DNA of 64,000 nt, from NCBI RefSeq assembly GCF_900128495.1, contig NZ_LT635801.1, positions 124,001 through 188,000 on the forward strand, given 5' to 3'. A program made the translations under genes and the position numbers. Shown piece after piece: positions 1-64,000 of the stretch; positions within the stretch are counted from its first letter, which is position 1, and each line of letters begins with the position of its first letter. Under the pieces are notes generated by a model. That model was not told where the DNA came from. It worked only from the letters and a program-made list of their open reading frames with translations, and ran no database searches. The DNA comes from Bacteroides ilei (GTDB taxonomy: Bacteria > Bacteroidota > Bacteroidia > Bacteroidales > Bacteroidaceae).

Positions 1-42
1 GAACTTTTATGATGGCGTATTTTTCTATTGTTGTGAAATTAT

Positions 43-2691
43 TCATAATGTCTGGTTGTAGAAGAAGTCGTGATAGGTATCATTACCAATGTTAATTATA
101 TACATGTTTTCTCTTGCACGGGTTATCGCCGTATATATCGTTTGTGGCGACATTGGGCGAAATGTCGTATTATGCAAAATAAGATCACTCTCTAGAATAA
201 CTATAACTGAAGGAGATTCCCATCCCTTGAAACTTTGTATGGTAGATATTTTTAAACAACGTTTATCTGTCGTAAACAATTGCTTTCTTGTTCGTTCAAG
301 TGCCTCAAAATCTCTATTAAATTTCCAGTTGGCTATCTTTTCATCATTAACCTGATGTATTTGCTTTAACCGTTCAAGAACTTCGTTTGAAATAAATGTT
401 ATTTCTGTTTGTTCGTTAGTCTTTTGTCGATAAAGAATGTCAATATTGCGAAGCAATTTTGTTGACGAAGCAAGTATAACAAAGTCTTTTGCTTCGTTAT
501 TGTCATTGGAAATGATGTTGATAATATTAGTTACTATGGACTCAAAGGAATTATTTTGTCTTAAATCAATATAGGTTAAAATTTGGAAGTTGAATGTATT
601 TAACATGGCATTCTCCGCAGCCATATCATCGGTAGGTAAATTTGCCATAAATTGCGTTTGAAATGCTGTGGCAAGATTAGCAAGGCGTGGATTAGTAAAT
701 CTTCGGCTGGTTGTTAATTGCCGATTCCACTGTCCCCCAATAATGCCTAAGCGAATGTCTCCATTTGTATCTAAAGGTCGTTGATATACATTTTGTTTGG
801 GATCTCCAAACACTACTAGTTCACCATTAGACTCTAAGAGAAAATTCCGCATGACGATACGAAGCCATTCCGTAGTATAGTCTTGAACCTCATCAACGAA
901 AATAGCAGAATATTTCTTATGATTTGGGGAGTTATCAAAGAAAGTTTCGTCTTGATATGAGTCAAATTCAACATGTAACTTACATTCTGCAGCACGTATT
1001 CTAAAGAACTGATGATAAGGATATATGTCTATTTTTTCCCATGAGAAATCCTCCCGAATTTCGGATAACCTAAACTTCAGATAATTTGCTAATGTAATGT
1101 TATAGGTTAACACTAAGACATCACCTCCAGTACGTTTCATGGCATTTACCGCTCTAAAAGCAAGTACTTGAGTTTTTCCAGAACCAGCGACACCACTTAT
1201 TTTCTGTTGTGTTATACTACTTTCCGATAGTCGCTTCTGTGCACCAATAGGTTGCATATCAATGCGTCCTTCCTGATATGAATGCCAGGATGGAGATATT
1301 ATTCTAGCCAATTTCCTTCTTACTACATCGTCAAAAGTATTGTTGTTGTATAGGAAACCTATGGTAGTATACAAATTTTGTGATATTTCTCTATTATCAA
1401 TAATCTCCCTACCGAAGATAAAGGTAAAATTAAAGACGTTATTCTGATATTTAAAAAATTTTTTTATTTCGTCAATAGAGTTCTCTGAGAACACAACCGC
1501 CTTTTTGATAAGACTAAAATTCCGACTATCTTCAATGGTACTCATCAAAAGTTCTTCTATACCATCCTTAATGCTCAATTGACATACACTAATAAGGTCA
1601 ATGGGAGATTGATATAGTTTCCCATGTACATTTATTTCCTTTTTATCTTCTGATAATGTACACTCATTTAAGTCCTCCTCGAACACGTTCAGTAGAAGAA
1701 TCCCCTTATTAGGTCTAACGATAATAAAATCTACAGACACTTCGTTTACTACTGCATCAATATACATTATGTCATCCACAGACAGAATATTCTCAAGTCT
1801 CCATGCGACTCTTGCTTTTTGATATGATAGCACATGATTCTGTATCTGCAAACGTAAATCATATTCATTATATATTGCCTCGTGCCTCTCATTCACTAGA
1901 TCTAATTTGTTAAGATCAATTGTTGCACCATTGTACTCAAAACATCTTGTCATACAAGTATAGGGATGCGCTGTTCTTCTTGTGCGTGCATAACGTACAC
2001 TATTTATCTGGCTAAAATAATTTTGTTCTCCAAAAACAGAACAGAACTTCTCAATTCTATACGCAGCACCATTTTGTGGACCAATACATAAAACAAAGTG
2101 TTTTCCGTGTGCAGATGCCACCATCTTTGCAACTTCCCCCAAGTCAATAGAAGTCACATCCAAAATATTAGAAAAAACATGGATGATATTATTGTATCTA
2201 TATCCAATAGAACTAAGAGTCTCACCTTCTGCTAATCCGTTTGCTGGAAGAAAAAGGTTCTTTATATCTATTTCAACTGTGCCATTCGTAAGAGTTCGGA
2301 TATTATCGTTGGCGCGTTCAATTGCATTACTAGAAGGCTCAATAAGCGTTACTTTATGTAACCATTGAAGTAAATGATGCTGCTTTAACACTTCAATTAT
2401 GGTAGCTGAACCTATACCTTGACCACATCCCCAATCAACTATCTCAATACTCCCCTGAATATCGTCAAATGGAAAATTCATCATTGCGGCACGGCACTTG
2501 GTTACATGCATATCGCCATATGCAGACATATAACAATTTAGAGCCACATCACTTGCTAATAGATTTATGCCATGCTTTAACTCTGGATGTGTCCAAGGTT
2601 TTCCCTTGTATTCTTCGGGCAAAGCATTGTGACAATAATCAATAATGTCATCAATACTATTACATTTATTTATATCTTCTGCGTATGGCAT
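43..2691 (-). CDS. Methyltransferase-like / NERD-like / SF1 (UvrD-type) helicase fusion, 882 aa
   Basis: Three regions are readable. Residues about 80-250 resemble a SAM-dependent methyltransferase, with glycine-rich motif I VDWGCGQG at 85-92. Residues about 290-440 resemble a nuclease-related NERD domain (VDFIIVRPNKGILLLNVF, 320-337). Residues about 480-882 form a superfamily 1 helicase with Walker A GVAGSGKT (500-507), Walker B DEVQD (600-604), GDPKQNVY (629-636), STIQSFKGWE (817-826) and YTAITRARE (853-861). The NERD E-x-K catalytic pair appears replaced by N335-V-F337, so nuclease activity is doubtful, while the helicase motifs look intact. The gene starts 2 bp after the DUF1848 stop, with an AGGAAG ribosome site inside that gene, so the two are probably co-translated. 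A nucleic-acid surveillance or defence role is inference. Confidence 0.85.
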   Translation of the reverse strand: MPYAEDINKCNSIDDIIDYCHNALPEEYKGKPWTHPELKHGINLLASDVALNCYMSAYGDMHVTKCRAAMMNFPFDDIQGSIEIVDWGCGQGIGSATIIEVLKQHHLLQWLHKVTLIEPSSNAIERANDNIRTLTNGTVEIDIKNLFLPANGLAEGETLSSIGYRYNNIIHVFSNILDVTSIDLGEVAKMVASAHGKHFVLCIGPQNGAAYRIEKFCSVFGEQNYFSQINSVRYARTRRTAHPYTCMTRCFEYNGATIDLNKLDLVNERHEAIYNEYDLRLQIQNHVLSYQKARVAWRLENILSVDDIMYIDAVVNEVSVDFIIVRPNKGILLLNVFEEDLNECTLSEDKKEINVHGKLYQSPIDLISVCQLSIKDGIEELLMSTIEDSRNFSLIKKAVVFSENSIDEIKKFFKYQNNVFNFTFIFGREIIDNREISQNLYTTIGFLYNNNTFDDVVRRKLARIISPSWHSYQEGRIDMQPIGAQKRLSESSITQQKISGVAGSGKTQVLAFRAVNAMKRTGGDVLVLTYNITLANYLKFRLSEIREDFSWEKIDIYPYHQFFRIRAAECKLHVEFDSYQDETFFDNSPNHKKYSAIFVDEVQDYTTEWLRIVMRNFLLESNGELVVFGDPKQNVYQRPLDTNGDIRLGIIGGQWNRQLTTSRRFTNPRLANLATAFQTQFMANLPTDDMAAENAMLNTFNFQILTYIDLRQNNSFESIVTNIINIISNDNNEAKDFVILASSTKLLRNIDILYRQKTNEQTEITFISNEVLERLKQIHQVNDEKIANWKFNRDFEALERTRKQLFTTDKRCLKISTIQSFKGWESPSVIVILESDLILHNTTFRPMSPQTIYTAITRARENMYIINIGNDTYHDFFYNQTL

Positions 2692-2693
2692 AA

Positions 2694-3758
2694 TTATCTT
2701 CCTGTTATTGTTTCTGCAAATCTATTCTTTAGATGCTGTTCCCAATTTTGCAATGCCAATTGTTTGGTGGTGTTGGCATAACAGTATTCACAAAGATGCG
2801 GACAAGTGTTGTATTCACCAATGTCTTTAGAGGCCATGCACTCACAAAATGGTCGCTGTCCTTGGTCTTTCTTGTGTTTACTGATGAAGTAATGGTTATG
2901 AGGCAGGAGTATCGCTCCATTAGGTAACTCTGGATTGCCAAAGAACATTGGTTCTGGAACGTTCTCTATCTTTACATTCATGAATTTCATCAGATCCTTG
3001 TCATTCCATGCCAAACGAGTAATCAGGTCTCCGTCTATGCAGCGATTGTGTTGAATGCCATATTTTGAAATATCTATTTTTTCACCACAAGTTGCTAGTT
3101 GGAAGTTCCAGCCACGCTCACGATTCATAATAGACAGTTTGTCGGCAAACTCTTCCATTTGCTCTATATTCCACTCATTGTATGATATGCCACTTACTTC
3201 AAGATTATGTTTCACTTTCTTGTACATGGTAATATCTGCATAGCTGAATACCAATTTCTCTGTGTAATCTTTTAGTTGATCACCAATATTTTGAACTTTC
3301 CATAGCAAGTCATCTACAGATATGTCATTTGTTAGCATCATGGGGTCAAACCGCCAAATAACAGCACCTTTACCAAGTTGCTCAACAAGTAACTTGAATG
3401 TTTCTATGCGTTTAGCAAGAGAAGGTACTTTCTCTAACTTCTCTTGTTCATAATCATTCAGGGTATATTGAACATAGCACTTAATGTTACGCTCTTTGAG
3501 GATATGCAGATATGGCAACAATGGTTGTGGGTTCTTTGACCAAAATACAATGAAGCGAGTATTCTCATACGAGACATAAGACTTTACGCCGTTGAACGGA
3601 TTTGTCCAGACAGAATACCCCTTCTGTAAACGATGGAAAAACCAATCAGCATAGAATGCCGGAATGTCGGTACTCCTACTTGCAGAAATAATGAGGGGAG
3701 CTTGTGCTTTTACAGGTAGTCCATTAATAATGATGTCTGTACGTTGCCATGTTGCCAT
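2694..3758 (-). CDS. DUF1848 family protein with C-terminal cysteine cluster
   Basis: This 354-residue protein matches the DUF1848 family. The N-terminal part has the family signature around IISASRSTDIPAFYADWF and later FVFWSKNPQPLL. The C-terminus carries a cysteine cluster (C-x-C, then C-x3-C-x2-C at about residues 305-330) like the Fe-S binding cysteines of radical SAM enzymes; DUF1848 is described as having such a cluster. The function is unknown and a radical-SAM-like or photolyase-like chemistry is only a suggestion. It lies 2 bp upstream of the methyltransferase-helicase gene and 82 bp downstream of the GIY-YIG gene, in the same direction. A perfect 18-bp palindrome sits about 60 bp upstream of its start. 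Confidence 0.85.
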   Translation of the reverse strand: MATWQRTDIIINGLPVKAQAPLIISASRSTDIPAFYADWFFHRLQKGYSVWTNPFNGVKSYVSYENTRFIVFWSKNPQPLLPYLHILKERNIKCYVQYTLNDYEQEKLEKVPSLAKRIETFKLLVEQLGKGAVIWRFDPMMLTNDISVDDLLWKVQNIGDQLKDYTEKLVFSYADITMYKKVKHNLEVSGISYNEWNIEQMEEFADKLSIMNRERGWNFQLATCGEKIDISKYGIQHNRCIDGDLITRLAWNDKDLMKFMNVKIENVPEPMFFGNPELPNGAILLPHNHYFISKHKKDQGQRPFCECMASKDIGEYNTCPHLCEYCYANTTKQLALQNWEQHLKNRFAETITGR

Positions 3759-3820
3759 AATAAATTAGAAGCTTTTGAATGTTTCTTTTATCTTTTTTAT
3801 TTTCTTCTCTTCTGCCATTG

Positions 3821-3838
3821 GCATACTCTAGAGTATGC
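3821..3838. promoter_or_regulatory. Perfect 18-bp palindrome upstream of the DUF1848 gene
   Basis: The sequence GCATACTCTAGAGTATGC is a perfect palindrome with no spacer. It lies just after the GIY-YIG stop codon and 63 bp before the DUF1848 start on the minus strand. Without a loop or U-tract it is a poor terminator, and it has the symmetry expected of a homodimer operator. Assignment to any regulator, such as the island's XRE protein, is inference. Confidence 0.45.
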
Positions 3839-3840
3839 TT

Positions 3841-4470
3841 TCACTCTTCAAATGGATATGTTTCGTCATAGACTTCACTTAGAAGACGATCGTTGAAAAG
3901 CCAGTGTGGCGTCGGCTGTATATGTTTGACTTTGTAGCCTTTTAGCTTAGCAGAAAGTGCACTGATAGAAGTTTCTTCTCCTTGATAACACACTTTGCGC
4001 TCTGAAAGAATAGTGACAGAAATTGATGGGTCATCTTTCCAGATGAGAACATCGCCTTTCTGCAATCCCATCTCATAGAAATTGAGCGGTGGACGTTTTG
4101 CATGTGCTTTTGTGCTGGCAGCTTTGTCCTCATCTGTGAGGTCGTTCTGTATCTCGTCTGTCACTTCTTCCGTCACATCTTCATGGTGGAAAAGTTCGAG
4201 TATGGCTTGCGCCTGTTCCACGTTGATACGGAAGAACTCACGGTTCTGATTGATACGCTGAGGGTCAAAGGCTTTATGAAGGGCTTTTTCAATTTTGAGA
4301 CAGTCACTTTTCTTAACCTTGCACGCAAATTTACACTCAAACGGTACGGGAACTCCTGTTGTATATAATTCCTTCATACGTTTGTCGATGTCTTCCTGTG
4401 TGGTCATACCTATTTTTACAAGTCCTGGCATCACAGGGTTTGTCAGAAGATAAACTATTCCGTATTCCAT
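3841..4470 (-). CDS. GIY-YIG (T5orf172-type) nuclease-family protein with DUF4357 domain
   Basis: This 209-residue protein has an N-terminal GIY-YIG superfamily domain of the T5orf172/MUG113 kind: GIVYLL at 4-9, VKIGMT at 18-23, R31, the EKALHKAF helix at 61-68 and NREFF near 76-80. After an acidic linker rich in E, D and T (about 97-120), residues about 133-200 match DUF4357 (GLQKGDVLIW, DPSISVTI, YQGEETSISALSAKL). DUF4357 commonly accompanies GIY-YIG and restriction-related proteins. T5orf172-type domains occur in phage and mobile-element proteins, and nuclease action on DNA is expected but not shown. It sits between the AlbA_2 gene and the DUF1848 gene in the same direction. Confidence 0.82.
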   Translation of the reverse strand: MEYGIVYLLTNPVMPGLVKIGMTTQEDIDKRMKELYTTGVPVPFECKFACKVKKSDCLKIEKALHKAFDPQRINQNREFFRINVEQAQAILELFHHEDVTEEVTDEIQNDLTDEDKAASTKAHAKRPPLNFYEMGLQKGDVLIWKDDPSISVTILSERKVCYQGEETSISALSAKLKGYKVKHIQPTPHWLFNDRLLSEVYDETYPFEE

Positions 4471-4584
4471 ATCGTTTTTTAGAAATTAGAGATTATTGTA
4501 CGGTTTGTTGTTTGTAATGAAATCAAGAACTTTTTCAAATTTGTACATCAGTGTTACCGTTCTTGTTGGTGAATATATGTGAAC

Positions 4585-6165
4585 TCATTTTTTACTTCTC
4601 CTATATTTTTGATTGCTTGCATTGGGATGCTCGGGATTGGTCATTTCGAGATAGCCAGCCTCGACAAGAGCCATGATGTATGTTTGGATATTCTTGCTAT
4701 GATATGTCACACCAGCCCTTTCAAGAATTTCTTTGCTGCTACGTGGCACACTGCAGAAGTTTACTATATCCCTCTGTTTATTTGTTATTTTAGGACGTTT
4801 AGTGTCAGAGTCAGCATTGAAAGTGTCAGAGTATCTATATTTAGTGTCAGAGTCAGCATTGAAAGTGTCAGAGTTGATGCCTAAGTCGGTGTCAGAGTGT
4901 CCAAGTTTAGTATCTAAGTTACCATTGACTTGGCTACCCTCCGGTCTATTTATAGTAATTACAAACTCGTTAGTTCTGTCATTGTTGGTGAATGAAACTT
5001 TCATATCCTCAGATAAGGCACGAAGCATACCACTACCTGCTCCTGTGTAGGGGAGCAAATGGATGGCATTTGTGAAGAGGAACATATTGCGTGGCATGGA
5101 TGTACCTACAACAATATCATCCACGCTAAGCCCATTAGGGAGAATTCCGGGGCTGTGTATCTCCACCCTGTCATCAAAGATGAATATACGGATAGGAGCA
5201 GTCGCATTCAGCGAGCGATGTACCAAAGCATTTACGGTGAACTCAACAAGGCTGATGTATGAAATCTCCAATACTCCTTGCGAGTTAAACTCTTTTCCAA
5301 CTTGTATATGGCGCAAGTTCCGGGTGAAGAAATCCATAATAGTTTCAAACTGATGAAGCAGATTTCCTTCAATGTCGGCATCATTCACCTTATCGCGAAA
5401 TTGTGTACCTCCAAGATTGTTGCCCACAAAACAAATGCACTTTGCTGTCATTGCAGGAAGCCAACGCTGAGTGTACTTGCCAAACAGCAACATTGCAGCC
5501 ACTGTGATTTTTCCATCGGGTCGGATGAAACGTAGGTTACGCAGCAGCTTCTCCCCATCGTGCCCACTAGCGATAGCAGAACAGACTGCATCTAAAGAGG
5601 TCTCGCGGAATGCATCACCCACCAAACCTTTTCTCACCAATACTTTTTCAAACTTGTTGCTTAAAAAGGTTTTGATGGTATTCTCGTCCAAGTCCTTAAT
5701 CGTAGCATCCCGAACCCCAGCTTCATCAGGCGAGAAACTACCGCAGTCGGTCATCATCTCGGCAAGTTCGACATTATCGAACACCTTGCGCTTGTCGGCA
5801 CCGTTCTTCACCCACACAATACCCCGATTGTCGTGGTAAGGCTTATTCACCCCTTCTTTAATATGAGCCACAACAAGGCTTCCGCCATCCACGGAAATAG
5901 TTTCTACATCAACAAGGATGGCAGGAACAACATTTTCTGATGCGATGTTGCTAAGTGTGTTCGTGGTTTCCTGTACTTCCAGATATGACAAAGGATTGAG
6001 ACTGCCGGTTTTGTCCTTCACACCAACGACCAATGTTCCACCACGTGCATTGCTGAATGCCACCAATTCGCAGCCGATGTCGTAGCTGTCAAGGAGCCGT
6101 TCTTTGAACTGCATCTTACTGACTTCGCCAGACTTTATCTGTTGGATAATATCTATTTCATTCAT
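4585..6165 (-). CDS. AlbA_2 (Schlafen-type) domain protein with RecG-C-like ATPase fold and winged helix
   Basis: This 526-residue protein has an N-terminal AlbA_2 domain (about 14-135; FSNARGGTLVVGVKD is typical). A middle region (about 300-400; EFTVNALVHRSL, DDRVEIHSPG) resembles the HATPase_c_4 domain often mislabelled 'RecG-like helicase C-terminal'. A likely winged helix lies at about 460-526. The linker holds short repeats with the sequence SDT encoded by near-perfect DNA repeats. AlbA_2 proteins are usually transcription regulators or defence-associated nucleic-acid-binding proteins; the exact role here is unknown. The start codon overlaps the stop of the upstream XRE gene by 4 bp (ATGA), so the two are translationally coupled. 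It is not a true RecG because the helicase core is absent. Confidence 0.85.
   Translation of the reverse strand: MNEIDIIQQIKSGEVSKMQFKERLLDSYDIGCELVAFSNARGGTLVVGVKDKTGSLNPLSYLEVQETTNTLSNIASENVVPAILVDVETISVDGGSLVVAHIKEGVNKPYHDNRGIVWVKNGADKRKVFDNVELAEMMTDCGSFSPDEAGVRDATIKDLDENTIKTFLSNKFEKVLVRKGLVGDAFRETSLDAVCSAIASGHDGEKLLRNLRFIRPDGKITVAAMLLFGKYTQRWLPAMTAKCICFVGNNLGGTQFRDKVNDADIEGNLLHQFETIMDFFTRNLRHIQVGKEFNSQGVLEISYISLVEFTVNALVHRSLNATAPIRIFIFDDRVEIHSPGILPNGLSVDDIVVGTSMPRNMFLFTNAIHLLPYTGAGSGMLRALSEDMKVSFTNNDRTNEFVITINRPEGSQVNGNLDTKLGHSDTDLGINSDTFNADSDTKYRYSDTFNADSDTKRPKITNKQRDIVNFCSVPRSSKEILERAGVTYHSKNIQTYIMALVEAGYLEMTNPEHPNASNQKYRRSKK
4800..4874. repeat. In-gene tandem repeat (33-bp identical units, 42-bp period)
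   Basis: Two identical 33-bp copies (4800-4832 and 4842-4874) lie inside the AlbA_2 gene, and degenerate copies of the GTGTCAGAGT core follow to about 4890. On the coding strand they give repeated SDT, SDTFNADSDTK-like segments in the linker between the ATPase-like region and the C-terminal winged helix. The period is a multiple of three, so gain or loss of a unit would change linker length without a frameshift. Confidence 0.85.
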
Positions 6166-6377
6166 TTTTTCAAATGTTTTTGGTTGAGCAGTCTACCTGC
6201 ATCAATATTCAAAGCTTCTGCTATTCGCAGGAGGTTTCTTGCGTCAGGCTGCATGGTATTTGTCACCCATTTGGAGACAGTAGCCCTGTCTTTTCCTAAT
6301 TGCTCTGCCAGCCACTTGCTACTTTTTTGCTCTTCGGCAAGCACAATCTTCAGCCTGTTAATCATTTCTTTTTCCAT
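6162..6377 (-). CDS. XRE-family helix-turn-helix regulator
   Basis: This 71-residue protein is little more than one HTH_3/Cro-CI DNA-binding domain. The helix-turn-helix is at about residues 18-45 (SKWLAEQLGKDRATVSKW), followed by the conserved segment RNLLRIAEALNID. It is the first gene of the co-directional island module and overlaps the AlbA_2 gene by 4 bp. A small XRE protein at the head of an accessory operon usually represses its own promoter, and that is the inferred role here. A near-consensus -7 element (TACCTTTA on the minus strand, 6398-6405) lies just upstream of its start. Confidence 0.88.
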   Translation of the reverse strand: MEKEMINRLKIVLAEEQKSSKWLAEQLGKDRATVSKWVTNTMQPDARNLLRIAEALNIDAGRLLNQKHLKK

Positions 6378-6397
6378 AAAAGATATTCCTTTCGGTG

Positions 6398-6405
6398 TAA
6401 AGGTA
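6398..6405 (-). promoter_or_regulatory. Weak -7 promoter element for the island module
   Basis: On the minus strand this reads TACCTTTA, one base off the Bacteroides -7 consensus TAnnTTTG. It lies about 20 bp upstream of the XRE start codon. No clear -33 element was seen. Confidence 0.3.
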
Positions 6406-6621
6406 CAAATAAACCCAGAGAATCAAGATGAAATATATCAAAAAAGAGCATTTATACAACAAATAATTGGTTATAACGTCAACAAGTAATCTACATTTAC
6501 TAATAACCTTATTTTGTCGCAAAACACAAATTACTTACGACAGCAATATGGCTTATAAAAAGCAAAAAGGGTACTTAGCATAACTCCGGATGGGAAACTG
6601 GCTGTTTCATACACTTGTTTC

Positions 6622-6643
6622 TGCGTAAACAATGCGTAAACAA
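6622..6643. repeat. Tandem direct repeat of TGCGTAAACAA
   Basis: Two perfect copies of the 11-mer TGCGTAAACAA lie head to tail (6622-6632 and 6633-6643), about 115 bp from the tRNA fragment. Short direct repeats near attachment sites often bind tyrosine integrases or excisionases; that function is inferred from position only. Confidence 0.5.
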
Positions 6644-6720
6644 ACGGTTTCAGTTATGGGTATTTAATGAGTTTTATAAGAAATAGTAAATTCATAACTG
6701 CTTGATATTCAATTAATATT

Positions 6721-6754
6721 GATAAAATGAACTATCGTAGAATATCATTTTATC
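6721..6754. repeat. Inverted repeat abutting the tRNA fragment
   Basis: GATAAAATGA (6721-6730) and TCATTTTATC (6745-6754) are perfect 10-bp inverted copies separated by 14 bp. The right copy ends 2 bp before the tRNA-identical segment. It may be a recombinase or excisionase binding site, or a simple hairpin. Confidence 0.5.
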
Positions 6755-6756
6755 GT

Positions 6757-6801
6757 TCTCATAATCTGGAGGTCCCAGGTTCAAGCCCTGGCTGGTCCAC
6801 A
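6757..6801 (+). other. 3' fragment of a CAT-anticodon tRNA gene (putative att site)
   Basis: The segment contains an intact anticodon loop CTCATAA (anticodon CAT at 6760-6762), the 3' anticodon strand TCTGG, a variable region, a perfect T arm (CCAGG-loop-CCTGG, 6775-6791) and an acceptor 3' strand CTGGTCC followed by ACA. The bases before it cannot pair with TCTGG, and no D arm or 5' acceptor strand exists, so this is not a functional tRNA gene. It matches the 3' portion of an elongator tRNA-Met or tRNA-Ile(CAT) gene, as left at one end of an element integrated into that tRNA. Confidence 0.75.
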
Positions 6802-6806
6802 AAAAA

Positions 6807-6838
6807 AAGGTTGTAGCCAAATGGTTACAACCTTTTTT
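6807..6838. terminator. Bidirectional intrinsic terminator
   Basis: AGGTTGTA and TACAACCT form the stem (extended by CC/GG pairs), with an A-run before and a T-run after, so it can stop transcription in both directions. It follows the tRNA fragment on the plus strand and the lipoprotein gene on the minus strand. Confidence 0.8.
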
Positions 6839-6855
6839 CATATAGAGCCTTCCGG

Positions 6856-7380
6856 CTAGCGGTCTTCGTCTGCCTCTTCTATGGAGAACCGGTTTACAGT
6901 TACACCGATGGAATATTTTACTTGCCCGTCGCTGTAGGAAACAGAACCTCCGCTTCGTATGCTCATCCTTACACTCATCCCGTCATTGGCCGTGAGAAGG
7001 TACTCTCCCGAGTGCTTCTGTTCGTTTACTGTATGCCACATGCCATTCTGTCCGTACTGGACTTCCACATAGCTTCCGTCGGTGTCATAATCCCACGAAA
7101 GAAGGTATTTTGCAGTTTCTCCCCGACTGAAGTTGAATGTGCAGGCCGATTCATCGTATGTAATGTATGAGAGAGACGTTATTTCTTCGGGATAGAAGTT
7201 CAGGACAATACGGTTTACCGTATCTCCAGGCAGTACATTGTTTATTACGTATTCCGTATAGGTTTCACCCAGGTGTTTTTTCCCGATCGGGTAATAGTCG
7301 ACGTCTTCGTTTCGGCAGGATCCGAGCCATATGGCAATGAATATCACCGCCATTATGCCATATATGTTTTTTATGCACAT
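6856..7380 (-). CDS. Small predicted lipoprotein, function unknown
   Basis: This 174-residue protein has a signal sequence with a lipobox ending in LGSC (Cys at about residue 22), followed by acidic residues (NEDVD), so it is probably an exported lipoprotein. The rest is predicted beta-rich (repeated aromatic and polar strands such as SYVEVQYGQNG and VSYSDGQVKYSIGVTV). I recognise no family. It is the first host-side gene next to the island end and is a single-gene unit divergent from the LytS/LytR pair. A weak minus-strand -7 element (TATCTTTA, 7429-7436) lies upstream. Confidence 0.75.
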   Translation of the reverse strand: MCIKNIYGIMAVIFIAIWLGSCRNEDVDYYPIGKKHLGETYTEYVINNVLPGDTVNRIVLNFYPEEITSLSYITYDESACTFNFSRGETAKYLLSWDYDTDGSYVEVQYGQNGMWHTVNEQKHSGEYLLTANDGMSVRMSIRSGGSVSYSDGQVKYSIGVTVNRFSIEEADEDR

Positions 7381-7612
7381 AGTTGTTCTGCTTTATTGTT
7401 TGGTTCTGTTTTATTCTGTTGCGTGTTGTAAAGATAGGGAGGGGGGAGTGTTCCGGAAAATGGAATCAGCCAACCCGTCTATTCTATCAGCCAACGGCCG
7501 GCAAATCAGATTTTTCAGTGGAACAGCCTGTCTCGGGAGGGGAGGTCGCAAAGGTGAAAAAAGATGAAATATCTCTGCTTGGTCTGTAAAATTGTTCCGT
7601 TCGCCGATTTTA

Positions 7613-7644
7613 ATTGCACCGGGCGGAAACGGCGTGTATTTTTG
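7613..7644 (+). promoter_or_regulatory. Bacteroides-type promoter for the lytS-lytR pair
   Basis: A TTG at 7614-7616 and a TATTTTTG -7 element (7637-7644) are separated by 20 bp, fitting the Bacteroides housekeeping promoter form (TTG-N19-21-TAnnTTTG). Transcription would begin near 7648, which excludes the upstream in-frame start and supports ATG 7673. Confidence 0.65.
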
Positions 7645-7672
7645 CAGATGTAAGCATGAATACCGCACGTCA

Positions 7673-8803
7673 ATGAAGCATTTGCAGAAGCAGTTACTTT
7701 TAGAGCAGATCATCTACGCCGCTATCTGGGTGTTGATATGGGGAACGCCGCTTGTGGGCTTCCTGCTTGACGATGACCGTCCGTCGGACGGAAGGGGATT
7801 GTGGGAGGAGGTAAGTGCTACCTGGCTTCTTGTGCTTCCCTTCTTTTTGCTGTTCCTGGTACATAACTATGTGCTGATTCCCCGACTCCTGCTCAGGAAA
7901 TACTATATCCGCTACGTCGTGTCATTGGTCTTTACGGTCGGCATTCTGTTCGTTTATCTGCCCGGATATCTGCAGGCTCTCGGTCCGCATCCCGGATTCC
8001 GGGGGCACAGGGAAATCAGAGAGGCGGAGCATAATATTCTGTATCCCGACGGAGCTCCTGCAGTACCACCTGCGGGTGCAGAGAGAAATTTGCCGCACAG
8101 TCCGATGGGGCCTCCTTTCCTGTTGATACATATTATAGTGGCTATTCTGCTGGTGGGTTTCAACCTGACCATCCGCTTTTTTCTTAAGTCGCTCCATGAC
8201 GATGAGATGCTTAAGGAACTGGAACACGGACGTCTGGAATCGGAGCTGCAGTACCTGAAGTACCAGCTTAATCCGCACTTCTTCATGAATACATTGAACA
8301 ATATCCATGCACTGGTAGACATTGATGCCGAAAAGGCGAAGCAGACCATTATCGAACTTTCGAAACTGATGAGGTATATGCTTTATGAAGCCGACAAGAA
8401 CCAGATTTCACTGGAACGTGAAATCCAGTTCCTCAGGAATTATATCGCCTTGATGAAACTGCGCTATACCGACAGGCTGGATATCCGTACGGATTTTCCG
8501 CTTGTTGTACCCGATGTGCAGGTGCCTCCCTTGCTTTTCATTTCACTTCTGGAAAATGCGTTCAAGCATGGGGTGAGCTACCGTGAGGATTCGTTTATCG
8601 ATGTGCGCATGGTACAGACCGATGACGGTATCCTCTTCGGGTGCCGTAACAGCCGGCATACCTGTACCCGCGATGTCCATCACGGTATCGGCATAGATAA
8701 TATAAGGAAAAGGCTCCGGCTTCTTTATGGTACGAACTACACGTTTGCCGTAACCGAACATGAAGATTGTTATGAAGTGTTACTTATAATCCCTCCGCTA
8801 TGA
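7673..8803 (+). CDS. LytS-type sensor histidine kinase
   Basis: This 376-residue membrane kinase has four predicted transmembrane segments in the first 180 residues (for example ATWLLVLPFFLLFLVHNYVL and LLIHIIVAILLVGF). A His_kinase domain follows, with the phospho-acceptor in LNPHFFMNTLN, and an HATPase domain with the N-box LLENAFKHG. Such kinases pair with LytTR regulators. The downstream regulator gene overlaps it by 4 bp (ATGA), so they form one operon. The open frame extends upstream to 7592, but the promoter at 7613-7644 supports ATG 7673. The signal sensed is unknown; the loop between transmembrane segments 3 and 4 is rich in Pro and His. Confidence 0.92.
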   Translation: MKHLQKQLLLEQIIYAAIWVLIWGTPLVGFLLDDDRPSDGRGLWEEVSATWLLVLPFFLLFLVHNYVLIPRLLLRKYYIRYVVSLVFTVGILFVYLPGYLQALGPHPGFRGHREIREAEHNILYPDGAPAVPPAGAERNLPHSPMGPPFLLIHIIVAILLVGFNLTIRFFLKSLHDDEMLKELEHGRLESELQYLKYQLNPHFFMNTLNNIHALVDIDAEKAKQTIIELSKLMRYMLYEADKNQISLEREIQFLRNYIALMKLRYTDRLDIRTDFPLVVPDVQVPPLLFISLLENAFKHGVSYREDSFIDVRMVQTDDGILFGCRNSRHTCTRDVHHGIGIDNIRKRLRLLYGTNYTFAVTEHEDCYEVLLIIPPL

Positions 8804-9504
8804 TGAAATGTCTGATTATCGATGATGAGCCGCTTGCCCTGACGCAGCTGGCCGGATACATTGCACGCATTCCTTTCCTTACGCTGGCCGCTTCATGCCA
8901 GGATGCGTGCCAGGCTTCCGAAACGTTGGCACATACACCTGTCGACCTGATTTTTGCCGACATCAACATGCCCGACCTGAACGGCATTGATTTTATACGC
9001 TCGCTTCCCGATCCGCCTATGGTAATCTTCACTACGGCCTATCCGGAATATGCGGTAGAAGGTTTCCGCCTCAATGCCATCGACTACCTGATGAAGCCTT
9101 TCAGCTTTGTCGATTGCCTGAAGGCTGCCGAGAAGGCCAGGCAGATGTATACGCTGACCCGTGGGGCGGACGGAGAACAGGATACGCTTTTCGTAAAGAG
9201 TGAATATAAGGTGGTACGTATTGACAAGCGGAAGATTCTGTATATAGAAGGTATGAGTGAGTATGTATGTATCTACCTCGAAGACCGTCCCAAGCCTGTC
9301 ATTACGCTGAACAGCTTGCAGAAACTGTCGGCCATGCTACCTTCCAACTTCATGCGGGTACACCGCTCGTACATTGTCAACTTGAGCAAGATAACCGAGG
9401 TTTCACGGTTCCGTATCCTGTTCGGGAAAGACGTGTACATTCCTGTCGGCGAGAACTATAAGGAGCAGTTTATGGCATATATCCAGCGGCAGGGGCTCCT
9501 TTGA
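8800..9504 (+). CDS. LytTR-family response regulator
   Basis: This 234-residue protein has an N-terminal receiver (phospho-acceptor D54 in FADINMPDLNG, acidic pair D8-D9, conserved K in MKPF) and a C-terminal LytTR DNA-binding domain (about 130-230; YIEGMSEYVCIYL, FMRVHRSYIVNLSKI). It is the cognate partner of the overlapping LytS-type kinase. The start ATG overlaps the kinase stop (ATGA); a second ATG directly follows and could be used. Target genes cannot be read from the sequence. Confidence 0.93.
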   Translation: MMKCLIIDDEPLALTQLAGYIARIPFLTLAASCQDACQASETLAHTPVDLIFADINMPDLNGIDFIRSLPDPPMVIFTTAYPEYAVEGFRLNAIDYLMKPFSFVDCLKAAEKARQMYTLTRGADGEQDTLFVKSEYKVVRIDKRKILYIEGMSEYVCIYLEDRPKPVITLNSLQKLSAMLPSNFMRVHRSYIVNLSKITEVSRFRILFGKDVYIPVGENYKEQFMAYIQRQGLL

Positions 9505-9517
9505 AAAAGGAAATCCG

Positions 9518-9525
9518 TATCTTTG
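9518..9525 (+). promoter_or_regulatory. -7 element upstream of the DUF1847 gene
   Basis: TATCTTTG matches the Bacteroides -7 consensus TAnnTTTG exactly, 42 bp before the start codon. The nearest TTTG (9500-9503) is only 14 bp away, so the -33 element is not canonical. Confidence 0.45.
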
Positions 9526-9567
9526 TGTCATTATTCTCTGTAAACATGAAAGAAAAACGGATAACTT

Positions 9568-10218
9568 ATGGAAAAGGAAAAAGAAATACATTCCTGCGTA
9601 GATTGCGGTACGCAGAACTGCAAGTATAAGGACCGTACATATCCCGATTTCTGCCTGACGGCGAACCTGAAGGACGAGGATATGGAGTGGGCGCTCGAGC
9701 GGTATGACGAAGGAGATAACCGCCGGGTGATGATAGCCAGTGCGGAAGTGGAATACGAGGGCTACTGCCAGTGGACACGTGTACAGGAGATCATGGAATT
9801 TGCACGTAAGATCCATGCGCGGCGCATCGGGATTGCCAATTGTATCGGACTGATAAACGAGGCGCGTATCTTTGCCCGTATCCTCCGGGCAAACGGGTTC
9901 GAACCGTATTCGGTGATATGCAAGGTTGCCGGCAAACCCAAGACTTCGATGGGCATCCCCGCCGAGTGTGAAAGTATCGGGGCGGCCATGTGTAACCCCA
10001 TCCTGCAGGCCCGCCTGCTGAATGAGGCGAAGACCGACCTGAATGTGGTGATCGGGCTGTGCGTAGGGCATGACAGCCTCTTCTATAAGTATGCCGAAGC
10101 CTACACCACCACGCTGGTGACCAAAGACCGTGTTACGGGGAACAATCCTGCCGCCGCACTCTATACGGCCAATTCGTATTACCGGAAAAAATTCTTTGGA
10201 GACGGGGATAAAAAATAG
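9568..10218 (+). CDS. DUF1847 family cysteine-rich protein
   Basis: This 216-residue cytoplasmic protein matches DUF1847. It has an N-terminal cysteine group (C-x2-C-x4-C and a further C near residue 29) and conserved cysteines through the body (GYCQW, IANCIG, ICKVAG, AMCNP, GLCVGHD). The spacing suggests metal or Fe-S binding, and the family has no established function. It follows the LytTR regulator by 63 bp with its own -7 element, so it may be a separate unit. A hairpin downstream separates it from the convergent GH2 gene. Confidence 0.88.
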   Translation: MEKEKEIHSCVDCGTQNCKYKDRTYPDFCLTANLKDEDMEWALERYDEGDNRRVMIASAEVEYEGYCQWTRVQEIMEFARKIHARRIGIANCIGLINEARIFARILRANGFEPYSVICKVAGKPKTSMGIPAECESIGAAMCNPILQARLLNEAKTDLNVVIGLCVGHDSLFYKYAEAYTTTLVTKDRVTGNNPAAALYTANSYYRKKFFGDGDKK

Positions 10219-10288
10219 ATCATTTTTGAACCGGAGAAAGAGCGATTTAAAAGTCTAATTGAAAGAGATGATAATCTGGTATTCTTAT

Positions 10289-10334
10289 AAAGAGCCTTAT
10301 CATAGCTTCGGAAGAGGTTTTGATAAGGCTCTTT
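10289..10334. terminator. Hairpin between convergent genes
   Basis: AAAGAGCCTTATCA (10289-10302) and TGATAAGGCTCTTT (10321-10334) are perfect 14-bp inverted copies around an 18-nt loop. It lies between the DUF1847 gene (+) and the GH2 gene (-). U-tracts on either side are short, but the stem is strong. Confidence 0.7.
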
Positions 10335-10366
10335 ATATTTGAAAAGGAATGGGGTAACCGGATAGA

Positions 10367-13231
10367 TCAGATTCCCTGCTTCAGGTCGGCAGGAGATTCT
10401 TTTGTATAAAGTTGGGTGGCTCCGGCAACTTTAGTGAAGAGCTCTTGGATCAGTTCCGGCTTGACGGTGAACCCGGGGCGGAAGCGGTCGGACGCCATAT
10501 AGTCGAGTATGGACTTTTTCAGCTGGCGTGCTACGATGCGGTTGTCCGGATCACTTTCAAGGTCCAGAGTTGTCATCACAAGTTTTCCGTTCAGCACGTT
10601 CGCTTCGAACAGGACGCCTATCTTCCGGCTGAGGAACCAGGTGTCGATACTCTGTACCAGCGGCTGGAAGTCGGCCGGGAAGTCGGTGAACTGCATGACC
10701 GGTGCGCGGTTCAACAGCTCCCACCATTGCAGATTGCTGTGGTATTCGGTAGGGAAGTCCTTGAGCAGCGGATGATACGGATTGGTGAGGATGCCGGTGG
10801 TGTGTGGCGGACGCATCTTGAACCAGGAAGTGTTCCAGAATACAGGGGTGAAATGCTGTTCTACCTCTTTGCCGTACTGTACTTTCTTTCCGGCTTCAAT
10901 CAGTACGTTGCCTCCTGCCTTCAGGATATCCAGCGCTTTTTGGTCCAGGCTGTCGGTAATGTAGGTATTGGATACGTTGAATTCCACTTCGGCCGGATAG
11001 ACCCATATATCCCAGTCGTTGACGGCGTCTGTGCCTTCAATGCGTACTTCCACATTCAGCTTTTCCGCCTTCCTGCATCCGGCCAGCGGGCAGTCTATGG
11101 TGCCGGTAGCGTTCAGGTTCCCGATGGGGATGTCGTAGGTCCCCAGTTCACCTTCGGCGTATACCTTCCCGTAGATGTCTGTAATCCGGTACGTCATCCG
11201 GGCCTTTTGCAACGCTTTCTCTCCGAAATGCGATACCTCCACATCCGCTTTGAAGCTTTCGTTATTGGTGTAGACAAACTTTTCCGTCCGGATAAGCGGT
11301 ACGGTGGGTGAGCAGAAGCGGCGCCATTGTGGAGCCGTGATATATCCTTTTTCGTCGAAGAATACATCCAGGACACCTACCAGGGCGGTGCCTTGTCCGG
11401 AGTAGTCGTTCAGGCTCAGCAGTTGGAAGCCGGCATAGTCGGGTGTTCTCAGTGTACGTTCAATCTCGTGCTTGTAGCACAGGACCTGCAGTTTGCCCGA
11501 TGCCATCATGAACTCGTGTCCCAGTTTCCCCATGTGATGCTTGTCGAGCAGGTATTCGAATATCTCGAAGTTCTTGGCCTTGTTGACCCCGGTGTACTTC
11601 TTTATTTCATTGAAGTTGGGGAATACACACCACTGTCCGGTTTCGTGCGATACGTAGGGCTCTCCCACGGTGTCGATGCGTTCACGGAAGTCGGAACAGC
11701 TTTCGGGTCTCCGGCTCTTCCAGTCGAGTCCACGTGCGCCGGCCTTTACGTGATACTGGCTTTTGGGCTGCCAGGACCATCCGCCTCCCACTGAAGCGCC
11801 GGTATACACGCGGCGGTTGTCGGCCGATTTCCAGTAATCCACGAAATCGGATACCCAGCTTACCCAGTTTCCTGCCGGTTCATTGCCGCAGGCCATCATG
11901 CAGAAGGAGGGGTGGTTACCGTATGCTTTCGACATGCGGACGGTTTCTTCCATCAGGTATTTGTCGATGAACTGTCCGTTGCCCAGACGTACCGAGTGGT
12001 TGGGCCAGCTCGGCCCTTCGGGCTGGAGGTAGAATCCCACACGGTCGGCAGCCGTGAACGCCGCTTCCGGCGGGCAGTAGGAGTGGAAGCGCATGTGGTT
12101 CAGTCCGTAGCTCTTGCAGATGCGGAATATGCGTTCCCAGCTGGCTACATCGGTGGGCGGATAGCCGGTAAGCGGAAAGTCGCAGTTCTCTACCGTGCCC
12201 CGGAGCATGATTTTCCGGCCGTTTACATAGAACCATTTCCCTTCTACGGTGAAGGTCCGCATGCCGAATTCCACCTTTTTCTCTTCCGTCATCTTCCCCG
12301 ACTTGAGGGTGGCTGTCAGCCGGTAAAGGGCCGGGTGGAACTCGTCCCACAGCTGCATGCCGCTCCCCATAGGCAGAATCATCTCGACGGTGTCACTGGC
12401 CGATGTAAGGGTGTATTCCTGGCTTACGGCAGGTACCGTGTGCCGTCTGCCTGTATTGAAGCTTTCGGCTTTCAGGGTGATTGCCGCCTTTTTGCCGGTA
12501 CCCTTCAAGGCTATCCTTACGCGGGCCTGTTGCCGGGAAGGATCGGGATAGACCTGGATATCGTCCATGTAGAGCTGCGGGCGGGCATAGAGGCACAGCT
12601 TGCCCGTAATGCCGTTCCAGTTTCCTTGCGTATGGTCGGTCACGCTGTGTGAGTCGGGGCCTACCAGTGCGCGTTCGTACCGGTTGTCTACCCTTACGGC
12701 AATGGTACACCTGCCGCTTGTTACGGCATCCGTAATGTCATATTCATGCGGGGTGTTGAGGCTGTTCTGTGATCCGATGAGTTTCCCGTTTACCCATACG
12801 CTCGTCTCGATGTGCGGGCGTTCCAGAAACAGGAAGATTCTCTGGCCTTTCCAGCCGGAAGGTATCTCCACTTGTTTCCGGTACCAGGCAACCCCCACAT
12901 AGCGTTGGTCCGGGGTCAGGAAAAACGGGAACTTCAGGTTGTCCTGGCGGCGGAAGATTTCCAGTTCCGGGTTGAAGTAATAGGAGCTGTCATAGAGGGA
13001 GGCCGTCCATTTCGTGTCCAGTGTGACGGGATCGGCCTTCAGTTTCTCGGGCATGGAGCCCGGAAGGTTGATACGGTCCTGCAATGTCCGCCCGAACCAT
13101 TTTTCGGAAATGCCCCGGTCTTCACGGTCGGTCTGGAACTGCCATTCTCCGGACAGGCCGATCTGTTTCTGGGCATACATGGAAAGCAGACAACACAGGC
13201 ATAAACCTAGTGTGTAGATGCGTTTGATCAT
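10367..13231 (-). CDS. Secreted glycoside hydrolase family 2 enzyme
   Basis: This 954-residue protein begins with a signal peptide (YTLGLCLCCLLSMYAQ), so it acts in the periplasm or at the surface. The GH2 order is readable: an N-terminal jelly-roll sugar-binding domain (about 30-220; VGVAWYRKQVEIP, WVNGKLIGSQN), an immunoglobulin-like domain, then the TIM barrel with general acid/base E451 in CGNEPAGNW and nucleophile E530 in SHETGQW. Extra C-terminal domains (about 650-954) exceed classical beta-galactosidase architecture. The substrate cannot be deduced. I chose ATG 13231 over the longer frame (13267) because the signal peptide begins there and a -7 element at 13265-13272 covers the longer start. 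No transporter pair is adjacent; the nearest susCD lies about 5 kb away. Confidence 0.9.
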   Translation of the reverse strand: MIKRIYTLGLCLCCLLSMYAQKQIGLSGEWQFQTDREDRGISEKWFGRTLQDRINLPGSMPEKLKADPVTLDTKWTASLYDSSYYFNPELEIFRRQDNLKFPFFLTPDQRYVGVAWYRKQVEIPSGWKGQRIFLFLERPHIETSVWVNGKLIGSQNSLNTPHEYDITDAVTSGRCTIAVRVDNRYERALVGPDSHSVTDHTQGNWNGITGKLCLYARPQLYMDDIQVYPDPSRQQARVRIALKGTGKKAAITLKAESFNTGRRHTVPAVSQEYTLTSASDTVEMILPMGSGMQLWDEFHPALYRLTATLKSGKMTEEKKVEFGMRTFTVEGKWFYVNGRKIMLRGTVENCDFPLTGYPPTDVASWERIFRICKSYGLNHMRFHSYCPPEAAFTAADRVGFYLQPEGPSWPNHSVRLGNGQFIDKYLMEETVRMSKAYGNHPSFCMMACGNEPAGNWVSWVSDFVDYWKSADNRRVYTGASVGGGWSWQPKSQYHVKAGARGLDWKSRRPESCSDFRERIDTVGEPYVSHETGQWCVFPNFNEIKKYTGVNKAKNFEIFEYLLDKHHMGKLGHEFMMASGKLQVLCYKHEIERTLRTPDYAGFQLLSLNDYSGQGTALVGVLDVFFDEKGYITAPQWRRFCSPTVPLIRTEKFVYTNNESFKADVEVSHFGEKALQKARMTYRITDIYGKVYAEGELGTYDIPIGNLNATGTIDCPLAGCRKAEKLNVEVRIEGTDAVNDWDIWVYPAEVEFNVSNTYITDSLDQKALDILKAGGNVLIEAGKKVQYGKEVEQHFTPVFWNTSWFKMRPPHTTGILTNPYHPLLKDFPTEYHSNLQWWELLNRAPVMQFTDFPADFQPLVQSIDTWFLSRKIGVLFEANVLNGKLVMTTLDLESDPDNRIVARQLKKSILDYMASDRFRPGFTVKPELIQELFTKVAGATQLYTKESPADLKQGI

Positions 13232-13264
13232 AGTTCTGTTTTGGATTAATATTAGATTCTCTCG

Positions 13265-13272
13265 CAAAAATA
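13265..13272 (-). promoter_or_regulatory. -7 element for the GH2 gene
   Basis: On the minus strand this reads TATTTTTG, an exact match to TAnnTTTG, 33 bp upstream of the GH2 start. No clear -33 element was found. Confidence 0.5.
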
Positions 13273-13404
13273 ATGAAAATCAGGCGCTTTTTTCTGGATA
13301 AAAAGGTTGCATGTCTGTAAATTTGTACATGGACCTATGCAGGCGATTTCCGGATGTGCTGCAAATAATCCGTTGATTATCGAACTTTTATCAGATAATT
13401 ATGT

Positions 13405-13412
13405 TATATTTG
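13405..13412 (+). promoter_or_regulatory. -7 element for the outer-membrane barrel gene
   Basis: TATATTTG matches TAnnTTTG exactly, 31 bp before the start codon. A -33 TTTG at the usual distance is not evident. Confidence 0.5.
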
Positions 13413-13443
13413 TAAAAATGCCTAATTAAAAGACTTTCTGTTT

Positions 13444-14031
13444 ATGAAAAAACTAGTATCGACTTTAACTATTCTAATCTGTCTGCTGATGGTTGCTCCG
13501 GCGGCACAGGCTCAGCTGAAGTTCGGTGTGAAGGGCGGTTTGAACGTATCTTCATTGTCTTTCAGCAAAGATGTTTTCAGCGGTGAAAACCGTACCGGTT
13601 TCTTTATCGGACCGATGGCGGAATTGACGGTTCCTCTCCTGGGACTGGGTCTCGATGCGGCTGCGTTATATAACCAGTCGGGGGCCAAGAGTGACATTTT
13701 TGACGACAAGGTCAAGTCTATCGAGATTCCGGTGAATGTAAAATGGACGTTCGGGCTGGGAAGCACTGCCGGCATTTATGTGGCGGCCGGTCCGCAGTTC
13801 GGGTTCAATGTGGGCGACGGGAGTATCGGCAACGGTAACTACCGTCTGGACATGAAGGATAAGTATACCACCTTCAATGTAGGTGCGGGCGTGAAGCTGA
13901 TACGGCATCTGCAGATAGGGGTGAACTATAACTTCGGGACCAGCAAGATGGCTAAAGGCTGGGACGAAGACAGTAACCTGATCGAGATAAAGAAGAATAC
14001 CTGGCAGATATCATTGGCGTATCTGTTCTGA
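13444..14031 (+). CDS. Small outer-membrane beta-barrel protein (porin family)
   Basis: This 195-residue protein has a classic signal peptide (LTILICLLMVAPAAQAQ, cleavage after AQA). The mature part shows alternating beta strands typical of PF13568-type barrels (LKFGVKGGLNVSSLSF, GLDAAALYNQSGA, GIYVAAGPQFGFNVG, IGVNYNFGTSKM). The C-terminus ends in a strand with terminal Phe (WQISLAYLF), the usual outer-membrane insertion signal. Length suits an eight-stranded OmpX/OmpA-like barrel. It has its own promoter and a strong terminator, so it is monocistronic. The ligand or role is unknown. Confidence 0.9.
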   Translation: MKKLVSTLTILICLLMVAPAAQAQLKFGVKGGLNVSSLSFSKDVFSGENRTGFFIGPMAELTVPLLGLGLDAAALYNQSGAKSDIFDDKVKSIEIPVNVKWTFGLGSTAGIYVAAGPQFGFNVGDGSIGNGNYRLDMKDKYTTFNVGAGVKLIRHLQIGVNYNFGTSKMAKGWDEDSNLIEIKKNTWQISLAYLF

Positions 14032-14048
14032 TTCTGATAACGGATAAA

Positions 14049-14089
14049 GGAAATCCCCGGAACTGTACCGCAGTTTCGGGGATTTTTTT
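14049..14089 (+). terminator. Intrinsic terminator of the barrel gene
   Basis: AAATCCCCG and CGGGGATTT flank an inner AACTG/CAGTT pair, followed by a T-run (14083-14089). Confidence 0.88.
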
Positions 14090-14099
14090 GTCATGCCGG

Positions 14100-15080
14100 T
14101 CAAAGGTCGCAAGGATAGGTTACGCCCCATTCCTTCCGGAGCCCGTCCATCTGTTTCATGATCCGCAGGGTTTCGGCGTGCGGCATGTACGGTGATTCCA
14201 GCCATCCGTTTTCCAGGGCTTCGATCGAGGCGTATACCTGGTATTCGTAGCCGGTGATCTGTTGCGGCGCATGGTAGACGGCCGTGATGTTATAGTCGTT
14301 GTCAATTACACGTACCGACTGCGGGCAATTGATGTTTTCCACGATAAGCTGGCCTTTGTCGCCCGAGATGACCCCCATCCGGTCACTTTTGGCATAGATG
14401 CCGGCCTGCAGCGACGCCATCTTCCCGTCTTTATAGAACAGGGTGATGTTTTCCTGTGCATCCATTCCGGTATCGGTTTTCTGGCATGCGGAGTGGGTTT
14501 CGGCTATATCGCCGCCGAAGGCCATCGCCGCAAAGTTCAAGGCATACACCCCGAGGTCGAGCAGTGCGCCTCCCGCAAGTTCCGGCTGCAGGATGCGTTC
14601 TTTTTCGGACATGGGATAACTGAGGTTGGCCGCCAGCATGTAGGGAGTACCTATCACACCGTCCTTCAGCAGCTGCTGTATCTTGAGTGAGAGCGGCATG
14701 TAGCGTGTCCAGATGGCTTCCGTGATGAACACTTTCTTTGCACGGGCGAAGTCCAGCAGTTCCTCGGCCTGGCGGGCATTTGCCGTGAAGGCCTTTTCGC
14801 ATAATACCGGCTTGCCCTGTTCCAGGCACATACGGGCGTGGCTGTAGTGGAATGAGTGCGGGGTGGCTATGTAGACCAGGTCTACCTGCGGGTCGGCAGC
14901 CAGTTCCTCGTACGAACCGTAGGCACGGCTGTACCCCCATTCCCGGGCGAACCTTTCCGCCTTCTCCTTGCTGCGTGAGGCCACGGCGTAACGTTCCACG
15001 CCTTTCATCCCTCCCAGTGTGATTGACATCTTTTCGGCTATCCAGCCGCATCCGATAATACCTATCCTGTAATTTTTCAT
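14100..15080 (-). CDS. Gfo/Idh/MocA family NAD(P)-dependent oxidoreductase
   Basis: This 326-residue cytoplasmic protein has an N-terminal Rossmann fold with dinucleotide motif GIIGCGWIA (about 6-14). The family signature follows in ATPHSFHYSHARMCLEQGKPVLCEKAF, with catalytic-type EK (about 93-98). The C-terminal alpha/beta domain begins near residue 120 (EAIWTRYMPL). The family oxidises or reduces sugars, inositols and related compounds, and the substrate here is unknown. I chose ATG 15080 because the longer frame to 15173 starts upstream of the TAGCTTTG promoter element (15113-15120) and adds residues foreign to the family. It is divergent from priA. Confidence 0.9.
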   Translation of the reverse strand: MKNYRIGIIGCGWIAEKMSITLGGMKGVERYAVASRSKEKAERFAREWGYSRAYGSYEELAADPQVDLVYIATPHSFHYSHARMCLEQGKPVLCEKAFTANARQAEELLDFARAKKVFITEAIWTRYMPLSLKIQQLLKDGVIGTPYMLAANLSYPMSEKERILQPELAGGALLDLGVYALNFAAMAFGGDIAETHSACQKTDTGMDAQENITLFYKDGKMASLQAGIYAKSDRMGVISGDKGQLIVENINCPQSVRVIDNDYNITAVYHAPQQITGYEYQVYASIEALENGWLESPYMPHAETLRIMKQMDGLRKEWGVTYPCDL

Positions 15081-15112
15081 GTTGGTAAGATTAAAATGAA
15101 TACTCTTTTCTA

Positions 15113-15120
15113 CAAAGCTA
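15113..15120 (-). promoter_or_regulatory. -7 element for the Gfo/Idh/MocA gene
   Basis: On the minus strand this reads TAGCTTTG, matching TAnnTTTG, 32 bp upstream of the start codon. A weak CTTG at 19-bp spacing may serve as the -33 element. Confidence 0.5.
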
Positions 15121-15162
15121 TAAAAGTTTGCACAACAGGCAAGCAGGTACAGGGGCTTTTTG

Positions 15163-15170
15163 TAACTTTG
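15163..15170 (+). promoter_or_regulatory. -7 element abutting the priA start codon
   Basis: TAACTTTG matches TAnnTTTG exactly and ends only 5 bp before ATG 15176. If used, the transcript would begin at or next to the start codon, giving an almost leaderless mRNA. No -33 element at 19-21 bp was found, so usage is uncertain. Confidence 0.45.
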
Positions 15171-15175
15171 CAAGG

Positions 15176-17641
15176 ATGAAATACGTAGATGTCATAGTGC
15201 CGTTGCCCATTGCCGGCGAGTATACCTACTCGCTTCCTCCCGCTCTGGAGGGGAAAGTGCATGGCGGATGCCGGGTGGTAGTGCCGTTCGGCCCGAAGAA
15301 GTATTATACGGCTATTGTAGTCAGCGTGCACGATTCGGCTCCGGAAGCTTATGAAACCAAGGATATTCTGGAGGTGCTGGACGAGCGTCCCGTACTGCTG
15401 AAACGGCAGTTCGATTTCTGGCAATGGGTTTCCGACTACTATCTTTGTACGATAGGTGATGTCTATAAGGCGGCGCTCCCTTCGGGACTGAAGCTGGAAA
15501 GCGAGACGATGGTGGTCTATAATCCGGACTTTGAGGCGTCCGGACCGTTGCCTCCCAAGGAACAGCTGCTGCTTGATCTGCTGTCGGCGAATCCGGAGCA
15601 GTGTGTCACCCAGCTGGAAAAGGCTGCCGGAATAAGGAATATACTTCCGGTAGTCAGATCTCTGCTGGAGAAGGAAGCCGTGTGCATCAAGGAGGAGCTG
15701 AAGCGCAGTTATAAGCCGAAGACCGAGATCCGGGTAAGGCTGGCCGGAAATATGCGGGCCGAAAAGGCATTGCAGTTCCAGATGAATATGCTGGACAGGC
15801 CGAAGACGGAAAAACAGTTGGCCGTACTGATGAAATATGTGGAGTTGTCGGGCTGGAACGGAACGGATGAAACTTTGAAGGAAGTGTCGCGGAAAAGGCT
15901 TACGGAGGCTGCGGGAGTAAGTCCGGCCGTGCTGGACGCCCTGGTGAGGAAGCAGGTGCTGGAAGTCTATAGTTCGGAAGTGGGACGTCTGGACGGAGGC
16001 CGTTATGATACCCTTCCCCTGAATCCGTTGAGTGAGGCCCAGCGGCGGGCCTTTTACCAGATCATGTCTCTCTTCCAGACCCGGAATGTCTGTCTGCTGC
16101 ATGGCGTGACCGCCAGCGGAAAGACCGAAATCTATATCCATCTGATAGAGCAGGCTATCCAGGCAGGGAAGCAGGTGCTGTATCTTTTGCCCGAAATAGC
16201 CCTGACCACCCAGATTACCGAACGGTTGAGGCGTGTGTTCGGGGAGCGGCTGGGCATCTATCATTCCAAGTTTCCCGATGCGGAGCGTGTGGAGATATGG
16301 AACAAACAGCTTTCGGACCGTGATTATGACGTGATATTGGGCGTGCGTTCGTCTGTATTCCTTCCTTTCAGACGGTTGGGACTGGTCATTGTGGACGAGG
16401 AACATGAAAACACCTACAAGCAGCAGGATCCGGCCCCGCGGTATCATGCCCGCAGCGCGGCTATTATGCTGGCTTCCATGTTCGGGGCGAAGACGTTGTT
16501 GGGGACTGCCACGCCGAGCCTGGAATCGTATCACAATGCCTTGTCGGGCAAGTACGGATTCGTGCAGCTGACCGAGCGTCACCAGCAGATCCGCCTTCCG
16601 CAGATCGAGCTGGTGGATATCAAGGAATTGGCGCGCAAGAAGCGGATGACGGCCCAGTTCTCTCCCTACCTGTTGCAGAAGATACGCGAAGCCCTGGAAA
16701 ACAGGGAACAGGTCATCCTGTTCCAGAACCGCCGGGGATTTGCGCCGATGATAGAATGTCGCACGTGCGGCTGGGTACCCAAGTGCAGGAACTGTGATGT
16801 GAGCCTTACCTACCACAAAGGGTTGAACCAGCTTACCTGCCATTACTGCGGATGTACCTACCCGGTGCCCAGGTCGTGCCCGGCGTGTGGAGGGGTAGAA
16901 CTGGTAAACCGGGGGTTCGGGACCGAGAAGGTGGAAGATGACATCAAGGCCATTTTCCCCGAAGCCCGGGTGGCCCGTATGGATCTGGACACTACACGTA
17001 CCCGGAGCGCTTATGAAAGGATTATCTCCGATTTCCAGAACGGGAAGACCGATATCCTGATAGGTACCCAGATGGTTTCCAAGGGACTTGACTTCGACCG
17101 GGTGAGTGTGGTGGGGATCCTGAATGCCGATTCGATGCTGAACTATCCGGATTTCCGCTCGTACGAACGGGCTTTCCAACTGATGGCGCAGGTTGCCGGA
17201 AGGGCCGGCCGGAAAAACGGTCAGGGAGTGGTAGTGCTGCAGACAAAGTCGCCCGACCTGCCTCTGATCCGTGAGGTGATGGACAATGACTATCTCCGGA
17301 TGTACCGGGAGCAGATGGAGGAACGTGAGATGTTCAGGTATCCTCCGTTTTACAGGCTGGTCTATGTCTACCTGAAACACCGGAAGGAGGATGTGCTCGA
17401 CCAGGCGGCCGACTGGATGGCACAGTGCCTGAGAAAAGGGCTGGGGGAACGCATACTGGGGCCCGACAAGCCGTCGGTGGCCAGGATACAGACTTTGTAT
17501 ATAAAGAAGATTGTGGTCAAGGTGGAACAGCAGGCATCCATGTCGAAAGTACGGGCTTACCTGAGGAGCGTACAGCAGGCTTTGATGGAAGACAGGCGGT
17601 TCCGTTCCCTCACTGTCTATTACGACGTTGATCCGATGTAA
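15176..17641 (+). CDS. priA: Primosomal replication-restart helicase PriA
   Basis: This 821-residue protein is the 3'-to-5' helicase that reloads the replicative helicase at stalled forks. The N-terminal DNA-binding domain starts at once (VDVIVPLPIAGEYTYSLP), then come the SF2 helicase lobes with Walker A GVTASGKTE (K316) and DEEH (407-410). The zinc-binding insert of paired cysteines follows at about 528-570 (CRTCGW, CRNCD, CHYCGC, CPACGG). Helicase motifs V-VI are in GTQMVSKGLDFD and QVAGRAGR. Length is normal. ATG 15176 is chosen because the family N-terminus begins there. The PHP gene follows after 19 bp, so they are probably co-transcribed. Confidence 0.97.
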   Translation: MKYVDVIVPLPIAGEYTYSLPPALEGKVHGGCRVVVPFGPKKYYTAIVVSVHDSAPEAYETKDILEVLDERPVLLKRQFDFWQWVSDYYLCTIGDVYKAALPSGLKLESETMVVYNPDFEASGPLPPKEQLLLDLLSANPEQCVTQLEKAAGIRNILPVVRSLLEKEAVCIKEELKRSYKPKTEIRVRLAGNMRAEKALQFQMNMLDRPKTEKQLAVLMKYVELSGWNGTDETLKEVSRKRLTEAAGVSPAVLDALVRKQVLEVYSSEVGRLDGGRYDTLPLNPLSEAQRRAFYQIMSLFQTRNVCLLHGVTASGKTEIYIHLIEQAIQAGKQVLYLLPEIALTTQITERLRRVFGERLGIYHSKFPDAERVEIWNKQLSDRDYDVILGVRSSVFLPFRRLGLVIVDEEHENTYKQQDPAPRYHARSAAIMLASMFGAKTLLGTATPSLESYHNALSGKYGFVQLTERHQQIRLPQIELVDIKELARKKRMTAQFSPYLLQKIREALENREQVILFQNRRGFAPMIECRTCGWVPKCRNCDVSLTYHKGLNQLTCHYCGCTYPVPRSCPACGGVELVNRGFGTEKVEDDIKAIFPEARVARMDLDTTRTRSAYERIISDFQNGKTDILIGTQMVSKGLDFDRVSVVGILNADSMLNYPDFRSYERAFQLMAQVAGRAGRKNGQGVVVLQTKSPDLPLIREVMDNDYLRMYREQMEEREMFRYPPFYRLVYVYLKHRKEDVLDQAADWMAQCLRKGLGERILGPDKPSVARIQTLYIKKIVVKVEQQASMSKVRAYLRSVQQALMEDRRFRSLTVYYDVDPM

Positions 17642-17660
17642 ACGATATAAATGAAATATT

Positions 17661-18377
17661 ATGATGAAGATTGAACTGGATGTACATACCCATACCATTG
17701 CCAGCGGACATGCGTTCAGCACTTTGCAGGAAATGGTGCAGGCCGCAGCCGACAAGGGGCTGAAGCTGCTGGGCATCACCGAGCACTCTTCGGGCATTCC
17801 CGGGAGCTGTGACCCGATTTATTTCCGTAACCTGCACGTCGTGCCCCGTAAGATGTACGGAATAGACCTGATGTTGGGGGCCGAAATCAATATCCTTGAC
17901 GGGGAGGGTAACCTTGATATGGACGAGTCCTATATGAAGATGCTTGACCTGCGCATTGCGGGAATCCACTCGCTGTGCTACAGGCAGGGAACCCCCGAAG
18001 AGAATACGCACGGGATGGTCGAGGTCGTTTCCAACCCTTATGTTCAGATAATCAGCCATCCGGGTGACGGAACAGCCCGGCTGCTCTTTGAGCCGGTAGT
18101 ACTTGCCGCGAAGGAACACCATACGCTGCTGGAAATAAACAACAGTTCCCTGAAACCGTGCCGGAACAAGCCGGACGCCAGGAAAAACAACCTGGAGATA
18201 CTCCGTCTGTGCAAGAAATACGAAGTTCCCGTCATATTGGGAAGCGATGCCCATATCTCTTTCGACATTGCTACCTACGGGTATGTACTTGAACTGGTAA
18301 AGGAAACGGAGTTCCCCGAAGGGCTGATCATGAATGTCAGCGTGGAGAAATTCAGAAATTACCTGAAGAAGGTATGA
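17661..18377 (+). CDS. PHP-domain phosphatase (YcdX-like)
   Basis: This 238-residue protein is a PHP-superfamily metallophosphoesterase. Metal-binding motifs are DVHTHT (6-11), H21, TEH (about 40-42), E74, H101, H132 in ISHPGDG, and D192/H194 in GSDAH. This is the pattern of the YcdX branch, which hydrolyses small phosphate esters using a trinuclear metal centre. The true substrate is not deducible. A second ATG follows directly and either could be the start. It is likely co-transcribed with priA. Confidence 0.9.
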   Translation: MMKIELDVHTHTIASGHAFSTLQEMVQAAADKGLKLLGITEHSSGIPGSCDPIYFRNLHVVPRKMYGIDLMLGAEINILDGEGNLDMDESYMKMLDLRIAGIHSLCYRQGTPEENTHGMVEVVSNPYVQIISHPGDGTARLLFEPVVLAAKEHHTLLEINNSSLKPCRNKPDARKNNLEILRLCKKYEVPVILGSDAHISFDIATYGYVLELVKETEFPEGLIMNVSVEKFRNYLKKV

Positions 18378-18387
18378 CAAAAAAAAT

Positions 18388-18418
18388 CTACCCATGCCCT
18401 GGAGTGAGGCATGGGTAG
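18388..18418 (-). terminator. Terminator of the susCD operon
   Basis: CTACCCATGCC (18388-18398) and GGCATGGGTAG (18408-18418) form an 11-bp stem with a 9-nt loop. The U-tract lies on the minus strand, so it mainly ends susC-susD transcription. It may also stop the convergent PHP transcript. Confidence 0.85.
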
Positions 18419-18433
18419 AATATGAAGAAAGGG

Positions 18434-19894
18434 TCAGTCTTTTGCGTATCCCGGATTCTGAGGCATGTCGGGGTTGAAGGTGAACTGGGTACGGTCAATA
18501 GGCAGTACACATTTGAAGTAGTCCCAGTTGACTTCGGCCGGGGTTCCCTGCAGGTGTTTTCCTCCCGAGCGGTACATTGTCTTTCCGTTTCTCAGCATGT
18601 CGAAATAACGGTGACCTTCTCCTACCAGCTCTTTCCTGCGTTCGTCCAGTACCCGGTCGAGCGTGAATTCGCTGTCGGAAACTGTCTTTTCGGGGTTGCC
18701 CCGTTCAACGATGGCATTAAGATATTCCAGGGCCTGGGCACGATGGGAGGCTCCGGCTTTCAGTCCGGCTTCGGCCGCAATCAGGTATACTTCCGACAGG
18801 CGCAATACGGTATAGTTGTTCTCGAACGAAGGTACGTCGTACGAATTTTCGCCCGGGTATTTCAGCAATACGTCGTAATACTTGTTGTCTCCGGCATTGA
18901 GGTAGGAGGCAAGCAGTCCGTTGCGGATATCGTCCGGATCTTGTTTCATGAATGCCGCGAAATCTTCGGTCAGTGCAACAGCTGCATATCCCCACCAGTG
19001 CAGCATGAAGGAAAGTCCGTCACGTCCCGGATTGCTGCTGGTGGTGTTGGCTATCTGGAAGAGAGCTTCCGGACCGAACTTGTTGCCGAAATCGAACTGT
19101 GCGATGTAATCGTCGCGTGTGGCCAGGTAATATTCGCCGCTGGCTTTCAGCTCTTCGATAAGCGAGCTGGCTTCCTGGAAGGCTTCTTCATTCTTTTCAC
19201 AATACAGATAGACTCTTGAAAGCAGGGCACGGGCGGCGATGGCATTGATATGTCCGTCGTCTTTGGCCGATGACAGTAACGGAATGGCTGTCTTGAGCTG
19301 GCTGATGATGAAGTCGTAGCACTCGGCTACCGTTTTCCGTTCGGGGAATTCGTCGAAACCGATGGCGTGGTCAACGATGGGGACTCCCCATGACTGTCCG
19401 TTGTCTTTGGCATACGGATAGCCGTATACCCGGGTCAGGTCGAAATAGCACAGTGCTATGATGGCCAGTGCCTGTCCCTTATAGTTTTGCAGCTGTTCGG
19501 CCGAAGCGTCCTGTATCTTGTTGTTGTCGATGGCCGAAAGGATGTTGTAGGCATTGCGTATGATGTAGTAGGGGCGTCCCCACAGGCCACCCGAATTCGG
19601 GCTCTGTGCCGAATGTTCATAGACGTAGTACTTGTAGCTTGTGTATCCGCTCGACCAGTAGGTAGCCTGCATGTCGTCGCCTTTCACGTCTCCGTAAAGG
19701 AACATGGATGCATTGTAGTAGGATGTAGACGCCATCAGCGCATATAATCCTTCGTTGGCTGTCCTGACATCCTTCAGTGAAGTGATGGCCTCGTCTGTCG
19801 TGACGGAGTCGGATGGGGCTTTATCGAGAAAATCCCCTGTACAGCCGGTTGTCATCACAGCGGCTGCCAATAATGTGAATATATATTTTTTCAT
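18434..19894 (-). CDS. SusD/RagB family nutrient-binding lipoprotein
   Basis: This 486-residue surface lipoprotein has a lipobox at TTGC (C18) and the SusD start signature GDFLDKAPSDSVTTDEA. TPR-like helices form the scaffold, and the C-terminal RagB/SusD region holds VLDERRKELVGEGHRYFDMLR, a strong family motif. SusD proteins sit on top of the SusC porin as a hinged lid and capture glycan or peptide ligands. It lies 17 bp downstream of susC in the same operon. No glycoside hydrolase or other enzyme is linked, so the ligand is unknown. Confidence 0.95.
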   Translation of the reverse strand: MKKYIFTLLAAAVMTTGCTGDFLDKAPSDSVTTDEAITSLKDVRTANEGLYALMASTSYYNASMFLYGDVKGDDMQATYWSSGYTSYKYYVYEHSAQSPNSGGLWGRPYYIIRNAYNILSAIDNNKIQDASAEQLQNYKGQALAIIALCYFDLTRVYGYPYAKDNGQSWGVPIVDHAIGFDEFPERKTVAECYDFIISQLKTAIPLLSSAKDDGHINAIAARALLSRVYLYCEKNEEAFQEASSLIEELKASGEYYLATRDDYIAQFDFGNKFGPEALFQIANTTSSNPGRDGLSFMLHWWGYAAVALTEDFAAFMKQDPDDIRNGLLASYLNAGDNKYYDVLLKYPGENSYDVPSFENNYTVLRLSEVYLIAAEAGLKAGASHRAQALEYLNAIVERGNPEKTVSDSEFTLDRVLDERRKELVGEGHRYFDMLRNGKTMYRSGGKHLQGTPAEVNWDYFKCVLPIDRTQFTFNPDMPQNPGYAKD

Positions 19895-19911
19895 AACAGT
19901 TCCTTTAATGG

Positions 19912-22900
19912 TTAAAAGCTGATTTCAAGACCGAAAGCGAAAGTCTTCAGCGGCGGGATGTTGAAATCTACCGTACCTTGAAGTTCGGGATCGTACTGGT
20001 CGTATTTGGCCCATGTGAGCAGGTTGGTTCCGGAGAAATAGATACGGGCGTTGGCCATACCTATCGCGTTGGTCCATGCCTTGGGCGCATTGACTCCGAG
20101 GGTGAGGCTCTTCAGGCGCAGGTGGTCTGTGCTGTGGATACCTCTTGAAGAATGCCACCATCCTCCATATTCCTGTCCTGCCACGTATCTGGGTACGTCG
20201 GTAATGTCACCGGGTTTCTGCCAGCGTCTTCTCAGTTCCGTACTCTTGGGGGTGATGGAAGAGTATCCGTCGTCCTGCAGGGCCCACATGCCGGCATCAT
20301 AAGAATGTCCGCCCATGGTGAAGGAAAGGTTGAAGCTCAGGTCGATGAACTTGTAGCGGAATGTGTTCATGAATCCTCCGGAAATCTTTGGGTAGATATC
20401 GGCCAGCGGGACTGATACGGCCTGGTTCGGGTCGTATACCAGTTCCCTTGAACGGGTTCCGTCCTCCTGAAGTACATTCGAGTAGTACATGGGCAGACCG
20501 TTTTCCGGATCTACTCCGGCATATTCACGCAGGGCGATTGTTCCCAATGAATAGCCTTCCTTGACGATGTAGTAGCTGTTGGAATAGTATTCGGATACAT
20601 CGGCCAGCTTGATGACACGGTTCTTGTTGTGCGACAGGTTCAGGCTGGATGTCCAGGTGAAGTCTTTCCGGTCGATGTTGGTTGAAGAAATTTCAACTTC
20701 CACACCTTTGTTGCGCATCTTTCCGATATTGTCGGTGATGCTGTTGAAACCGGTTACGGGGTTGACGTTCCTGCTAAGGAGCAGGTCTTTCGTGTTACGT
20801 ACATACCAGTCGAACGAAACGTTTATGCGGTCGAGCAGGAACAGGTCGAATCCGATGTTCAGTGCGTAGTTCTTTTCCCAGCTGAGCTCGTTGTTGGCAA
20901 GGTTGCTTTCTACCATACCGGGCTGGTCGTTATAGCTGTAGGTCAGATCGTATTGACCGTAATAGGCATAGAGGTTGTTCGGAATGTTACCGTTGACACC
21001 GTAGCTGGCGCGCAGCTTACCGTCGGTGAGCCATGATGCCAGGGGCTGCATGAATTTTTCCTGCGAGAAGCGCCAGGAAGCCGATACGGCCCAGAAATTG
21101 TCCCAGCGGTTGGATGGTGCCAGGCGTGAAGAACCGTCCCGGCGGAAACTTGCCGACAGGTAATACCGCTTCATGTAATCGTAGTTGGCACGCAATACGT
21201 ATGAAAGCATGGAGTCTCCTTTTCTGTAATGTCCGATATAGGTAGGTGTACTGGCGTTGTTCAGTACGTTTTTCTTGTCGGTGGCATAGTTCTTTGCTTC
21301 CGCTGCCATGTATTCGCTGTCCCAACGCTGGATTTCATAGGCACCCAGAATATCGATGGAGTGGTCACCGAATACCTTGGTGTAGTTCAACCGGGTATTC
21401 GAGTTATAGGTCAGGTTATCCGTATTGTAGATATCACCCTGTCCGTTCGGCGCGAGACCGTCCGAACTCAACGGAGAGAAGAAACGGAATTCCTTGTTAT
21501 AGGTATAGTCTACGTTCAATAAGGTAGACAGCCGCAGTCCGTCGATGATGGTATATCCCACTTCTGCCGAAGCGAAGGTACGGGCCAGTTGAGACTTGTG
21601 CTGGTTTATTTCATTTTCATAGACCAGGTTCATGTTGCTGAGGCTCGGGATGTCGGTATTGTAGGTTCCGTCTTCATTGTAGATAGGGATAGACGGATTC
21701 AGTACGGCTTTCAGGGCATACATCGGGTTACTGTACCAGAAGTCTCCCGGAAGAGGTTTCTCTTTTGTTATGGAGAAAAGGGCGTTCATGGCCACATCGA
21801 ACTTCTTGTATTTGTTGTTGAAGCTCAGGTGTCCGCTGTAGCGTTCGAATCCGGAGTTGTATGCCACGTTTTCCTGTTTGGTGTAGCTTACGCTTCCGGC
21901 AAAGCGGGTACTTTCGGTTCCGCCCATGATGGAAAAGTCATAGTTTTGCTGTTGGGCCTTGCGGAACAGGGCATCTTCCCAGTCGGCATAGCCGTTGGCC
22001 GGTTTGGCCGCATAGGCGTCGATTTCCGCTGCTGCATGCTGTTGGGCCAGTTCCAGTGTCTCGCCAGCGTCCAGGTTGGCGTTGGTCAGTCCTTCCAGAA
22101 TCAGGGCTCTGCGTTCGTCGCCTCCCATGGTAGGACGGAAGGTGTATGCCATGTCGGATATACCGAAACTGGCTTTCAGGTTATAGGTGGTTTTTCCTTG
22201 TTTTCCTTTCTTGGTGGTAATCAGGATGACTCCGTTGGCACCTCGGGCGCCATAGAGTGATGCGGATGCGGCATCCTTCAATACCGTGATGCTTTCAATG
22301 TCCGAAGGGTTCAGTGAGTTGAGGATACCCAGTCCGGCACTGTTCATTTCGTTGTTGCTCATGTTGCCCGACTGTACAGGAACTCCGTCCAATACATAGA
22401 GCGGTTCATTGGAAGCCGAAATGGATCCGTAACCACGGATGCGGATGGATGTGTTTGATCCGGGAGTTCCGTTGCCGTTCAGCAGGGAGACACCCGGCAT
22501 GTTGGCTTCCATCATCTGTGTCATGGAGATGACCGGAAGGTCTTTCTGCTTTTCGGTCGACATGATAGAGGCGGCACCGGTATACGATGATTTCTTTACA
22601 TTACCATATCCCGTTACGACAACCTCGTCCATGACATGGGCATCTTCATTCATGACGATCTTGAGTGGAGCGAAGCCATTGATCTTCTGACGGATTGTCT
22701 TCATCCCGATGTAGCTGATTATAAGCTCATCACCCGATGTGACATGCAACTGGAACTTTCCGTCGATGTCGGTGGTAACTCCGTTTGTTGTACCTTTCAC
22801 GATGACTGTCACTCCGATCAAGGGATTGCCGTCGGCGTCGGTTACGGTTCCGGTGACAGTACCGTTTTTCTGGCTTGACTGCACGGCATTATTGGGGGCC

Positions 22901-23010
22901 GGGGAATTTCCGGCAAGAACAGGCGAAGTCCCTATGACCGATATGCCAAGCAGTGTATAGAGGGCCGCTATTCTGTTCCTGTGAAAAAAGGGATTGTAAC
23001 TTTTGTTCAT
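19912..23010 (-). CDS. SusC/RagA family TonB-linked outer-membrane transporter
   Basis: This 1032-residue protein has an N-terminal signal (about 1-33), a carboxypeptidase-regulatory-like domain (about 48-115; GTVTDADGNPLIGVTVIVKG), a TonB box-like segment and plug (DEVVVTGYG, about 127-260), and a 22-strand barrel ending in FGLEISF. The SusC signature segments NPSDIESITVLKDAASASLYG and GARGANGVILITTKKG are present. It imports a ligand captured by SusD using TonB energy. No sigma/anti-sigma pair or hybrid two-component system is adjacent, and there is no N-terminal extension for anti-sigma signalling, so its control is not evident. Confidence 0.96.
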   Translation of the reverse strand: MNKSYNPFFHRNRIAALYTLLGISVIGTSPVLAGNSPAPNNAVQSSQKNGTVTGTVTDADGNPLIGVTVIVKGTTNGVTTDIDGKFQLHVTSGDELIISYIGMKTIRQKINGFAPLKIVMNEDAHVMDEVVVTGYGNVKKSSYTGAASIMSTEKQKDLPVISMTQMMEANMPGVSLLNGNGTPGSNTSIRIRGYGSISASNEPLYVLDGVPVQSGNMSNNEMNSAGLGILNSLNPSDIESITVLKDAASASLYGARGANGVILITTKKGKQGKTTYNLKASFGISDMAYTFRPTMGGDERRALILEGLTNANLDAGETLELAQQHAAAEIDAYAAKPANGYADWEDALFRKAQQQNYDFSIMGGTESTRFAGSVSYTKQENVAYNSGFERYSGHLSFNNKYKKFDVAMNALFSITKEKPLPGDFWYSNPMYALKAVLNPSIPIYNEDGTYNTDIPSLSNMNLVYENEINQHKSQLARTFASAEVGYTIIDGLRLSTLLNVDYTYNKEFRFFSPLSSDGLAPNGQGDIYNTDNLTYNSNTRLNYTKVFGDHSIDILGAYEIQRWDSEYMAAEAKNYATDKKNVLNNASTPTYIGHYRKGDSMLSYVLRANYDYMKRYYLSASFRRDGSSRLAPSNRWDNFWAVSASWRFSQEKFMQPLASWLTDGKLRASYGVNGNIPNNLYAYYGQYDLTYSYNDQPGMVESNLANNELSWEKNYALNIGFDLFLLDRINVSFDWYVRNTKDLLLSRNVNPVTGFNSITDNIGKMRNKGVEVEISSTNIDRKDFTWTSSLNLSHNKNRVIKLADVSEYYSNSYYIVKEGYSLGTIALREYAGVDPENGLPMYYSNVLQEDGTRSRELVYDPNQAVSVPLADIYPKISGGFMNTFRYKFIDLSFNLSFTMGGHSYDAGMWALQDDGYSSITPKSTELRRRWQKPGDITDVPRYVAGQEYGGWWHSSRGIHSTDHLRLKSLTLGVNAPKAWTNAIGMANARIYFSGTNLLTWAKYDQYDPELQGTVDFNIPPLKTFAFGLEISF

Positions 23011-23199
23011 AACTCAAAGGTTTTATCGTTAATGCAAATTAAATGATTTTATTTTAATTAAATGTGCATTTGGCACTGAATATTTTAATATAATATCATT
23101 TTATTTGAAAAATATAGAATATTCGTGCATTTTGATACATGATAGGGCTCCAGTGTGAGGTAGGGTCCGGTTCCCGGTGTGGTTTTGACCGGAGGACAT

Positions 23200-23233
23200 T
23201 TTGCGTGATTGTGGATGAAATGACTTATTTTTG
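23200..23233 (+). promoter_or_regulatory. Promoter of the tyrosine phosphatase gene
   Basis: TTTG (23200-23203) and TATTTTTG (23226-23233) are separated by 22 bp, close to the Bacteroides spacing of 19-21, and lie 23 bp before the start codon. Confidence 0.6.
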
Positions 23234-23256
23234 CCATATAATTAAATTGCTGCACT

Positions 23257-23724
23257 ATGAAAAGAATATTGTTTGTGTGTCTGGGTAATATCTGCCGTTC
23301 ATCGGCTGCCGAAGAAATCATGCGCACGTATCTGAAACGTGCCGGTATGGACGATCGGGTGGAGGTTGATTCTGCGGGAATGATTGCCTATCATCAGGGG
23401 GAGCCGGCAGATGCCCGTATGCGTTCGCATGCCAGCCGGCGTGGTTACAGGATCACCCATCTGTCGCGTCCGGTGACGACCGATGATTTCTATGACTTTG
23501 ATATGATTCTGGCGATGGACGACCGTAATTTCGATGCGCTGAAGAAGAAAGCCCCCGATATCGAGTCGGAAAAGAAGATCCGCCGTATGGTGGATTATTG
23601 CCGGGTAAAGGTAGTTGATTATGTACCCGACCCGTATTACGGAGGTGCACAAGGGTTTGAAAATGTACTCGATATCCTGGAGGACGCCTGTTACGGTCTG
23701 TTGGAAGAGTTGAGGCAGGAATAA
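23257..23724 (+). CDS. Low-molecular-weight protein-tyrosine phosphatase
   Basis: This 155-residue cytoplasmic enzyme carries the P-loop VCLGNICRS (7-15; nucleophile C8, binding R14) and the general-acid loop VPDPYYGG (Asp at about 128). Length is normal for the family. It removes phosphate from protein tyrosines; in bacteria such enzymes usually act on tyrosine kinases for polysaccharide export, but no such kinase is nearby. It has its own promoter, is divergent from susC and convergent with the 7TM-HD gene. Confidence 0.95.
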   Translation: MKRILFVCLGNICRSSAAEEIMRTYLKRAGMDDRVEVDSAGMIAYHQGEPADARMRSHASRRGYRITHLSRPVTTDDFYDFDMILAMDDRNFDALKKKAPDIESEKKIRRMVDYCRVKVVDYVPDPYYGGAQGFENVLDILEDACYGLLEELRQE

Positions 23725-23728
23725 AAAA

Positions 23729-23759
23729 GACCTGTCACGGCGGCTGACGGTGACAGGTC
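23729..23759 (-). terminator. Terminator between phosphatase and 7TM-HD genes
   Basis: GACCTGTCAC (23729-23738) and GTGACAGGTC (23750-23759) form a 10-bp stem. The U-tract is on the minus strand, so it mainly ends the 7TM-HD transcript. Confidence 0.85.
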
Positions 23760-23779
23760 CTTTCGGGGTATAATGTATA

Positions 23780-25837
23780 TTATTTCTTCAGTTCCGGATA
23801 ACTAATACGGGTGTGATACATGGTCTTCAGCTTTTCCTTGAATACCGATTTGATGGTGGCTATGTCCTTGAACGTGATAGGACATTCCTTGAAGTATCCT
23901 TCCTGTACCTGGGTGTCGATGATCTTGTCGACCAGATTGTAGATCCTTTCTTCCGTGTATTCCGGGAGGCTCCGTGAAGCTGCTTCCACCGAGTCGGCCA
24001 TCATCAGTATGGCCTGCTCCTTGGTAAACGGGTTCGGACCGGGATAACGGAACAGTTCCTTGTCGACTTCTTCGTCGGGATGTTCGTTCTGGTAAGAGAT
24101 ATAGAAGTATTTGGTCAGTCCTTTTCCGTGGTGGGTACAGATGAAATCCTTGATTACCTGCGGCAGGTTGTATTTCTCCGCCAGTTTCATTCCGTCGGTG
24201 ACGTGGCTGATGACCACCTGGGCGCTTTGTATGTAGCTGAGCTGGTCGTGCGGGTTCACCCCCGACTGGTTTTCGGTGAAAAATGCGGGGTTGAGCATTT
24301 TCCCGATGTCATGGTACATGGCTCCGGTACGTACTAGCTGGCTGTTGGCTTCAATCCGGTTGGCTGCGGCTGCTGTCAGGTTGGCAAGCTGCAGGGAATG
24401 TTGGAAAGTACCCGGCGCCACTTCCGACATCTGACGCATCAGCTTGTTGTTGATATTGGACAGTTCCACCAGCGTTACATTGGAGGTGAATCCGAAGGTC
24501 TTTTCCAGTATGAACAGCAGCGGATAAGTGAAGAGCAGCAGAATACCGTTGATGATGAAATTGAAATAGATGTGCGTGCTCAGCTGTTCCACATCGTTTA
24601 CATGGATCAGGTCGAGTGCCAGGAACATGACGGCATAGGCGCAGGTAACCAGCAGAGCGCTTCTCAGGAGCTGTGAGCGCTGCGACAGTTCGCGCAGACT
24701 GTAGATTCCCACACTTCCCGCCGTGATCTGCAGCAGGATGAACTCGTGAGGGGTGCGCAATGTGATGGAACAGAGCAGGATGGTGACCACGTGGGCCATG
24801 AAGGCCGTGCGTGAATCAAGGAAGATGCGGATAATGATAGGCATCATGGCATAAGGCACGATGTAGATGCTGAGCAGCGAATGTTCCACTATGACGGCCG
24901 AAATGACCGTGAAGAAGATGATCAGGCAGAAAAGCAGTGTAAGGCTGCCCCGTTTCTGGAAATAGTCCCGGCGGAAAAGCTGCAGGTATCCCACAAAGCT
25001 GCCTATCAGCAGGGATACGAACAGAATCTGTCCCAACAGGGTGAGCCGTTTTTCGTTGACGGTTTCACTCCGTTTCTCCCATTCTTTCTGGAGGGAGGTC
25101 AGGATATCGTAGGTATGCTGGTCGATGATCTCGCCGCGGTCGATGATCTTCTGTCCGTTCATGACAAATCCGTTGGCCCATGACAGGCTGGACAACAGTT
25201 CGTTTTTGGCGGCTTCCGATTTATCCTTGTCGTAGGTAAGGTTCGGGGTAAGGTAATTTACCAGGTTGCAGCGTTGCAGCAGCGTTTTGTTGTAATGTAC
25301 CGTATCCGAACTGATCAGTTCCTGATAGGCCCTTTTCGTAGTATACAGGTTGTTGATGCCTATTTTGGACGAAGTATTCTCGTTGACCACCTGGATATTG
25401 CTGATTTTCTGGGTTTGCAGAGTACCTAACTCTTCGGCTTTGATGATGCCTTGGCTGTAGAAGGAACGTAAGGTACGTTCGATGTGTTTCATGTAGGCCG
25501 GATTAGGAATGATCCGGTGGAGCTGGTTGGCATAGTCATTCCTGAACTGTTTGATGACCTTTTCGCCGGTTGCGGCCGATAGCTGGTAATACGGAGTATA
25601 TCCGGTCATGATGCTGTCCTGTTCGCGTTGCATCTCGGCATCACCTTTATAGATAGGAAATTCGAAAGGGGCCTGCAGCAGTCCGTATTTCCACGGCTTG
25701 TTGATGTCAAACTGATAGTTGAAGGTGCCTTCACGTGGCAGGAAATAGACAATCACCGCTACGGTTGCAATGAATATGACGCATTTATAGAGCAATTCCT
25801 TATATGAAAACTGTCTTTCTGATTGGAAACTTCTCAT
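23780..25837 (-). CDS. 7TM-HD domain phosphohydrolase (PgpH-like)
   Basis: This 685-residue membrane protein has one N-terminal transmembrane helix, a large extracytoplasmic 7TMR-HDED domain (about 45-265), seven transmembrane helices (about 270-450), and a cytoplasmic HD domain with MYHDIGKM, CTHHG and MADSVEAASRS. PgpH-type proteins hydrolyse cyclic di-AMP, and the full architecture and HD metal ligands are conserved. Bacteroidetes members are often annotated only as HDIG proteins; c-di-AMP as substrate is inferred from the family. It is a single gene divergent from gltX. Confidence 0.93.
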   Translation of the reverse strand: MRSFQSERQFSYKELLYKCVIFIATVAVIVYFLPREGTFNYQFDINKPWKYGLLQAPFEFPIYKGDAEMQREQDSIMTGYTPYYQLSAATGEKVIKQFRNDYANQLHRIIPNPAYMKHIERTLRSFYSQGIIKAEELGTLQTQKISNIQVVNENTSSKIGINNLYTTKRAYQELISSDTVHYNKTLLQRCNLVNYLTPNLTYDKDKSEAAKNELLSSLSWANGFVMNGQKIIDRGEIIDQHTYDILTSLQKEWEKRSETVNEKRLTLLGQILFVSLLIGSFVGYLQLFRRDYFQKRGSLTLLFCLIIFFTVISAVIVEHSLLSIYIVPYAMMPIIIRIFLDSRTAFMAHVVTILLCSITLRTPHEFILLQITAGSVGIYSLRELSQRSQLLRSALLVTCAYAVMFLALDLIHVNDVEQLSTHIYFNFIINGILLLFTYPLLFILEKTFGFTSNVTLVELSNINNKLMRQMSEVAPGTFQHSLQLANLTAAAANRIEANSQLVRTGAMYHDIGKMLNPAFFTENQSGVNPHDQLSYIQSAQVVISHVTDGMKLAEKYNLPQVIKDFICTHHGKGLTKYFYISYQNEHPDEEVDKELFRYPGPNPFTKEQAILMMADSVEAASRSLPEYTEERIYNLVDKIIDTQVQEGYFKECPITFKDIATIKSVFKEKLKTMYHTRISYPELKK

Positions 25838-25887
25838 AAGTATGGATATTTTGGGTGCAAAATAAGAAAAAAACGGGAAATTTAGCT

Positions 25888-25895
25888 TAATTTTG
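25888..25895 (+). promoter_or_regulatory. -7 element for gltX
   Basis: TAATTTTG matches TAnnTTTG exactly, 25 bp upstream of the gltX start. No -33 element was identified. Confidence 0.55.
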
Positions 25896-25920
25896 CGCTG
25901 AATTTTAGATGTAAATCAAT

Positions 25921-27438
25921 ATGCCAGAAAGAAAAGTAAGAGTTCGTTTTGCGCCGAGTCCGACAGGTGCATTGCATATCGGTGGTGTGCGCACTGCTTT
26001 GTATAACTATTTGTTTGCCCGTCAGCATGGTGGTGACCTGATTTTCCGTATAGAGGATACGGATTCCAACCGTTTTGTTCCGGGTGCGGAAGAATACATC
26101 ATCGAGTCATTCAAATGGTTAGGCATCAAGTTTGATGAAGGCGTGAGCTTCGGCGGAAACTACGGTCCGTACCGCCAGTCGGAACGCCGTGACATTTATA
26201 AGAAATATGTAAAGATCCTTCTGGACAACGGTAAGGCCTATATCGCTTTCGATACTCCGGAAGAACTGGACGCCAAGCGTAAGGAAATCCATAATTTCCA
26301 GTATGACGCTTCTACCCGCGGTTCCATGCGCAACTCATTGACCCTGTCGAAAGAAGAAGTAGACAAGCTGATTGCCGAAGGCAAGCAGTATGTGGTCCGT
26401 TTCAAGATTGAACCGAATGAGGATGTCCATGTCCATGACATTATCCGCGGTGATGTGGTGATCAATTCATCTATTCTAGACGACAAGGTGCTGTACAAAT
26501 CGGCCGATGAGTTGCCGACTTATCACCTGGCAAATATTGTAGACGACCATCTGATGGAGATTTCGCACGTTATCCGTGGAGAGGAATGGCTTCCTTCCGC
26601 CCCGTTGCACGTCTTGCTGTACCGTGCCTTCGGATGGGAAGATACCATGCCCGAATTCGCTCATCTGCCTCTGTTGCTGAAGCCGGATGGAAACGGTAAG
26701 CTGAGCAAGCGTGACGGTGACCGCCTGGGCTTCCCTGTATTCCCGTTGGAATGGCATGACCCGAAGACCGGTGAGGTGTCTTCCGGTTACCGTGAATCGG
26801 GGTATCTTCCGGAAGCTGTCATCAATTTCCTGGCTTTGCTGGGGTGGAATCCGGGAACCGACCAGGAGCTGATGTCGATGGACGAGCTTATCCGACTGTT
26901 CGACCTGCACCGTTGCAGCAAGGCCGGTGCAAAGTTCGATTATGAAAAAGGAAAATGGTTCAATCATGAATATATCCTGCATAAGAGCGATGACGAACTG
27001 GCCGATCTGTTTATCCCTATCCTGAAAGAACACGGGATAGAGGCACCGAAGGAAACGGTTGTGACCGTTGTCGGTCTGATGAAAGGCCGTGTGAGCTTCA
27101 TCAATGAATTGTGGGATACTTGCAAGTTCTTCTTCGTGGCTCCCGTAGAATACGATGAAAAGACGGTGAAGAAACGCTGGAAAGAGGATTCCGCCCAGCG
27201 TATGACCGAGCTGGCCGATCTGCTCGAGTCGCTCGATGACTTCTCACTGGCTCATCAGGAAGAAGTGGTGATGAAGTGGATTGAAGACAAGGGTTACCAC
27301 CTGGGAAATATCATGAATGCTTTCCGTCTGACACTGGTGGGCGAAGGCAAGGGGCCGCATATGTTTGATATTTCGGCTGTATTGGGTAAGGAAGAAACGG
27401 TAAGACGTATGCGCCGCGCTGTAGAAGTCCTCAAATAA
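25921..27438 (+). CDS. gltX: Glutamyl-tRNA synthetase
   Basis: This 505-residue class I synthetase charges tRNA-Glu with glutamate. The HIGH motif is in [18 protein letters not shown] and the KMSKS motif is KLSKRDGD (about 260). The C-terminal anticodon-binding helical domain is complete. In this length class the enzyme is usually a discriminating or non-discriminating GluRS; which one cannot be told by eye. waaA follows after 9 bp, so they are probably co-transcribed from the -7 element at 25888. Confidence 0.97.
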
Positions 27439-27447
27439 GCCGTAAGG

Positions 27448-28671
27448 ATGATCTATAATCTTTTTATATATATATTTGTGGGTGCGGTCAGACTGGCCGC
27501 ACTTTTCAACAGGAAGATAGCCCGGATGGTCAAGGGAGAGCATGAGGCCTTCGCCGTATTGAAGGAGCATATCGATCCGAAGGCCAGGTATCTGTGGTTC
27601 CATGCCGCTTCCTTGGGCGAATTCGAGCAGGGACGTCCCATTATCGAGGAGATACGCAGGAAGTATCCTGAATACAGGATCCTGCAGACTTTCTTTTCTC
27701 CTTCGGGGTATGAGGTACGCAAGGATTACAAGGGAGCCGACATCGTGTGCTACCTGCCGCTGGACACCCCACGTAATGTAAGACGCTTCATCAGTCTGGC
27801 CCATCCGTACATGGTTTTCTTTATCAAGTACGAATTCTGGAAAAACTACCTGGATGAGCTGAAAGGCCGTGGCATTCCGGTATATAGCGTCTCTTCGATC
27901 TTCCGCCCGAATCAGGTGTTCTTCCGCTGGTACGGTATTGCCTATCGGGATGTATTGAAATGTTTTACCCATCTGTTTGTGCAGAACCAGGAATCGGTCG
28001 GACTGCTGAAGACTATCGGCGTTACCGATACCACGATTGTGGGCGATACACGTTTCGACCGCGTGCTGCAGATCTGCAGGGAAGCGAAGCAGCTTCCGCT
28101 GGTGGAGAAGTTCAAGGGTAATATCCTGACAATGGTTGCCGGAAGTTCCTGGGCACCCGATGAAGATATCTTTATCCCGTATTTCAATGCACATCCGGAG
28201 ATGAAGCTGATCATAGCTCCCCATGTCATCGACGAGAGTCACCTGAAAGAGATTCTGGGTAAACTGAAACGTCCGGCAGTCCGTTATACACAGGCTACCG
28301 AAGAGAATGTGGCGCAGGCAGACTGTCTGATCATAGACTGTTTCGGTCTTCTTTCGTCCATTTACCGTTATGGTGAGATTTCCTACATCGGAGGCGGTTT
28401 CGGGGTAAGCATCCACAATACGCTGGAAGCCGCCGTTTATGGGATTCCGGTCATTTTCGGTCCGGAAAACCAGAAATTCCGTGAAGCGCAGGGCTTGAAA
28501 GCCTGCGGTGGAGGAATCGAGATACACGGTTCCGACGACTTTAACCGACTGATGGACCGCTTTCTGAGCGATAAGGCCTATCTGGAAGAAGCCGGCCGGC
28601 AGGCTGGGGCCTATGTGAGCGATAATGCCGGTGCTTTGCAGAAAATCATGGATACTGTAAAATTTAATTGA
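27448..28671 (+). CDS. waaA: 3-deoxy-D-manno-octulosonic acid (Kdo) transferase
   Basis: This 407-residue inner-membrane glycosyltransferase adds Kdo to lipid A precursor in lipopolysaccharide synthesis. It has an N-terminal membrane-anchoring helix (LFIYIFVGAVRLAALF), the N-lobe motif WFHAASLGEFEQGRPI with the proposed catalytic Glu, and the C-lobe sugar-nucleotide motif YIGGGFGVSIHNTLEAAVYG plus FGPEN. Length is normal. It is the second gene of the gltX unit and ends at a strong terminator. Confidence 0.95.
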   Translation: MIYNLFIYIFVGAVRLAALFNRKIARMVKGEHEAFAVLKEHIDPKARYLWFHAASLGEFEQGRPIIEEIRRKYPEYRILQTFFSPSGYEVRKDYKGADIVCYLPLDTPRNVRRFISLAHPYMVFFIKYEFWKNYLDELKGRGIPVYSVSSIFRPNQVFFRWYGIAYRDVLKCFTHLFVQNQESVGLLKTIGVTDTTIVGDTRFDRVLQICREAKQLPLVEKFKGNILTMVAGSSWAPDEDIFIPYFNAHPEMKLIIAPHVIDESHLKEILGKLKRPAVRYTQATEENVAQADCLIIDCFGLLSSIYRYGEISYIGGGFGVSIHNTLEAAVYGIPVIFGPENQKFREAQGLKACGGGIEIHGSDDFNRLMDRFLSDKAYLEEAGRQAGAYVSDNAGALQKIMDTVKFN

Positions 28672-28690
28672 TATTCCTGTAAATTATTCA

Positions 28691-28747
28691 ACAGGAGGAC
28701 AGGAAGAAGGCCTGGAGGCCGGATTTTCTTGTTCTCCTGTTTTTTTA
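28691..28747 (+). terminator. Terminator after waaA
   Basis: ACAGGAG and CTCCTGT, with an inner AGGAAGA-like/TCTTGT pairing and a central GGCC loop stem, form a long hairpin followed by a seven-T run. Confidence 0.82.
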
Positions 28748-28801
28748 TGCAATTGGATTGTCAAATTTTGTATATTCCTTCATTTTGTGCGAACAAAGTT
28801 G

Positions 28802-28809
28802 TATCTTTG
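28802..28809 (+). promoter_or_regulatory. -7 element for the NhaC antiporter gene
   Basis: TATCTTTG matches TAnnTTTG, 29 bp before the chosen start ATG 28839. It lies inside the longer open frame from 28758, which argues for the later start. Confidence 0.55.
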
Positions 28810-28838
28810 CACAGATTTTTTACGAATATTACATAAAA

Positions 28839-30299
28839 ATGCAAAAACTACCATCACCATTCATTTCCTTTGTTCCCCTTATTGTGCTTGTTGCTTTGCT
28901 TGCTGTGATAGTCAGTGTCTTTGGTGCGGATGCTCTGTCGGGGCCGGCCCAGATAGCCCTTTTGCTGGGAGGTGCAGTGTGCGTATTGATTGGCATGGGA
29001 TTTTATAAAGTAAAGTGGGAGGATTTTGAAGAAGTCATTATCAATAATATCAAAGGTGTTTCTTCGGCCCTGATTATCCTGTTGATTATCGGTGCATTAA
29101 GCGCGTCATGGATGTTGAGCGGCGTTGTTCCGACCTTGATTGCATACGGTGTCCATCTGATCCATCCGAGTGTTTTCCTGGTTTCGGCCTGTGTCATCTG
29201 TATCCTGGTTTCGGTCATGACGGGAAGTTCGTGGACAACCATTGCCACTATCGGCATCGCTTTGATGGGAATCGGCAAGGCCCAGGGTTTTTCCGAAGGA
29301 TGGATTGCCGGGGCGATCATTTCGGGGGCTTATTTCGGCGACAAGATTTCGCCGCTTTCCGAGACTACGGTCCTGGCGTCTTCGATAACCAGGACTCCGC
29401 TGTTCAAGCATATCCGTTATATGATGATTACTACCGTCCCTTCCATTTCCATAACCTTGCTTGCTTTTCTGATAGCCGGTTTCTGCCATGAAGCGGCCGG
29501 ACAGGGCCAGGCGGTAGATATGGGAGCTCTTTTGCGTGAACGGTTTGTCATCACTCCGTGGCTGCTGCTTGTACCCATAGTTACCGGCATACTGATAGCC
29601 CGGAAGGTCCCTTCCATTATAACCTTGTTCATTTCTACCGGGATGGCGGTTGTCATGGCTGTCATTTTCCAGCCGGATATCATAAACCAATTAGGTGAAG
29701 GCAACCAGCATCCTATGTTCCGTGGAATCATGGTCATGCTTACCGGTTCGACCGGAATAGACATGGGAAATGAAATGGCTGATGAGCTGGTGGCTACCCG
29801 GGGGATGGGTGGAATGATGGATACGGTCTGGCTGATTCTTTGTTCCATGTCGTTCGGCGGTGCCATGACGGCAGGCGGCATGTTGAAAAGTATTACCAAT
29901 ATGTTTGTCCATCATATGAAGCGGACTTTCACCATGGTCAGTTCGACAGTCTGTTCAGGGCTTTTCTTGAATATCGCCCTGGCCGACCAGTATATCAGTA
30001 TCATGCTTACCGGCAGCATTTTCCGTAAGACCTATGAAGAAAAGGGATATGAAAGCTGTCTGTTGAGCCGTACGATAGAGGATTCCGTGACGGTAACTTC
30101 TGTGCTGGTTCCGTGGAATTCCTGTGGCCTGACCCAGTCGACGGTGCTGAATGTATCCACACTGACTTATTTACCCTACTGTTTCTTCAATTACCTGAGT
30201 CCGGTCATGAGTGTGGTCATAGCCGCTATAGGTTATAAGATCCTGCGCAAAGGCAAGCCAGAGACTCATGCCGGGGCAACACCGGTCGCCAAGGATTGA
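28839..30299 (+). CDS. nhaC: NhaC-family Na+/H+ antiporter
   Basis: This 486-residue inner-membrane protein has about 11-12 transmembrane helices. NhaC family landmarks are MTGSSWTTIATIGIAL and SGAYFGDKISPLSETTVLAS, the latter near the ion-binding region, and the repeat-like segment MLTGSTGIDMGNEMADEL. The family exchanges Na+ (or in some members organic substrates) for H+, so substrate identity is inferred. ATG 28839 is preferred because the preceding 27 codons of the open frame carry the promoter. It converges with the TonB-receptor gene, leaving only 6 bp between the stops. Confidence 0.9.
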   Translation: MQKLPSPFISFVPLIVLVALLAVIVSVFGADALSGPAQIALLLGGAVCVLIGMGFYKVKWEDFEEVIINNIKGVSSALIILLIIGALSASWMLSGVVPTLIAYGVHLIHPSVFLVSACVICILVSVMTGSSWTTIATIGIALMGIGKAQGFSEGWIAGAIISGAYFGDKISPLSETTVLASSITRTPLFKHIRYMMITTVPSISITLLAFLIAGFCHEAAGQGQAVDMGALLRERFVITPWLLLVPIVTGILIARKVPSIITLFISTGMAVVMAVIFQPDIINQLGEGNQHPMFRGIMVMLTGSTGIDMGNEMADELVATRGMGGMMDTVWLILCSMSFGGAMTAGGMLKSITNMFVHHMKRTFTMVSSTVCSGLFLNIALADQYISIMLTGSIFRKTYEEKGYESCLLSRTIEDSVTVTSVLVPWNSCGLTQSTVLNVSTLTYLPYCFFNYLSPVMSVVIAAIGYKILRKGKPETHAGATPVAKD

Positions 30300-30305
30300 T
30301 GCTTT

Positions 30306-32594
30306 CTAGTGCCGGAACCGGGAGGTGTCTACATCTTGCACTTCCTTTTTCTGGAATCCCCCGAACTTATAGGTAAAGGTGAGCGAAACGCTTTGGCGGT
30401 AATATTTTACGTTCATATCGAGATGTTGGGACCCGTTACGAAGTATAGTCTTGGGATTCAATGTATTGAAAATGTCGGTGCCTTTCAGCAGCAGGCTTGC
30501 CTTACCGTTGCCGGAAGTCCAGCGCAGGGCTGCATCCATACTCCAGAGCGGATCAATTTCATAACTTCCCTGGATGGATCTGGTCTGTCCTAATGCGGAA
30601 ACCTCCAGTCGGATGTCGGGCTGCCGGGAGAGGTTGAATGTATTTTGCCATACTCCCGTGCCATACCATCGCTTCTTGTCGAACGGTGCGTCGAAATAGT
30701 TTCCGGCCTTGTTGCGTTCATACGCCCCTTGCAAGGTCAATGTCCCGTTATACCAGTTCCGGATTCTGTATGGCAGTATGGCTGTCATTGACAGTTCGCT
30801 GCTGTAATCCCAGTTGACCGTGTTGTAGATTGCTTTCAGGCGGTCGGGGCTCATATAAATCATCTGAGTGAAATAGTCGGGCTCATAGTCGTATGAGAGG
30901 TTGAGGATATATTTGCTTTTCAGGATGTAGTTCAGGCTGGCGGAATAGCTGGTATACGGACGGAGGTATGGATTGCCTTGCAGTTCGTTGTAGCCGCTCA
31001 GGTAGGAAGTACTTCCGCTCAAGGTCCAGTAGTCGGGATAGGTCTTGTCGGTATTGAAGGACAGTTGGAAGATATGTGATTCACTGGGGATATAACTTAG
31101 TTGCAGGGTAGGATAGACTGCCCATTTCCGGTACTCTTCCATCCGGTAATATTCGACGCTGGCGGAGGCGCTGACTGACCATTTCCGGCTGATATCCTTG
31201 TTGAAACCCACATAGGCGTTGTAAGTCAGCTCATTGATCCGGTTATCGGTGTTCTGTCCGCTCATGCTTTCCAGGCTATATTGCTGTGTGTTCCGGTTGG
31301 AGACATAGGCGAGTGATGTCCCGTAGTTCAGGGTCCAGCCTTTGCCGGGTGAATGTGACTGGTCGGCATAGATTTTCCAGCGGTTTATCTGTTGCATTTC
31401 GTATGTATGGAAAGCAGTATACACACCGGTACCGCCGGTGTCTTCAAAATCCTGGTTCCCTTTCGACCGGAAATAAGTATAGTCGGCTCCGGTCCGCAGT
31501 CCGAATGGTGCATTATAGCTTACGGAGAAATTGTGCATCTGGTCTTTCCCGGTTTCGCGGTTGCTTCCGTTCGAGATGTTTCCTGCTGTCGATGAACGGG
31601 CATCTCCTTCGGGCTTGAAATTGGTAGTGTAGGCAAAGTCCAGTTCATGATTTCCGCTGGACTTGTATCCGCCGTCCAGTCTGACATAGTTGCGGAATCC
31701 GGTCACCTTGTTTACGGTTGTTTCCTCTACATGGTATATCTTGTCTTTCAATGTGTGTTCGGCAATAAATTCCAGGTCGGAATCATTCCTTCCCCTGTTT
31801 GCACTGTAATTCAGGGACAGGTTGAATCTGGGGGTATGGTAGGCAACTGTAAATCCGCCGTTGGCCGATGCTTTGTCCTGTTGGATATAGCTCCCGCGGA
31901 CTTCACCCTGCCATCCGCTACCGTTTGCCTTATAGGTTTTCAGCAAGACATTGACAGATGCTCCTCTTACATGATATTGCGGAGGGGTGCTGTACATTAT
32001 TTCCGCTTTTTCGACATTGTCCGACGGCGTATTTTGAAGTAATGTCACTGTCTGCTCATAAGTCATGGTAGACGGTTTTCCGTTGATGATCAGGTTCACT
32101 TCGCCTGCGCCTGCCAATGTAAGCCGGCCGTCTTTTTCAATGATTCCAGGCAACTGTTTGAGGCAGTCATAGGCATTCGTTACCAGCCGGCTGGCGGTAA
32201 TTTGTGATATGTCATAGCAGAGTTTGTTTCCTTCCACTTTTACCAACGGACGTTCTCCCTTTATTTCCACTTCGCCTAAGGAATACGCTTTCGGCTGCAG
32301 GACCAGTATCCCCGTATCATTGCTTTTGCCGGTATATTGCAAGGTTTCGAAGAGCAGGTGTTGTATGACCAGCCGGTAAGTTTCTGTGCTCCTCTTTACC
32401 GTGAAACAGCCGTCGGGTCCGGTGATGGAAGCGTCGATGAAGGTAGAGTCCATATTCTGCAGGATGACGGTTGCTCCGTCTACAGGTTTCCTGTCGGGGC
32501 CGGTTATTTTCCCGGTCACGGTTTGTGCCGCAACGGCGGAAAATCCTGCCAGGAACATTCCCAACAGGATGGTGCGTAAACTTTTTGTTTTCAT
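30306..32594 (-). CDS. TonB-dependent receptor (outer-membrane beta-barrel family)
   Basis: This 762-residue protein has a signal peptide (LGMFLAGFSAVAAQT), a carboxypeptidase-regulatory-like domain (about 25-110; VTGKITGPDRKPVDGATVILQ), a plug (about 120-220; ASRLVTNAYDCLKQLPG) and a C-terminal barrel of the OMP_b-brl_3 type. It is shorter than SusC proteins and has no SusD partner. It is divergent from a histidine kinase/response regulator pair and shares with it a 158-bp region containing tandem ACGTTA hexamers, so control by that pair is likely. The ligand is unknown. Confidence 0.9.
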   Translation of the reverse strand: MKTKSLRTILLGMFLAGFSAVAAQTVTGKITGPDRKPVDGATVILQNMDSTFIDASITGPDGCFTVKRSTETYRLVIQHLLFETLQYTGKSNDTGILVLQPKAYSLGEVEIKGERPLVKVEGNKLCYDISQITASRLVTNAYDCLKQLPGIIEKDGRLTLAGAGEVNLIINGKPSTMTYEQTVTLLQNTPSDNVEKAEIMYSTPPQYHVRGASVNVLLKTYKANGSGWQGEVRGSYIQQDKASANGGFTVAYHTPRFNLSLNYSANRGRNDSDLEFIAEHTLKDKIYHVEETTVNKVTGFRNYVRLDGGYKSSGNHELDFAYTTNFKPEGDARSSTAGNISNGSNRETGKDQMHNFSVSYNAPFGLRTGADYTYFRSKGNQDFEDTGGTGVYTAFHTYEMQQINRWKIYADQSHSPGKGWTLNYGTSLAYVSNRNTQQYSLESMSGQNTDNRINELTYNAYVGFNKDISRKWSVSASASVEYYRMEEYRKWAVYPTLQLSYIPSESHIFQLSFNTDKTYPDYWTLSGSTSYLSGYNELQGNPYLRPYTSYSASLNYILKSKYILNLSYDYEPDYFTQMIYMSPDRLKAIYNTVNWDYSSELSMTAILPYRIRNWYNGTLTLQGAYERNKAGNYFDAPFDKKRWYGTGVWQNTFNLSRQPDIRLEVSALGQTRSIQGSYEIDPLWSMDAALRWTSGNGKASLLLKGTDIFNTLNPKTILRNGSQHLDMNVKYYRQSVSLTFTYKFGGFQKKEVQDVDTSRFRH

Positions 32595-32619
32595 ATGCTT
32601 TTAATTTTATGATTTTCGT

Positions 32620-32627
32620 TATCTTTG
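32620..32627 (+). promoter_or_regulatory. -7 element for the sensor kinase operon
   Basis: TATCTTTG matches TAnnTTTG on the plus strand. It would give a leader of about 120 nt before the kinase start at 32753. Confidence 0.45.
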
Positions 32628-32633
32628 ACACTG

Positions 32634-32641
32634 TAAAACTA
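32634..32641 (-). promoter_or_regulatory. Possible -7 element for the TonB receptor
   Basis: On the minus strand this reads TAGTTTTA, one base off TAnnTTTG, and lies 40 bp upstream of the receptor start. The tandem ACGTTA repeats lie 32-49 bp further upstream, where an activator would bind. Confidence 0.35.
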
Positions 32642-32672
32642 GCACTACGTAAGGAGGCGGATGGTTAAGGCA

Positions 32673-32690
32673 ACGTTAACGTTACGTTAA
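32673..32690. promoter_or_regulatory. Tandem ACGTTA hexamers (putative response-regulator site)
   Basis: ACGTTA occurs twice head to tail (32673-32684), followed by CGTTAA (32685-32690). OmpR-family regulators bind short direct repeats, and the site lies between the divergent receptor gene and a kinase/OmpR-type regulator operon. Binding by that regulator is inferred. Confidence 0.45.
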
Positions 32691-32752
32691 TACGGAAACC
32701 GGACTTTCGGGCTACTGTTGGCTGAAGGACAAGACGGAAGAACTCGGATAAG

Positions 32753-34189
32753 ATGAAATCGAAACATATCTGGTGGATTGCTGTGGTGGGTCTGGTAGCG
32801 ATTGTAGAACTGCAATATATCTGGCTGACCAATACTTATAAGCTTACGCGCGACAGCGTGCAGGCCCAAAGCGACAACCTGTTCAGGGATGCGACCCTGC
32901 TGGAGGTTTTTCATCGTGCCGATCAGTGGAGGCAGCAGCGGGGATTGAAGGATGGAACAATGAGCATGTACTTGAGTTTCAGCATGGAATGGGATAATGA
33001 CTCGATTCCGGGTAAACCCGATACCCCTGATGCGCCGGGAATGTCCGGTGCCGGAGTTGATGAGAGGGAACTGCGCAGCCTGTTGGAATCGAAGACACAG
33101 GGACTTTTCCAGGAGCGGATATATGCCCTGAGCAGGAAAGGCATCAATTTTCATGATCTGGATTCCATCTATACCGTATTGTTGGACTCCGTCGGGATCC
33201 ATGCCGATGTAATGACCTGCATGTTGGATTCGGCCGGAAATGTTGTAAAGAAATCCAAAGGGATAGCCTTGGAGGATTCTCGTCTGATCAGGACATCGGA
33301 AGTTCCGGCAAATACAAGTGAAACACTTTTTCTTCAGGGTGTCATTACCAATCCCTATCAGACAGTATTCAGGCACATGACCTTGCTGTTGCTGGCTACC
33401 GTATTGGTCATGATACTGGTCATAGTCTGTATCGTTTACCAGATCCGTATCATTTTCCGCCAGGACAAGATTGCCAAGATGCGCGAAGATTTCTCTTATG
33501 CCATGATCCATGATATGAAGACACCTCTCAGTTCCATTATTATGGGCACTCAAGTGCTGGAAAGCGGGCGTCTGGACACTCAGCCGGAGAAGAAAGCCCG
33601 TTATTTCCGGATCCTGAAGGAGGAAGGGGAACATCTCCTGGCTTTGGCCAACAAGGTCCTGACGATATCGAAGCTGGAGAACCATCAGTTGAAGCTGGTC
33701 AAGGAATGTTGCGCACTGCGTCCGATTCTGGAGGATCTGGCAGAAAAATACAGAGAGAAGGCAGAGAAGCCGGTCACATATCACTGGCAACTGGAACAGG
33801 AAACGGTCTATGCCGATGAGGAATTTCTGAAAGAGGCGTTGAGCAATCTTATCGACAATGCGCTGAAATATTCGGGTGATGCAGTGGAGATTACTTTTTC
33901 TTCGGCTTCTTTGGCCGACGGGACGGATGTTGTCCGTGTCAGGGATAACGGGTTCGGTATCCCGTTGAAAGACCAGAGCAAGATCTTCGAGAAATACGAG
34001 CGGGCTTCGGCTGCCGGTAGAAGCCGTAAGGGAGGTGCAGCCGGTTTCGGTCTGGGACTGAATTATGTGTTCCGGATTATGGAAGCTCATGGAGGTCAGG
34101 TCAAGGTAGAGAGCATTGAGGGAGAATACAGTGAGTTTTCTGTCTTCTTTCCGAGGCAGGAGGCGGAACCGGGATCTTCTGATATATAG
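32753..34189 (+). CDS. Membrane sensor histidine kinase (RprX-like)
   Basis: This 478-residue kinase has transmembrane helices at about 6-25 and 208-231 enclosing a periplasmic sensor of about 180 residues, so it senses outside the cytoplasm. The HisKA domain carries H253 in MIHDMKTPLSS. The HATPase domain has the N-box LSNLIDNALKYS, DNGFGI and GFGLGLNYV. The layout and the downstream OmpR-type regulator resemble RprX/RprY of Bacteroides, though RprX itself is not proven. It is divergent from a TonB receptor, a likely target. Confidence 0.92.
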   Translation: MKSKHIWWIAVVGLVAIVELQYIWLTNTYKLTRDSVQAQSDNLFRDATLLEVFHRADQWRQQRGLKDGTMSMYLSFSMEWDNDSIPGKPDTPDAPGMSGAGVDERELRSLLESKTQGLFQERIYALSRKGINFHDLDSIYTVLLDSVGIHADVMTCMLDSAGNVVKKSKGIALEDSRLIRTSEVPANTSETLFLQGVITNPYQTVFRHMTLLLLATVLVMILVIVCIVYQIRIIFRQDKIAKMREDFSYAMIHDMKTPLSSIIMGTQVLESGRLDTQPEKKARYFRILKEEGEHLLALANKVLTISKLENHQLKLVKECCALRPILEDLAEKYREKAEKPVTYHWQLEQETVYADEEFLKEALSNLIDNALKYSGDAVEITFSSASLADGTDVVRVRDNGFGIPLKDQSKIFEKYERASAAGRSRKGGAAGFGLGLNYVFRIMEAHGGQVKVESIEGEYSEFSVFFPRQEAEPGSSDI

Positions 34190-34225
34190 AGATGAATCGT
34201 TAAAAATGCATGGGAGATTACACGA

Positions 34226-34948
34226 ATGGCTGCAGATATGATCAGACTGTTGTTGGTGGAAGATGATTCCAACCTCTGTTACATTATTCAGGGAGGACTG
34301 GAAGACATGGTGGGCGGTTATGAGGTGATGACCGCTCCGAACGGTGAGGAAGGTTTGAAACTCTGGAAAGAACAGCATCCCGACGTAATTGTATCCGATA
34401 TTGAAATGCCGGTCATGGACGGGTATGAGATGGTGCGACGTATCCGTGAGACCGATCCCTTCACGCCGATTCTGTTCACTTCCGGACGGGTTTCGCCCAA
34501 GGATGTGGTGAAAGGGTATGAGCTGGGGGTGAACAATTATGTGAAAAAGCCTTTTCTGCCCGAAGAGTTGAACGCCCATATAACCGCTCTCCTGAAGATG
34601 ACGAAGGGAATGCGGGCTTCGGAGGATGAAGCTGTTTTCTCCATAGGCAAGCATTTCCGTTTTGATGCAGAGCGTGCTGTCCTTCATTCGGAAGTGGATG
34701 GAGAGCATCTGCTTACCGTCCGTGAGGCACAGCTGCTGCGGTTGCTGTGCGAGCAGAAAGGGAAGATTGTAAAAAGAGACGTGATCCTGTCCCGCTTCTG
34801 GAATACGGAAGACGATTATTTTGCTTCCCGCAGTCTGGATGTCTTTGTATCACGTCTGCGTAAATTGCTGGCCTCCGACAGCAGTGTGCAGATAAGGACA
34901 GTCAAGGGGGTAGGACTGGTGCTTGAAGAAGGTATAATAGAATCATGA
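34226..34948 (+). CDS. OmpR-family response regulator (RprY-like)
   Basis: This 240-residue protein has a receiver domain (acidic pair D13-D14, phospho-acceptor D58 in VSDIEMPVMDG, K in VKKPF) and a C-terminal winged-helix DNA-binding domain (about 140-235; LTVREAQLLRLLCEQKG, RSLDVFVSRLRKLL, VRTVKGVGLVLE-like end). It follows the kinase by 36 bp and is its expected partner. ATG 34226 is used with a GGGAGA-like ribosome site; ATG 34238 (MIRLLLVEDD) is the alternative. Confidence 0.93.
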   Translation: MAADMIRLLLVEDDSNLCYIIQGGLEDMVGGYEVMTAPNGEEGLKLWKEQHPDVIVSDIEMPVMDGYEMVRRIRETDPFTPILFTSGRVSPKDVVKGYELGVNNYVKKPFLPEELNAHITALLKMTKGMRASEDEAVFSIGKHFRFDAERAVLHSEVDGEHLLTVREAQLLRLLCEQKGKIVKRDVILSRFWNTEDDYFASRSLDVFVSRLRKLLASDSSVQIRTVKGVGLVLEEGIIES

Positions 34949-34982
34949 ATTGAATAAAATAGAATAACTAAATAAAAAAGGT

Positions 34983-36011
34983 ATGATGCAATATTTTTTA
35001 AGTGACTATATGGAAGGCGCCCATCCGCTGATACTGGAACGCCTGATGCAGACAAACATGGAGAAGACTCCAGGGTATGGAACTGATCATTACTGTGCCG
35101 AGGCCCGTGAAAAAATCCGCAATGCTTGCGGGTGTCCGGAGGCTGAAGTACATTTTCTGGTTGGCGGTACACAGACCAACGCTACGGTCATCACTTCGAT
35201 GCTCCGTCCGTATGAAGGAGTGATAGCAGCTGAAAGCGGTCATATCAACCAGCATGAAGCCGGAGCTGTGGAAGCTGGCGGACACAAGGTACTGGGATTG
35301 CCGCATCACAACGGAAAGCTGTCGGCTACCGATGTGGATAACTATATTACCGAATTTTATGCCGGGCCGAGCTGGGACCATATGGTAGCTCCAGCCATGG
35401 TATATATTTCCCATCCTACCGAATACGGTACGTTGTATACGTTGGATGAGCTGAAGGCTCTGTCGGCTGTATGCCATAAGCATCAGATTCCGTTATTCCT
35501 GGACGGTGCCCGTTTGGGATATGGCCTGGCTGCACATGGAACCGACGTGACCTTGAAGGATGTAGCTGCTTTGTGTGATGTGTTCTATATAGGTGGAACG
35601 AAAGTAGGGGCATTGTTCGGTGAAGCTGTCGTATTTCCTCGTCCGGGACTGGTAAAACAGTTTGATACCATAGTAAAGCAGCGTGGTGTGCTGTTGGCAA
35701 AGGGCCGTCTGTTGGGAATCCAGTTCGATACGTTGTTTACCGACGATCTGTACGTGCGTATTGCCCGCCACGCCATTGATATGGCCGACCGTATCGTATC
35801 GGCTTTGTGCGCGAGGGGATATAAGTTCCTGATCGGGCCGGAAACCAACCAGTTGTTTGTCATTATGGACAACAAGCGCCTGGAAGAGCTTTCAAAGACC
35901 ATAGGAGTGGAAGTATGGGAGAAGGTAGATGAAGATCATACCGCAGTACGTATCGCTACCAGTTGGGCTACCCGTGAGGAAGATGTAAAAGTGCTTGTCA
36001 GTCAGCTGTAG
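34983..36011 (+). CDS. Threonine aldolase-family PLP enzyme
   Basis: This 342-residue protein belongs to the beta-eliminating lyase/L-threonine aldolase family, which splits threonine or allo-threonine to glycine and acetaldehyde using pyridoxal phosphate. The PLP lysine is K207 in FYIGGTKVGALFGE, the cofactor-ring residue region is ESGHINQHEAGA, and the phosphate-binding motif is GGTQTNAT. Aspartate in FLDGARLGY contacts the PLP nitrogen. Stereospecificity cannot be read. It starts 34 bp after the response regulator and could be read through from that operon, but a link in function is not evident. Confidence 0.9.
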   Translation: MMQYFLSDYMEGAHPLILERLMQTNMEKTPGYGTDHYCAEAREKIRNACGCPEAEVHFLVGGTQTNATVITSMLRPYEGVIAAESGHINQHEAGAVEAGGHKVLGLPHHNGKLSATDVDNYITEFYAGPSWDHMVAPAMVYISHPTEYGTLYTLDELKALSAVCHKHQIPLFLDGARLGYGLAAHGTDVTLKDVAALCDVFYIGGTKVGALFGEAVVFPRPGLVKQFDTIVKQRGVLLAKGRLLGIQFDTLFTDDLYVRIARHAIDMADRIVSALCARGYKFLIGPETNQLFVIMDNKRLEELSKTIGVEVWEKVDEDHTAVRIATSWATREEDVKVLVSQL

Positions 36012-36022
36012 ATCATCATATT

Positions 36023-36070
36023 CCGGCCGGGGAACCAGGAATTTTGTGAGATTCCGGTTTCCCAGCCGGT
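36023..36070. terminator. Hairpin between convergent genes
   Basis: CCGGC, GGGAACC and GGAAT on the left pair with ATTCC, GGTTTCCC and GCCGG on the right, with single-base bulges. U-tracts are weak on both sides, but the position between convergent genes fits a shared terminator. Confidence 0.6.
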
Positions 36071-36078
36071 TCTGGTCT

Positions 36079-36621
36079 TTATTTTCCTGTATTATCTTTA
36101 TTTTCTTCGTCTTTGAACCAGGAAGCGTACATAAGATAACCGTTGGCTATTTTCTGGTTCAGTTCTTTGCTTTGCTGCGGATCCACTTTCTTGATGAATT
36201 TGGCGGGAACCCCTCCCCAAAGTGTGTGCGGTTCGATAACCGTATGGGAGAGGACCAGTGCTCCGGCAGCTACGATGGCCCCTTCGCCTACCACTGCATA
36301 GTCCAGTAAAGTGGCTCCCATGCCTATCAGGGCGTTGTCTTTCACGCATGCCCCGTGCAAGGTCACGTTATGTCCGATGGATACGTCATTCCCGATTTCA
36401 ACAGTCGATTTTTCATATAATGTGTGAAGCACACTGCCGTCCTGGATATTGACCCGGTCTCCTATACGGATTGAATTTACGTCTCCCCGCAGCACCGTAT
36501 TGAACCAGATGCTGCAGTCGCGTCCCATTTCCACATCTCCAATGATTGTCGCGTTATCGGCCAGATAACAGTTTTCTCCTATTTTCGGAGTAAAGCCTCT
36601 TACAGATTTGATAAGTGCCAT
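36079..36621 (-). CDS. Gamma-carbonic anhydrase-like hexapeptide protein (YrdA family)
   Basis: This 180-residue protein is a left-handed beta-helix built of hexapeptide repeats (for example CYLADNATIIGDVEMGRDCSI). Histidines in GSVLHTL, GHNVTLHG match the zinc ligands of gamma-class carbonic anhydrases. Members of the YrdA/PaaY branch bind metal and may have carbonic anhydrase or thioesterase-accessory roles; activity here is unproven. It lies 11 bp downstream of the aminopeptidase gene and is probably co-transcribed with it. Confidence 0.9.
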   Translation of the reverse strand: MALIKSVRGFTPKIGENCYLADNATIIGDVEMGRDCSIWFNTVLRGDVNSIRIGDRVNIQDGSVLHTLYEKSTVEIGNDVSIGHNVTLHGACVKDNALIGMGATLLDYAVVGEGAIVAAGALVLSHTVIEPHTLWGGVPAKFIKKVDPQQSKELNQKIANGYLMYASWFKDEENKDNTGK

Positions 36622-36632
36622 AGATTTTCGTA

Positions 36633-38420
36633 TTAAAGTTCGGATAAAGGTTTACAGGCCTTTTCAAGCCATAGCTGTTCCTGCGGATCCAACAGGGGAG
36701 ACAGTGTGTCGTATACCTTTTTATGGTAACTGTCGAGCCATTCCGTTTCCTCCGGAGTCATCATTTCCCTGCAGATGGCTTCTTTGTCGATAGGGCAGAG
36801 AGTGAGCGGCTCGAATTTGTAGAAGTCTCCGAATTCGGTTTTCTGGCTTTCGACTATCAGCATGGTATTCTCGGTCCGGATACCGTACCGGCCGGCCTTG
36901 TATATACCGGGTTCATTTGTTACCGTCATTCCCGGCTGGAGCAGGGCAGGCATATGATTCATACGTATCTGGTGGGGACCTTCGTGTACATTAAGGAAAT
37001 GTCCGACTCCATGACCGGTACCATGCCCGTAGTTGATTCCAGCTTTCCACATATACTGACGTGCCAGAACGTCCAGTTGTGTACCGCAGGTTCCTTGTGG
37101 AAATTCGGCCTGCGACAAGGCTATGAAGCCTTTCAATACCAGCGTATAGTCTTTTTTCTGTTCGTCCGTGACCGGTCCGAGGACTATCGTGCGGGTGATG
37201 TCGGTTGTCCCGTCCATGTATTGGGCGCCGCTGTCCAGCAACAGAAGCCCTTCTGGTTTCAGTGTGGAGGCTGTTTCGGGAGTGGCTTCGTAATGTACGA
37301 TTGCACCGTGTTCCTGGTATCCGGCTATCGTATCGAAACTGATTCCCTTGAACAAGTCTTGGGCAGAGCGGAATTCGTACAATTTCCTGTCGATACTCAT
37401 TTCCGTTTCCTTTCCGTTCCTGACCGCTTCTTTCAGCCACATCAGAAAGCGTACCATGGCTATGCCGTCACGTTTCATAGCCTTGTGGTAGCCGGCAATT
37501 TCGACCGGATTCTTGACTGCCTTCAGGTATTTTACAGGAGACGGGGCCATGATTATCTGTGTGGCCGATGAGGCTGCCAGATACAGGGCATAGTTCGTTT
37601 CGTCCGAAAGTTGCAGAACTCCTTCCCGGAAGTGTTTCAGGTCGTTCGCAATATCATGATAATGACGGATACCGACATGGCATGCTTCCAGGTATTGTCC
37701 GATTTCGGGAGTGATCTTTTGAGGAAGGATATAAAGATACGCCTCTTTGTCTGTGACAAGCAGGTAGCTTACGAATACAGGATTGCAATGTACGTCGGAA
37801 CCTCTCAGGTTCAAGGTCCAGGCTATTTCATCCAGTGCGGAGATGAGAATGGCCTGTGCGTGGTTCTTGTGCAGACTGTCACGGATCTGTTCCAGCTTGT
37901 CGTGGCATGAAACGCCAGAATAGGTCTCCGGCAGGATGAACGGAGGGTCCAGCGGTAACGGAGGACGGCCGGTCCATAGTTCGGTGAACGGATCGTCGAC
38001 CGGTTCCAGTTCCAGACCATAGCCGTTCAGGGCATGCTTCAAGGCCTTCGCTTCGGCTGTAGTATTCACCAATCCGTCTATACCTACCTTGCTGCCTGGA
38101 GTCAGGATACTTCCCAGCCATCCGGGCACCGATGGCGTTTCCGGAAGCCGGTCCTTGAACAGGAGCAGTCCTGTTCCTTCCAGCTGGTCGGCAGCTTGCA
38201 GGAAGTAGCGTGAATCGGTCCATACACCGCCTTGATCCAGTGTGATGACAGCAGTTCCGGCAGATCCGGTAAATCCCGAAATCCATTTGCGTGACTCCCA
38301 ATAGGCCGGGACGTATTCGCCCGAATGAGGGTCGGTACTGGGCACTATAAAGGCAGCCAGCCCCTTTTTCTGCATGAAATTCCGCATGGCGGATATTCTT
38401 TCTTTTATCTTTTCTTTCAT
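36633..38420 (-). CDS. M24-family Xaa-Pro aminopeptidase (AmpP-like)
   Basis: This 595-residue cytoplasmic protein cleaves N-terminal residues before proline. Two creatinase-type N-terminal domains (about 1-300) precede the pita-bread catalytic domain, with metal ligands in LLLDSGAQYMDGTTDITRT (Asp, Asp), GHGTGHGVGHFLNVHEGP (His), TNEPGIY (Glu) and RTENTMLI (Glu). This length matches the eukaryote-like/Bacteroidetes long form, not E. coli PepP. I chose ATG 38420 because the longer frame to 38459 overlaps a -7 element at 38457-38464. The gamma-carbonic anhydrase-like gene follows after 11 bp. Confidence 0.92.
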   Translation of the reverse strand: MKEKIKERISAMRNFMQKKGLAAFIVPSTDPHSGEYVPAYWESRKWISGFTGSAGTAVITLDQGGVWTDSRYFLQAADQLEGTGLLLFKDRLPETPSVPGWLGSILTPGSKVGIDGLVNTTAEAKALKHALNGYGLELEPVDDPFTELWTGRPPLPLDPPFILPETYSGVSCHDKLEQIRDSLHKNHAQAILISALDEIAWTLNLRGSDVHCNPVFVSYLLVTDKEAYLYILPQKITPEIGQYLEACHVGIRHYHDIANDLKHFREGVLQLSDETNYALYLAASSATQIIMAPSPVKYLKAVKNPVEIAGYHKAMKRDGIAMVRFLMWLKEAVRNGKETEMSIDRKLYEFRSAQDLFKGISFDTIAGYQEHGAIVHYEATPETASTLKPEGLLLLDSGAQYMDGTTDITRTIVLGPVTDEQKKDYTLVLKGFIALSQAEFPQGTCGTQLDVLARQYMWKAGINYGHGTGHGVGHFLNVHEGPHQIRMNHMPALLQPGMTVTNEPGIYKAGRYGIRTENTMLIVESQKTEFGDFYKFEPLTLCPIDKEAICREMMTPEETEWLDSYHKKVYDTLSPLLDPQEQLWLEKACKPLSEL

Positions 38421-38456
38421 AAGTATAACCTGTTTTCTTTTATCTGTTATAAATAA

Positions 38457-38464
38457 CAAAGGTA
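38457..38464 (-). promoter_or_regulatory. -7 element for the aminopeptidase operon
   Basis: On the minus strand this reads TACCTTTG, matching TAnnTTTG, 36 bp upstream of the start. A CTTG-like -33 element lies about 18 bp further. Confidence 0.6.
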
Positions 38465-38503
38465 GTATTTCTGTGTAATTTTCAAGAAAATATAGTGGAA
38501 AGT

Positions 38504-38534
38504 TTTGTAAATAAAGAAACTATGTGTAATTTTG
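38504..38534 (+). promoter_or_regulatory. Consensus promoter of rpsU
   Basis: TTTG (38504-38507), 19 bp, then TAATTTTG (38527-38534) is a full match to the Bacteroides housekeeping promoter. The leader to the start codon is about 52 nt, A/T-rich, with no Shine-Dalgarno sequence. Confidence 0.82.
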
Positions 38535-38590
38535 CGCCGCTATTCGACTATGCGAAATAATTTAATAACAACATACTTAATTTAAAAAAC

Positions 38591-38782
38591 ATGATTGTAG
38601 TACCAGTAAAAGAAGGCGAAAACATTGAAAAAGCGCTGAAGAAATTCAAAAGAAAATTTGAAAAAACAGGTGTTGTAAAAGAACTGAGAAACAGACAGCA
38701 GTATGACAAACCGTCTGTTTTGAAGAGACTGAAGATGGAACGTGCCATTTACGTTCAAAAAATGCAACAGACAGAAGAATAA
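38591..38782 (+). CDS. rpsU: 30S ribosomal protein bS21
   Basis: This 63-residue basic protein shows the S21 pattern (VPVKEGENIEKALKKFKRKFEK, then ELRNRQQYDKPS). bS21 sits near the 3' end of 16S rRNA and in Bacteroidetes helps hide the anti-Shine-Dalgarno sequence. It has a strong promoter of its own and no visible ribosome-binding sequence. XerC/D and HPF genes follow on the same strand and may be co-transcribed. Confidence 0.96.
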   Translation: MIVVPVKEGENIEKALKKFKRKFEKTGVVKELRNRQQYDKPSVLKRLKMERAIYVQKMQQTEE

Positions 38783-38851
38783 TTAATTCTGCAAAATTAA
38801 TTTGAATTATTGAATTCTTTTTCATAAATTCGTTGCTGAATAACAAAGGCG

Positions 38852-39742
38852 ATGTTTCTTATGTTGAAAGAATCTTTTTTGGAGTACCTCCGTTATGAAA
38901 GGAATTATTCGGAGAAGACGGTTGTCTGCTACGGCATAGATCTGGACAAGTTTGAGGGGTACTTTAAGGGAGTGGACGAGGGTCTGGATTTTACCACGGT
39001 AGATGCGGATGTTATCCGGGGGTGGGTTGTCTCACTGATGGATGCAGGCTATACCGCAACTTCGGTAAATCGGAAGCTTAGTTCGCTCCGGTCGTTTTAT
39101 CGCTATCTGCTGCGGAAAAAGGAAATCGCTTCCGATCCGGTACGGAAAGTACAGGGACCGAAAAAAAAGAAGCCTCTTCCGGTTTTCGTAAAGGAAAAGG
39201 ATATGGATCGTCTGCTGGATGACACCGATTTCGGCAACGGCTTCAAGGCTGTGCGCGACCGTATGATAATAGAAATGTTCTATGCTACGGGGGTGCGTCT
39301 TTCCGAACTGGTAGGCCTGAAGGATTGTGACATTGATTTTTCGGCGGGGCTGATAAAAGTGACGGGAAAGAGAAACAAGCAGCGGCTGATTCCTTTCGGC
39401 AAAGAGCTGGAGGAAGATCTGACTGCCTATCTTTCGGTAAGGAACGAGGCTGTTCCGGGTACATGTGAGGCGTTGTTTGTCAGAAATGACGGCAGAGCCT
39501 TGTCGAACGGGATGGTTTATTTGTTGGTGAAAAGCAATTTGGCAAAAGTTGTAACGCTGAAGAAGAAAAGCCCTCATGTGCTGAGGCATACCTTCGCGAC
39601 TTCGATGCTGAACCATCATGCGGAGCTGGAGTCGGTGAAAGAGTTGCTTGGACATGAAAGCCTGACAACGACTGAAGTCTATACGCATACGACTTTTGAA
39701 GAATCAAAGAAAGTTTATGAACAAGCTCATCCTAGAGCGTAA
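38852..39742 (+). CDS. XerC/XerD-type tyrosine recombinase
   Basis: This 296-residue protein has an N-terminal SAM-like core-binding domain (about 1-95; YLRYERNYSEKTV) and a catalytic domain with the full tyrosine-recombinase set: R in ATGVRLSEL, K in VTGKRNKQR, HVLRHTFAT, LLGHESL and Y in TTEVYTH. Length and lack of extra domains fit a housekeeping Xer protein that resolves chromosome dimers at dif, not an element integrase. The second ATG (38861, MLKESF) aligns better with the family start. It lies between rpsU and hpf, a conserved neighbourhood in Bacteroidales. Confidence 0.92.
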   Translation: MFLMLKESFLEYLRYERNYSEKTVVCYGIDLDKFEGYFKGVDEGLDFTTVDADVIRGWVVSLMDAGYTATSVNRKLSSLRSFYRYLLRKKEIASDPVRKVQGPKKKKPLPVFVKEKDMDRLLDDTDFGNGFKAVRDRMIIEMFYATGVRLSELVGLKDCDIDFSAGLIKVTGKRNKQRLIPFGKELEEDLTAYLSVRNEAVPGTCEALFVRNDGRALSNGMVYLLVKSNLAKVVTLKKKSPHVLRHTFATSMLNHHAELESVKELLGHESLTTTEVYTHTTFEESKKVYEQAHPRA

Positions 39743-39758
39743 AGAAAAGGAGGTATTT

Positions 39759-40058
39759 ATGGAACTGAGAATTCAATCAATTCATTTCGATGCATCTGAA
39801 AAACTGGAAGCTTTCATTCAGAAGAAGGCTGAGAAGCTCGAGAAGTTTTGCGATAATATAAAGAAAGTAGAGGTGTCTTTGAAAGTAGTAAAGCCTGAAA
39901 CGGCGATGAACAAGGAAGCAGGAGTACGCGTACTTGCGCTGAATACAGAGTTTTACGCAGAGAAAATAAGCGATACATTCGAAGAATCGATAGACGTATG
40001 CATGGATGCATTGTCTAAACAGCTGTTGAAATCGAAAGAAAAGCAGCAAGGTAAATGA
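39759..40058 (+). CDS. hpf: Ribosome hibernation-promoting factor (HPF/YfiA family)
   Basis: This 99-residue protein has the beta-alpha-beta-beta-beta-alpha fold pattern of short HPF/RaiA (IQSIHFDASEKLEAFIQKKA, KVEVSLKV, VRVLALNTEFYAEKISDTFEESIDVCMDALSKQL). It binds the 30S decoding region of idle ribosomes. It lacks the C-terminal dimerisation domain of long HPF. ATG 39759 is chosen because AAGGAGG (39748-39754) lies just before it, a rare strong Shine-Dalgarno sequence in this genome. It follows the Xer gene by 16 bp. Confidence 0.93.
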   Translation: MELRIQSIHFDASEKLEAFIQKKAEKLEKFCDNIKKVEVSLKVVKPETAMNKEAGVRVLALNTEFYAEKISDTFEESIDVCMDALSKQLLKSKEKQQGK

Positions 40059-40075
40059 TTTTTTTACAAAAAAGT

Positions 40076-40105
40076 TTTGTGGTTAAAAAAATATAGCTAA
40101 CTTTG
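40076..40105 (+). promoter_or_regulatory. Promoter of the tRNA-tuf operon
   Basis: TTTG (40076-40079), 18 bp, then TAACTTTG (40098-40105) matches the Bacteroides promoter form and lies 50 bp before the first tRNA. Confidence 0.72.
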
Positions 40106-40155
40106 CAGCCGCTAAGCTACTGGAATATCTTGTACGTAGTGACTGCAAAGTTTTT

Positions 40156-40229
40156 GCCTCTTTAGCTCAGTTGGCCAGAGCACGTGATTTGTAATCTCGG
40201 GGTCGTTGGTTCGAATCCGACAAGAGGCT
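40156..40229 (+). tRNA. tRNA-Thr(TGT)
   Basis: Acceptor strands GCCTCTT/AAGAGGC, a D arm, an anticodon loop TTTGTAA with anticodon TGT, and a T arm with TTCGAAT are present. CCA is not encoded. It is the first of four tRNAs upstream of tuf. Confidence 0.95.
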
Positions 40230-40285
40230 CAAGGAAGAAAGCAGAAAAGCGCAGAGTTTTCTCTGTTGTTCTTTGAAAGAAAGTT

Positions 40286-40368
40286 GGGCAAATACCAGAG
40301 TGGCCAAATGGGGCAGACTGTAAATCTGCTGGCTTACGCCTTCGGTGGTTCGAATCCATCTTTGCCCA
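40286..40368 (+). tRNA. tRNA-Tyr(GTA)
   Basis: Acceptor strands GGGCAAA/TTTGCCC, anticodon GTA in loop CTGTAAA, a long variable arm (class II) and a T arm with TTCGAAT define it. Confidence 0.95.
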
Positions 40369-40374
40369 CTTGTT

Positions 40375-40447
40375 GCGGAAGTAGCTCAGTTGATAGAGCA
40401 TTAGCCTTCCAAGCTGAGGGTCGCGGGTTTGAGTCCCGTCTTCCGCT
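40375..40447 (+). tRNA. tRNA-Gly(TCC)
   Basis: Acceptor strands GCGGAAG/CTTCCGC, an anticodon loop CTTCCAA with anticodon TCC, and a T arm CGGG-TTTGAGT-CCCG are seen. Confidence 0.95.
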
Positions 40448-40465
40448 CTTTAATTTCTTCTTTTT

Positions 40466-40537
<72 letters not shown>

Positions 40538-40582
40538 CGCGAATTGTAAGCTGATTATTAATCAAAATAAATAAGTAAAGCT

Positions 40583-41776
40583 ATGGCTAAAGAGAAATTT
40601 GAACGCACCAAACCGCATGTGAACATTGGTACGATTGGTCACGTTGACCACGGTAAGACAACTTTGACTGCTGCTATTACTAAAGTATTGGCAGAAAGAG
40701 GTTTCACTAAAGCTGACGAAATCAAGTCTTTCGATCAGATCGATAACGCTCCGGAAGAAAAGGAACGTGGTATTACCATCAATACTTCTCACGTAGAATA
40801 TGAAACTGCAAATCGTCACTATGCTCACGTTGACTGTCCGGGACACGCCGACTATGTAAAGAACATGGTAACTGGTGCTGCTCAGATGGATGGTGCGATC
40901 ATCGTAGTTGCTGCAACTGATGGTCCGATGCCTCAGACTCGTGAACATATCCTGTTGGCTCGTCAGGTAAACGTACCGCGCTTGGTTGTATTCCTGAACA
41001 AGTGTGATATGGTTGACGATGAAGAAATGTTGGAACTGGTTGAAATGGAAATGCGTGAACTGCTGTCATTCTATGATTTCGACGGTGACAATACTCCTAT
41101 CATCCGTGGTTCTGCACTGGGTGCATTGAACGGTGTGAAAGAATGGGAAGATAAGATTATCGAACTGATGGATGCAGTTGATACTTGGATCCCTCTGCCT
41201 CCGCGTGATGTAGATAAACCTTTCTTGATGCCGGTTGAAGACGTATTCTCAATCACTGGTCGTGGTACTGTAGCAACAGGTCGTATCGAAGCTGGTCGCG
41301 TTAAAGTTGGTGACGAAGTTGAAATCCTGGGTCTTGGTGAAGATAAGAAATCAGTTGTAACTGGTGTTGAAATGTTCCGTAAGATTTTGGATGAAGGTGA
41401 AGCTGGTGATAACGTAGGTTTGTTGCTCCGTGGTATCGACAAGAACGAAATCAAACGTGGTATGATTCTGTGTCACCCGGGTCAGGTTAAGGCTCACTCT
41501 AAATTCAAAGCTGAGGTTTATATCCTGAAGAAAGAAGAAGGTGGTCGTCACACTCCGTTCCACAACAAATATCGTCCTCAGTTCTATCTGCGTACTATGG
41601 ACTGTACAGGTGAAATCACTTTGCCGGAAGGAACAGATATGGTAATGCCGGGTGATAACGTAACTATCACTGTAGAATTGATCTACCCGGTTGCATTGAA
41701 TGTAGGTCTGCGCTTCGCTATCCGTGAAGGTGGTCGTACAGTAGGTGCTGGTCAGATTACTGAACTTCTCGACTAA
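40583..41776 (+). CDS. tuf: Elongation factor Tu
   Basis: This 397-residue GTPase brings aminoacyl-tRNA to the ribosome. G-domain motifs are GHVDHGKTT (G1), DCPGHADY (G3) and NKCDM (G4), followed by the two beta-barrel domains ending in [15 protein letters not shown]. It lies in the Bacteroidetes arrangement between tRNA genes and secE, away from fusA; no second tuf copy occurs after fusA. Codon use is strongly biased, as expected for high expression. Confidence 0.99.
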
Positions 41777-41798
41777 TACAATCTCTGAATAATATTGG

Positions 41799-41830
41799 AT
41801 AGTTCCCGGAGCCTTTTCGGGAACTATTTT
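41799..41830 (+). terminator. Terminator after tuf
   Basis: ATAGTTCCCG and CGGGAACTAT form the stem with a 9-nt loop, followed by TTTT. It lies just before tRNA-Trp; partial read-through or processing would be needed if secE-nusG share the tuf promoter. Confidence 0.8.
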
Positions 41831-41831
41831 T

Positions 41832-41904
41832 ACGGGAATAGCTCAGTTGGTAGAGCATCGGTCTCCAAAACCGAGTGTCGGGAGTTCGAGTCTCTCTTCC
41901 CGTG
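41832..41904 (+). tRNA. tRNA-Trp(CCA)
   Basis: Acceptor strands ACGGGAA/TTCCCGT, an anticodon loop CTCCAAA with anticodon CCA, and a T arm with TTCGAGT are seen. Only 15 bp separate it from secE. Confidence 0.95.
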
Positions 41905-41919
41905 CAAATTTTGAAGAAT

Positions 41920-42114
41920 ATGTTTAAAAAGATAACGAATTATTGTAAAGAATCTTATGACGAACTAGTCCATAAAGTTTCATGGCCTACTCGTAAAGAA
42001 CTTTCTGGTAGTGCAGTAGTTGTTTTATATGCTTCCCTGCTAATTGCACTCGTTGTTTTCCTTATGGATTCTGCCTTCCAGTTTATTATGGAAGATGTTA
42101 TCTACCCGCACTAA
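41920..42114 (+). CDS. secE: Preprotein translocase subunit SecE
   Basis: This 64-residue protein has the SecE signature DELVHKVSWPTRKEL and one transmembrane helix (VVVLYASLLIALVVFLM). It clamps SecY in the Sec channel. ATG 41920 is chosen because the longer frame runs into tRNA-Trp. nusG follows after 14 bp. Confidence 0.95.
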   Translation: MFKKITNYCKESYDELVHKVSWPTRKELSGSAVVVLYASLLIALVVFLMDSAFQFIMEDVIYPH

Positions 42115-42128
42115 TTTAACAGTAAAAG

Positions 42129-42671
42129 ATGGCTGAGATTGAAAAGAAATGGTACGTTTTGCGTGCCGTAAGTGGTAAGGAAACCAAGGTGAAGGAATAT
42201 ATTGAGGCAGAAATGCGCAATACTAGCCTTGGCGAATACGTATCTCAGGTCTTGATTCCTACCGAAAAGATTTATCAGGTCCGTAATGGCAAGAAAATCG
42301 TGAAGGAGAGAACTTATCTCCCTGGTTATGTCTTGGTAGAAGCCGCATTGGTAGGTGAGGTTGCCCATCATTTGAGAAACATCACAAATGTAATCGGCTT
42401 CTTGGGTGGCCTTGACCATCCGGTTCCGTTGAGACAGTCGGAAGTGAATCGAATACTGGGTACGGTAGATGAGCTTCAGGAAGCGGGTGAGGATACAAAT
42501 ATTCCTTACACCGTAGGAGAAACAGTGAAAGTTACCGTTGGTCCGTTCAGCGGCTTCAGTGGTTTGATTGAAGAAGTGAGCGCGGAAAAACGTAAGCTGA
42601 AGGTTATGGTCAAGATATTCGGTCGGAAGACACCGCTCGAATTAGGCTTTACGGATGTGGAAAAAGAATGA
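42129..42671 (+). CDS. nusG: Transcription antitermination factor NusG
   Basis: This 180-residue protein has an NGN domain (KKWYVLRAVSGKETKVKEYI, TYLPGYVLVEA, GFLGG) and a C-terminal KOW domain (VGETVKVTVGPFSGFSGLIEEV). It binds RNA polymerase and couples it to Rho or ribosomes. It sits in the usual secE-nusG-rplK order. Confidence 0.97.
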   Translation: MAEIEKKWYVLRAVSGKETKVKEYIEAEMRNTSLGEYVSQVLIPTEKIYQVRNGKKIVKERTYLPGYVLVEAALVGEVAHHLRNITNVIGFLGGLDHPVPLRQSEVNRILGTVDELQEAGEDTNIPYTVGETVKVTVGPFSGFSGLIEEVSAEKRKLKVMVKIFGRKTPLELGFTDVEKE

Positions 42672-42731
42672 TGCATCTGTTACGTGTTATCATTCATTCG
42701 TTAAACATTTATATTTAAATTTTATTTAGAA

Positions 42732-43175
42732 ATGGCTAAAGAAGTTGCTGGACAAATCAAATTACAGATTAAAGGAGGCGCAGCAAATCCATCACCACCT
42801 GTAGGTCCTGCTTTGGGTTCTAAAGGTATCAACATTATGGAGTTTTGCAAGCAATTCAACGCCAGAACCCAGGACAAGGCAGGTAAGGTTCTACCTGTAA
42901 TCATTACTTACTATTCAGACAAGTCTTTCGATTTCGTAATCAAGACTCCTCCGGTAGCAATTCAGTTGCTTGAGGCAGCCAAGATTAAGAGCGGTTCTGC
43001 AGAGCCTAACCGTAAGAAAGTTGCTGAGCTTACTTGGGATCAGATCCGTGCTATTGCTCAGGACAAATTGGTTGACTTGAACTGCTTTACTATCGAGTCT
43101 GCTATGACAATGGTAGCAGGAACAGCTAGAAGTATGGGTATCGCTGTAAAAGGTGACTTCCCGGGTAATAACTAA
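42732..43175 (+). CDS. rplK: 50S ribosomal protein uL11
   Basis: This 147-residue protein shows the L11 N-domain ([32 protein letters not shown]) and the C-terminal rRNA-binding domain (RSMGIAVKG near the end). It forms the base of the L7/L12 stalk. The 60-bp gap after nusG shows no clear terminator. Confidence 0.98.
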
Positions 43176-43191
43176 TTAACTTCAATTGATA

Positions 43192-43890
43192 ATGGGTAAA
43201 CTGACAAAAAATCAAAAGTTGGCTGCAGAAAAAATTGAAGCAGGGAAAGCATACTCACTGAAGGAAGCTTCACAGTTGGTAAAGGATATCACTTTTACTA
43301 AATTTGACGCTTCTTTGGATATTGACGTACGTTTAGGTGTAGACCCTCGTAAGGCAAACCAGATGGTAAGAGGTGTTGTTTCTCTTCCTCATGGTACAGG
43401 TAAACAAGTCCGTGTACTTGTTCTGTGTACGCCGGATGTTGAAGCTGCTGCAAAAGAAGCTGGTGCTGACTATGTTGGTCTTGATGAATATATTGAAAAG
43501 ATCAAAGGTGGATGGACAGATATTGATGTAATCATCACTATGCCGTCTATCATGGGTAAGATCGGTGCTCTGGGTCGTATCCTCGGTCCTCGTGGATTGA
43601 TGCCGAACCCGAAGAGTGGTACTGTGACTATGGATGTAGCTAAAGCTGTTAAGGAAGTTAAGCAAGGTAAGATTGACTTTAAGGTTGACAAGAGCGGTAT
43701 CGTTCATACATCAATCGGTAAGGTTTCTTTCACTGCTGACCAGATCCGTGAAAATGCGAAGGAATTTATCGCTACTATCATCAAACTGAAACCGACCACA
43801 GCTAAAGGTACTTATATTAAGAGTATTTATCTTTCAAGTACTATGAGTAAGGGTATTAAGATTGACCCTAAGACTGTAGACGAAATCTAA
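43192..43890 (+). CDS. rplA: 50S ribosomal protein uL1
   Basis: This 232-residue protein has the L1 signature ([43 protein letters not shown] read as separate motifs). It builds the L1 stalk and in other bacteria represses the L11-L1 mRNA. ATG 43192 is used; an upstream TTG is unlikely. It follows rplK by 16 bp. Confidence 0.97.
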
Positions 43891-43906
43891 TAATTAAGGA
43901 GGAATC

Positions 43907-44422
43907 ATGAGAAAGGAAGATAAAGGCGTAATTATTGGTCAGTTGGCTGATACCGTTAAGCAATACGGACATTTTTACATCGTTGATACAGCTGCTATGG
44001 ACGCTGCTTCTACCAGCGAATTGCGTAGAAAATGTTTCAAGGCCGGTATCAAACTGATAGTTGTGAAGAATTCTTTGCTTCACAAAGCTTTGATGAGCTT
44101 CGATGTTGATTATTCACCATTGTTCGATTCTTTGAAGGGAACTACGGCAGTTATGTTCTGCGAAACGGCAAACGCTCCTGCTAAGTTGCTGAAAGAATAC
44201 AAAGACGGTGTTCCTGCATTGAAGGCCGCTTATGCTGAAGAAGGTTTCTATGTAGGTGCAGATCAGCTCGAAGCTTTGGCAACAATCAAGAGCAAGAACG
44301 AAGTTATCGCAGATATCATTGCATTGCTGCAGTCTCCTGCGAAGAACGTTATCTCAGCTCTTCAATCAGGTGGCAACACCATTCACGGTGTTCTTCAGAC
44401 ATTGGCAGAACGTGCAGAATAA
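43907..44422 (+). CDS. rplJ: 50S ribosomal protein uL10
   Basis: This 171-residue protein anchors L7/L12 dimers to the stalk through its C-terminal helix (AKNVISALQSGGNTIHGVLQTLAE). The N-terminal part binds rRNA (KGVIIGQLADTVKQYGHFYIVD). An AAGGAGG sequence lies just before the start, unusual in this genome. It follows rplA by 16 bp. Confidence 0.97.
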   Translation: MRKEDKGVIIGQLADTVKQYGHFYIVDTAAMDAASTSELRRKCFKAGIKLIVVKNSLLHKALMSFDVDYSPLFDSLKGTTAVMFCETANAPAKLLKEYKDGVPALKAAYAEEGFYVGADQLEALATIKSKNEVIADIIALLQSPAKNVISALQSGGNTIHGVLQTLAERAE

Positions 44423-44499
44423 TGTACGTAGCATGTTGAAGAATCACAAAACAACTTTAATTAATTCTATTTGTAACAAACAATTAAATTCATACAAAA

Positions 44500-44874
44500 A
44501 TGGCAGATTTGAAAGCTTTTGCAGAACAATTAGTTAACTTGACAGTAAAAGAAGTTAATGAACTTGCAACTATCCTTAAAGAAGAATATGGTATTGAACC
44601 TGCTGCTGCAGCTGTAGCTGTTGCTGCTGGTCCTGCTGCTGGTGCAGCTGCTGTTGAAGAAAAGACTTCATTCGACGTAGTTTTGAAAAGCGCTGGTGCA
44701 GCTAAACTGCAGGTTGTTAAGGCCGTTAAAGAAGCTTGTGGTCTTGGCTTGAAAGAAGCAAAAGACTTGGTTGACGGTGCTCCTAGCACAGTAAAAGAAG
44801 GTTTGGCTAAGGACGAAGCTGAATCTTTGAAGAAAACTTTGGAAGAAGCTGGAGCTGAAGTTGAGCTTAAATAA
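44500..44874 (+). CDS. rplL: 50S ribosomal protein bL12 (L7/L12)
   Basis: This 124-residue protein has the N-terminal dimerisation helices ([23 protein letters not shown]), an Ala/Gly-rich hinge (about 39-58), and the C-terminal factor-binding domain ([32 protein letters not shown]). It recruits translation GTPases. A hairpin follows before rpoB. Confidence 0.98.
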
Positions 44875-44899
44875 GATTATCCTGTAAATCAGGCAGTTC

Positions 44900-44938
44900 G
44901 GTTAAGAGTCCCCTCTCAGGGGGATTCTTAACCTTTTT
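44900..44938 (+). terminator. Attenuator-like hairpin between rplL and rpoB
   Basis: GGTTAAGAGTCCCC and GGGGGATTCTTAACC form a long stem with a small loop, followed by TTTTT. In other bacteria a partial terminator here sets the ratio of ribosomal protein to polymerase mRNA. No good promoter was seen between it and rpoB. Confidence 0.82.
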
Positions 44939-44999
44939 GCGTCTATATTAAGTTACACAGGTCTCTTAACCTGAAAATATTCATTATAACTCCATACAG

Positions 45000-47900
45000 A
45001 TGTCTTCAAATACTAATAATCAACGAATTAATTTTGCTTCTGTTAAGAATCCGATGAAGTATCCGGATTTCCTGGAAGTGCAGTTGAAGTCATTCCAAGA
45101 CTTTTTACAGTTAGATACTCCACCGGAAATGCGAAAGAACGATGGCTTGTATAAGGTATTTGCCGAAAATTTTCCGATAGCTGATACCCGAAACAACTTC
45201 GTGCTCGAGTTCCTTGACTACTATATCGATCCGCCTCATTATACGATTGAGGAGTGCCTCGAACGCGGATTGACTTATAGTGTTCCCTTGAAAGCTAAAT
45301 TGAAGCTTTATTGTACTGACCCCGATCACGAAGATTTTGATACTGTGATCCAGGATGTATATCTGGGACCTATCCCATATATGACTCCGAAAGGTACTTT
45401 CGTCATTAATGGTGCCGAACGTGTTGTAGTGTCACAGCTGCACCGTTCTCCGGGCGTTTTCTTCGGACAGAGTATACACGCTAACGGTACTAAGTTGTAT
45501 TCGGCACGTATTATTCCGTTCAAAGGATCGTGGATTGAGTTTGCAACGGATATCAATAACGTGATGTATGCCTACATCGACCGTAAGAAGAAGTTGCCTG
45601 TCACTACCCTGTTGAGAGCTGTCGGTTTTGAAAATGACAAGGATATCCTTGAAATATTCAACCTGGCCGAAGACGTGAAGGTAAACAAGGCAAACTTGAA
45701 GAAGATTATCGGCCGTAAGTTGGCGGCGCGTGTCCTGAAGACCTGGACTGAGGACTTCGTTGATGAAGACACCGGTGAAGTGGTTTCCATTGAACGTAAC
45801 GAGGTAGTCATCGACCGTGAGACTGTCATCGAACCGGAACATATCGATCTGATTCTGGAATCGGGTGTACAGAACATCCTCGTTCACAATGAAGAAGCCA
45901 ATTCTTCTGATTATTCCATCATTTTCAATACCTTGCAGAAAGACCCGAGTAACTCGGAAAAGGAAGCGGTATTATACATCTATCGTCAGTTGCGTAATGC
46001 AGATCCTGCCGACGACGCAAGTGCACGTGAAGTAATCAATAACCTGTTCTTCTCTGAAAAGCGTTACGACTTGGGTGAAGTGGGACGTTACCGTATCAAC
46101 AAGAAGTTGAATCTGGATACTCCTATGGATGTCAAGGTATTGACCAAACAAGATATTATCGAGATCATCAAGTATCTGATCGAGTTGATCAACTCAAAGG
46201 CAGATGTGGATGATATCGACCATTTGAGTAACCGTCGTGTGCGTACAGTGGGTGAGCAGTTGTCAAACCAGTTTGCTATCGGTCTGGCACGTATGTCACG
46301 TACCATCCGTGAACGTATGAATGTACGCGACAATGAAGTGTTTACTCCGATCGACCTGATTAATGCCAAGACAATCTCGTCGGTCATCAATTCATTCTTC
46401 GGTACAAATGCTTTGTCACAGTTCATGGACCAGACAAACCCGTTGGCCGAAATTACTCACAAGCGCCGTTTGTCGGCTTTGGGTCCTGGCGGTCTGTCAC
46501 GTGACCGTGCCGGATTCGAGGTGCGAGATGTACACTACACCCATTACGGCCGTCTGTGTCCGATTGAAACTCCTGAAGGTCCTAATATCGGTCTGATTTC
46601 TTCTTTGTGTGTATATGCGAAGATCAATGATTTGGGATTTATTGTGACTCCGTACCGGAAAGTGAAAGACGGAGTTGTCGACTTGTCGCCTGAAGGTATC
46701 GAATATCTGTCGGCCGAAGAAGAAACCGATAAGATCATTGCCCAGGGTAATGCACCGCTGAACGACGACGGTACATTTATCCGTGATAAAGTCAAGGCAC
46801 GCCGTGATGCCGATTATCCGGTTGTCACTCCGGATCAGGTAGAACTGATGGATGTGTCTCCACAGCAGATTGCTTCTATTGCCGCATCACTGATTCCGTT
46901 CCTTGAACATGATGACGCGAACCGTGCATTGATGGGATCTAACATGATGCGCCAGGCTGTTCCATTGTTGAAGACAGAAGCTCCTATTGTCGGTACCGGT
47001 ATTGAACGTCAGTTGTGTGAGGATTCACGTACACAGATTGCAGCTGAAGGGGACGGTGTGGTTGATTTCGTGGATGCAACTACAATCCGTATTCTGTATG
47101 ACCGTACGGAAGATGAAGAGTTCGTAAGCTTCGAACCTGCATTGAAGGAATATCATATCCCGAAATTCCGTAAGACAAACCAGAGTATGACTATTGACCT
47201 GCGTCCGATCTGCGATAAAGGTCAGCGCGTAAAGAAAGGTGATATCCTTACTGAAGGTTATTCTACCGCTAACGGTGAACTGGCGTTGGGTAAGAATCTG
47301 CTGGTAGCATACATGCCGTGGAAAGGTTACAACTATGAGGATGCTATCGTATTGAACGAACGTGTAGTCCGTGAGGATATCCTTACTTCAGTGCATGTTG
47401 ACGAGTATATTCTGGAAGTCCGCGAAACCAAACGCGGTATGGAAGAACTGACTTCCGATATTCCGAATGTGAGCGAGGAAGCTACTAAAGATCTGGATGA
47501 AAACGGTATTGTCCGTGTGGGAGCCCATATTGAGCCGGGAGACATCCTGATCGGTAAGATTACTCCGAAGGGCGAGTCTGATCCTTCTCCGGAAGAGAAA
47601 CTGTTACGTGCCATCTTCGGTGACAAGGCCGGTGATGTGAAGGATGCTTCGTTGAAGGCTTCTCCATCTTTACGTGGTGTAGTGATCGACAAGAAACTGT
47701 ATTCACGTGTTATCAAGACACGTAGCGAAAAGAATGCCGATAAAGCTATCCTGCCGAAACTGAATGAAGAATTCGAAGAAAAGGCTGCGGCATTGAAGAC
47801 AATCCTGATCGACAAACTGTTGGTATTGACAGCCGACAAGGTATCTCAGGGTGTCAAGGATTATTTGGGAACGGAAGTCATTGCCAAGGGTGCCAAGTTT

Positions 47901-48812
47901 ACCAAGCATGACCTGGAGTCATTGGATTATGCAGTAGTTCAGTTGAGCAAATGGACAACAGATGCGCATAAGAATGACATGATCCGTGACCTGATCATGA
48001 ACTATCTGAAGAAATATAAAGAACTGGATGCCGAATTGAAGCGTAAGAAGTTTGCATTGACTATCGGTGACGAACTTCCTTCAGGCATTATCCAGATGGC
48101 CAAAGTCTATATCGCCAAGAAACGTAAGATCGGTGTCGGCGACAAGATGGCAGGTCGTCACGGTAACAAGGGTATCGTATCTCGTGTAGTACGTCAGGAA
48201 GATATGCCGTTCCTTGCCGACGGTACTCCGGTAGATATCGTATTGAATCCGTTGGGTGTGCCTTCACGTATGAATATCGGTCAGATTTTTGAAGCCGTAT
48301 TGGGACGTGCCGGAAAAGAGCTGGGTGTGAAGTTCGCTACTCCTATCTTTGACGGTGCTTCTATGGATGATTTGGACAAGTGGACTGACAAGGCCGGTCT
48401 GCCCCGTTATTGTAAGACCGTAGTTTATGACGGTGGAACAGGTGAGCAGTTTGACCAGATGGCAACGGTAGGTGTTACTTACATGTTGAAACTGGGTCAC
48501 ATGGTTGAAGATAAGATGCATGCGCGTTCTATCGGTCCGTACTCTCTGATTACTCAGCAGCCGCTTGGTGGTAAAGCACAGTTTGGTGGCCAGCGTTTCG
48601 GAGAAATGGAGGTTTGGGCAATTGAGGCTTTCGGTGCCGCTCACGTACTTCAGGAAATCCTTACAATCAAGTCGGATGATGTGGTAGGACGCTCCAAGGC
48701 TTATGAAGCCATTGTCAAGGGTGAACCTATGCCTACTCCGGGTATTCCTGAATCTCTGAATGTATTGCTGCATGAATTGAGAGGTCTTTGCTTAAGCATA
48801 ACACTGGAATAA
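45000..48812 (+). CDS. rpoB: DNA-directed RNA polymerase subunit beta
   Basis: This 1270-residue protein is the complete beta subunit. Rifampicin-region motifs are seen ([34 protein letters not shown]), as are the catalytic-side segments [23 protein letters not shown] and [18 protein letters not shown]. The rifampicin pocket reads as wild type by eye. rpoC follows after 75 bp with a hairpin between. Confidence 0.99.
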
Positions 48813-48823
48813 TTTATCAGTTG

Positions 48824-48850
48824 CCGGCCGAAGTCTTGACTGACGGCCGG
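48824..48850 (+). other. Hairpin in the rpoB-rpoC spacer
   Basis: CCGGCCG (48824-48830) pairs with CGGCCGG (48844-48850), with an inner GTC/GAC pair. There is no U-tract, so it is more likely a processing or mRNA-stability element than a terminator. Confidence 0.6.
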
Positions 48851-48887
48851 TGACACTCAACTATCAAACTATATCATTATATAAAGT

Positions 48888-51800
48888 ATGGCTTTTAGAA
48901 AAGATACTAAGATAAAGAGTAATTTCTCGAAGATTACGATTGGTCTGGCTTCACCGGAAGAAATTCTGGAGAATTCATATGGTGAGGTTTTGAAACCGGA
49001 AACCATCAACTACCGTACCTATAAACCGGAGCGTGACGGTTTGTTCTGTGAACGTATCTTCGGACCGGTAAAAGACTACGAATGTCACTGCGGTAAGTAC
49101 AAGCGTATCCGTTACAAAGGAATCGTGTGTGACCGATGCGGTGTGGAAGTGACAGAAAAGAAAGTTCGTCGTGAACGTAGCGGTCACATCCAGCTGGTAG
49201 TACCGGTAGCACATATCTGGTATTTCCGTTCTTTGCCGAACAAGATCGGTTATCTGCTGGGCTTGCCGACAAAGAAACTTGATGCCATTATCTACTACGA
49301 ACGTTATGTAGTGATTCAGCCGGGTGTAAAGGCTGAGGATGGTGTCAATCAATATGACCTTTTGTCTGAGGAAGAGTATCTGCAGATTATGGATACACTT
49401 CCGAAAGATAACCAATATCTGGAAGACAGTGACCCCAACAAGTTCATTGCCAAGATGGGTGCCGAAGCTATTTATGATTTGCTGACCCGTCTGGATCTGG
49501 ATGCCCTTTCATATGAGTTGCGTCATAAGGCAAACAATGACTCTTCACAGCAGCGTAAGAACGAGGCTTTGAAACGTCTGCAGGTGGTTGAATCATTCCG
49601 TGCTTCACGTGGGCGCAACAAACCGGAATGGATGATTGTACGTATCGTACCGGTAATTCCGCCGGAATTGCGTCCGTTGGTTCCGTTGGATGGTGGTCGT
49701 TTTGCTACTTCCGACCTCAACGATCTGTACCGTCGTGTAATTATCCGTAACAACCGTCTGAAACGACTGATTGAAATCAAGGCTCCGGAGGTGATCCTGC
49801 GTAATGAAAAGCGTATGTTGCAGGAAGCTGTCGATTCGCTGTTCGATAATTCACGTAAGTCAAGTGCAGTGAAGACAGATTCAAACCGTCCGTTGAAATC
49901 TCTTTCAGACAGCTTGAAAGGTAAACAGGGACGTTTCCGTCAGAATCTGTTGGGTAAACGTGTCGACTATTCTGCCCGTTCCGTAATTGTCGTAGGTCCG
50001 GAACTGAAGATGGGTGAATGTGGTATTCCGAAACTGATGGCTGCCGAACTTTACAAGCCGTTCATTATCCGCAAACTGATTGAACGAGGTATCGTGAAGA
50101 CCGTGAAATCGGCAAAGAAGATCGTTGACCGGAAAGAACCTGTAATCTGGGATATCCTGGAACATGTAATGAAAGGACATCCGGTTCTGCTGAACCGTGC
50201 CCCGACACTGCACCGTCTGGGTATCCAGGCATTCCAGCCGAAGATGATTGAAGGTAAGGCCATCCAGCTTCACCCGTTGGCATGTACGGCATTCAACGCC
50301 GACTTCGACGGTGACCAGATGGCGGTTCACTTGCCTTTGAGCAATGAAGCTGTTCTGGAAGCTCAGATGTTGATGCTCCAGTCACACAATATATTGAACC
50401 CGGCTAACGGGGCACCTATCACTGTACCTGCACAGGATATGGTACTTGGTCTGTATTACATTACCAAACTGCGTAAGGGAGCCAAAGGTGAAGGACTGAT
50501 TTTCTACGGTCCGGAAGAAGCAATGATTGCCTATAACGAAGGTAAGGTAGATATCCATGCAATCATCAGTGTATTGACAAACGACCTGGATGAAAACGGT
50601 AATATTGTCAAGAAGATGATCAAGGAAACTTCTGTAGGACGTATTATTGTCAATGAACTGGTTCCGGATGAATGTGGTTATCTGAATACCATTATCTCAA
50701 AGAAGTCATTGCGTGATATCATCAGCAATGTCATCAAGACTGTCGGTGTTGCCCGTGCCTGCGAATTCCTGGACGGTATCAAGAACTTGGGTTACCGTAA
50801 GGCATTCGAAGGTGGTCTGTCATTCAACCTGGGTGATATCATCATCCCGAAAGAAAAGGAAGAACTGGTAAAACGGGGTAATGAAGAGATCGAACAGATC
50901 ATGATGAACTATAACATGGGTTTCATTACCGACAATGAACGTTACAACCAGGTTATCGATACATGGACACATGTTAACAGTGACTTGTCGGATATCCTGT
51001 ACAAGACCTTGAAGAACGATGACCAGGGATTCAACTCTGTATTCATGATGCTGGATTCCGGAGCCCGTGGTTCTAAGGAACAGATCCGCCAGCTGTCCGG
51101 TATGCGTGGTTTGATGGCCAAGCCGCAGAAAGCCGGTGCCGAAGGCGCACAGATCATTGAAAACCCGATCCTTTCTAACTTTAAGGAAGGCTTGTCTGTG
51201 CTTGAGTACTTTATTTCTACCCACGGTGCCCGTAAGGGTCTTGCCGATACGGCGTTGAAGACGGCCGATGCCGGTTATCTGACCCGTCGTCTGGTAGACG
51301 TTTCCCATGATGTGATCATCAATGAGGAAGATTGCGGTACATTGCGCGGACTGGTATGTACAGCCTTGAAGAATAACGATGAGGTTATCGCTACATTATA
51401 TGAACGTATCCTGGGACGTGTTTCTGTACACGATGTGATACATCCTACGACAGGTAAGCTGATTGTAGCTGCCGGTGAAGAAATTACCGAGCCTATTGCG
51501 CAGGAAATCGAAGATTCTCCGATTGAAAGTGTGGAAATCCGTTCGGTATTGACCTGTGAATCCAAGAAGGGGGTGTGCGCCAAGTGTTACGGACGTAACC
51601 TGGCAAGCAGCCGTATGGTCCAGAAGGGTGAGGCCGTTGGAGTCATCGCCGCACAGTCAATCGGTGAACCGGGTACTCAGTTGACCTTGCGTACATTCCA
51701 TGCCGGTGGTATTGCCGGTAATATGGCAGCCAATGCAAGTATTGTTGCCAAAAATGATGCACGTCTGGAATTCGAAGAGCTGCGTACGGTTGATGCCGTA

Positions 51801-53174
51801 GAAGAGACTGGTGAACCGGTTAAGGTTGTGGTTGGCCGTCTGGCTGAAGTGCGTTTCGTTGATATAAATACAGGTATTATATTATCGACCCATAACGTAC
51901 CTTATGGTTCAAAACTGTATGCTTCGGACGGAGAAGTGGTTGAGAAAGGCAAGTTGATAGCCAAATGGGATCCGTTCAATGCTGTTATCGTGACAGAAGC
52001 TTCCGGTAAGATTGATTTCGAATCGGTAATCGAAAATGTCACTTATAAAGTTGAATCGGATGAAGCTACCGGATTGCGTGAAATCATCATTACTGAATCA
52101 AAGGACAAGACGAAGATTCCTTCTTTGCATATTCTGGATGAAAACGGTGGCGTGATCCGTACCTATAACCTGCCGGTAGGCGGACATGTGGTAGTAGAAG
52201 ACAAACAGCAAGTCAAGGCCGGAAATATTCTGGTCAAGATTCCTCGTGCCGTAGGTAAGGCCGGTGATATTACCGGTGGTCTTCCTCGTGTTACCGAGCT
52301 GTTTGAAGCACGTAACCCGTCGAACCCGGCAGTCGTTTCTGAAATAGACGGTGAAATTACAATGGGCAAGATCAAACGTGGTAACCGTGAGATTATCGTT
52401 ACATCCAAGACCGGTGATGTACGTAAGTACCTGGTGGCATTGTCCAAGCAGATTCTGGTTCAGGAAAACGACTATGTACGTGCCGGCACACCTTTGTCGG
52501 ACGGTGCAATTACTCCGGCCGATATTCTGGCTATCAAAGGCCCTACGGCCGTACAGGAATACATTGTAAATGAAATTCAGGATGTATATCGTCTGCAGGG
52601 TGTGAAGATCAATGACAAGCACTTTGAGATTATTGTACGCCAGATGATGCGTAAAGTCCAGATTGATGAACCGGGTGATACCCGCTTCCTGGAACAGCAG
52701 GTTGTAGACCGTCTTGAGTTCAATGAAGAAAATGACCGTATCTGGGGCAAGAAGGTTGTTGTCGATGCCGGTGATTCGCAGAACTTGCAGCCGGGGCAGA
52801 TTGTGACAGCACGTAAGTTGCGTGATGAGAACAGTATGTTGAAACGTCGTGACCTGAAGCTGGTTGAAGTGCGTGACGCGGTTCCTGCTACATCTACTCA
52901 GATCCTGCAGGGTATTACACGTGCGGCATTGCAGACTTCAAGCTTCATGTCGGCTGCGTCATTCCAGGAGACTACCAAAGTCTTGAATGAAGCTGCCATC
53001 AACGGAAAGGTCGACAAGCTGGAAGGTATGAAGGAAAATGTGATCTGTGGTCATCTGATTCCTGCCGGTACCGGTCAGCGTGAGTTCGAGAAGATCATTG
53101 TAGGTTCCAAGGAGGAATACGACCGTATTCTGGCTAACCGTAAGAATGTGCTCGATTATAGTGAAGTGGAATAA
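48888..53174 (+). CDS. rpoC: DNA-directed RNA polymerase subunit beta'
   Basis: This 1428-residue protein has the N-terminal zinc ribbon ([20 protein letters not shown]), the catalytic loop NADFDGDQM that holds the Mg ion, the bridge-helix/trigger-loop region ([18 protein letters not shown]), and the second zinc site ([16 protein letters not shown]). It is complete and ends at a terminator. Confidence 0.99.
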
Positions 53175-53195
53175 TATCCATATACATGTGTTAGG

Positions 53196-53230
53196 AAAGG
53201 ATGTGTCTGTATGGGCACATCCTTTTTTTG
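53196..53230 (+). terminator. Terminator after rpoC
   Basis: AAAGGATGTG (53196-53205) and CACATCCTTT (53216-53225) form the stem with a 10-nt loop, followed by a T-run. Confidence 0.9.
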
Positions 53231-53261
53231 TCGATTTATTGATGCCGACAGACTTTTTCCC

Positions 53262-53269
53262 TATATTTG
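53262..53269 (+). promoter_or_regulatory. -7 element for the DUF3467 gene
   Basis: TATATTTG matches TAnnTTTG exactly, 42 bp before the start codon 53312. A -33 element at normal spacing was not found. Confidence 0.5.
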
Positions 53270-53311
53270 CGTCACTAACAATATTCTTTGTTTTATAAAT
53301 TATATTTTATC

Positions 53312-53638
53312 ATGGAAAACGAAAATAACAATAACCAGCTTCAGATTGAATTGAAGGATGAGATTGCCCAAGGTACTTATGCCAATCTGGCTATTATCAC
53401 TCATTCTACTTCAGAGTTTATTTTGGATTTTGTACGTATCATGCCGGGAATGCCTAAGGCCGGAGTTCAGTCACGTATTATCATGACTCCGGAGAATGCC
53501 AAACGTCTGATGTATGCGTTGCAGGACAATGTGGTGAAGTACGAGCAGAATTTCGGCCCCATCCGTATGCCCGAAGAACAGCAGGCTGGCAGCAAGACTT
53601 TTGTGCCGCCGTTGAGTGATTTCAAGGGTGAGGCCTGA
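53312..53638 (+). CDS. DUF3467 family protein
   Basis: This 108-residue protein matches DUF3467 (QIELKDEIAQGTYANLAIITHSTSEFILDF, FVRIMPGMPKAGVQSRIIMTPENAKRLMYAL). The family is small, cytoplasmic and of unknown function. It starts with an Asn/Glu-rich head (MENENNNNQ) and ends in a short flexible tail. ATG 53312 is chosen because the upstream frame holds the promoter. Its place between rpoC and rpsL, with its own promoter, suggests constant expression. Confidence 0.88.
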   Translation: MENENNNNQLQIELKDEIAQGTYANLAIITHSTSEFILDFVRIMPGMPKAGVQSRIIMTPENAKRLMYALQDNVVKYEQNFGPIRMPEEQQAGSKTFVPPLSDFKGEA

Positions 53639-53660
53639 TTCTTTTTGTTATAAAGAGTAG

Positions 53661-53707
53661 ATTCCCACAGTCTTTCTGTCTTAACGGCAGGAGCAGGCTG
53701 TGGGAAT
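53661..53707 (+). terminator. Hairpin after the DUF3467 gene
   Basis: ATTCCCACAG (53661-53670) and CTGTGGGAAT (53698-53707) are perfect inverted copies around a 27-nt loop that can pair further. There is no U-tract; it may end the DUF3467 mRNA or protect its 3' end. Confidence 0.5.
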
Positions 53708-53952
53708 CTGTGTGTTCCGGTCTGTACCGAGTTCCGGTCAGTTATATATCCGATCCGGAGTATGCAGACAGATATGGCCTATTGGGTATACATCTTGCTA
53801 ATCAGGGGGATGGGAGTTTTGTTTTTCGGTTCAGATTGTCCGGGTGTAGATAGCCAGAGTAGAATGGAAGCTATAGGAACTGTATCAATGATGCGATAGG
53901 CCAGGTGAAAAAAGATTTTTTTGAAGAAAACCTGTTTTTTATTGTAAAACAG

Positions 53953-53983
53953 TTTGGTTATTAAAAAGTTATTTGTAATTTTG
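53953..53983 (+). promoter_or_regulatory. Consensus promoter of the str (rpsL) operon
   Basis: TTTG (53953-53956), 19 bp, then TAATTTTG (53976-53983) is a full match to the Bacteroides housekeeping promoter, with the same boxes and spacing as the rpsU promoter. Confidence 0.85.
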
Positions 53984-54059
53984 CAGCCCGAAATGTATAG
54001 TTTCGCTGAAGGATTGGAAAACAATAAACAAAATATATAACAATTAAAAATCAAACAAA

Positions 54060-54464
54060 ATGCCTACTATTCAACAGTTAGTAAGAAAAGGAAGAACGGT
54101 TCTGGCAGATAAAAGTAAATCACCTGCGCTGGATTCATGTCCGCAGAGACGTGGCGTTTGCGTTCGTGTTTATACTACTACTCCGAAGAAACCGAACTCA
54201 GCAATGCGTAAAGTTGCCCGTGTGCGTCTGACAAACTCTAAGGAAGTTAACTCATATATTCCGGGAGAAGGCCACAACTTGCAGGAACACTCAATCGTAT
54301 TGGTACGTGGTGGTCGTGTGAAAGACCTTCCGGGTGTACGTTATCACATCGTTCGCGGTACATTGGATACTGCAGGTGTTGCAGGTCGTACACAGAGACG
54401 CTCCAAATATGGTGCTAAACGTCCGAAACCAGGACAGGCTCCGGCTGGAAAAGGTAAGAAATAA
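54060..54464 (+). CDS. rpsL: 30S ribosomal protein uS12
   Basis: This 134-residue protein is the decoding-centre protein S12 ([33 protein letters not shown] as separate motifs, [17 protein letters not shown]). The Lys positions linked to streptomycin resistance (in PKKPN and the second in GRVKDLP) read as lysine, i.e. wild type. It is the first str gene. Confidence 0.98.
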
Positions 54465-54542
54465 TCTTGGCTGAGTACAATCCTTTAAAAAAGACTTTTA
54501 TTAATTCGTTTTGGTTTGTTGGAAAAGCTTTAAGGTTGAGTA

Positions 54543-54562
54543 AATGCTTCGGAGGAAGCGTT
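54543..54562 (+). other. Stem-loop in the rpsL-rpsG spacer
   Basis: AATGCTTC and GAAGCGTT form an 8-bp stem (one U-G pair) closed by GGAG. The 146-bp spacer is long for this operon. In E. coli the S12-S7 spacer binds S7 for autoregulation; an equivalent role here is inference. Confidence 0.45.
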
Positions 54563-54610
54563 GAAGTAAACAGAAATGCAGCCCCAAACTAAACATTATT
54601 ATCAAACAAA

Positions 54611-55087
54611 ATGAGAAAAGCAAAACCAAAAAAACGTGTGATCCTTCCGGATCCGGTATTCAACGATCAGAAGGTTTCCAAATTCGTTAACCATCTGATG
54701 TATGATGGAAAGAAGAATACTTCTTATGAAATCTTCTATAACGCGCTGAAAACTATTGAATCTAAGCTTCCTGGAGAAGAAAAATCTGCTTTGGAGGTAT
54801 GGAAAAAAGCTTTGGACAATGTGACTCCGCAGCTGGAGGTTAAGTCTCGCCGTATCGGTGGTGCGACTTTCCAGGTTCCGACAGAAATCCGTCCTGACCG
54901 TAAAGAGTCAATTTCAATGAAAAACTTGATCGCTTTCGCTCGTAAACGCGGTGGTAAGTCAATGGCCGATAAGTTGGCTGCTGAAATCCTTGATGCGTAC
55001 AACGAACAAGGTGGTGCTTTCAAACGTAAGGAAGATATGCACCGTATGGCAGAAGCTAACCGTGCTTTCGCTCACTTCAGATTTTAA
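54611..55087 (+). CDS. rpsG: 30S ribosomal protein uS7
   Basis: This 158-residue protein shows the S7 pattern ([58 protein letters not shown]). It nucleates the 30S head. It is the second str gene; fusA follows after 30 bp. Confidence 0.98.
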
Positions 55088-55117
55088 TCAGGTATAATTA
55101 ATTAAGAAGGAATTAAA

Positions 55118-57235
55118 ATGGCTAAACATGATTTGCATTTGACCCGTAACATCGGTATCATGGCCCACATCGATGCTGGTAAAACCACTACTTCAGAACG
55201 TATTCTGTATTATACTGGTTTGACTCACAAGATCGGTGAAGTTCATGATGGTGCTGCTACGATGGACTGGATGGAACAAGAGCAGGAACGTGGTATTACT
55301 ATTACTTCTGCTGCCACAACCACTTATTGGAACTATGCAGGCCACAAGTATAAAATCAACTTGATCGATACTCCGGGACACGTAGATTTTACTGCTGAGG
55401 TAGAACGTTCTTTGCGTGTGCTGGATGGTGCTGTTGCAACTTATTGTGCGGTAGGTGGTGTAGAGCCGCAGTCAGAAACTGTATGGCGTCAGGCTGACAA
55501 GTATAATGTTCCACGTATCGGTTATGTAAATAAGATGGACCGTTCGGGTGCCGACTTCTTTGAAGTAGTACGTCAGATGAAGGACGTTTTGGGCGCTAAC
55601 CCTTGTCCGGTTGTCATTCCTATCGGTTCTGAGGAAAATTTCAAGGGACTGGTTGACTTGATTAAGATGAAGGCTATCTACTGGCATGATGAGACTATGG
55701 GTGCCGATTATGAAATCGATGACATCCCGGCAAACCTGGTTGATGAAGCTCAGGAATGGCGTGACAAGATGCTGGAGAAAGTTGCTGAATTCGATGAATC
55801 GTTGATGGAGAAATATTTCGATGATCCTTCAACTATTACTGATGAGGAAATTCTGCGTGCTTTGCGTGCCGGTACATTGAAGATGGAGATTGTTCCGATG
55901 TTGTGCGGTTCTTCATTCAAGAATAAGGGTGTACAGACATTGTTGGACTATGTATGTGCTTTCTTGCCTTCTCCTCTGGATACTCCGAATATTGTGGGTA
56001 CAAACCCGACTACCGGTGCTGAAGAAGACCGTAAGCCGGATGAAGATGAGAAGACTGCAGCTTTGGCATTCAAGATCGCTACTGACCCGTATGTAGGTCG
56101 TCTGACATTCTTCCGTGTTTACTCTGGTAAGATTGAAGCTGGCTCTTATATCTTCAACTCCCGTTCAGGTAAGAAGGAACGTGTTTCCCGTCTGTTCCAG
56201 ATGCATTCAAACAAGCAGAATCCTGTAGAAGTAATCAGCGCAGGTGATATCGGTGCAGGTGTTGGTTTCAAGGATATCCGTACAGGTGATACACTGTGTG
56301 ACGAAACTGCTCCGATTGTATTGGAATCTATGGATTTCCCGGAACCGGTTATCGGTATCGCAGTAGAGCCGAAGACTCAGAAAGACTTGGACAAGCTGTC
56401 TAACGGTTTGGCTAAGCTGGCTGAAGAAGACCCGACATTTACAGTACGTACAGACGAGCAGACTGGCCAGACTATCATCTCTGGTATGGGTGAGCTTCAC
56501 TTGGATATCATCATCGACCGTCTGAAACGTGAGTTCAAGGTTGAATGTAACCAGGGTCGTCCGCAGGTTAACTACAAGGAAGCTATCACTAAGACTGTTG
56601 AATTGCGTGAAGTTTACAAGAAACAGTCAGGTGGTCGTGGTAAGTTTGCCGACATTATCGTATCAGTAGGTCCGGTTGATGAAGATTGGAAGCAGGGTGG
56701 TCTGCAGTTCATCGATGAGGTGAAAGGTGGTAACGTGCCTAAGGAATTCATCCCTTCAGTACAGAAAGGTTTCCAGACTGCAATGAAGAACGGTGTATTG
56801 GCCGGCTTCCCGCTCGACTCACTGAAAGTTGTGTTGAAGGATGGTTCATTCCACCCGGTTGACTCTGACCAGTTGTCATTCGAAATCTGTGCTATCCAGG
56901 CATACAAGAATGCTTGCGTGAAGGCAGGTCCGGTACTGATGGAGCCGATCATGAAACTGGAAGTTGTAACTCCGGAAGAAAACATGGGTGATGTAATCGG
57001 TGACTTGAACAAGCGTCGTGGTCAGGTGGAAGGAATGGAAACAAGCCGTTCCGGTGCCCGTATTGTGAAGGCAATGGTTCCGCTGGCTGAAATGTTCGGT
57101 TATGTAACTGCTTTGCGTACCATTACTTCTGGTCGTGCTACTTCTTCTATGAGCTATGATCATCATGCTCAGGTTTCCAGCTCAATCGCAAAGGCTGTAC
57201 TGGAAGAAGTGAAGGGTCGTGTTGATTTGGTATAA
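55118..57235 (+). CDS. fusA: Elongation factor G
   Basis: This 705-residue translocation GTPase has G1 [10 protein letters not shown]3 DTPGHVDF, G4 [10 protein letters not shown], and the domain IV-V segments ([19 protein letters not shown] near the end). Length is normal. An AAGAAGGAAT sequence precedes the start. It lies in the str order; no tuf follows it, unlike in E. coli. Confidence 0.97.
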
Positions 57236-57260
57236 TCTAAAATAAATAAGATAAAAAGGC

Positions 57261-57307
57261 TTGAAGCTGATGGGGACAAGCGAATGACTCTTTGTCCCCA
57301 TGCTTCA
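57261..57307 (+). other. Strong hairpin between fusA and rpsJ
   Basis: ATGGGGACAA pairs with TTGTCCCCAT over an 11-nt loop, and the stem is extended by TGAAGC/GCTTCA with a 2-nt bulge. It lacks a U-tract. It sits in the leader of the S10 gene cluster, where autoregulatory elements occur in other bacteria. Confidence 0.6.
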
Positions 57308-57338
57308 GCTTATTGTAAACTAAAAATTTAATAATTAA

Positions 57339-57644
57339 ATGAGTCAGAAAATCAGAATTAAACTGAAATCTTACGATCACAACTTGGTAGACAAGTCAGC
57401 AGAAAAGATTGTAAGAACAGTGAAGGCTACAGGCGCTATTGTCAGCGGTCCTATTCCATTGCCGACACACAAACGTATCTTTACTGTAAACCGTTCGACT
57501 TTCGTTAACAAGAAGTCACGTGAACAGTTTGAATTGTCTTCTTACAAGAGACTGATTGACATCTATAGCTCAACTGCCAAGACAGTAGATGCTTTGATGA
57601 AGTTGGAATTACCGAGTGGGGTAGAAGTAGAAATTAAAGTTTAA
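57339..57644 (+). CDS. rpsJ: 30S ribosomal protein uS10
   Basis: This 101-residue protein has the S10 motifs [13 protein letters not shown] and [17 protein letters not shown]. It is in the 30S head and also pairs with NusB in antitermination. It is first in the S10 cluster. Confidence 0.98.
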
Positions 57645-57664
57645 TGATTTAAAATTTAACTGAA

Positions 57665-58282
57665 ATGCCAGGATTATTAGGAAAGAAAATCGGAATGACA
57701 TCCGTTTTCAGTGCTGATGGTAAGAACGTACCATGCACTGTTATCGAAGCTGGTCCTTGTGTAGTTACTCAGATTAAGAGTGTAGAAAAAGATGGCTATG
57801 CAGCTGTTCAGGTAGGTTTCCAGGACAAGAAGGAAAAGCATACTACAAAGCCGTTGATGGGTCACTTTAAAAAAGCTGGAGTAACTCCAAAGAGACACTT
57901 GGCCGAGTTCAAAGATTTCTCAGAAGAATTGAATTTAGGTGACACTATTACTGTAGAACTGTTCAATGACGCTGCTTATGTAGATGTTATCGGTACCTCT
58001 AAAGGTAAAGGTTTCCAAGGTGTAGTAAAACGCCATGGATTCGGTGGTGTTGGTCAGACAACTCATGGTCAGCATAACCGTGCCCGTAAACCGGGTTCTA
58101 TCGGTGCTTGTTCTTACCCTGCAAAAGTATTCAAGGGAATGCGCATGGGCGGACAAATGGGTGGTGACAGAGTGACTACTCATAACTTACAGGTATTAAA
58201 GGTAATTCCAGAACATAACCTGCTTCTGATTAAGGGTTCTGTTCCGGGTTGCAAAGGTTCAATCGTAATAATTGAGAAATAA
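57665..58282 (+). CDS. rplC: 50S ribosomal protein uL3
   Basis: This 205-residue protein shows [12 protein letters not shown] at the start and the loop [21 protein letters not shown]-type region with [18 protein letters not shown]. It reaches the peptidyl transferase centre. Its stop overlaps the rplD start by 1 bp. Confidence 0.97.
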
Positions 58283-58911
58283 TGGAAGTTAACGTATTAA
58301 ATATTAAGGGTGAAGATACCGGAAGAAAGGTTTCTTTGAATGAATCTATCTTCGGAATCACTCCGAATGATCACGCTATCTATCTTGACGTAAAACAGTA
58401 TATGGCTAATCAGCGCCAAGGAACTCACAAGTCAAAAGAAAGAAGCGAAATCAGTGGTTCTACTCGTAAATTGGGCCGTCAGAAAGGTGGTGGCGGCGCA
58501 CGTCGTGGTGATATCAACTCTCCTTTGTTGGTTGGTGGTGCACGTGTATTTGGTCCTAAACCTCGTGATTATTGGTTCAAACTGAACAAGAAAGTAAAGG
58601 CTTTGGCTCGTAGATCAGCTTTGTCATACAAGGCTCAGGGAAACAACATTATTGTAGTTGAAGACTTCACTTTTGAAGCTCCGAAGACTAAAGAATTTGT
58701 AAATGTTGTGAATAATCTTAAAGTAGCTGGTAAAAAGCTGCTTATGGTTTTGCCGGAAGCAAATAAAAACGTATATTTGTCAGCTCGCAATTTAGAGCGT
58801 ACAAATTTGACAATTGCTTCTGCGCTGAATACTTACAATGTATTGAACGCAGAAACTCTTGTTGTTACAGAGAGTGCATTGAAAGCTATCGAAGAAACCT
58901 TAGTTAAATAA
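58282..58911 (+). CDS. rplD: 50S ribosomal protein uL4
   Basis: This 209-residue protein has the exit-tunnel loop ([20 protein letters not shown]) and the L4 core ([19 protein letters not shown]). In E. coli L4 represses the S10 operon. It overlaps rplC by 1 bp. Confidence 0.97.
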
Positions 58912-58931
58912 TTAAAGGAGGCTGAAGTAAT

Positions 58932-59222
58932 ATGGGTATGATTATAAAACCGTTGGTTACAGAAAAAATGACGGCAATGTCTGAAAAGTTCAACCGCTTT
59001 GGATTTATTGTCCGTCCTGAAGCTAACAAATTAGAAATTAAGCGTGAAATCGAAGCTTTGTATAACGTGACTGTTGTTGATGTAAATACTATCCGTTACG
59101 CAGGTAAGAACAAGAGCCGTTATACTAAATCTGGTCTTATCAATGGACGTACAAATGCTTATAAGAAAGCAATCGTTACATTGAAAGAAGGTGATACTAT
59201 TGATTTTTATAGCAATATTTAA
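58932..59222 (+). CDS. rplW: 50S ribosomal protein uL23
   Basis: This 96-residue protein at the tunnel exit binds trigger factor and SRP. The motifs IIKPLVTEKM and VNTIRYAGKNKSRY are typical. AAAGGAGG (58914-58921) precedes the start, one of few strong Shine-Dalgarno sequences here. Confidence 0.96.
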   Translation: MGMIIKPLVTEKMTAMSEKFNRFGFIVRPEANKLEIKREIEALYNVTVVDVNTIRYAGKNKSRYTKSGLINGRTNAYKKAIVTLKEGDTIDFYSNI

Positions 59223-59228
59223 TAGAAG

Positions 59229-60050
59229 ATGGCAGTACGTAAATTTAAGCCCACAACACCGGGGCAGAGACACAAAATTATTGGTACTTTTGAAGAGATT
59301 ACTGCATCGGTACCAGAAAAATCTCTTGTATATGGAAAGCGTTCTACAGGTGGTCGTAACCATGTAGGTAAAATGACAATGCGCTATATCGGTGGCGGTC
59401 ATAAGAGAAAATTCCGTATTATCGATTTCAAGAGAAATAAAGACGGTGTTCCAGCAGTCGTTAAAACAATAGAATACGATCCGAACCGTTCTGCTCGTAT
59501 CGCTTTGTTGTTTTATGCTGATGGTGAAAAACGATATATCATTGCTCCTAATGGATTGCAAGTAGGCAGTACTCTGATGTCTGGAGCGAATGCGGCGCCT
59601 GAGATTGGTAACGCACTTCCGCTTGAAAACATCCCTGTGGGTACAGTAATTCACAACATTGAATTGCGCCCGGGTCAAGGAGCTGCTTTGGTTAGATCGG
59701 CTGGTAATTTTGCTCAGTTGACTTCCCGTGAAGGTAAGTATTGTGTTATTAAATTGCCTTCTGGTGAAGTAAGACAGATCTTGAGTGCTTGTAAGGCTAC
59801 TATCGGTAGTGTAGGTAATTCTGATCATGCTTTGGAAGCTTCTGGTAAGGCAGGTCGTTCTCGTTGGTTGGGACGTCGTCCTCATAACCGTGGTGTTGTT
59901 ATGAACCCTGTTGATCACCCGATGGGTGGTGGTGAAGGACGTCAGTCTGGAGGTCATCCGAGATCACGTACAGGCTTGTATGCTAAGGGCTTGAAGACAA
60001 GAGCACCTAAGAAACAGTCTTCTAAGTATATTATAGAAAGAAGAAAGTAA
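59229..60050 (+). CDS. rplB: 50S ribosomal protein uL2
   Basis: This 273-residue protein is at the peptidyl transferase centre. [29 protein letters not shown] and the C-terminal HPMGGGEGR with its conserved His are seen. It follows rplW by 6 bp. Confidence 0.98.
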
Positions 60051-60075
60051 TAACAACTGATTAATTGAGTAATTT

Positions 60076-60345
60076 ATGAGTCGTTCATTAAAAAAAGGTC
60101 CATATATTAACGTAAAACTGGAAAATAAAGTCGTTGCAATGAATGAAAGCGGCAAGAAGTCAGTTGTTAAGACATGGGCTAGAGCTTCAATGATTTCGCC
60201 TGATTTTGTTGGGCATACAATTGCAGTTCATAACGGTAACAAATTTATTCCTGTTTATGTTACGGAAAACATGGTAGGACATAAGTTGGGCGAATTTGCT
60301 CCGACACGTACATTCCGTGGCCATGCTGGTAACAAGAAAAAATAA
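60076..60345 (+). CDS. rpsS: 30S ribosomal protein uS19
   Basis: This 89-residue protein shows [12 protein letters not shown] and [16 protein letters not shown]. It forms a heterodimer with S13 in the 30S head. Confidence 0.98.
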
Positions 60346-60380
60346 ACAGGTACATTATTTGAAATAAAAAGTAATAAATA

Positions 60381-60788
60381 ATGGGAGCAAGAAAAAAAAT
60401 ATCGGCTGAAAAAAGAAAAGAAGCCCTTAAAACCATGTATTTTGCAAAATTGCAAAATGTACCTACTTCTCCGCGTAAGATGCGTCTCGTGGCTGACATG
60501 GTTCGCGGTATGGAAGTTAATCGTGCACTTGGTGTATTGAAGTTTTCTTCAAAAGAAGCTTCTGCCAGAGTGGAAAAATTATTACGCTCTGCTATTGCTA
60601 ACTGGGAACAGAAAAACGAACGTAAAGCTGAAGACGGCGAATTGTTCATAACCAAGATTTATGTTGACGGTGGCGCAACTCTGAAAAGAATGAGACCGGC
60701 TCCACAGGGTAGAGGTTACAGAATTCGTAAACGTTCAAATCATGTGACTTTGTTCGTTGATTCTAAGAATACTAATGATAAAAATTAA
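60381..60788 (+). CDS. rplV: 50S ribosomal protein uL22
   Basis: This 135-residue protein has the L22 core ([19 protein letters not shown]) and tunnel hairpin ([17 protein letters not shown]). Its N-terminus is a basic extension typical of Bacteroidetes. Confidence 0.97.
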
Positions 60789-60794
60789 GACTAG

Positions 60795-61526
60795 ATGGGA
60801 CAGAAAGTTAATCCGATAAGCAACCGTTTAGGAATTATCAGAGGATGGGATTCTAATTGGTACGGTGGCAAGAGTTATGGCGACTCTTTGTTGGAAGATA
60901 GCAAAATTCGTAAATATCTGAATGCCAGACTTGCAAAAGCCAGCGTTTCAAGAATCGTTATTGAACGTACTCTGAAATTGGTGACAATTACTGTTTGTAC
61001 TGCTCGCCCAGGTATTATCATTGGTAAAGGTGGTCAGGAAGTTGACAAGTTGAAGGAAGAGTTGAAGAAGATCACCGATAAGGATATCCAGATTAATATC
61101 TTCGAAGTTAAGAGACCGGAACTCGACGCTGTGATTGTTGCAAATAACATCGCTCGCCAGGTTGAAGGAAAGATCGCTTACCGTCGCGCTATCAAGATGG
61201 CTATCGCCAATACAATGCGTATGGGAGCTGAAGGTATCAAGGTGTTGATTTCAGGTCGTTTGAACGGTGCTGAAATGGCGCGCTCTGAAATGTATAAGGA
61301 AGGTCGTACTCCGTTGCACACTTTCCGTGCAGATATCGACTATTGTCATGCAGAAGCTTTGACAAAGGTTGGTTTGCTGGGTATCAAGGTGTGGATCTGT
61401 CGTGGTGAGGTTTACGGCAAACGTGAGTTGGCTCCTAACTTTACTCAGACTAAAGAGAACAACCGTGGTGCAAACGGAAACAATGGTGGAAAGAATTTCC
61501 GCAGAAAGAAAAACAACAATCGCTAA
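60795..61526 (+). CDS. rpsC: 30S ribosomal protein uS3
   Basis: This 243-residue protein has a KH domain ([16 protein letters not shown]) and the S3 C-terminal domain ([21 protein letters not shown]). It helps unwind mRNA at the entry site. The tail is Asn/Gly/Lys-rich ([18 protein letters not shown]). It follows rplV by 6 bp. Confidence 0.98.
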
Positions 61527-61547
61527 CGAATTTGAATTTTAGGAATT

Positions 61548-61979
61548 ATGTTACAACCGAAAAAGACAAAATTCAGAAGACAGCAGAAAGGTAGCGCTAA
61601 AGGTAACGCTCAGAGAGGTCATCAGTTGGCTTTCGGTACTTTTGGTATCAAGGCTTTGCAGACAAGATGGATCACTGGTCGTCAGATTGAAGCAGCTCGT
61701 ATTGCTGTAACAAGATATATGCAGCGTCAGGGTCAGATTTGGATCCGAATCTTCCCGGACAAACCTATTACTCGTAAGCCTGCTGATGTACGTATGGGTA
61801 AAGGTAAAGGTAATCCAGAAGGTTTCGTAGCTCCTGTAACTCCAGGTCGTATCCTGATTGAAGTTGAAGGGGTTTCTTTTGATGTAGCTAAAGAAGCTTT
61901 GCGCCTTGCAGCACAAAAGCTTCCTGTTACTACTAAGTTTATTGTTAGACGTGATTACGACGCAAGTCAAAATGCTTAA
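61548..61979 (+). CDS. rplP: 50S ribosomal protein uL16
   Basis: This 143-residue protein begins [15 protein letters not shown] and contains [19 protein letters not shown]. It supports A-site tRNA binding. Confidence 0.98.
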
Positions 61980-61986
61980 TTGAGAT

Positions 61987-62181
61987 ATGAAGATTGCAGA
62001 AATTAGAGAAATAGCTACCAACGAATTGGCAGAAAGAATTCAGACAGAAGTTGCCAATTACAATCAGATGGTTTTGAATCATTCAATCTCTCCGCTGGAT
62101 AATCCTGCACAGATTAAGAAGTTGCGCAGAACTATTGCTCGCATGAAAGCAGAATTGCGTCAGAGAGAACTTAACAAATAA
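61987..62181 (+). CDS. rpmC: 50S ribosomal protein uL29
   Basis: This 64-residue helical protein ([36 protein letters not shown]) lies at the tunnel exit. It starts 7 bp after rplP. Confidence 0.96.
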
Positions 62182-62192
62182 TAATGGTCCTC

Positions 62193-62450
62193 ATGGAAGC
62201 TAGAAATTTAAGAAAAGAAAGAACAGGTGTTGTTATTAGCAATAAGATGGACAAGACCATTACTGTTGCTGCTAAGTTTAAGGAAAAACACCCTATTTAT
62301 GGTAAGTTTGTCTCTAAGACGAAGAAATACCATGCTCACGATGAAAAGAACGAATGCCAGATCGGTGATACAGTACGTATCATGGAAACTCGTCCTTTGA
62401 GCAAAACTAAGAGATGGAGATTGATTGAAATTATAGAAAGAGCTAAGTAA
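62193..62450 (+). CDS. rpsQ: 30S ribosomal protein uS17
   Basis: This 85-residue protein shows the S17 motifs [19 protein letters not shown] and [21 protein letters not shown] 62193 (MEARNL) is preferred over the in-frame ATG 62184, since Bacteroidetes S17 starts this way; the earlier one would add three residues. Confidence 0.93.
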
Positions 62451-62452
62451 TT

Positions 62453-62818
62453 ATGATACAAGCAGAATCCAGACTTACAGTATGTGACAACAGTGGTGCT
62501 AAAGAAGCTCTTTGTATCCGCGTTTTAGGCGGTACAAAGAGACGTTACGCCTCTGTTGGGGATGTTATTGTAGTTTCAATAAAGAGTGTTATCCCCTCAA
62601 GTGATATTAAAAAAGGTGCAGTGTCAAAGGCCCTGATTGTACGTACTAAGAAAGAAATCCGTCGTGCTGACGGCTCTTACATTCGTTTTGATGATAATGC
62701 TTGCGTTCTGCTGAATAACGCAGGTGAAATTAGAGGAAGTCGTATCTTTGGCCCAGTTGCTCGTGAATTGCGTAATGCAAATATGAAGGTAGTTTCATTG
62801 GCACCTGAAGTACTTTAA
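62453..62818 (+). CDS. rplN: 50S ribosomal protein uL14
   Basis: This 121-residue protein begins [20 protein letters not shown] and ends [15 protein letters not shown]. It binds at the subunit interface and the silencing factor RsfS. It starts 2 bp after rpsQ. Confidence 0.98.
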
Positions 62819-62838
62819 TTTTGTAAAAGATTTAAGTA

Positions 62839-63162
62839 ATGAGTAAATTACATATTAAGAAAGGCGATACAGTTTACGTAAACTCTGGTGAAGACAAGGG
62901 TAAAACTGGCCGCGTGTTGAAAGTCCTTGTTAAAGAAGGCCGCGCATTGGTAGAAGGTATCAATATGGTATCTAAGAGTACCAAACCTAACGCTAAAAAT
63001 CCTCAGGGTGGTATTGTGAAGCAGGAAGCTCCTATTCACATCTCAAACCTGAACCCGGTAGATCCTAAGACTGGAAAACCGACACGTATAGGTAGAAGAG
63101 AAAGTTCTGATGGAAGAACATTTGTTCGTTATGCTAAAAAATCAGGGGAGGAGATTAAATAA
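62839..63162 (+). CDS. rplX: 50S ribosomal protein uL24
   Basis: This 107-residue protein has the KOW motif ([24 protein letters not shown]). It starts 50S assembly. Its stop overlaps the rplE start by 1 bp. Confidence 0.97.
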
Positions 63163-63719
63163 TGAGTAATACTGCAAGCCTTAAGAAAGAATATGCAGAG
63201 CGTATAGCTCCTGCTTTGAAGAATCAGTTCCAGTATACTTCATCTATGCAGATACCAGTGCTCAAGAAGATTGTTATCAATCAGGGTTTGGGTATGGCTG
63301 TGGCTGATAAGAAGATCATCGATGTTGCAATCAATGAATTGACTGCAATTACGGGTCAGAAAGCTGTTGCAACTGTTTCTCGTAAAGATATCGCCAACTT
63401 CAAGTTGCGTAAGAAAATGCCAATTGGTGTTATGGTAACTTTACGTCGTGAAAGAATGTACGAATTCCTGGAAAAACTTGTACGTGTAGCTTTGCCACGT
63501 ATCCGTGACTTCAAAGGAATTGATAGCAAGTTTGATGGTAGAGGTAATTATACTCTCGGTATTCAGGAACAAATCATTTTCCCTGAAATTAATATCGATA
63601 GTATTACTAAAATTTTAGGAATGAATATTACCTTTGTAACATCTGCAAAAACAGATGAAGAAGGTTATGCCTTGCTGAAGGAATTCGGTTTACCATTTAA
63701 AAACGCTAAAAAAGATTGA
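63162..63719 (+). CDS. rplE: 50S ribosomal protein uL5
   Basis: This 185-residue protein binds 5S rRNA and P-site tRNA. Motifs [30 protein letters not shown] and [15 protein letters not shown] are seen. It overlaps rplX by 1 bp. Confidence 0.98.
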
Positions 63720-63723
63720 TAAT

Positions 63724-64000
63724 ATGGCAAAAGAATCAATGAAGGCTCGTGAAGTGAGAAGAGCCAAACTGGTAGCCAAATATGCTGAGAAACGTGCTGC
63801 GTTGAAAAAGATCGTTCGTACAGGTGAACCTGCAGAAGCTTTTGAAGCTGCTCAGAAATTGCAGGCCATTCCTAAGAACGCAAATCCTATCCGTTTGCAT
63901 AACCGTTGTAAACTGACTGGTCGTCCGAAAGGTTACATGCGTCAGTTTGGAATTTCACGTATTCAGTTCCGTGAAATGGCTTCAAATGGTTTGATTCCAG
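63724..64000 (+). CDS. rpsN: 30S ribosomal protein uS14, partial (cut by window end)
   Basis: The frame starts at ATG 63724, 4 bp after rplE, and encodes [20 protein letters not shown] and later [20 protein letters not shown]. It runs to the window end after 92 codons, with about 7 more expected. Only one cysteine is present, so it is the long zinc-free (C-minus) form. Confidence 0.95.

What the first reader, a model, noticed from the sequence alone, without database searches (positions are those of the whole stretch)
43..6377. Five-gene co-directional accessory module not matching a named system
The genes run XRE regulator - AlbA_2/Schlafen-type protein (4-bp overlap) - GIY-YIG/DUF4357 - DUF1848 Fe-S-like protein - methyltransferase/NERD/helicase fusion (2-bp gap). 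They combine a control switch, a nucleic-acid-binding ATPase-like protein, a nuclease-type domain, a possible radical-type enzyme and a helicase fused to a methyltransferase. I know of no defence system with this set. They may be one unit or two or three neighbouring cargo units.
Basis: inference. Interest (0 to 1): 0.65.

Follow-up and report, generated by a model that had tools for sequence, protein, structure and literature searches.

The report
Swappable helicase module with Fe-S enzyme
The five genes are not one system: two of them, plus a third just outside the window, form a conserved gene set of gut bacteria that pairs a probable iron-sulphur radical enzyme with exchangeable methyltransferase-helicase partners, perhaps to fight invading DNA.

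Summary
The five genes exist, but they are cargo of a mobilizable element in tRNA-Met and make three separable units: XRE+AlbA_2; a lone GIY-YIG protein (PADLOC PDC-S57); and DUF1848 - methyltransferase/NERD-like/UvrD fusion - TerB, the last gene lying left of the window. Only the third unit is widely conserved. Of 80 database loci of its methyltransferase domain (best of 274), 71 have DUF1848 directly upstream; 3 also carry GIY-YIG and a close AlbA_2. The methyltransferase is fused to a UvrD-type helicase (54 loci) or a RecQ/DpdF-like SF2 helicase (24), with different third genes. Helicase type changes twice on the methyltransferase tree but 13-17 times on the DUF1848 tree (single clade rejected, p 4e-60): whole methyltransferase-helicase cassettes are swapped under a constant DUF1848. 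DUF1848 is predicted to be a radical-SAM-like barrel with its CX3CXphiC motif at the C-terminus (seven Cys invariant in 52 sequences; 20 best structural rows all radical SAM, Z 7.8-9.2; sequence test negative). The NERD-like part lacks its catalytic Lys (0 of 34). Likely role: conflict with phages or mobile DNA, inferred and untested. No paper in the open library searched mentions DUF1848.

The parts
43..2691 (-). Fusion: class I methyltransferase domain (about residues 1-290), degenerate NERD-like domain (about 290-400), UvrD-type SF1 helicase (about 470-882). Module gene 2.
2694..3758 (-). DUF1848 protein, predicted radical-SAM-like barrel; CX3CXphiC at residues 319-326 and four more invariant Cys. 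Module gene 1, the constant part.
1..46 (-). First codons of the TerB-like gene (101 aa; rest at G000:C1:123741-124000, left of the window). Module gene 3.
3841..4470 (-). GIY-YIG (T5orf172) protein, PADLOC candidate PDC-S57; separate cargo unit.
4585..6165 (-). AlbA_2 / HATPase_c_4 / Fic-like_C protein; travels with the XRE gene; separate cargo unit.
6162..6377 (-). XRE-type regulator, 71 aa, partner of the AlbA_2 gene.
6758..6800 (+). Right end of the mobile element: anticodon-to-3' part of tRNA-Met (attR).

Best explanation
The stretch is the cargo of a mobilizable element in tRNA-Met (about 16 kb in its copy in G046), with three independent units. The one that matters is an operon DUF1848 - [methyltransferase+motor] - third protein. 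DUF1848 is the constant enzyme, probably an iron-sulphur radical-SAM-type enzyme with the cluster motif at the C-terminus. The methyltransferase-helicase is an exchangeable partner: a nucleic-acid motor (UvrD SF1 here, RecQ/DpdF-like SF2 elsewhere) carrying a SAM-dependent methyltransferase. TerB, or a coiled-coil protein ending in a likely membrane helix, is the matching third part. Most likely work: the motor engages foreign or abnormal DNA or RNA, and methyltransferase and DUF1848 chemically modify that nucleic acid or something bound to it, so that invading elements are stopped. Shown: gene set, order, co-occurrence, swapping, intact helicase residues and methyltransferase motifs, degenerate NERD site. 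Predicted: fold and cluster of DUF1848. Inferred: substrate, direction of the effect, defence as the purpose.
For: DUF1848 within 150 bp upstream in 71 of 80 methyltransferase loci and wholly so in 35 of 41 clusters at 70% identity; 8 of 10 relatives touching; 4 of 4 viral-collection loci, two of them near-identical. Third gene follows helicase type. Helicase type changes 2 times on the methyltransferase tree but 17 and 13 times on two DUF1848 trees; AU p 4e-60 against one clade. Independent operon with methyltransferase, UvrD helicase, a 690-823 aa protein and DUF1848 as separate genes in 4 of 22 loci. Seven invariant Cys in 52, model pLDDT 91, rows 1-20 of the structural second look all radical SAM enzymes. 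Helicase residues 34 of 34. Carried by an element with integrase and relaxase, 99% identical in three records. Neighbours match many more PADLOC families than random chromosomal proteins.
Against: No function was tested. Foldseek gave no match below E 1e-3 for DUF1848, and Z 8-9 is close to what models without relatives reach. A profile with the motif put back in front found no radical SAM protein in the PDB set, nor did the plain profile. 9 of 80 loci lack DUF1848 directly upstream; in two of them a GRAM-like protein stands in its place. PADLOC family counts are redundant, and the two sets differ in size and organisms. DUF1848 trees have many weak branches.
Confidence: 0.6

Rival explanations
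1. A restriction-modification-like system: methyltransferase (with DUF1848) marks self DNA and the helicase with its NERD domain destroys unmarked DNA.
For: Methyltransferase, NERD-like domain and helicase in one chain; a sister gene in L061 has a NERD domain with E-x-K kept.
Against: In the window's type the NERD Lys is missing in 34 of 34 and the Glu in 33 of 34; no other nuclease gene is constant in the module.
Confidence: 0.15
2. A housekeeping or stress-type RNA or protein modification set that mobile elements happen to carry, not defence.
For: Radical SAM relatives in the structural list include RNA and protein modifiers (Elp3, RlmN, SuiB); the methyltransferase domain is also fused to LRR and Sel1 repeats; TerB is a stress-linked family (recalled).
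Against: Patchy: 10 of 149 relatives and 4 of 395 phylum genomes; frequent partner exchange; mobile carriage; neighbours rich in PADLOC families.
Confidence: 0.18
3. Transfer or anti-restriction aid of the element itself: the module protects or helps the mobile element in a new host.
For: Carried next to relaxase and integrase genes.
Against: The module's loci have diverse flanking genes, and it is not tied to one relaxase in the loci seen (not tested systematically).
Confidence: 0.1
4. All five genes (plus TerB) are one functional unit, as the first reader thought possible.
For: Same order in the own genome, G046, L077, L079 and G062.
Against: XRE+AlbA_2 and GIY-YIG occur apart; 77 of 80 module loci do not show the set, some because of contig ends.
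Confidence: 0.06

Closest known systems
DRT-associated DUF1848 and NERD-helicase genes (PADLOC RTasDUF1848, RTasHel)
   Same: DUF1848 matches RTasDUF1848 at 1e-38 and the fusion matches RTasHel at 1e-14; one neighbour in the 80 loci, in L152, is an AbiP2-like reverse transcriptase.
   Different: No reverse transcriptase among the genes of this island that were scanned.
PADLOC C3a187 (NERD+UvrD, type III CRISPR accessory set; meaning of the name recalled)
   Same: Helicase half, 6e-35.
   Different: Here fused to a methyltransferase, with a degenerate NERD site, and paired with DUF1848.
Dpd (7-deazapurine in DNA) helicase DpdF
   Same: SF2 variants of the module match DpdF models at up to 5e-80.
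   Different: The same models match a random chromosomal protein at 1e-208, so this is RecQ-like similarity; no other Dpd gene was identified.
Shango and Bunzi (TerB-containing defence systems)
   Same: A TerB-family component beside a helicase (TerB in both systems: passage of PMC10952713).
   Different: No Shango model matched the window's proteins; DUF1848 and methyltransferase are not parts of them (recalled).
Radical SAM enzymes: spore photoproduct lyase, RlmN, Elp3, SuiB, viperin
   Same: Barrel fold in the model, Z 8.1-9.2; CX3CXphiC motif.
   Different: Motif at the C-terminus; no sequence match.
ThiC
   Same: Radical SAM enzyme whose cluster domain is C-terminal (PMC4389238, passages).
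   Different: Its motif (CSMCGPKFC in the passage) differs from CX3CXphiC; no similarity to DUF1848 was seen here.
Schlafen SLFN11/14
   Same: Fusion residues 289-871 align to the middle and helicase parts.
   Different: Methyltransferase instead of the N-terminal nuclease part; rmsd about 20 over both parts; the AlbA_2 gene next door is separable.

Membership tests
Radical SAM superfamily (DUF1848) | CX3CXphiC cluster motif | tested here: met
   C319, C323, Y325, C326 invariant in 52
Radical SAM superfamily (DUF1848) | Motif near the N-terminus, as usual | tested here: not met
   Motif at 319-326 of 354; usual place stated in PMC4389238 passage
Radical SAM superfamily (DUF1848) | (beta/alpha) barrel like known members | tested here: inconclusive
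   Rows 1-20 radical SAM, Z 7.8-9.2, first other 7.6; Foldseek none below 1e-3
Radical SAM superfamily (DUF1848) | Sequence homology to members | tested here: not met
   Only PF08902 in Pfam; no PDB radical SAM hit with plain or permuted profile
Radical SAM superfamily (DUF1848) | Reductive cleavage of SAM | not testable with these tools
   Needs biochemistry
NERD nuclease | Catalytic D...E-x-K (motif recalled) | tested here: not met
   D 33 of 34, E 1 of 34, K 0 of 34
UvrD/SF1 helicase | Walker A Lys, DE box, motif Gln and Arg residues | tested here: met
   K506, D600, E601, Q633, R664, R858 in 34 of 34; Z 31 to UvrD
Class I SAM methyltransferase | SAM-binding motif I and acidic motif II | tested here: met
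   DWxCGQG and EPS invariant in 8; no PDB sequence match
DRT (defence reverse transcriptase) system | Reverse transcriptase gene | tested here: not met
   None among the island genes scanned; not every small frame was scanned
Dpd system | DpdA and the dpd gene set | tested here: not met
   No Dpd model matches the window's proteins at E<=0.1; neighbour genes only partly scanned
Shango | Sng ATPase and helicase with TerB | tested here: inconclusive
   No Sng model matches the window's proteins; the TerB gene was scanned with Pfam only
Integrative mobilizable element | Integrase, relaxase, tRNA att ends | tested here: met
   Tyrosine integrase, NikA-like, MobA/VirD2-like relaxase; tRNA-Met att ends in G046
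Integrative mobilizable element | No conjugation machine of its own | not tested
   None among the genes scanned, but no dedicated search was made

The most novel reading that the evidence does not exclude
DUF1848 is a radical SAM enzyme with a circularly shifted cluster motif and the constant catalytic core of an undescribed family of mobile-DNA conflict systems in Bacteroidales, in which whole methyltransferase-motor cassettes (UvrD or RecQ/DpdF-like, perhaps also LRR or Sel1 versions) are swapped as sensors: a chemistry-based, nuclease-free way to stop invaders.
Probability: 0.4. Interest if true: 0.87.

Novelty: new variant of a known kind. Interest (0 to 1): 0.7.

Why it matters
A list of accessory genes becomes a testable system: a domain of unknown function gets a predicted fold, a predicted cluster and a constant partner, and the helicase is shown to be an exchangeable part. 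If the role is defence, radical chemistry, which I recall there mainly from viperins, would be the core of a second, unrelated family, and the natural partner swaps give ready tests of specificity. The element is also found 99% identical in records of different gut Bacteroidales.

Tried and rejected
Five genes as one system: rejected because the units occur apart. NERD nuclease as effector in the window's type: rejected, catalytic residues missing. 'DpdF-type' as membership of Dpd: rejected after a control protein matched the same models better. Sequence proof of the permuted radical SAM fold: tried with four permuted sequences, negative. Methyltransferase family by PDB sequence: none. Promoters and terminators: uninformative. 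DUF1848 against viral fold models: none below E 1e-3. Phage origin: one record of the phage collection (MT836254, 'unverified', no annotation) carries the pair; I did not scan it for phage genes except one protease. Plasmids: 18 of 72,556 records match the fusion, none over 80% coverage; 6 match DUF1848. Literature: DUF1848 and PF08902 in 0 papers of the open library; combined searches showed no such system in the listings I saw. Subscription journals, preprints and supplements were not searched. Of papers I saw passages only: PMC10952713, PMC13356809, PMC4389238; the rest as search listings.
Full report
What is there. The window is G000:C1:124001-188000. Left of the window the operon continues with a 101-aa TerB-like gene overlapping the fusion by 4 bp, then an IS21 pair (istA/istB), then, on the other strand, relaxase, NikA-like, VapE-like, DUF6043 and tyrosine integrase genes. 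The right end of the element is the anticodon-to-3' part of tRNA-Met at 6758-6800. A copy without the IS21 lies in G046 (contig of 42,030 bp, the length of Bacteroides caecigallinarum ET12 NZ_JADYTJ010000030.1 = L078, also a 100% match), about 16.1 kb between tRNA-Met-derived ends. Another copy, 99.4-99.7% identical over the 12.4 kb held, lies in a Candidatus Gallipaludibacter MAG (L077).

Three units. Of 149 relatives, 12 have the GIY-YIG protein and 14 the AlbA_2 protein at the cut-offs used. The whole set beside DUF1848 was seen only in own, G046 and G062. G040 has GIY-YIG at 99% next to a remnant of AlbA_2, without DUF1848. G018 has XRE-like frames and AlbA_2 (96-98%) without GIY-YIG; G042 has an identical XRE and AlbA_2 (about 90%) without GIY-YIG (loci reach about 1.5 kb to each side). 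Among 80 module loci the AlbA_2/GIY-YIG set is present in 3; several of the 80 are cut by contig ends, so 3 is a lower bound.

The conserved module. The methyltransferase domain, not DUF1848, was the probe. Genome contigs gave 274 relatives, of which the best 80 were returned. DUF1848 lies upstream on the same strand within 150 bp in 71 of 80. The 9 others: L115 and L126 have it one gene further up; L109 and L120 have a GRAM-like protein in its place and a DUF1848 1.7 kb downstream; in L125 it precedes another methyltransferase gene of the locus; L137, L140, L147 and L151 have none in the locus. Collapsed at 70% identity, 35 of 41 clusters are wholly adjacent and 36 at least partly. In the relatives, 10 of 149 genomes have the methyltransferase domain at the cut-off: 8 with DUF1848 touching, G092 with one gene and G106 with two genes between; G124 matched in the helicase half only. 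Two weaker methyltransferase genes beside DUF1848 turned up: L060 (3 bp downstream) and L057 (opposite strand). In a phylum-wide draw of 395 genomes the domain is in 4: own; G520 (DUF1848 ends 508 bp before the matched stretch); G431 (DUF1848 on another contig); G224 (none at the cut-off). In the viral collection 4 of 4 loci have DUF1848 just upstream; two of these are near-identical. DUF1848 is in 30 of 149 relatives and 75 of 395 phylum genomes, mostly once, so such adjacency by chance is negligible (my estimate).

Two motors and matched third genes. Of the 80, 54 fall with the UvrD-type fusion and 24 with fusions of 872-1798 aa to an SF2 helicase. Of the second kind, Pfam-scanned examples show DEAD and Helicase_C (L022, L023, L025, L027, L058, L125, L142, L146) or DEAD alone (L137, L151); not all were scanned. 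The TerB cluster is in 33 loci, all of the first type. In the second type the next gene is a 124-141 aa coiled-coil-like protein in 11 loci or a roughly 310-aa one in 7; the one example of each that I read ends in a likely membrane helix, by eye. PADLOC calls the SF2 part DpdF, but the same models hit a random chromosomal protein at 1e-208, so I read it as RecQ/DpdF-like. Trypsin-like proteases lie one or two genes downstream in 5 of 80 loci and directly upstream in L073. A YhcG-type nuclease gene sits between DUF1848 and the fusion in L020 and L126. The methyltransferase domain is also fused to LRR repeats (L088, L057) and Sel1 repeats (L144).

Swapping. On a tree of the methyltransferase domain (79 rows) helicase type needs 2 changes (shuffled mean 22.0, 0 of 500 as low); one set of identical rows carries both labels. 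On the DUF1848 tree (71 rows) it needs 17 (shuffled mean 18.2-18.4; 135-138 of 500 as low; at least 10 forced by supported branches). With genes under 800 aa and six long or odd rows (L133, L146, L094, L104, L095, L135) dropped: 60 rows, 13 changes, shuffled mean 15.6, 35-43 of 500 as low, at least 7 forced, and one clade rejected (p-AU 4e-60). The nearest DUF1848 neighbour has the same helicase type in 44 of 70 (about 40 expected by chance, my arithmetic). Within each type, DUF1848 and methyltransferase identity still correlate (r 0.41 and 0.64; 0 of 1000 permutations as high). So partners travel together for a while, and whole methyltransferase-helicase cassettes are exchanged again and again under a conserved DUF1848. 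The trees are quick ones with many weak branches.

A second operon links the same functions. L061, L062, L064 and L065 have methyltransferase - UvrD helicase - 689-823 aa protein - DUF1848 as separate genes, 4 of 22 DUF1848 loci examined. In L061 the methyltransferase is fused to a NERD domain that keeps E-x-K.

Enzyme parts. Six helicase residues are invariant in 34 of 34; the NERD-like part lacks the Lys in 34 and the Glu in 33 of 34 (motif recalled). The methyltransferase keeps DWxCGQG and EPS in 8 of 8. The AlphaFold2 model of the fusion (pLDDT 88.6) matches UvrD (Z 31) and, over 289-871, SLFN11/14 (Z about 26, rmsd about 20). For DUF1848 (pLDDT 91.3) Foldseek gives only weak barrel matches. 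The structural second look, which re-ranks Foldseek's own candidates, puts radical SAM enzymes in rows 1-20 of 50: SuiB 9.2, Elp3 8.7, spore photoproduct lyase (five entries) up to 8.6, RlmN (four), Mmp10 8.5, PFL activase (three), viperin 8.1; the first other protein is LeuA at 7.6. The tool warns that Z 7-8 is common without relationship. Rows start at model residue 1-20 and end between 223 and 337. In most rows the known enzyme's range starts after its own cluster motif (motif positions recalled; 4k9r starts before it). The only CX3CXphiC of DUF1848 is at 319-326; with C224, C240, C305 and C307 seven Cys are invariant in 52 sequences, room for a second cluster. I read this as a radical-SAM-like enzyme with its motif moved to the C-terminus. 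ThiC is a known case of a C-terminal cluster, built differently (PMC4389238, passages). Sequence tests of this reading were negative.

Function is inferred, not shown. For conflict with mobile DNA: mobile carriage, patchy distribution, repeated partner exchange, relatives of the parts in known systems (NERD and TerB: PMC10952713, passage), and neighbours that match 263 PADLOC families for 118 proteins (118 of 263 neighbour proteins were given) against 29 families for 80 random own-genome proteins. These family counts are redundant, since one protein can match many models. Without a working nuclease in the window's type, plain restriction is less likely than chemical modification or an effector not yet recognised.

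Known or new. No paper in the open library contains DUF1848 or PF08902. PADLOC holds single parts (RTasDUF1848, C3a187, PDC-S57). I file it as a new variant of defence-island systems and keep the stronger reading as the novel case.

Noticed in passing
G000:C1:3240880-3245193 and C1:109670-112735 (outside the window): The left end of the element (tRNA-Met and about 120 bp beside it, 94% to G046's left end) and its integrase lie far apart on one contig, each next to a 99.9% identical IS66 copy: a rearrangement or an assembly error.
   Followed up: partly
G000:C1:120601-123239 (left of the window): IS21-type insertion (istA/istB) between relaxase and TerB genes, with an apparent 8-bp target duplication; absent from the copies in G046 and L077.
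   Followed up: yes
L074:10197-10251 and beside it (G046): The tRNA-Met at the element's left end in G046 carries a palindromic insert of about 30 bp in the D-loop region, and ARAGORN does not call it as a tRNA.
   Followed up: no
window 4801-4874: In-frame 21-bp tandem repeat (3.5 copies) in the linker of the AlbA_2 gene; the G046 copy is 8 residues longer, so repeat number may vary.
   Followed up: partly
L088:12595-14409, L057:8948-11554, L144:4508-7438: The same methyltransferase domain fused to BspA-type LRR or Sel1 repeats near DUF1848, as if other recognition parts could replace the helicase.
   Followed up: partly
L088, L107, L126, L128, L129 downstream of the module; L073:6961-7539: Small trypsin-like protease genes next to the module, a possible optional effector.
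   Followed up: partly
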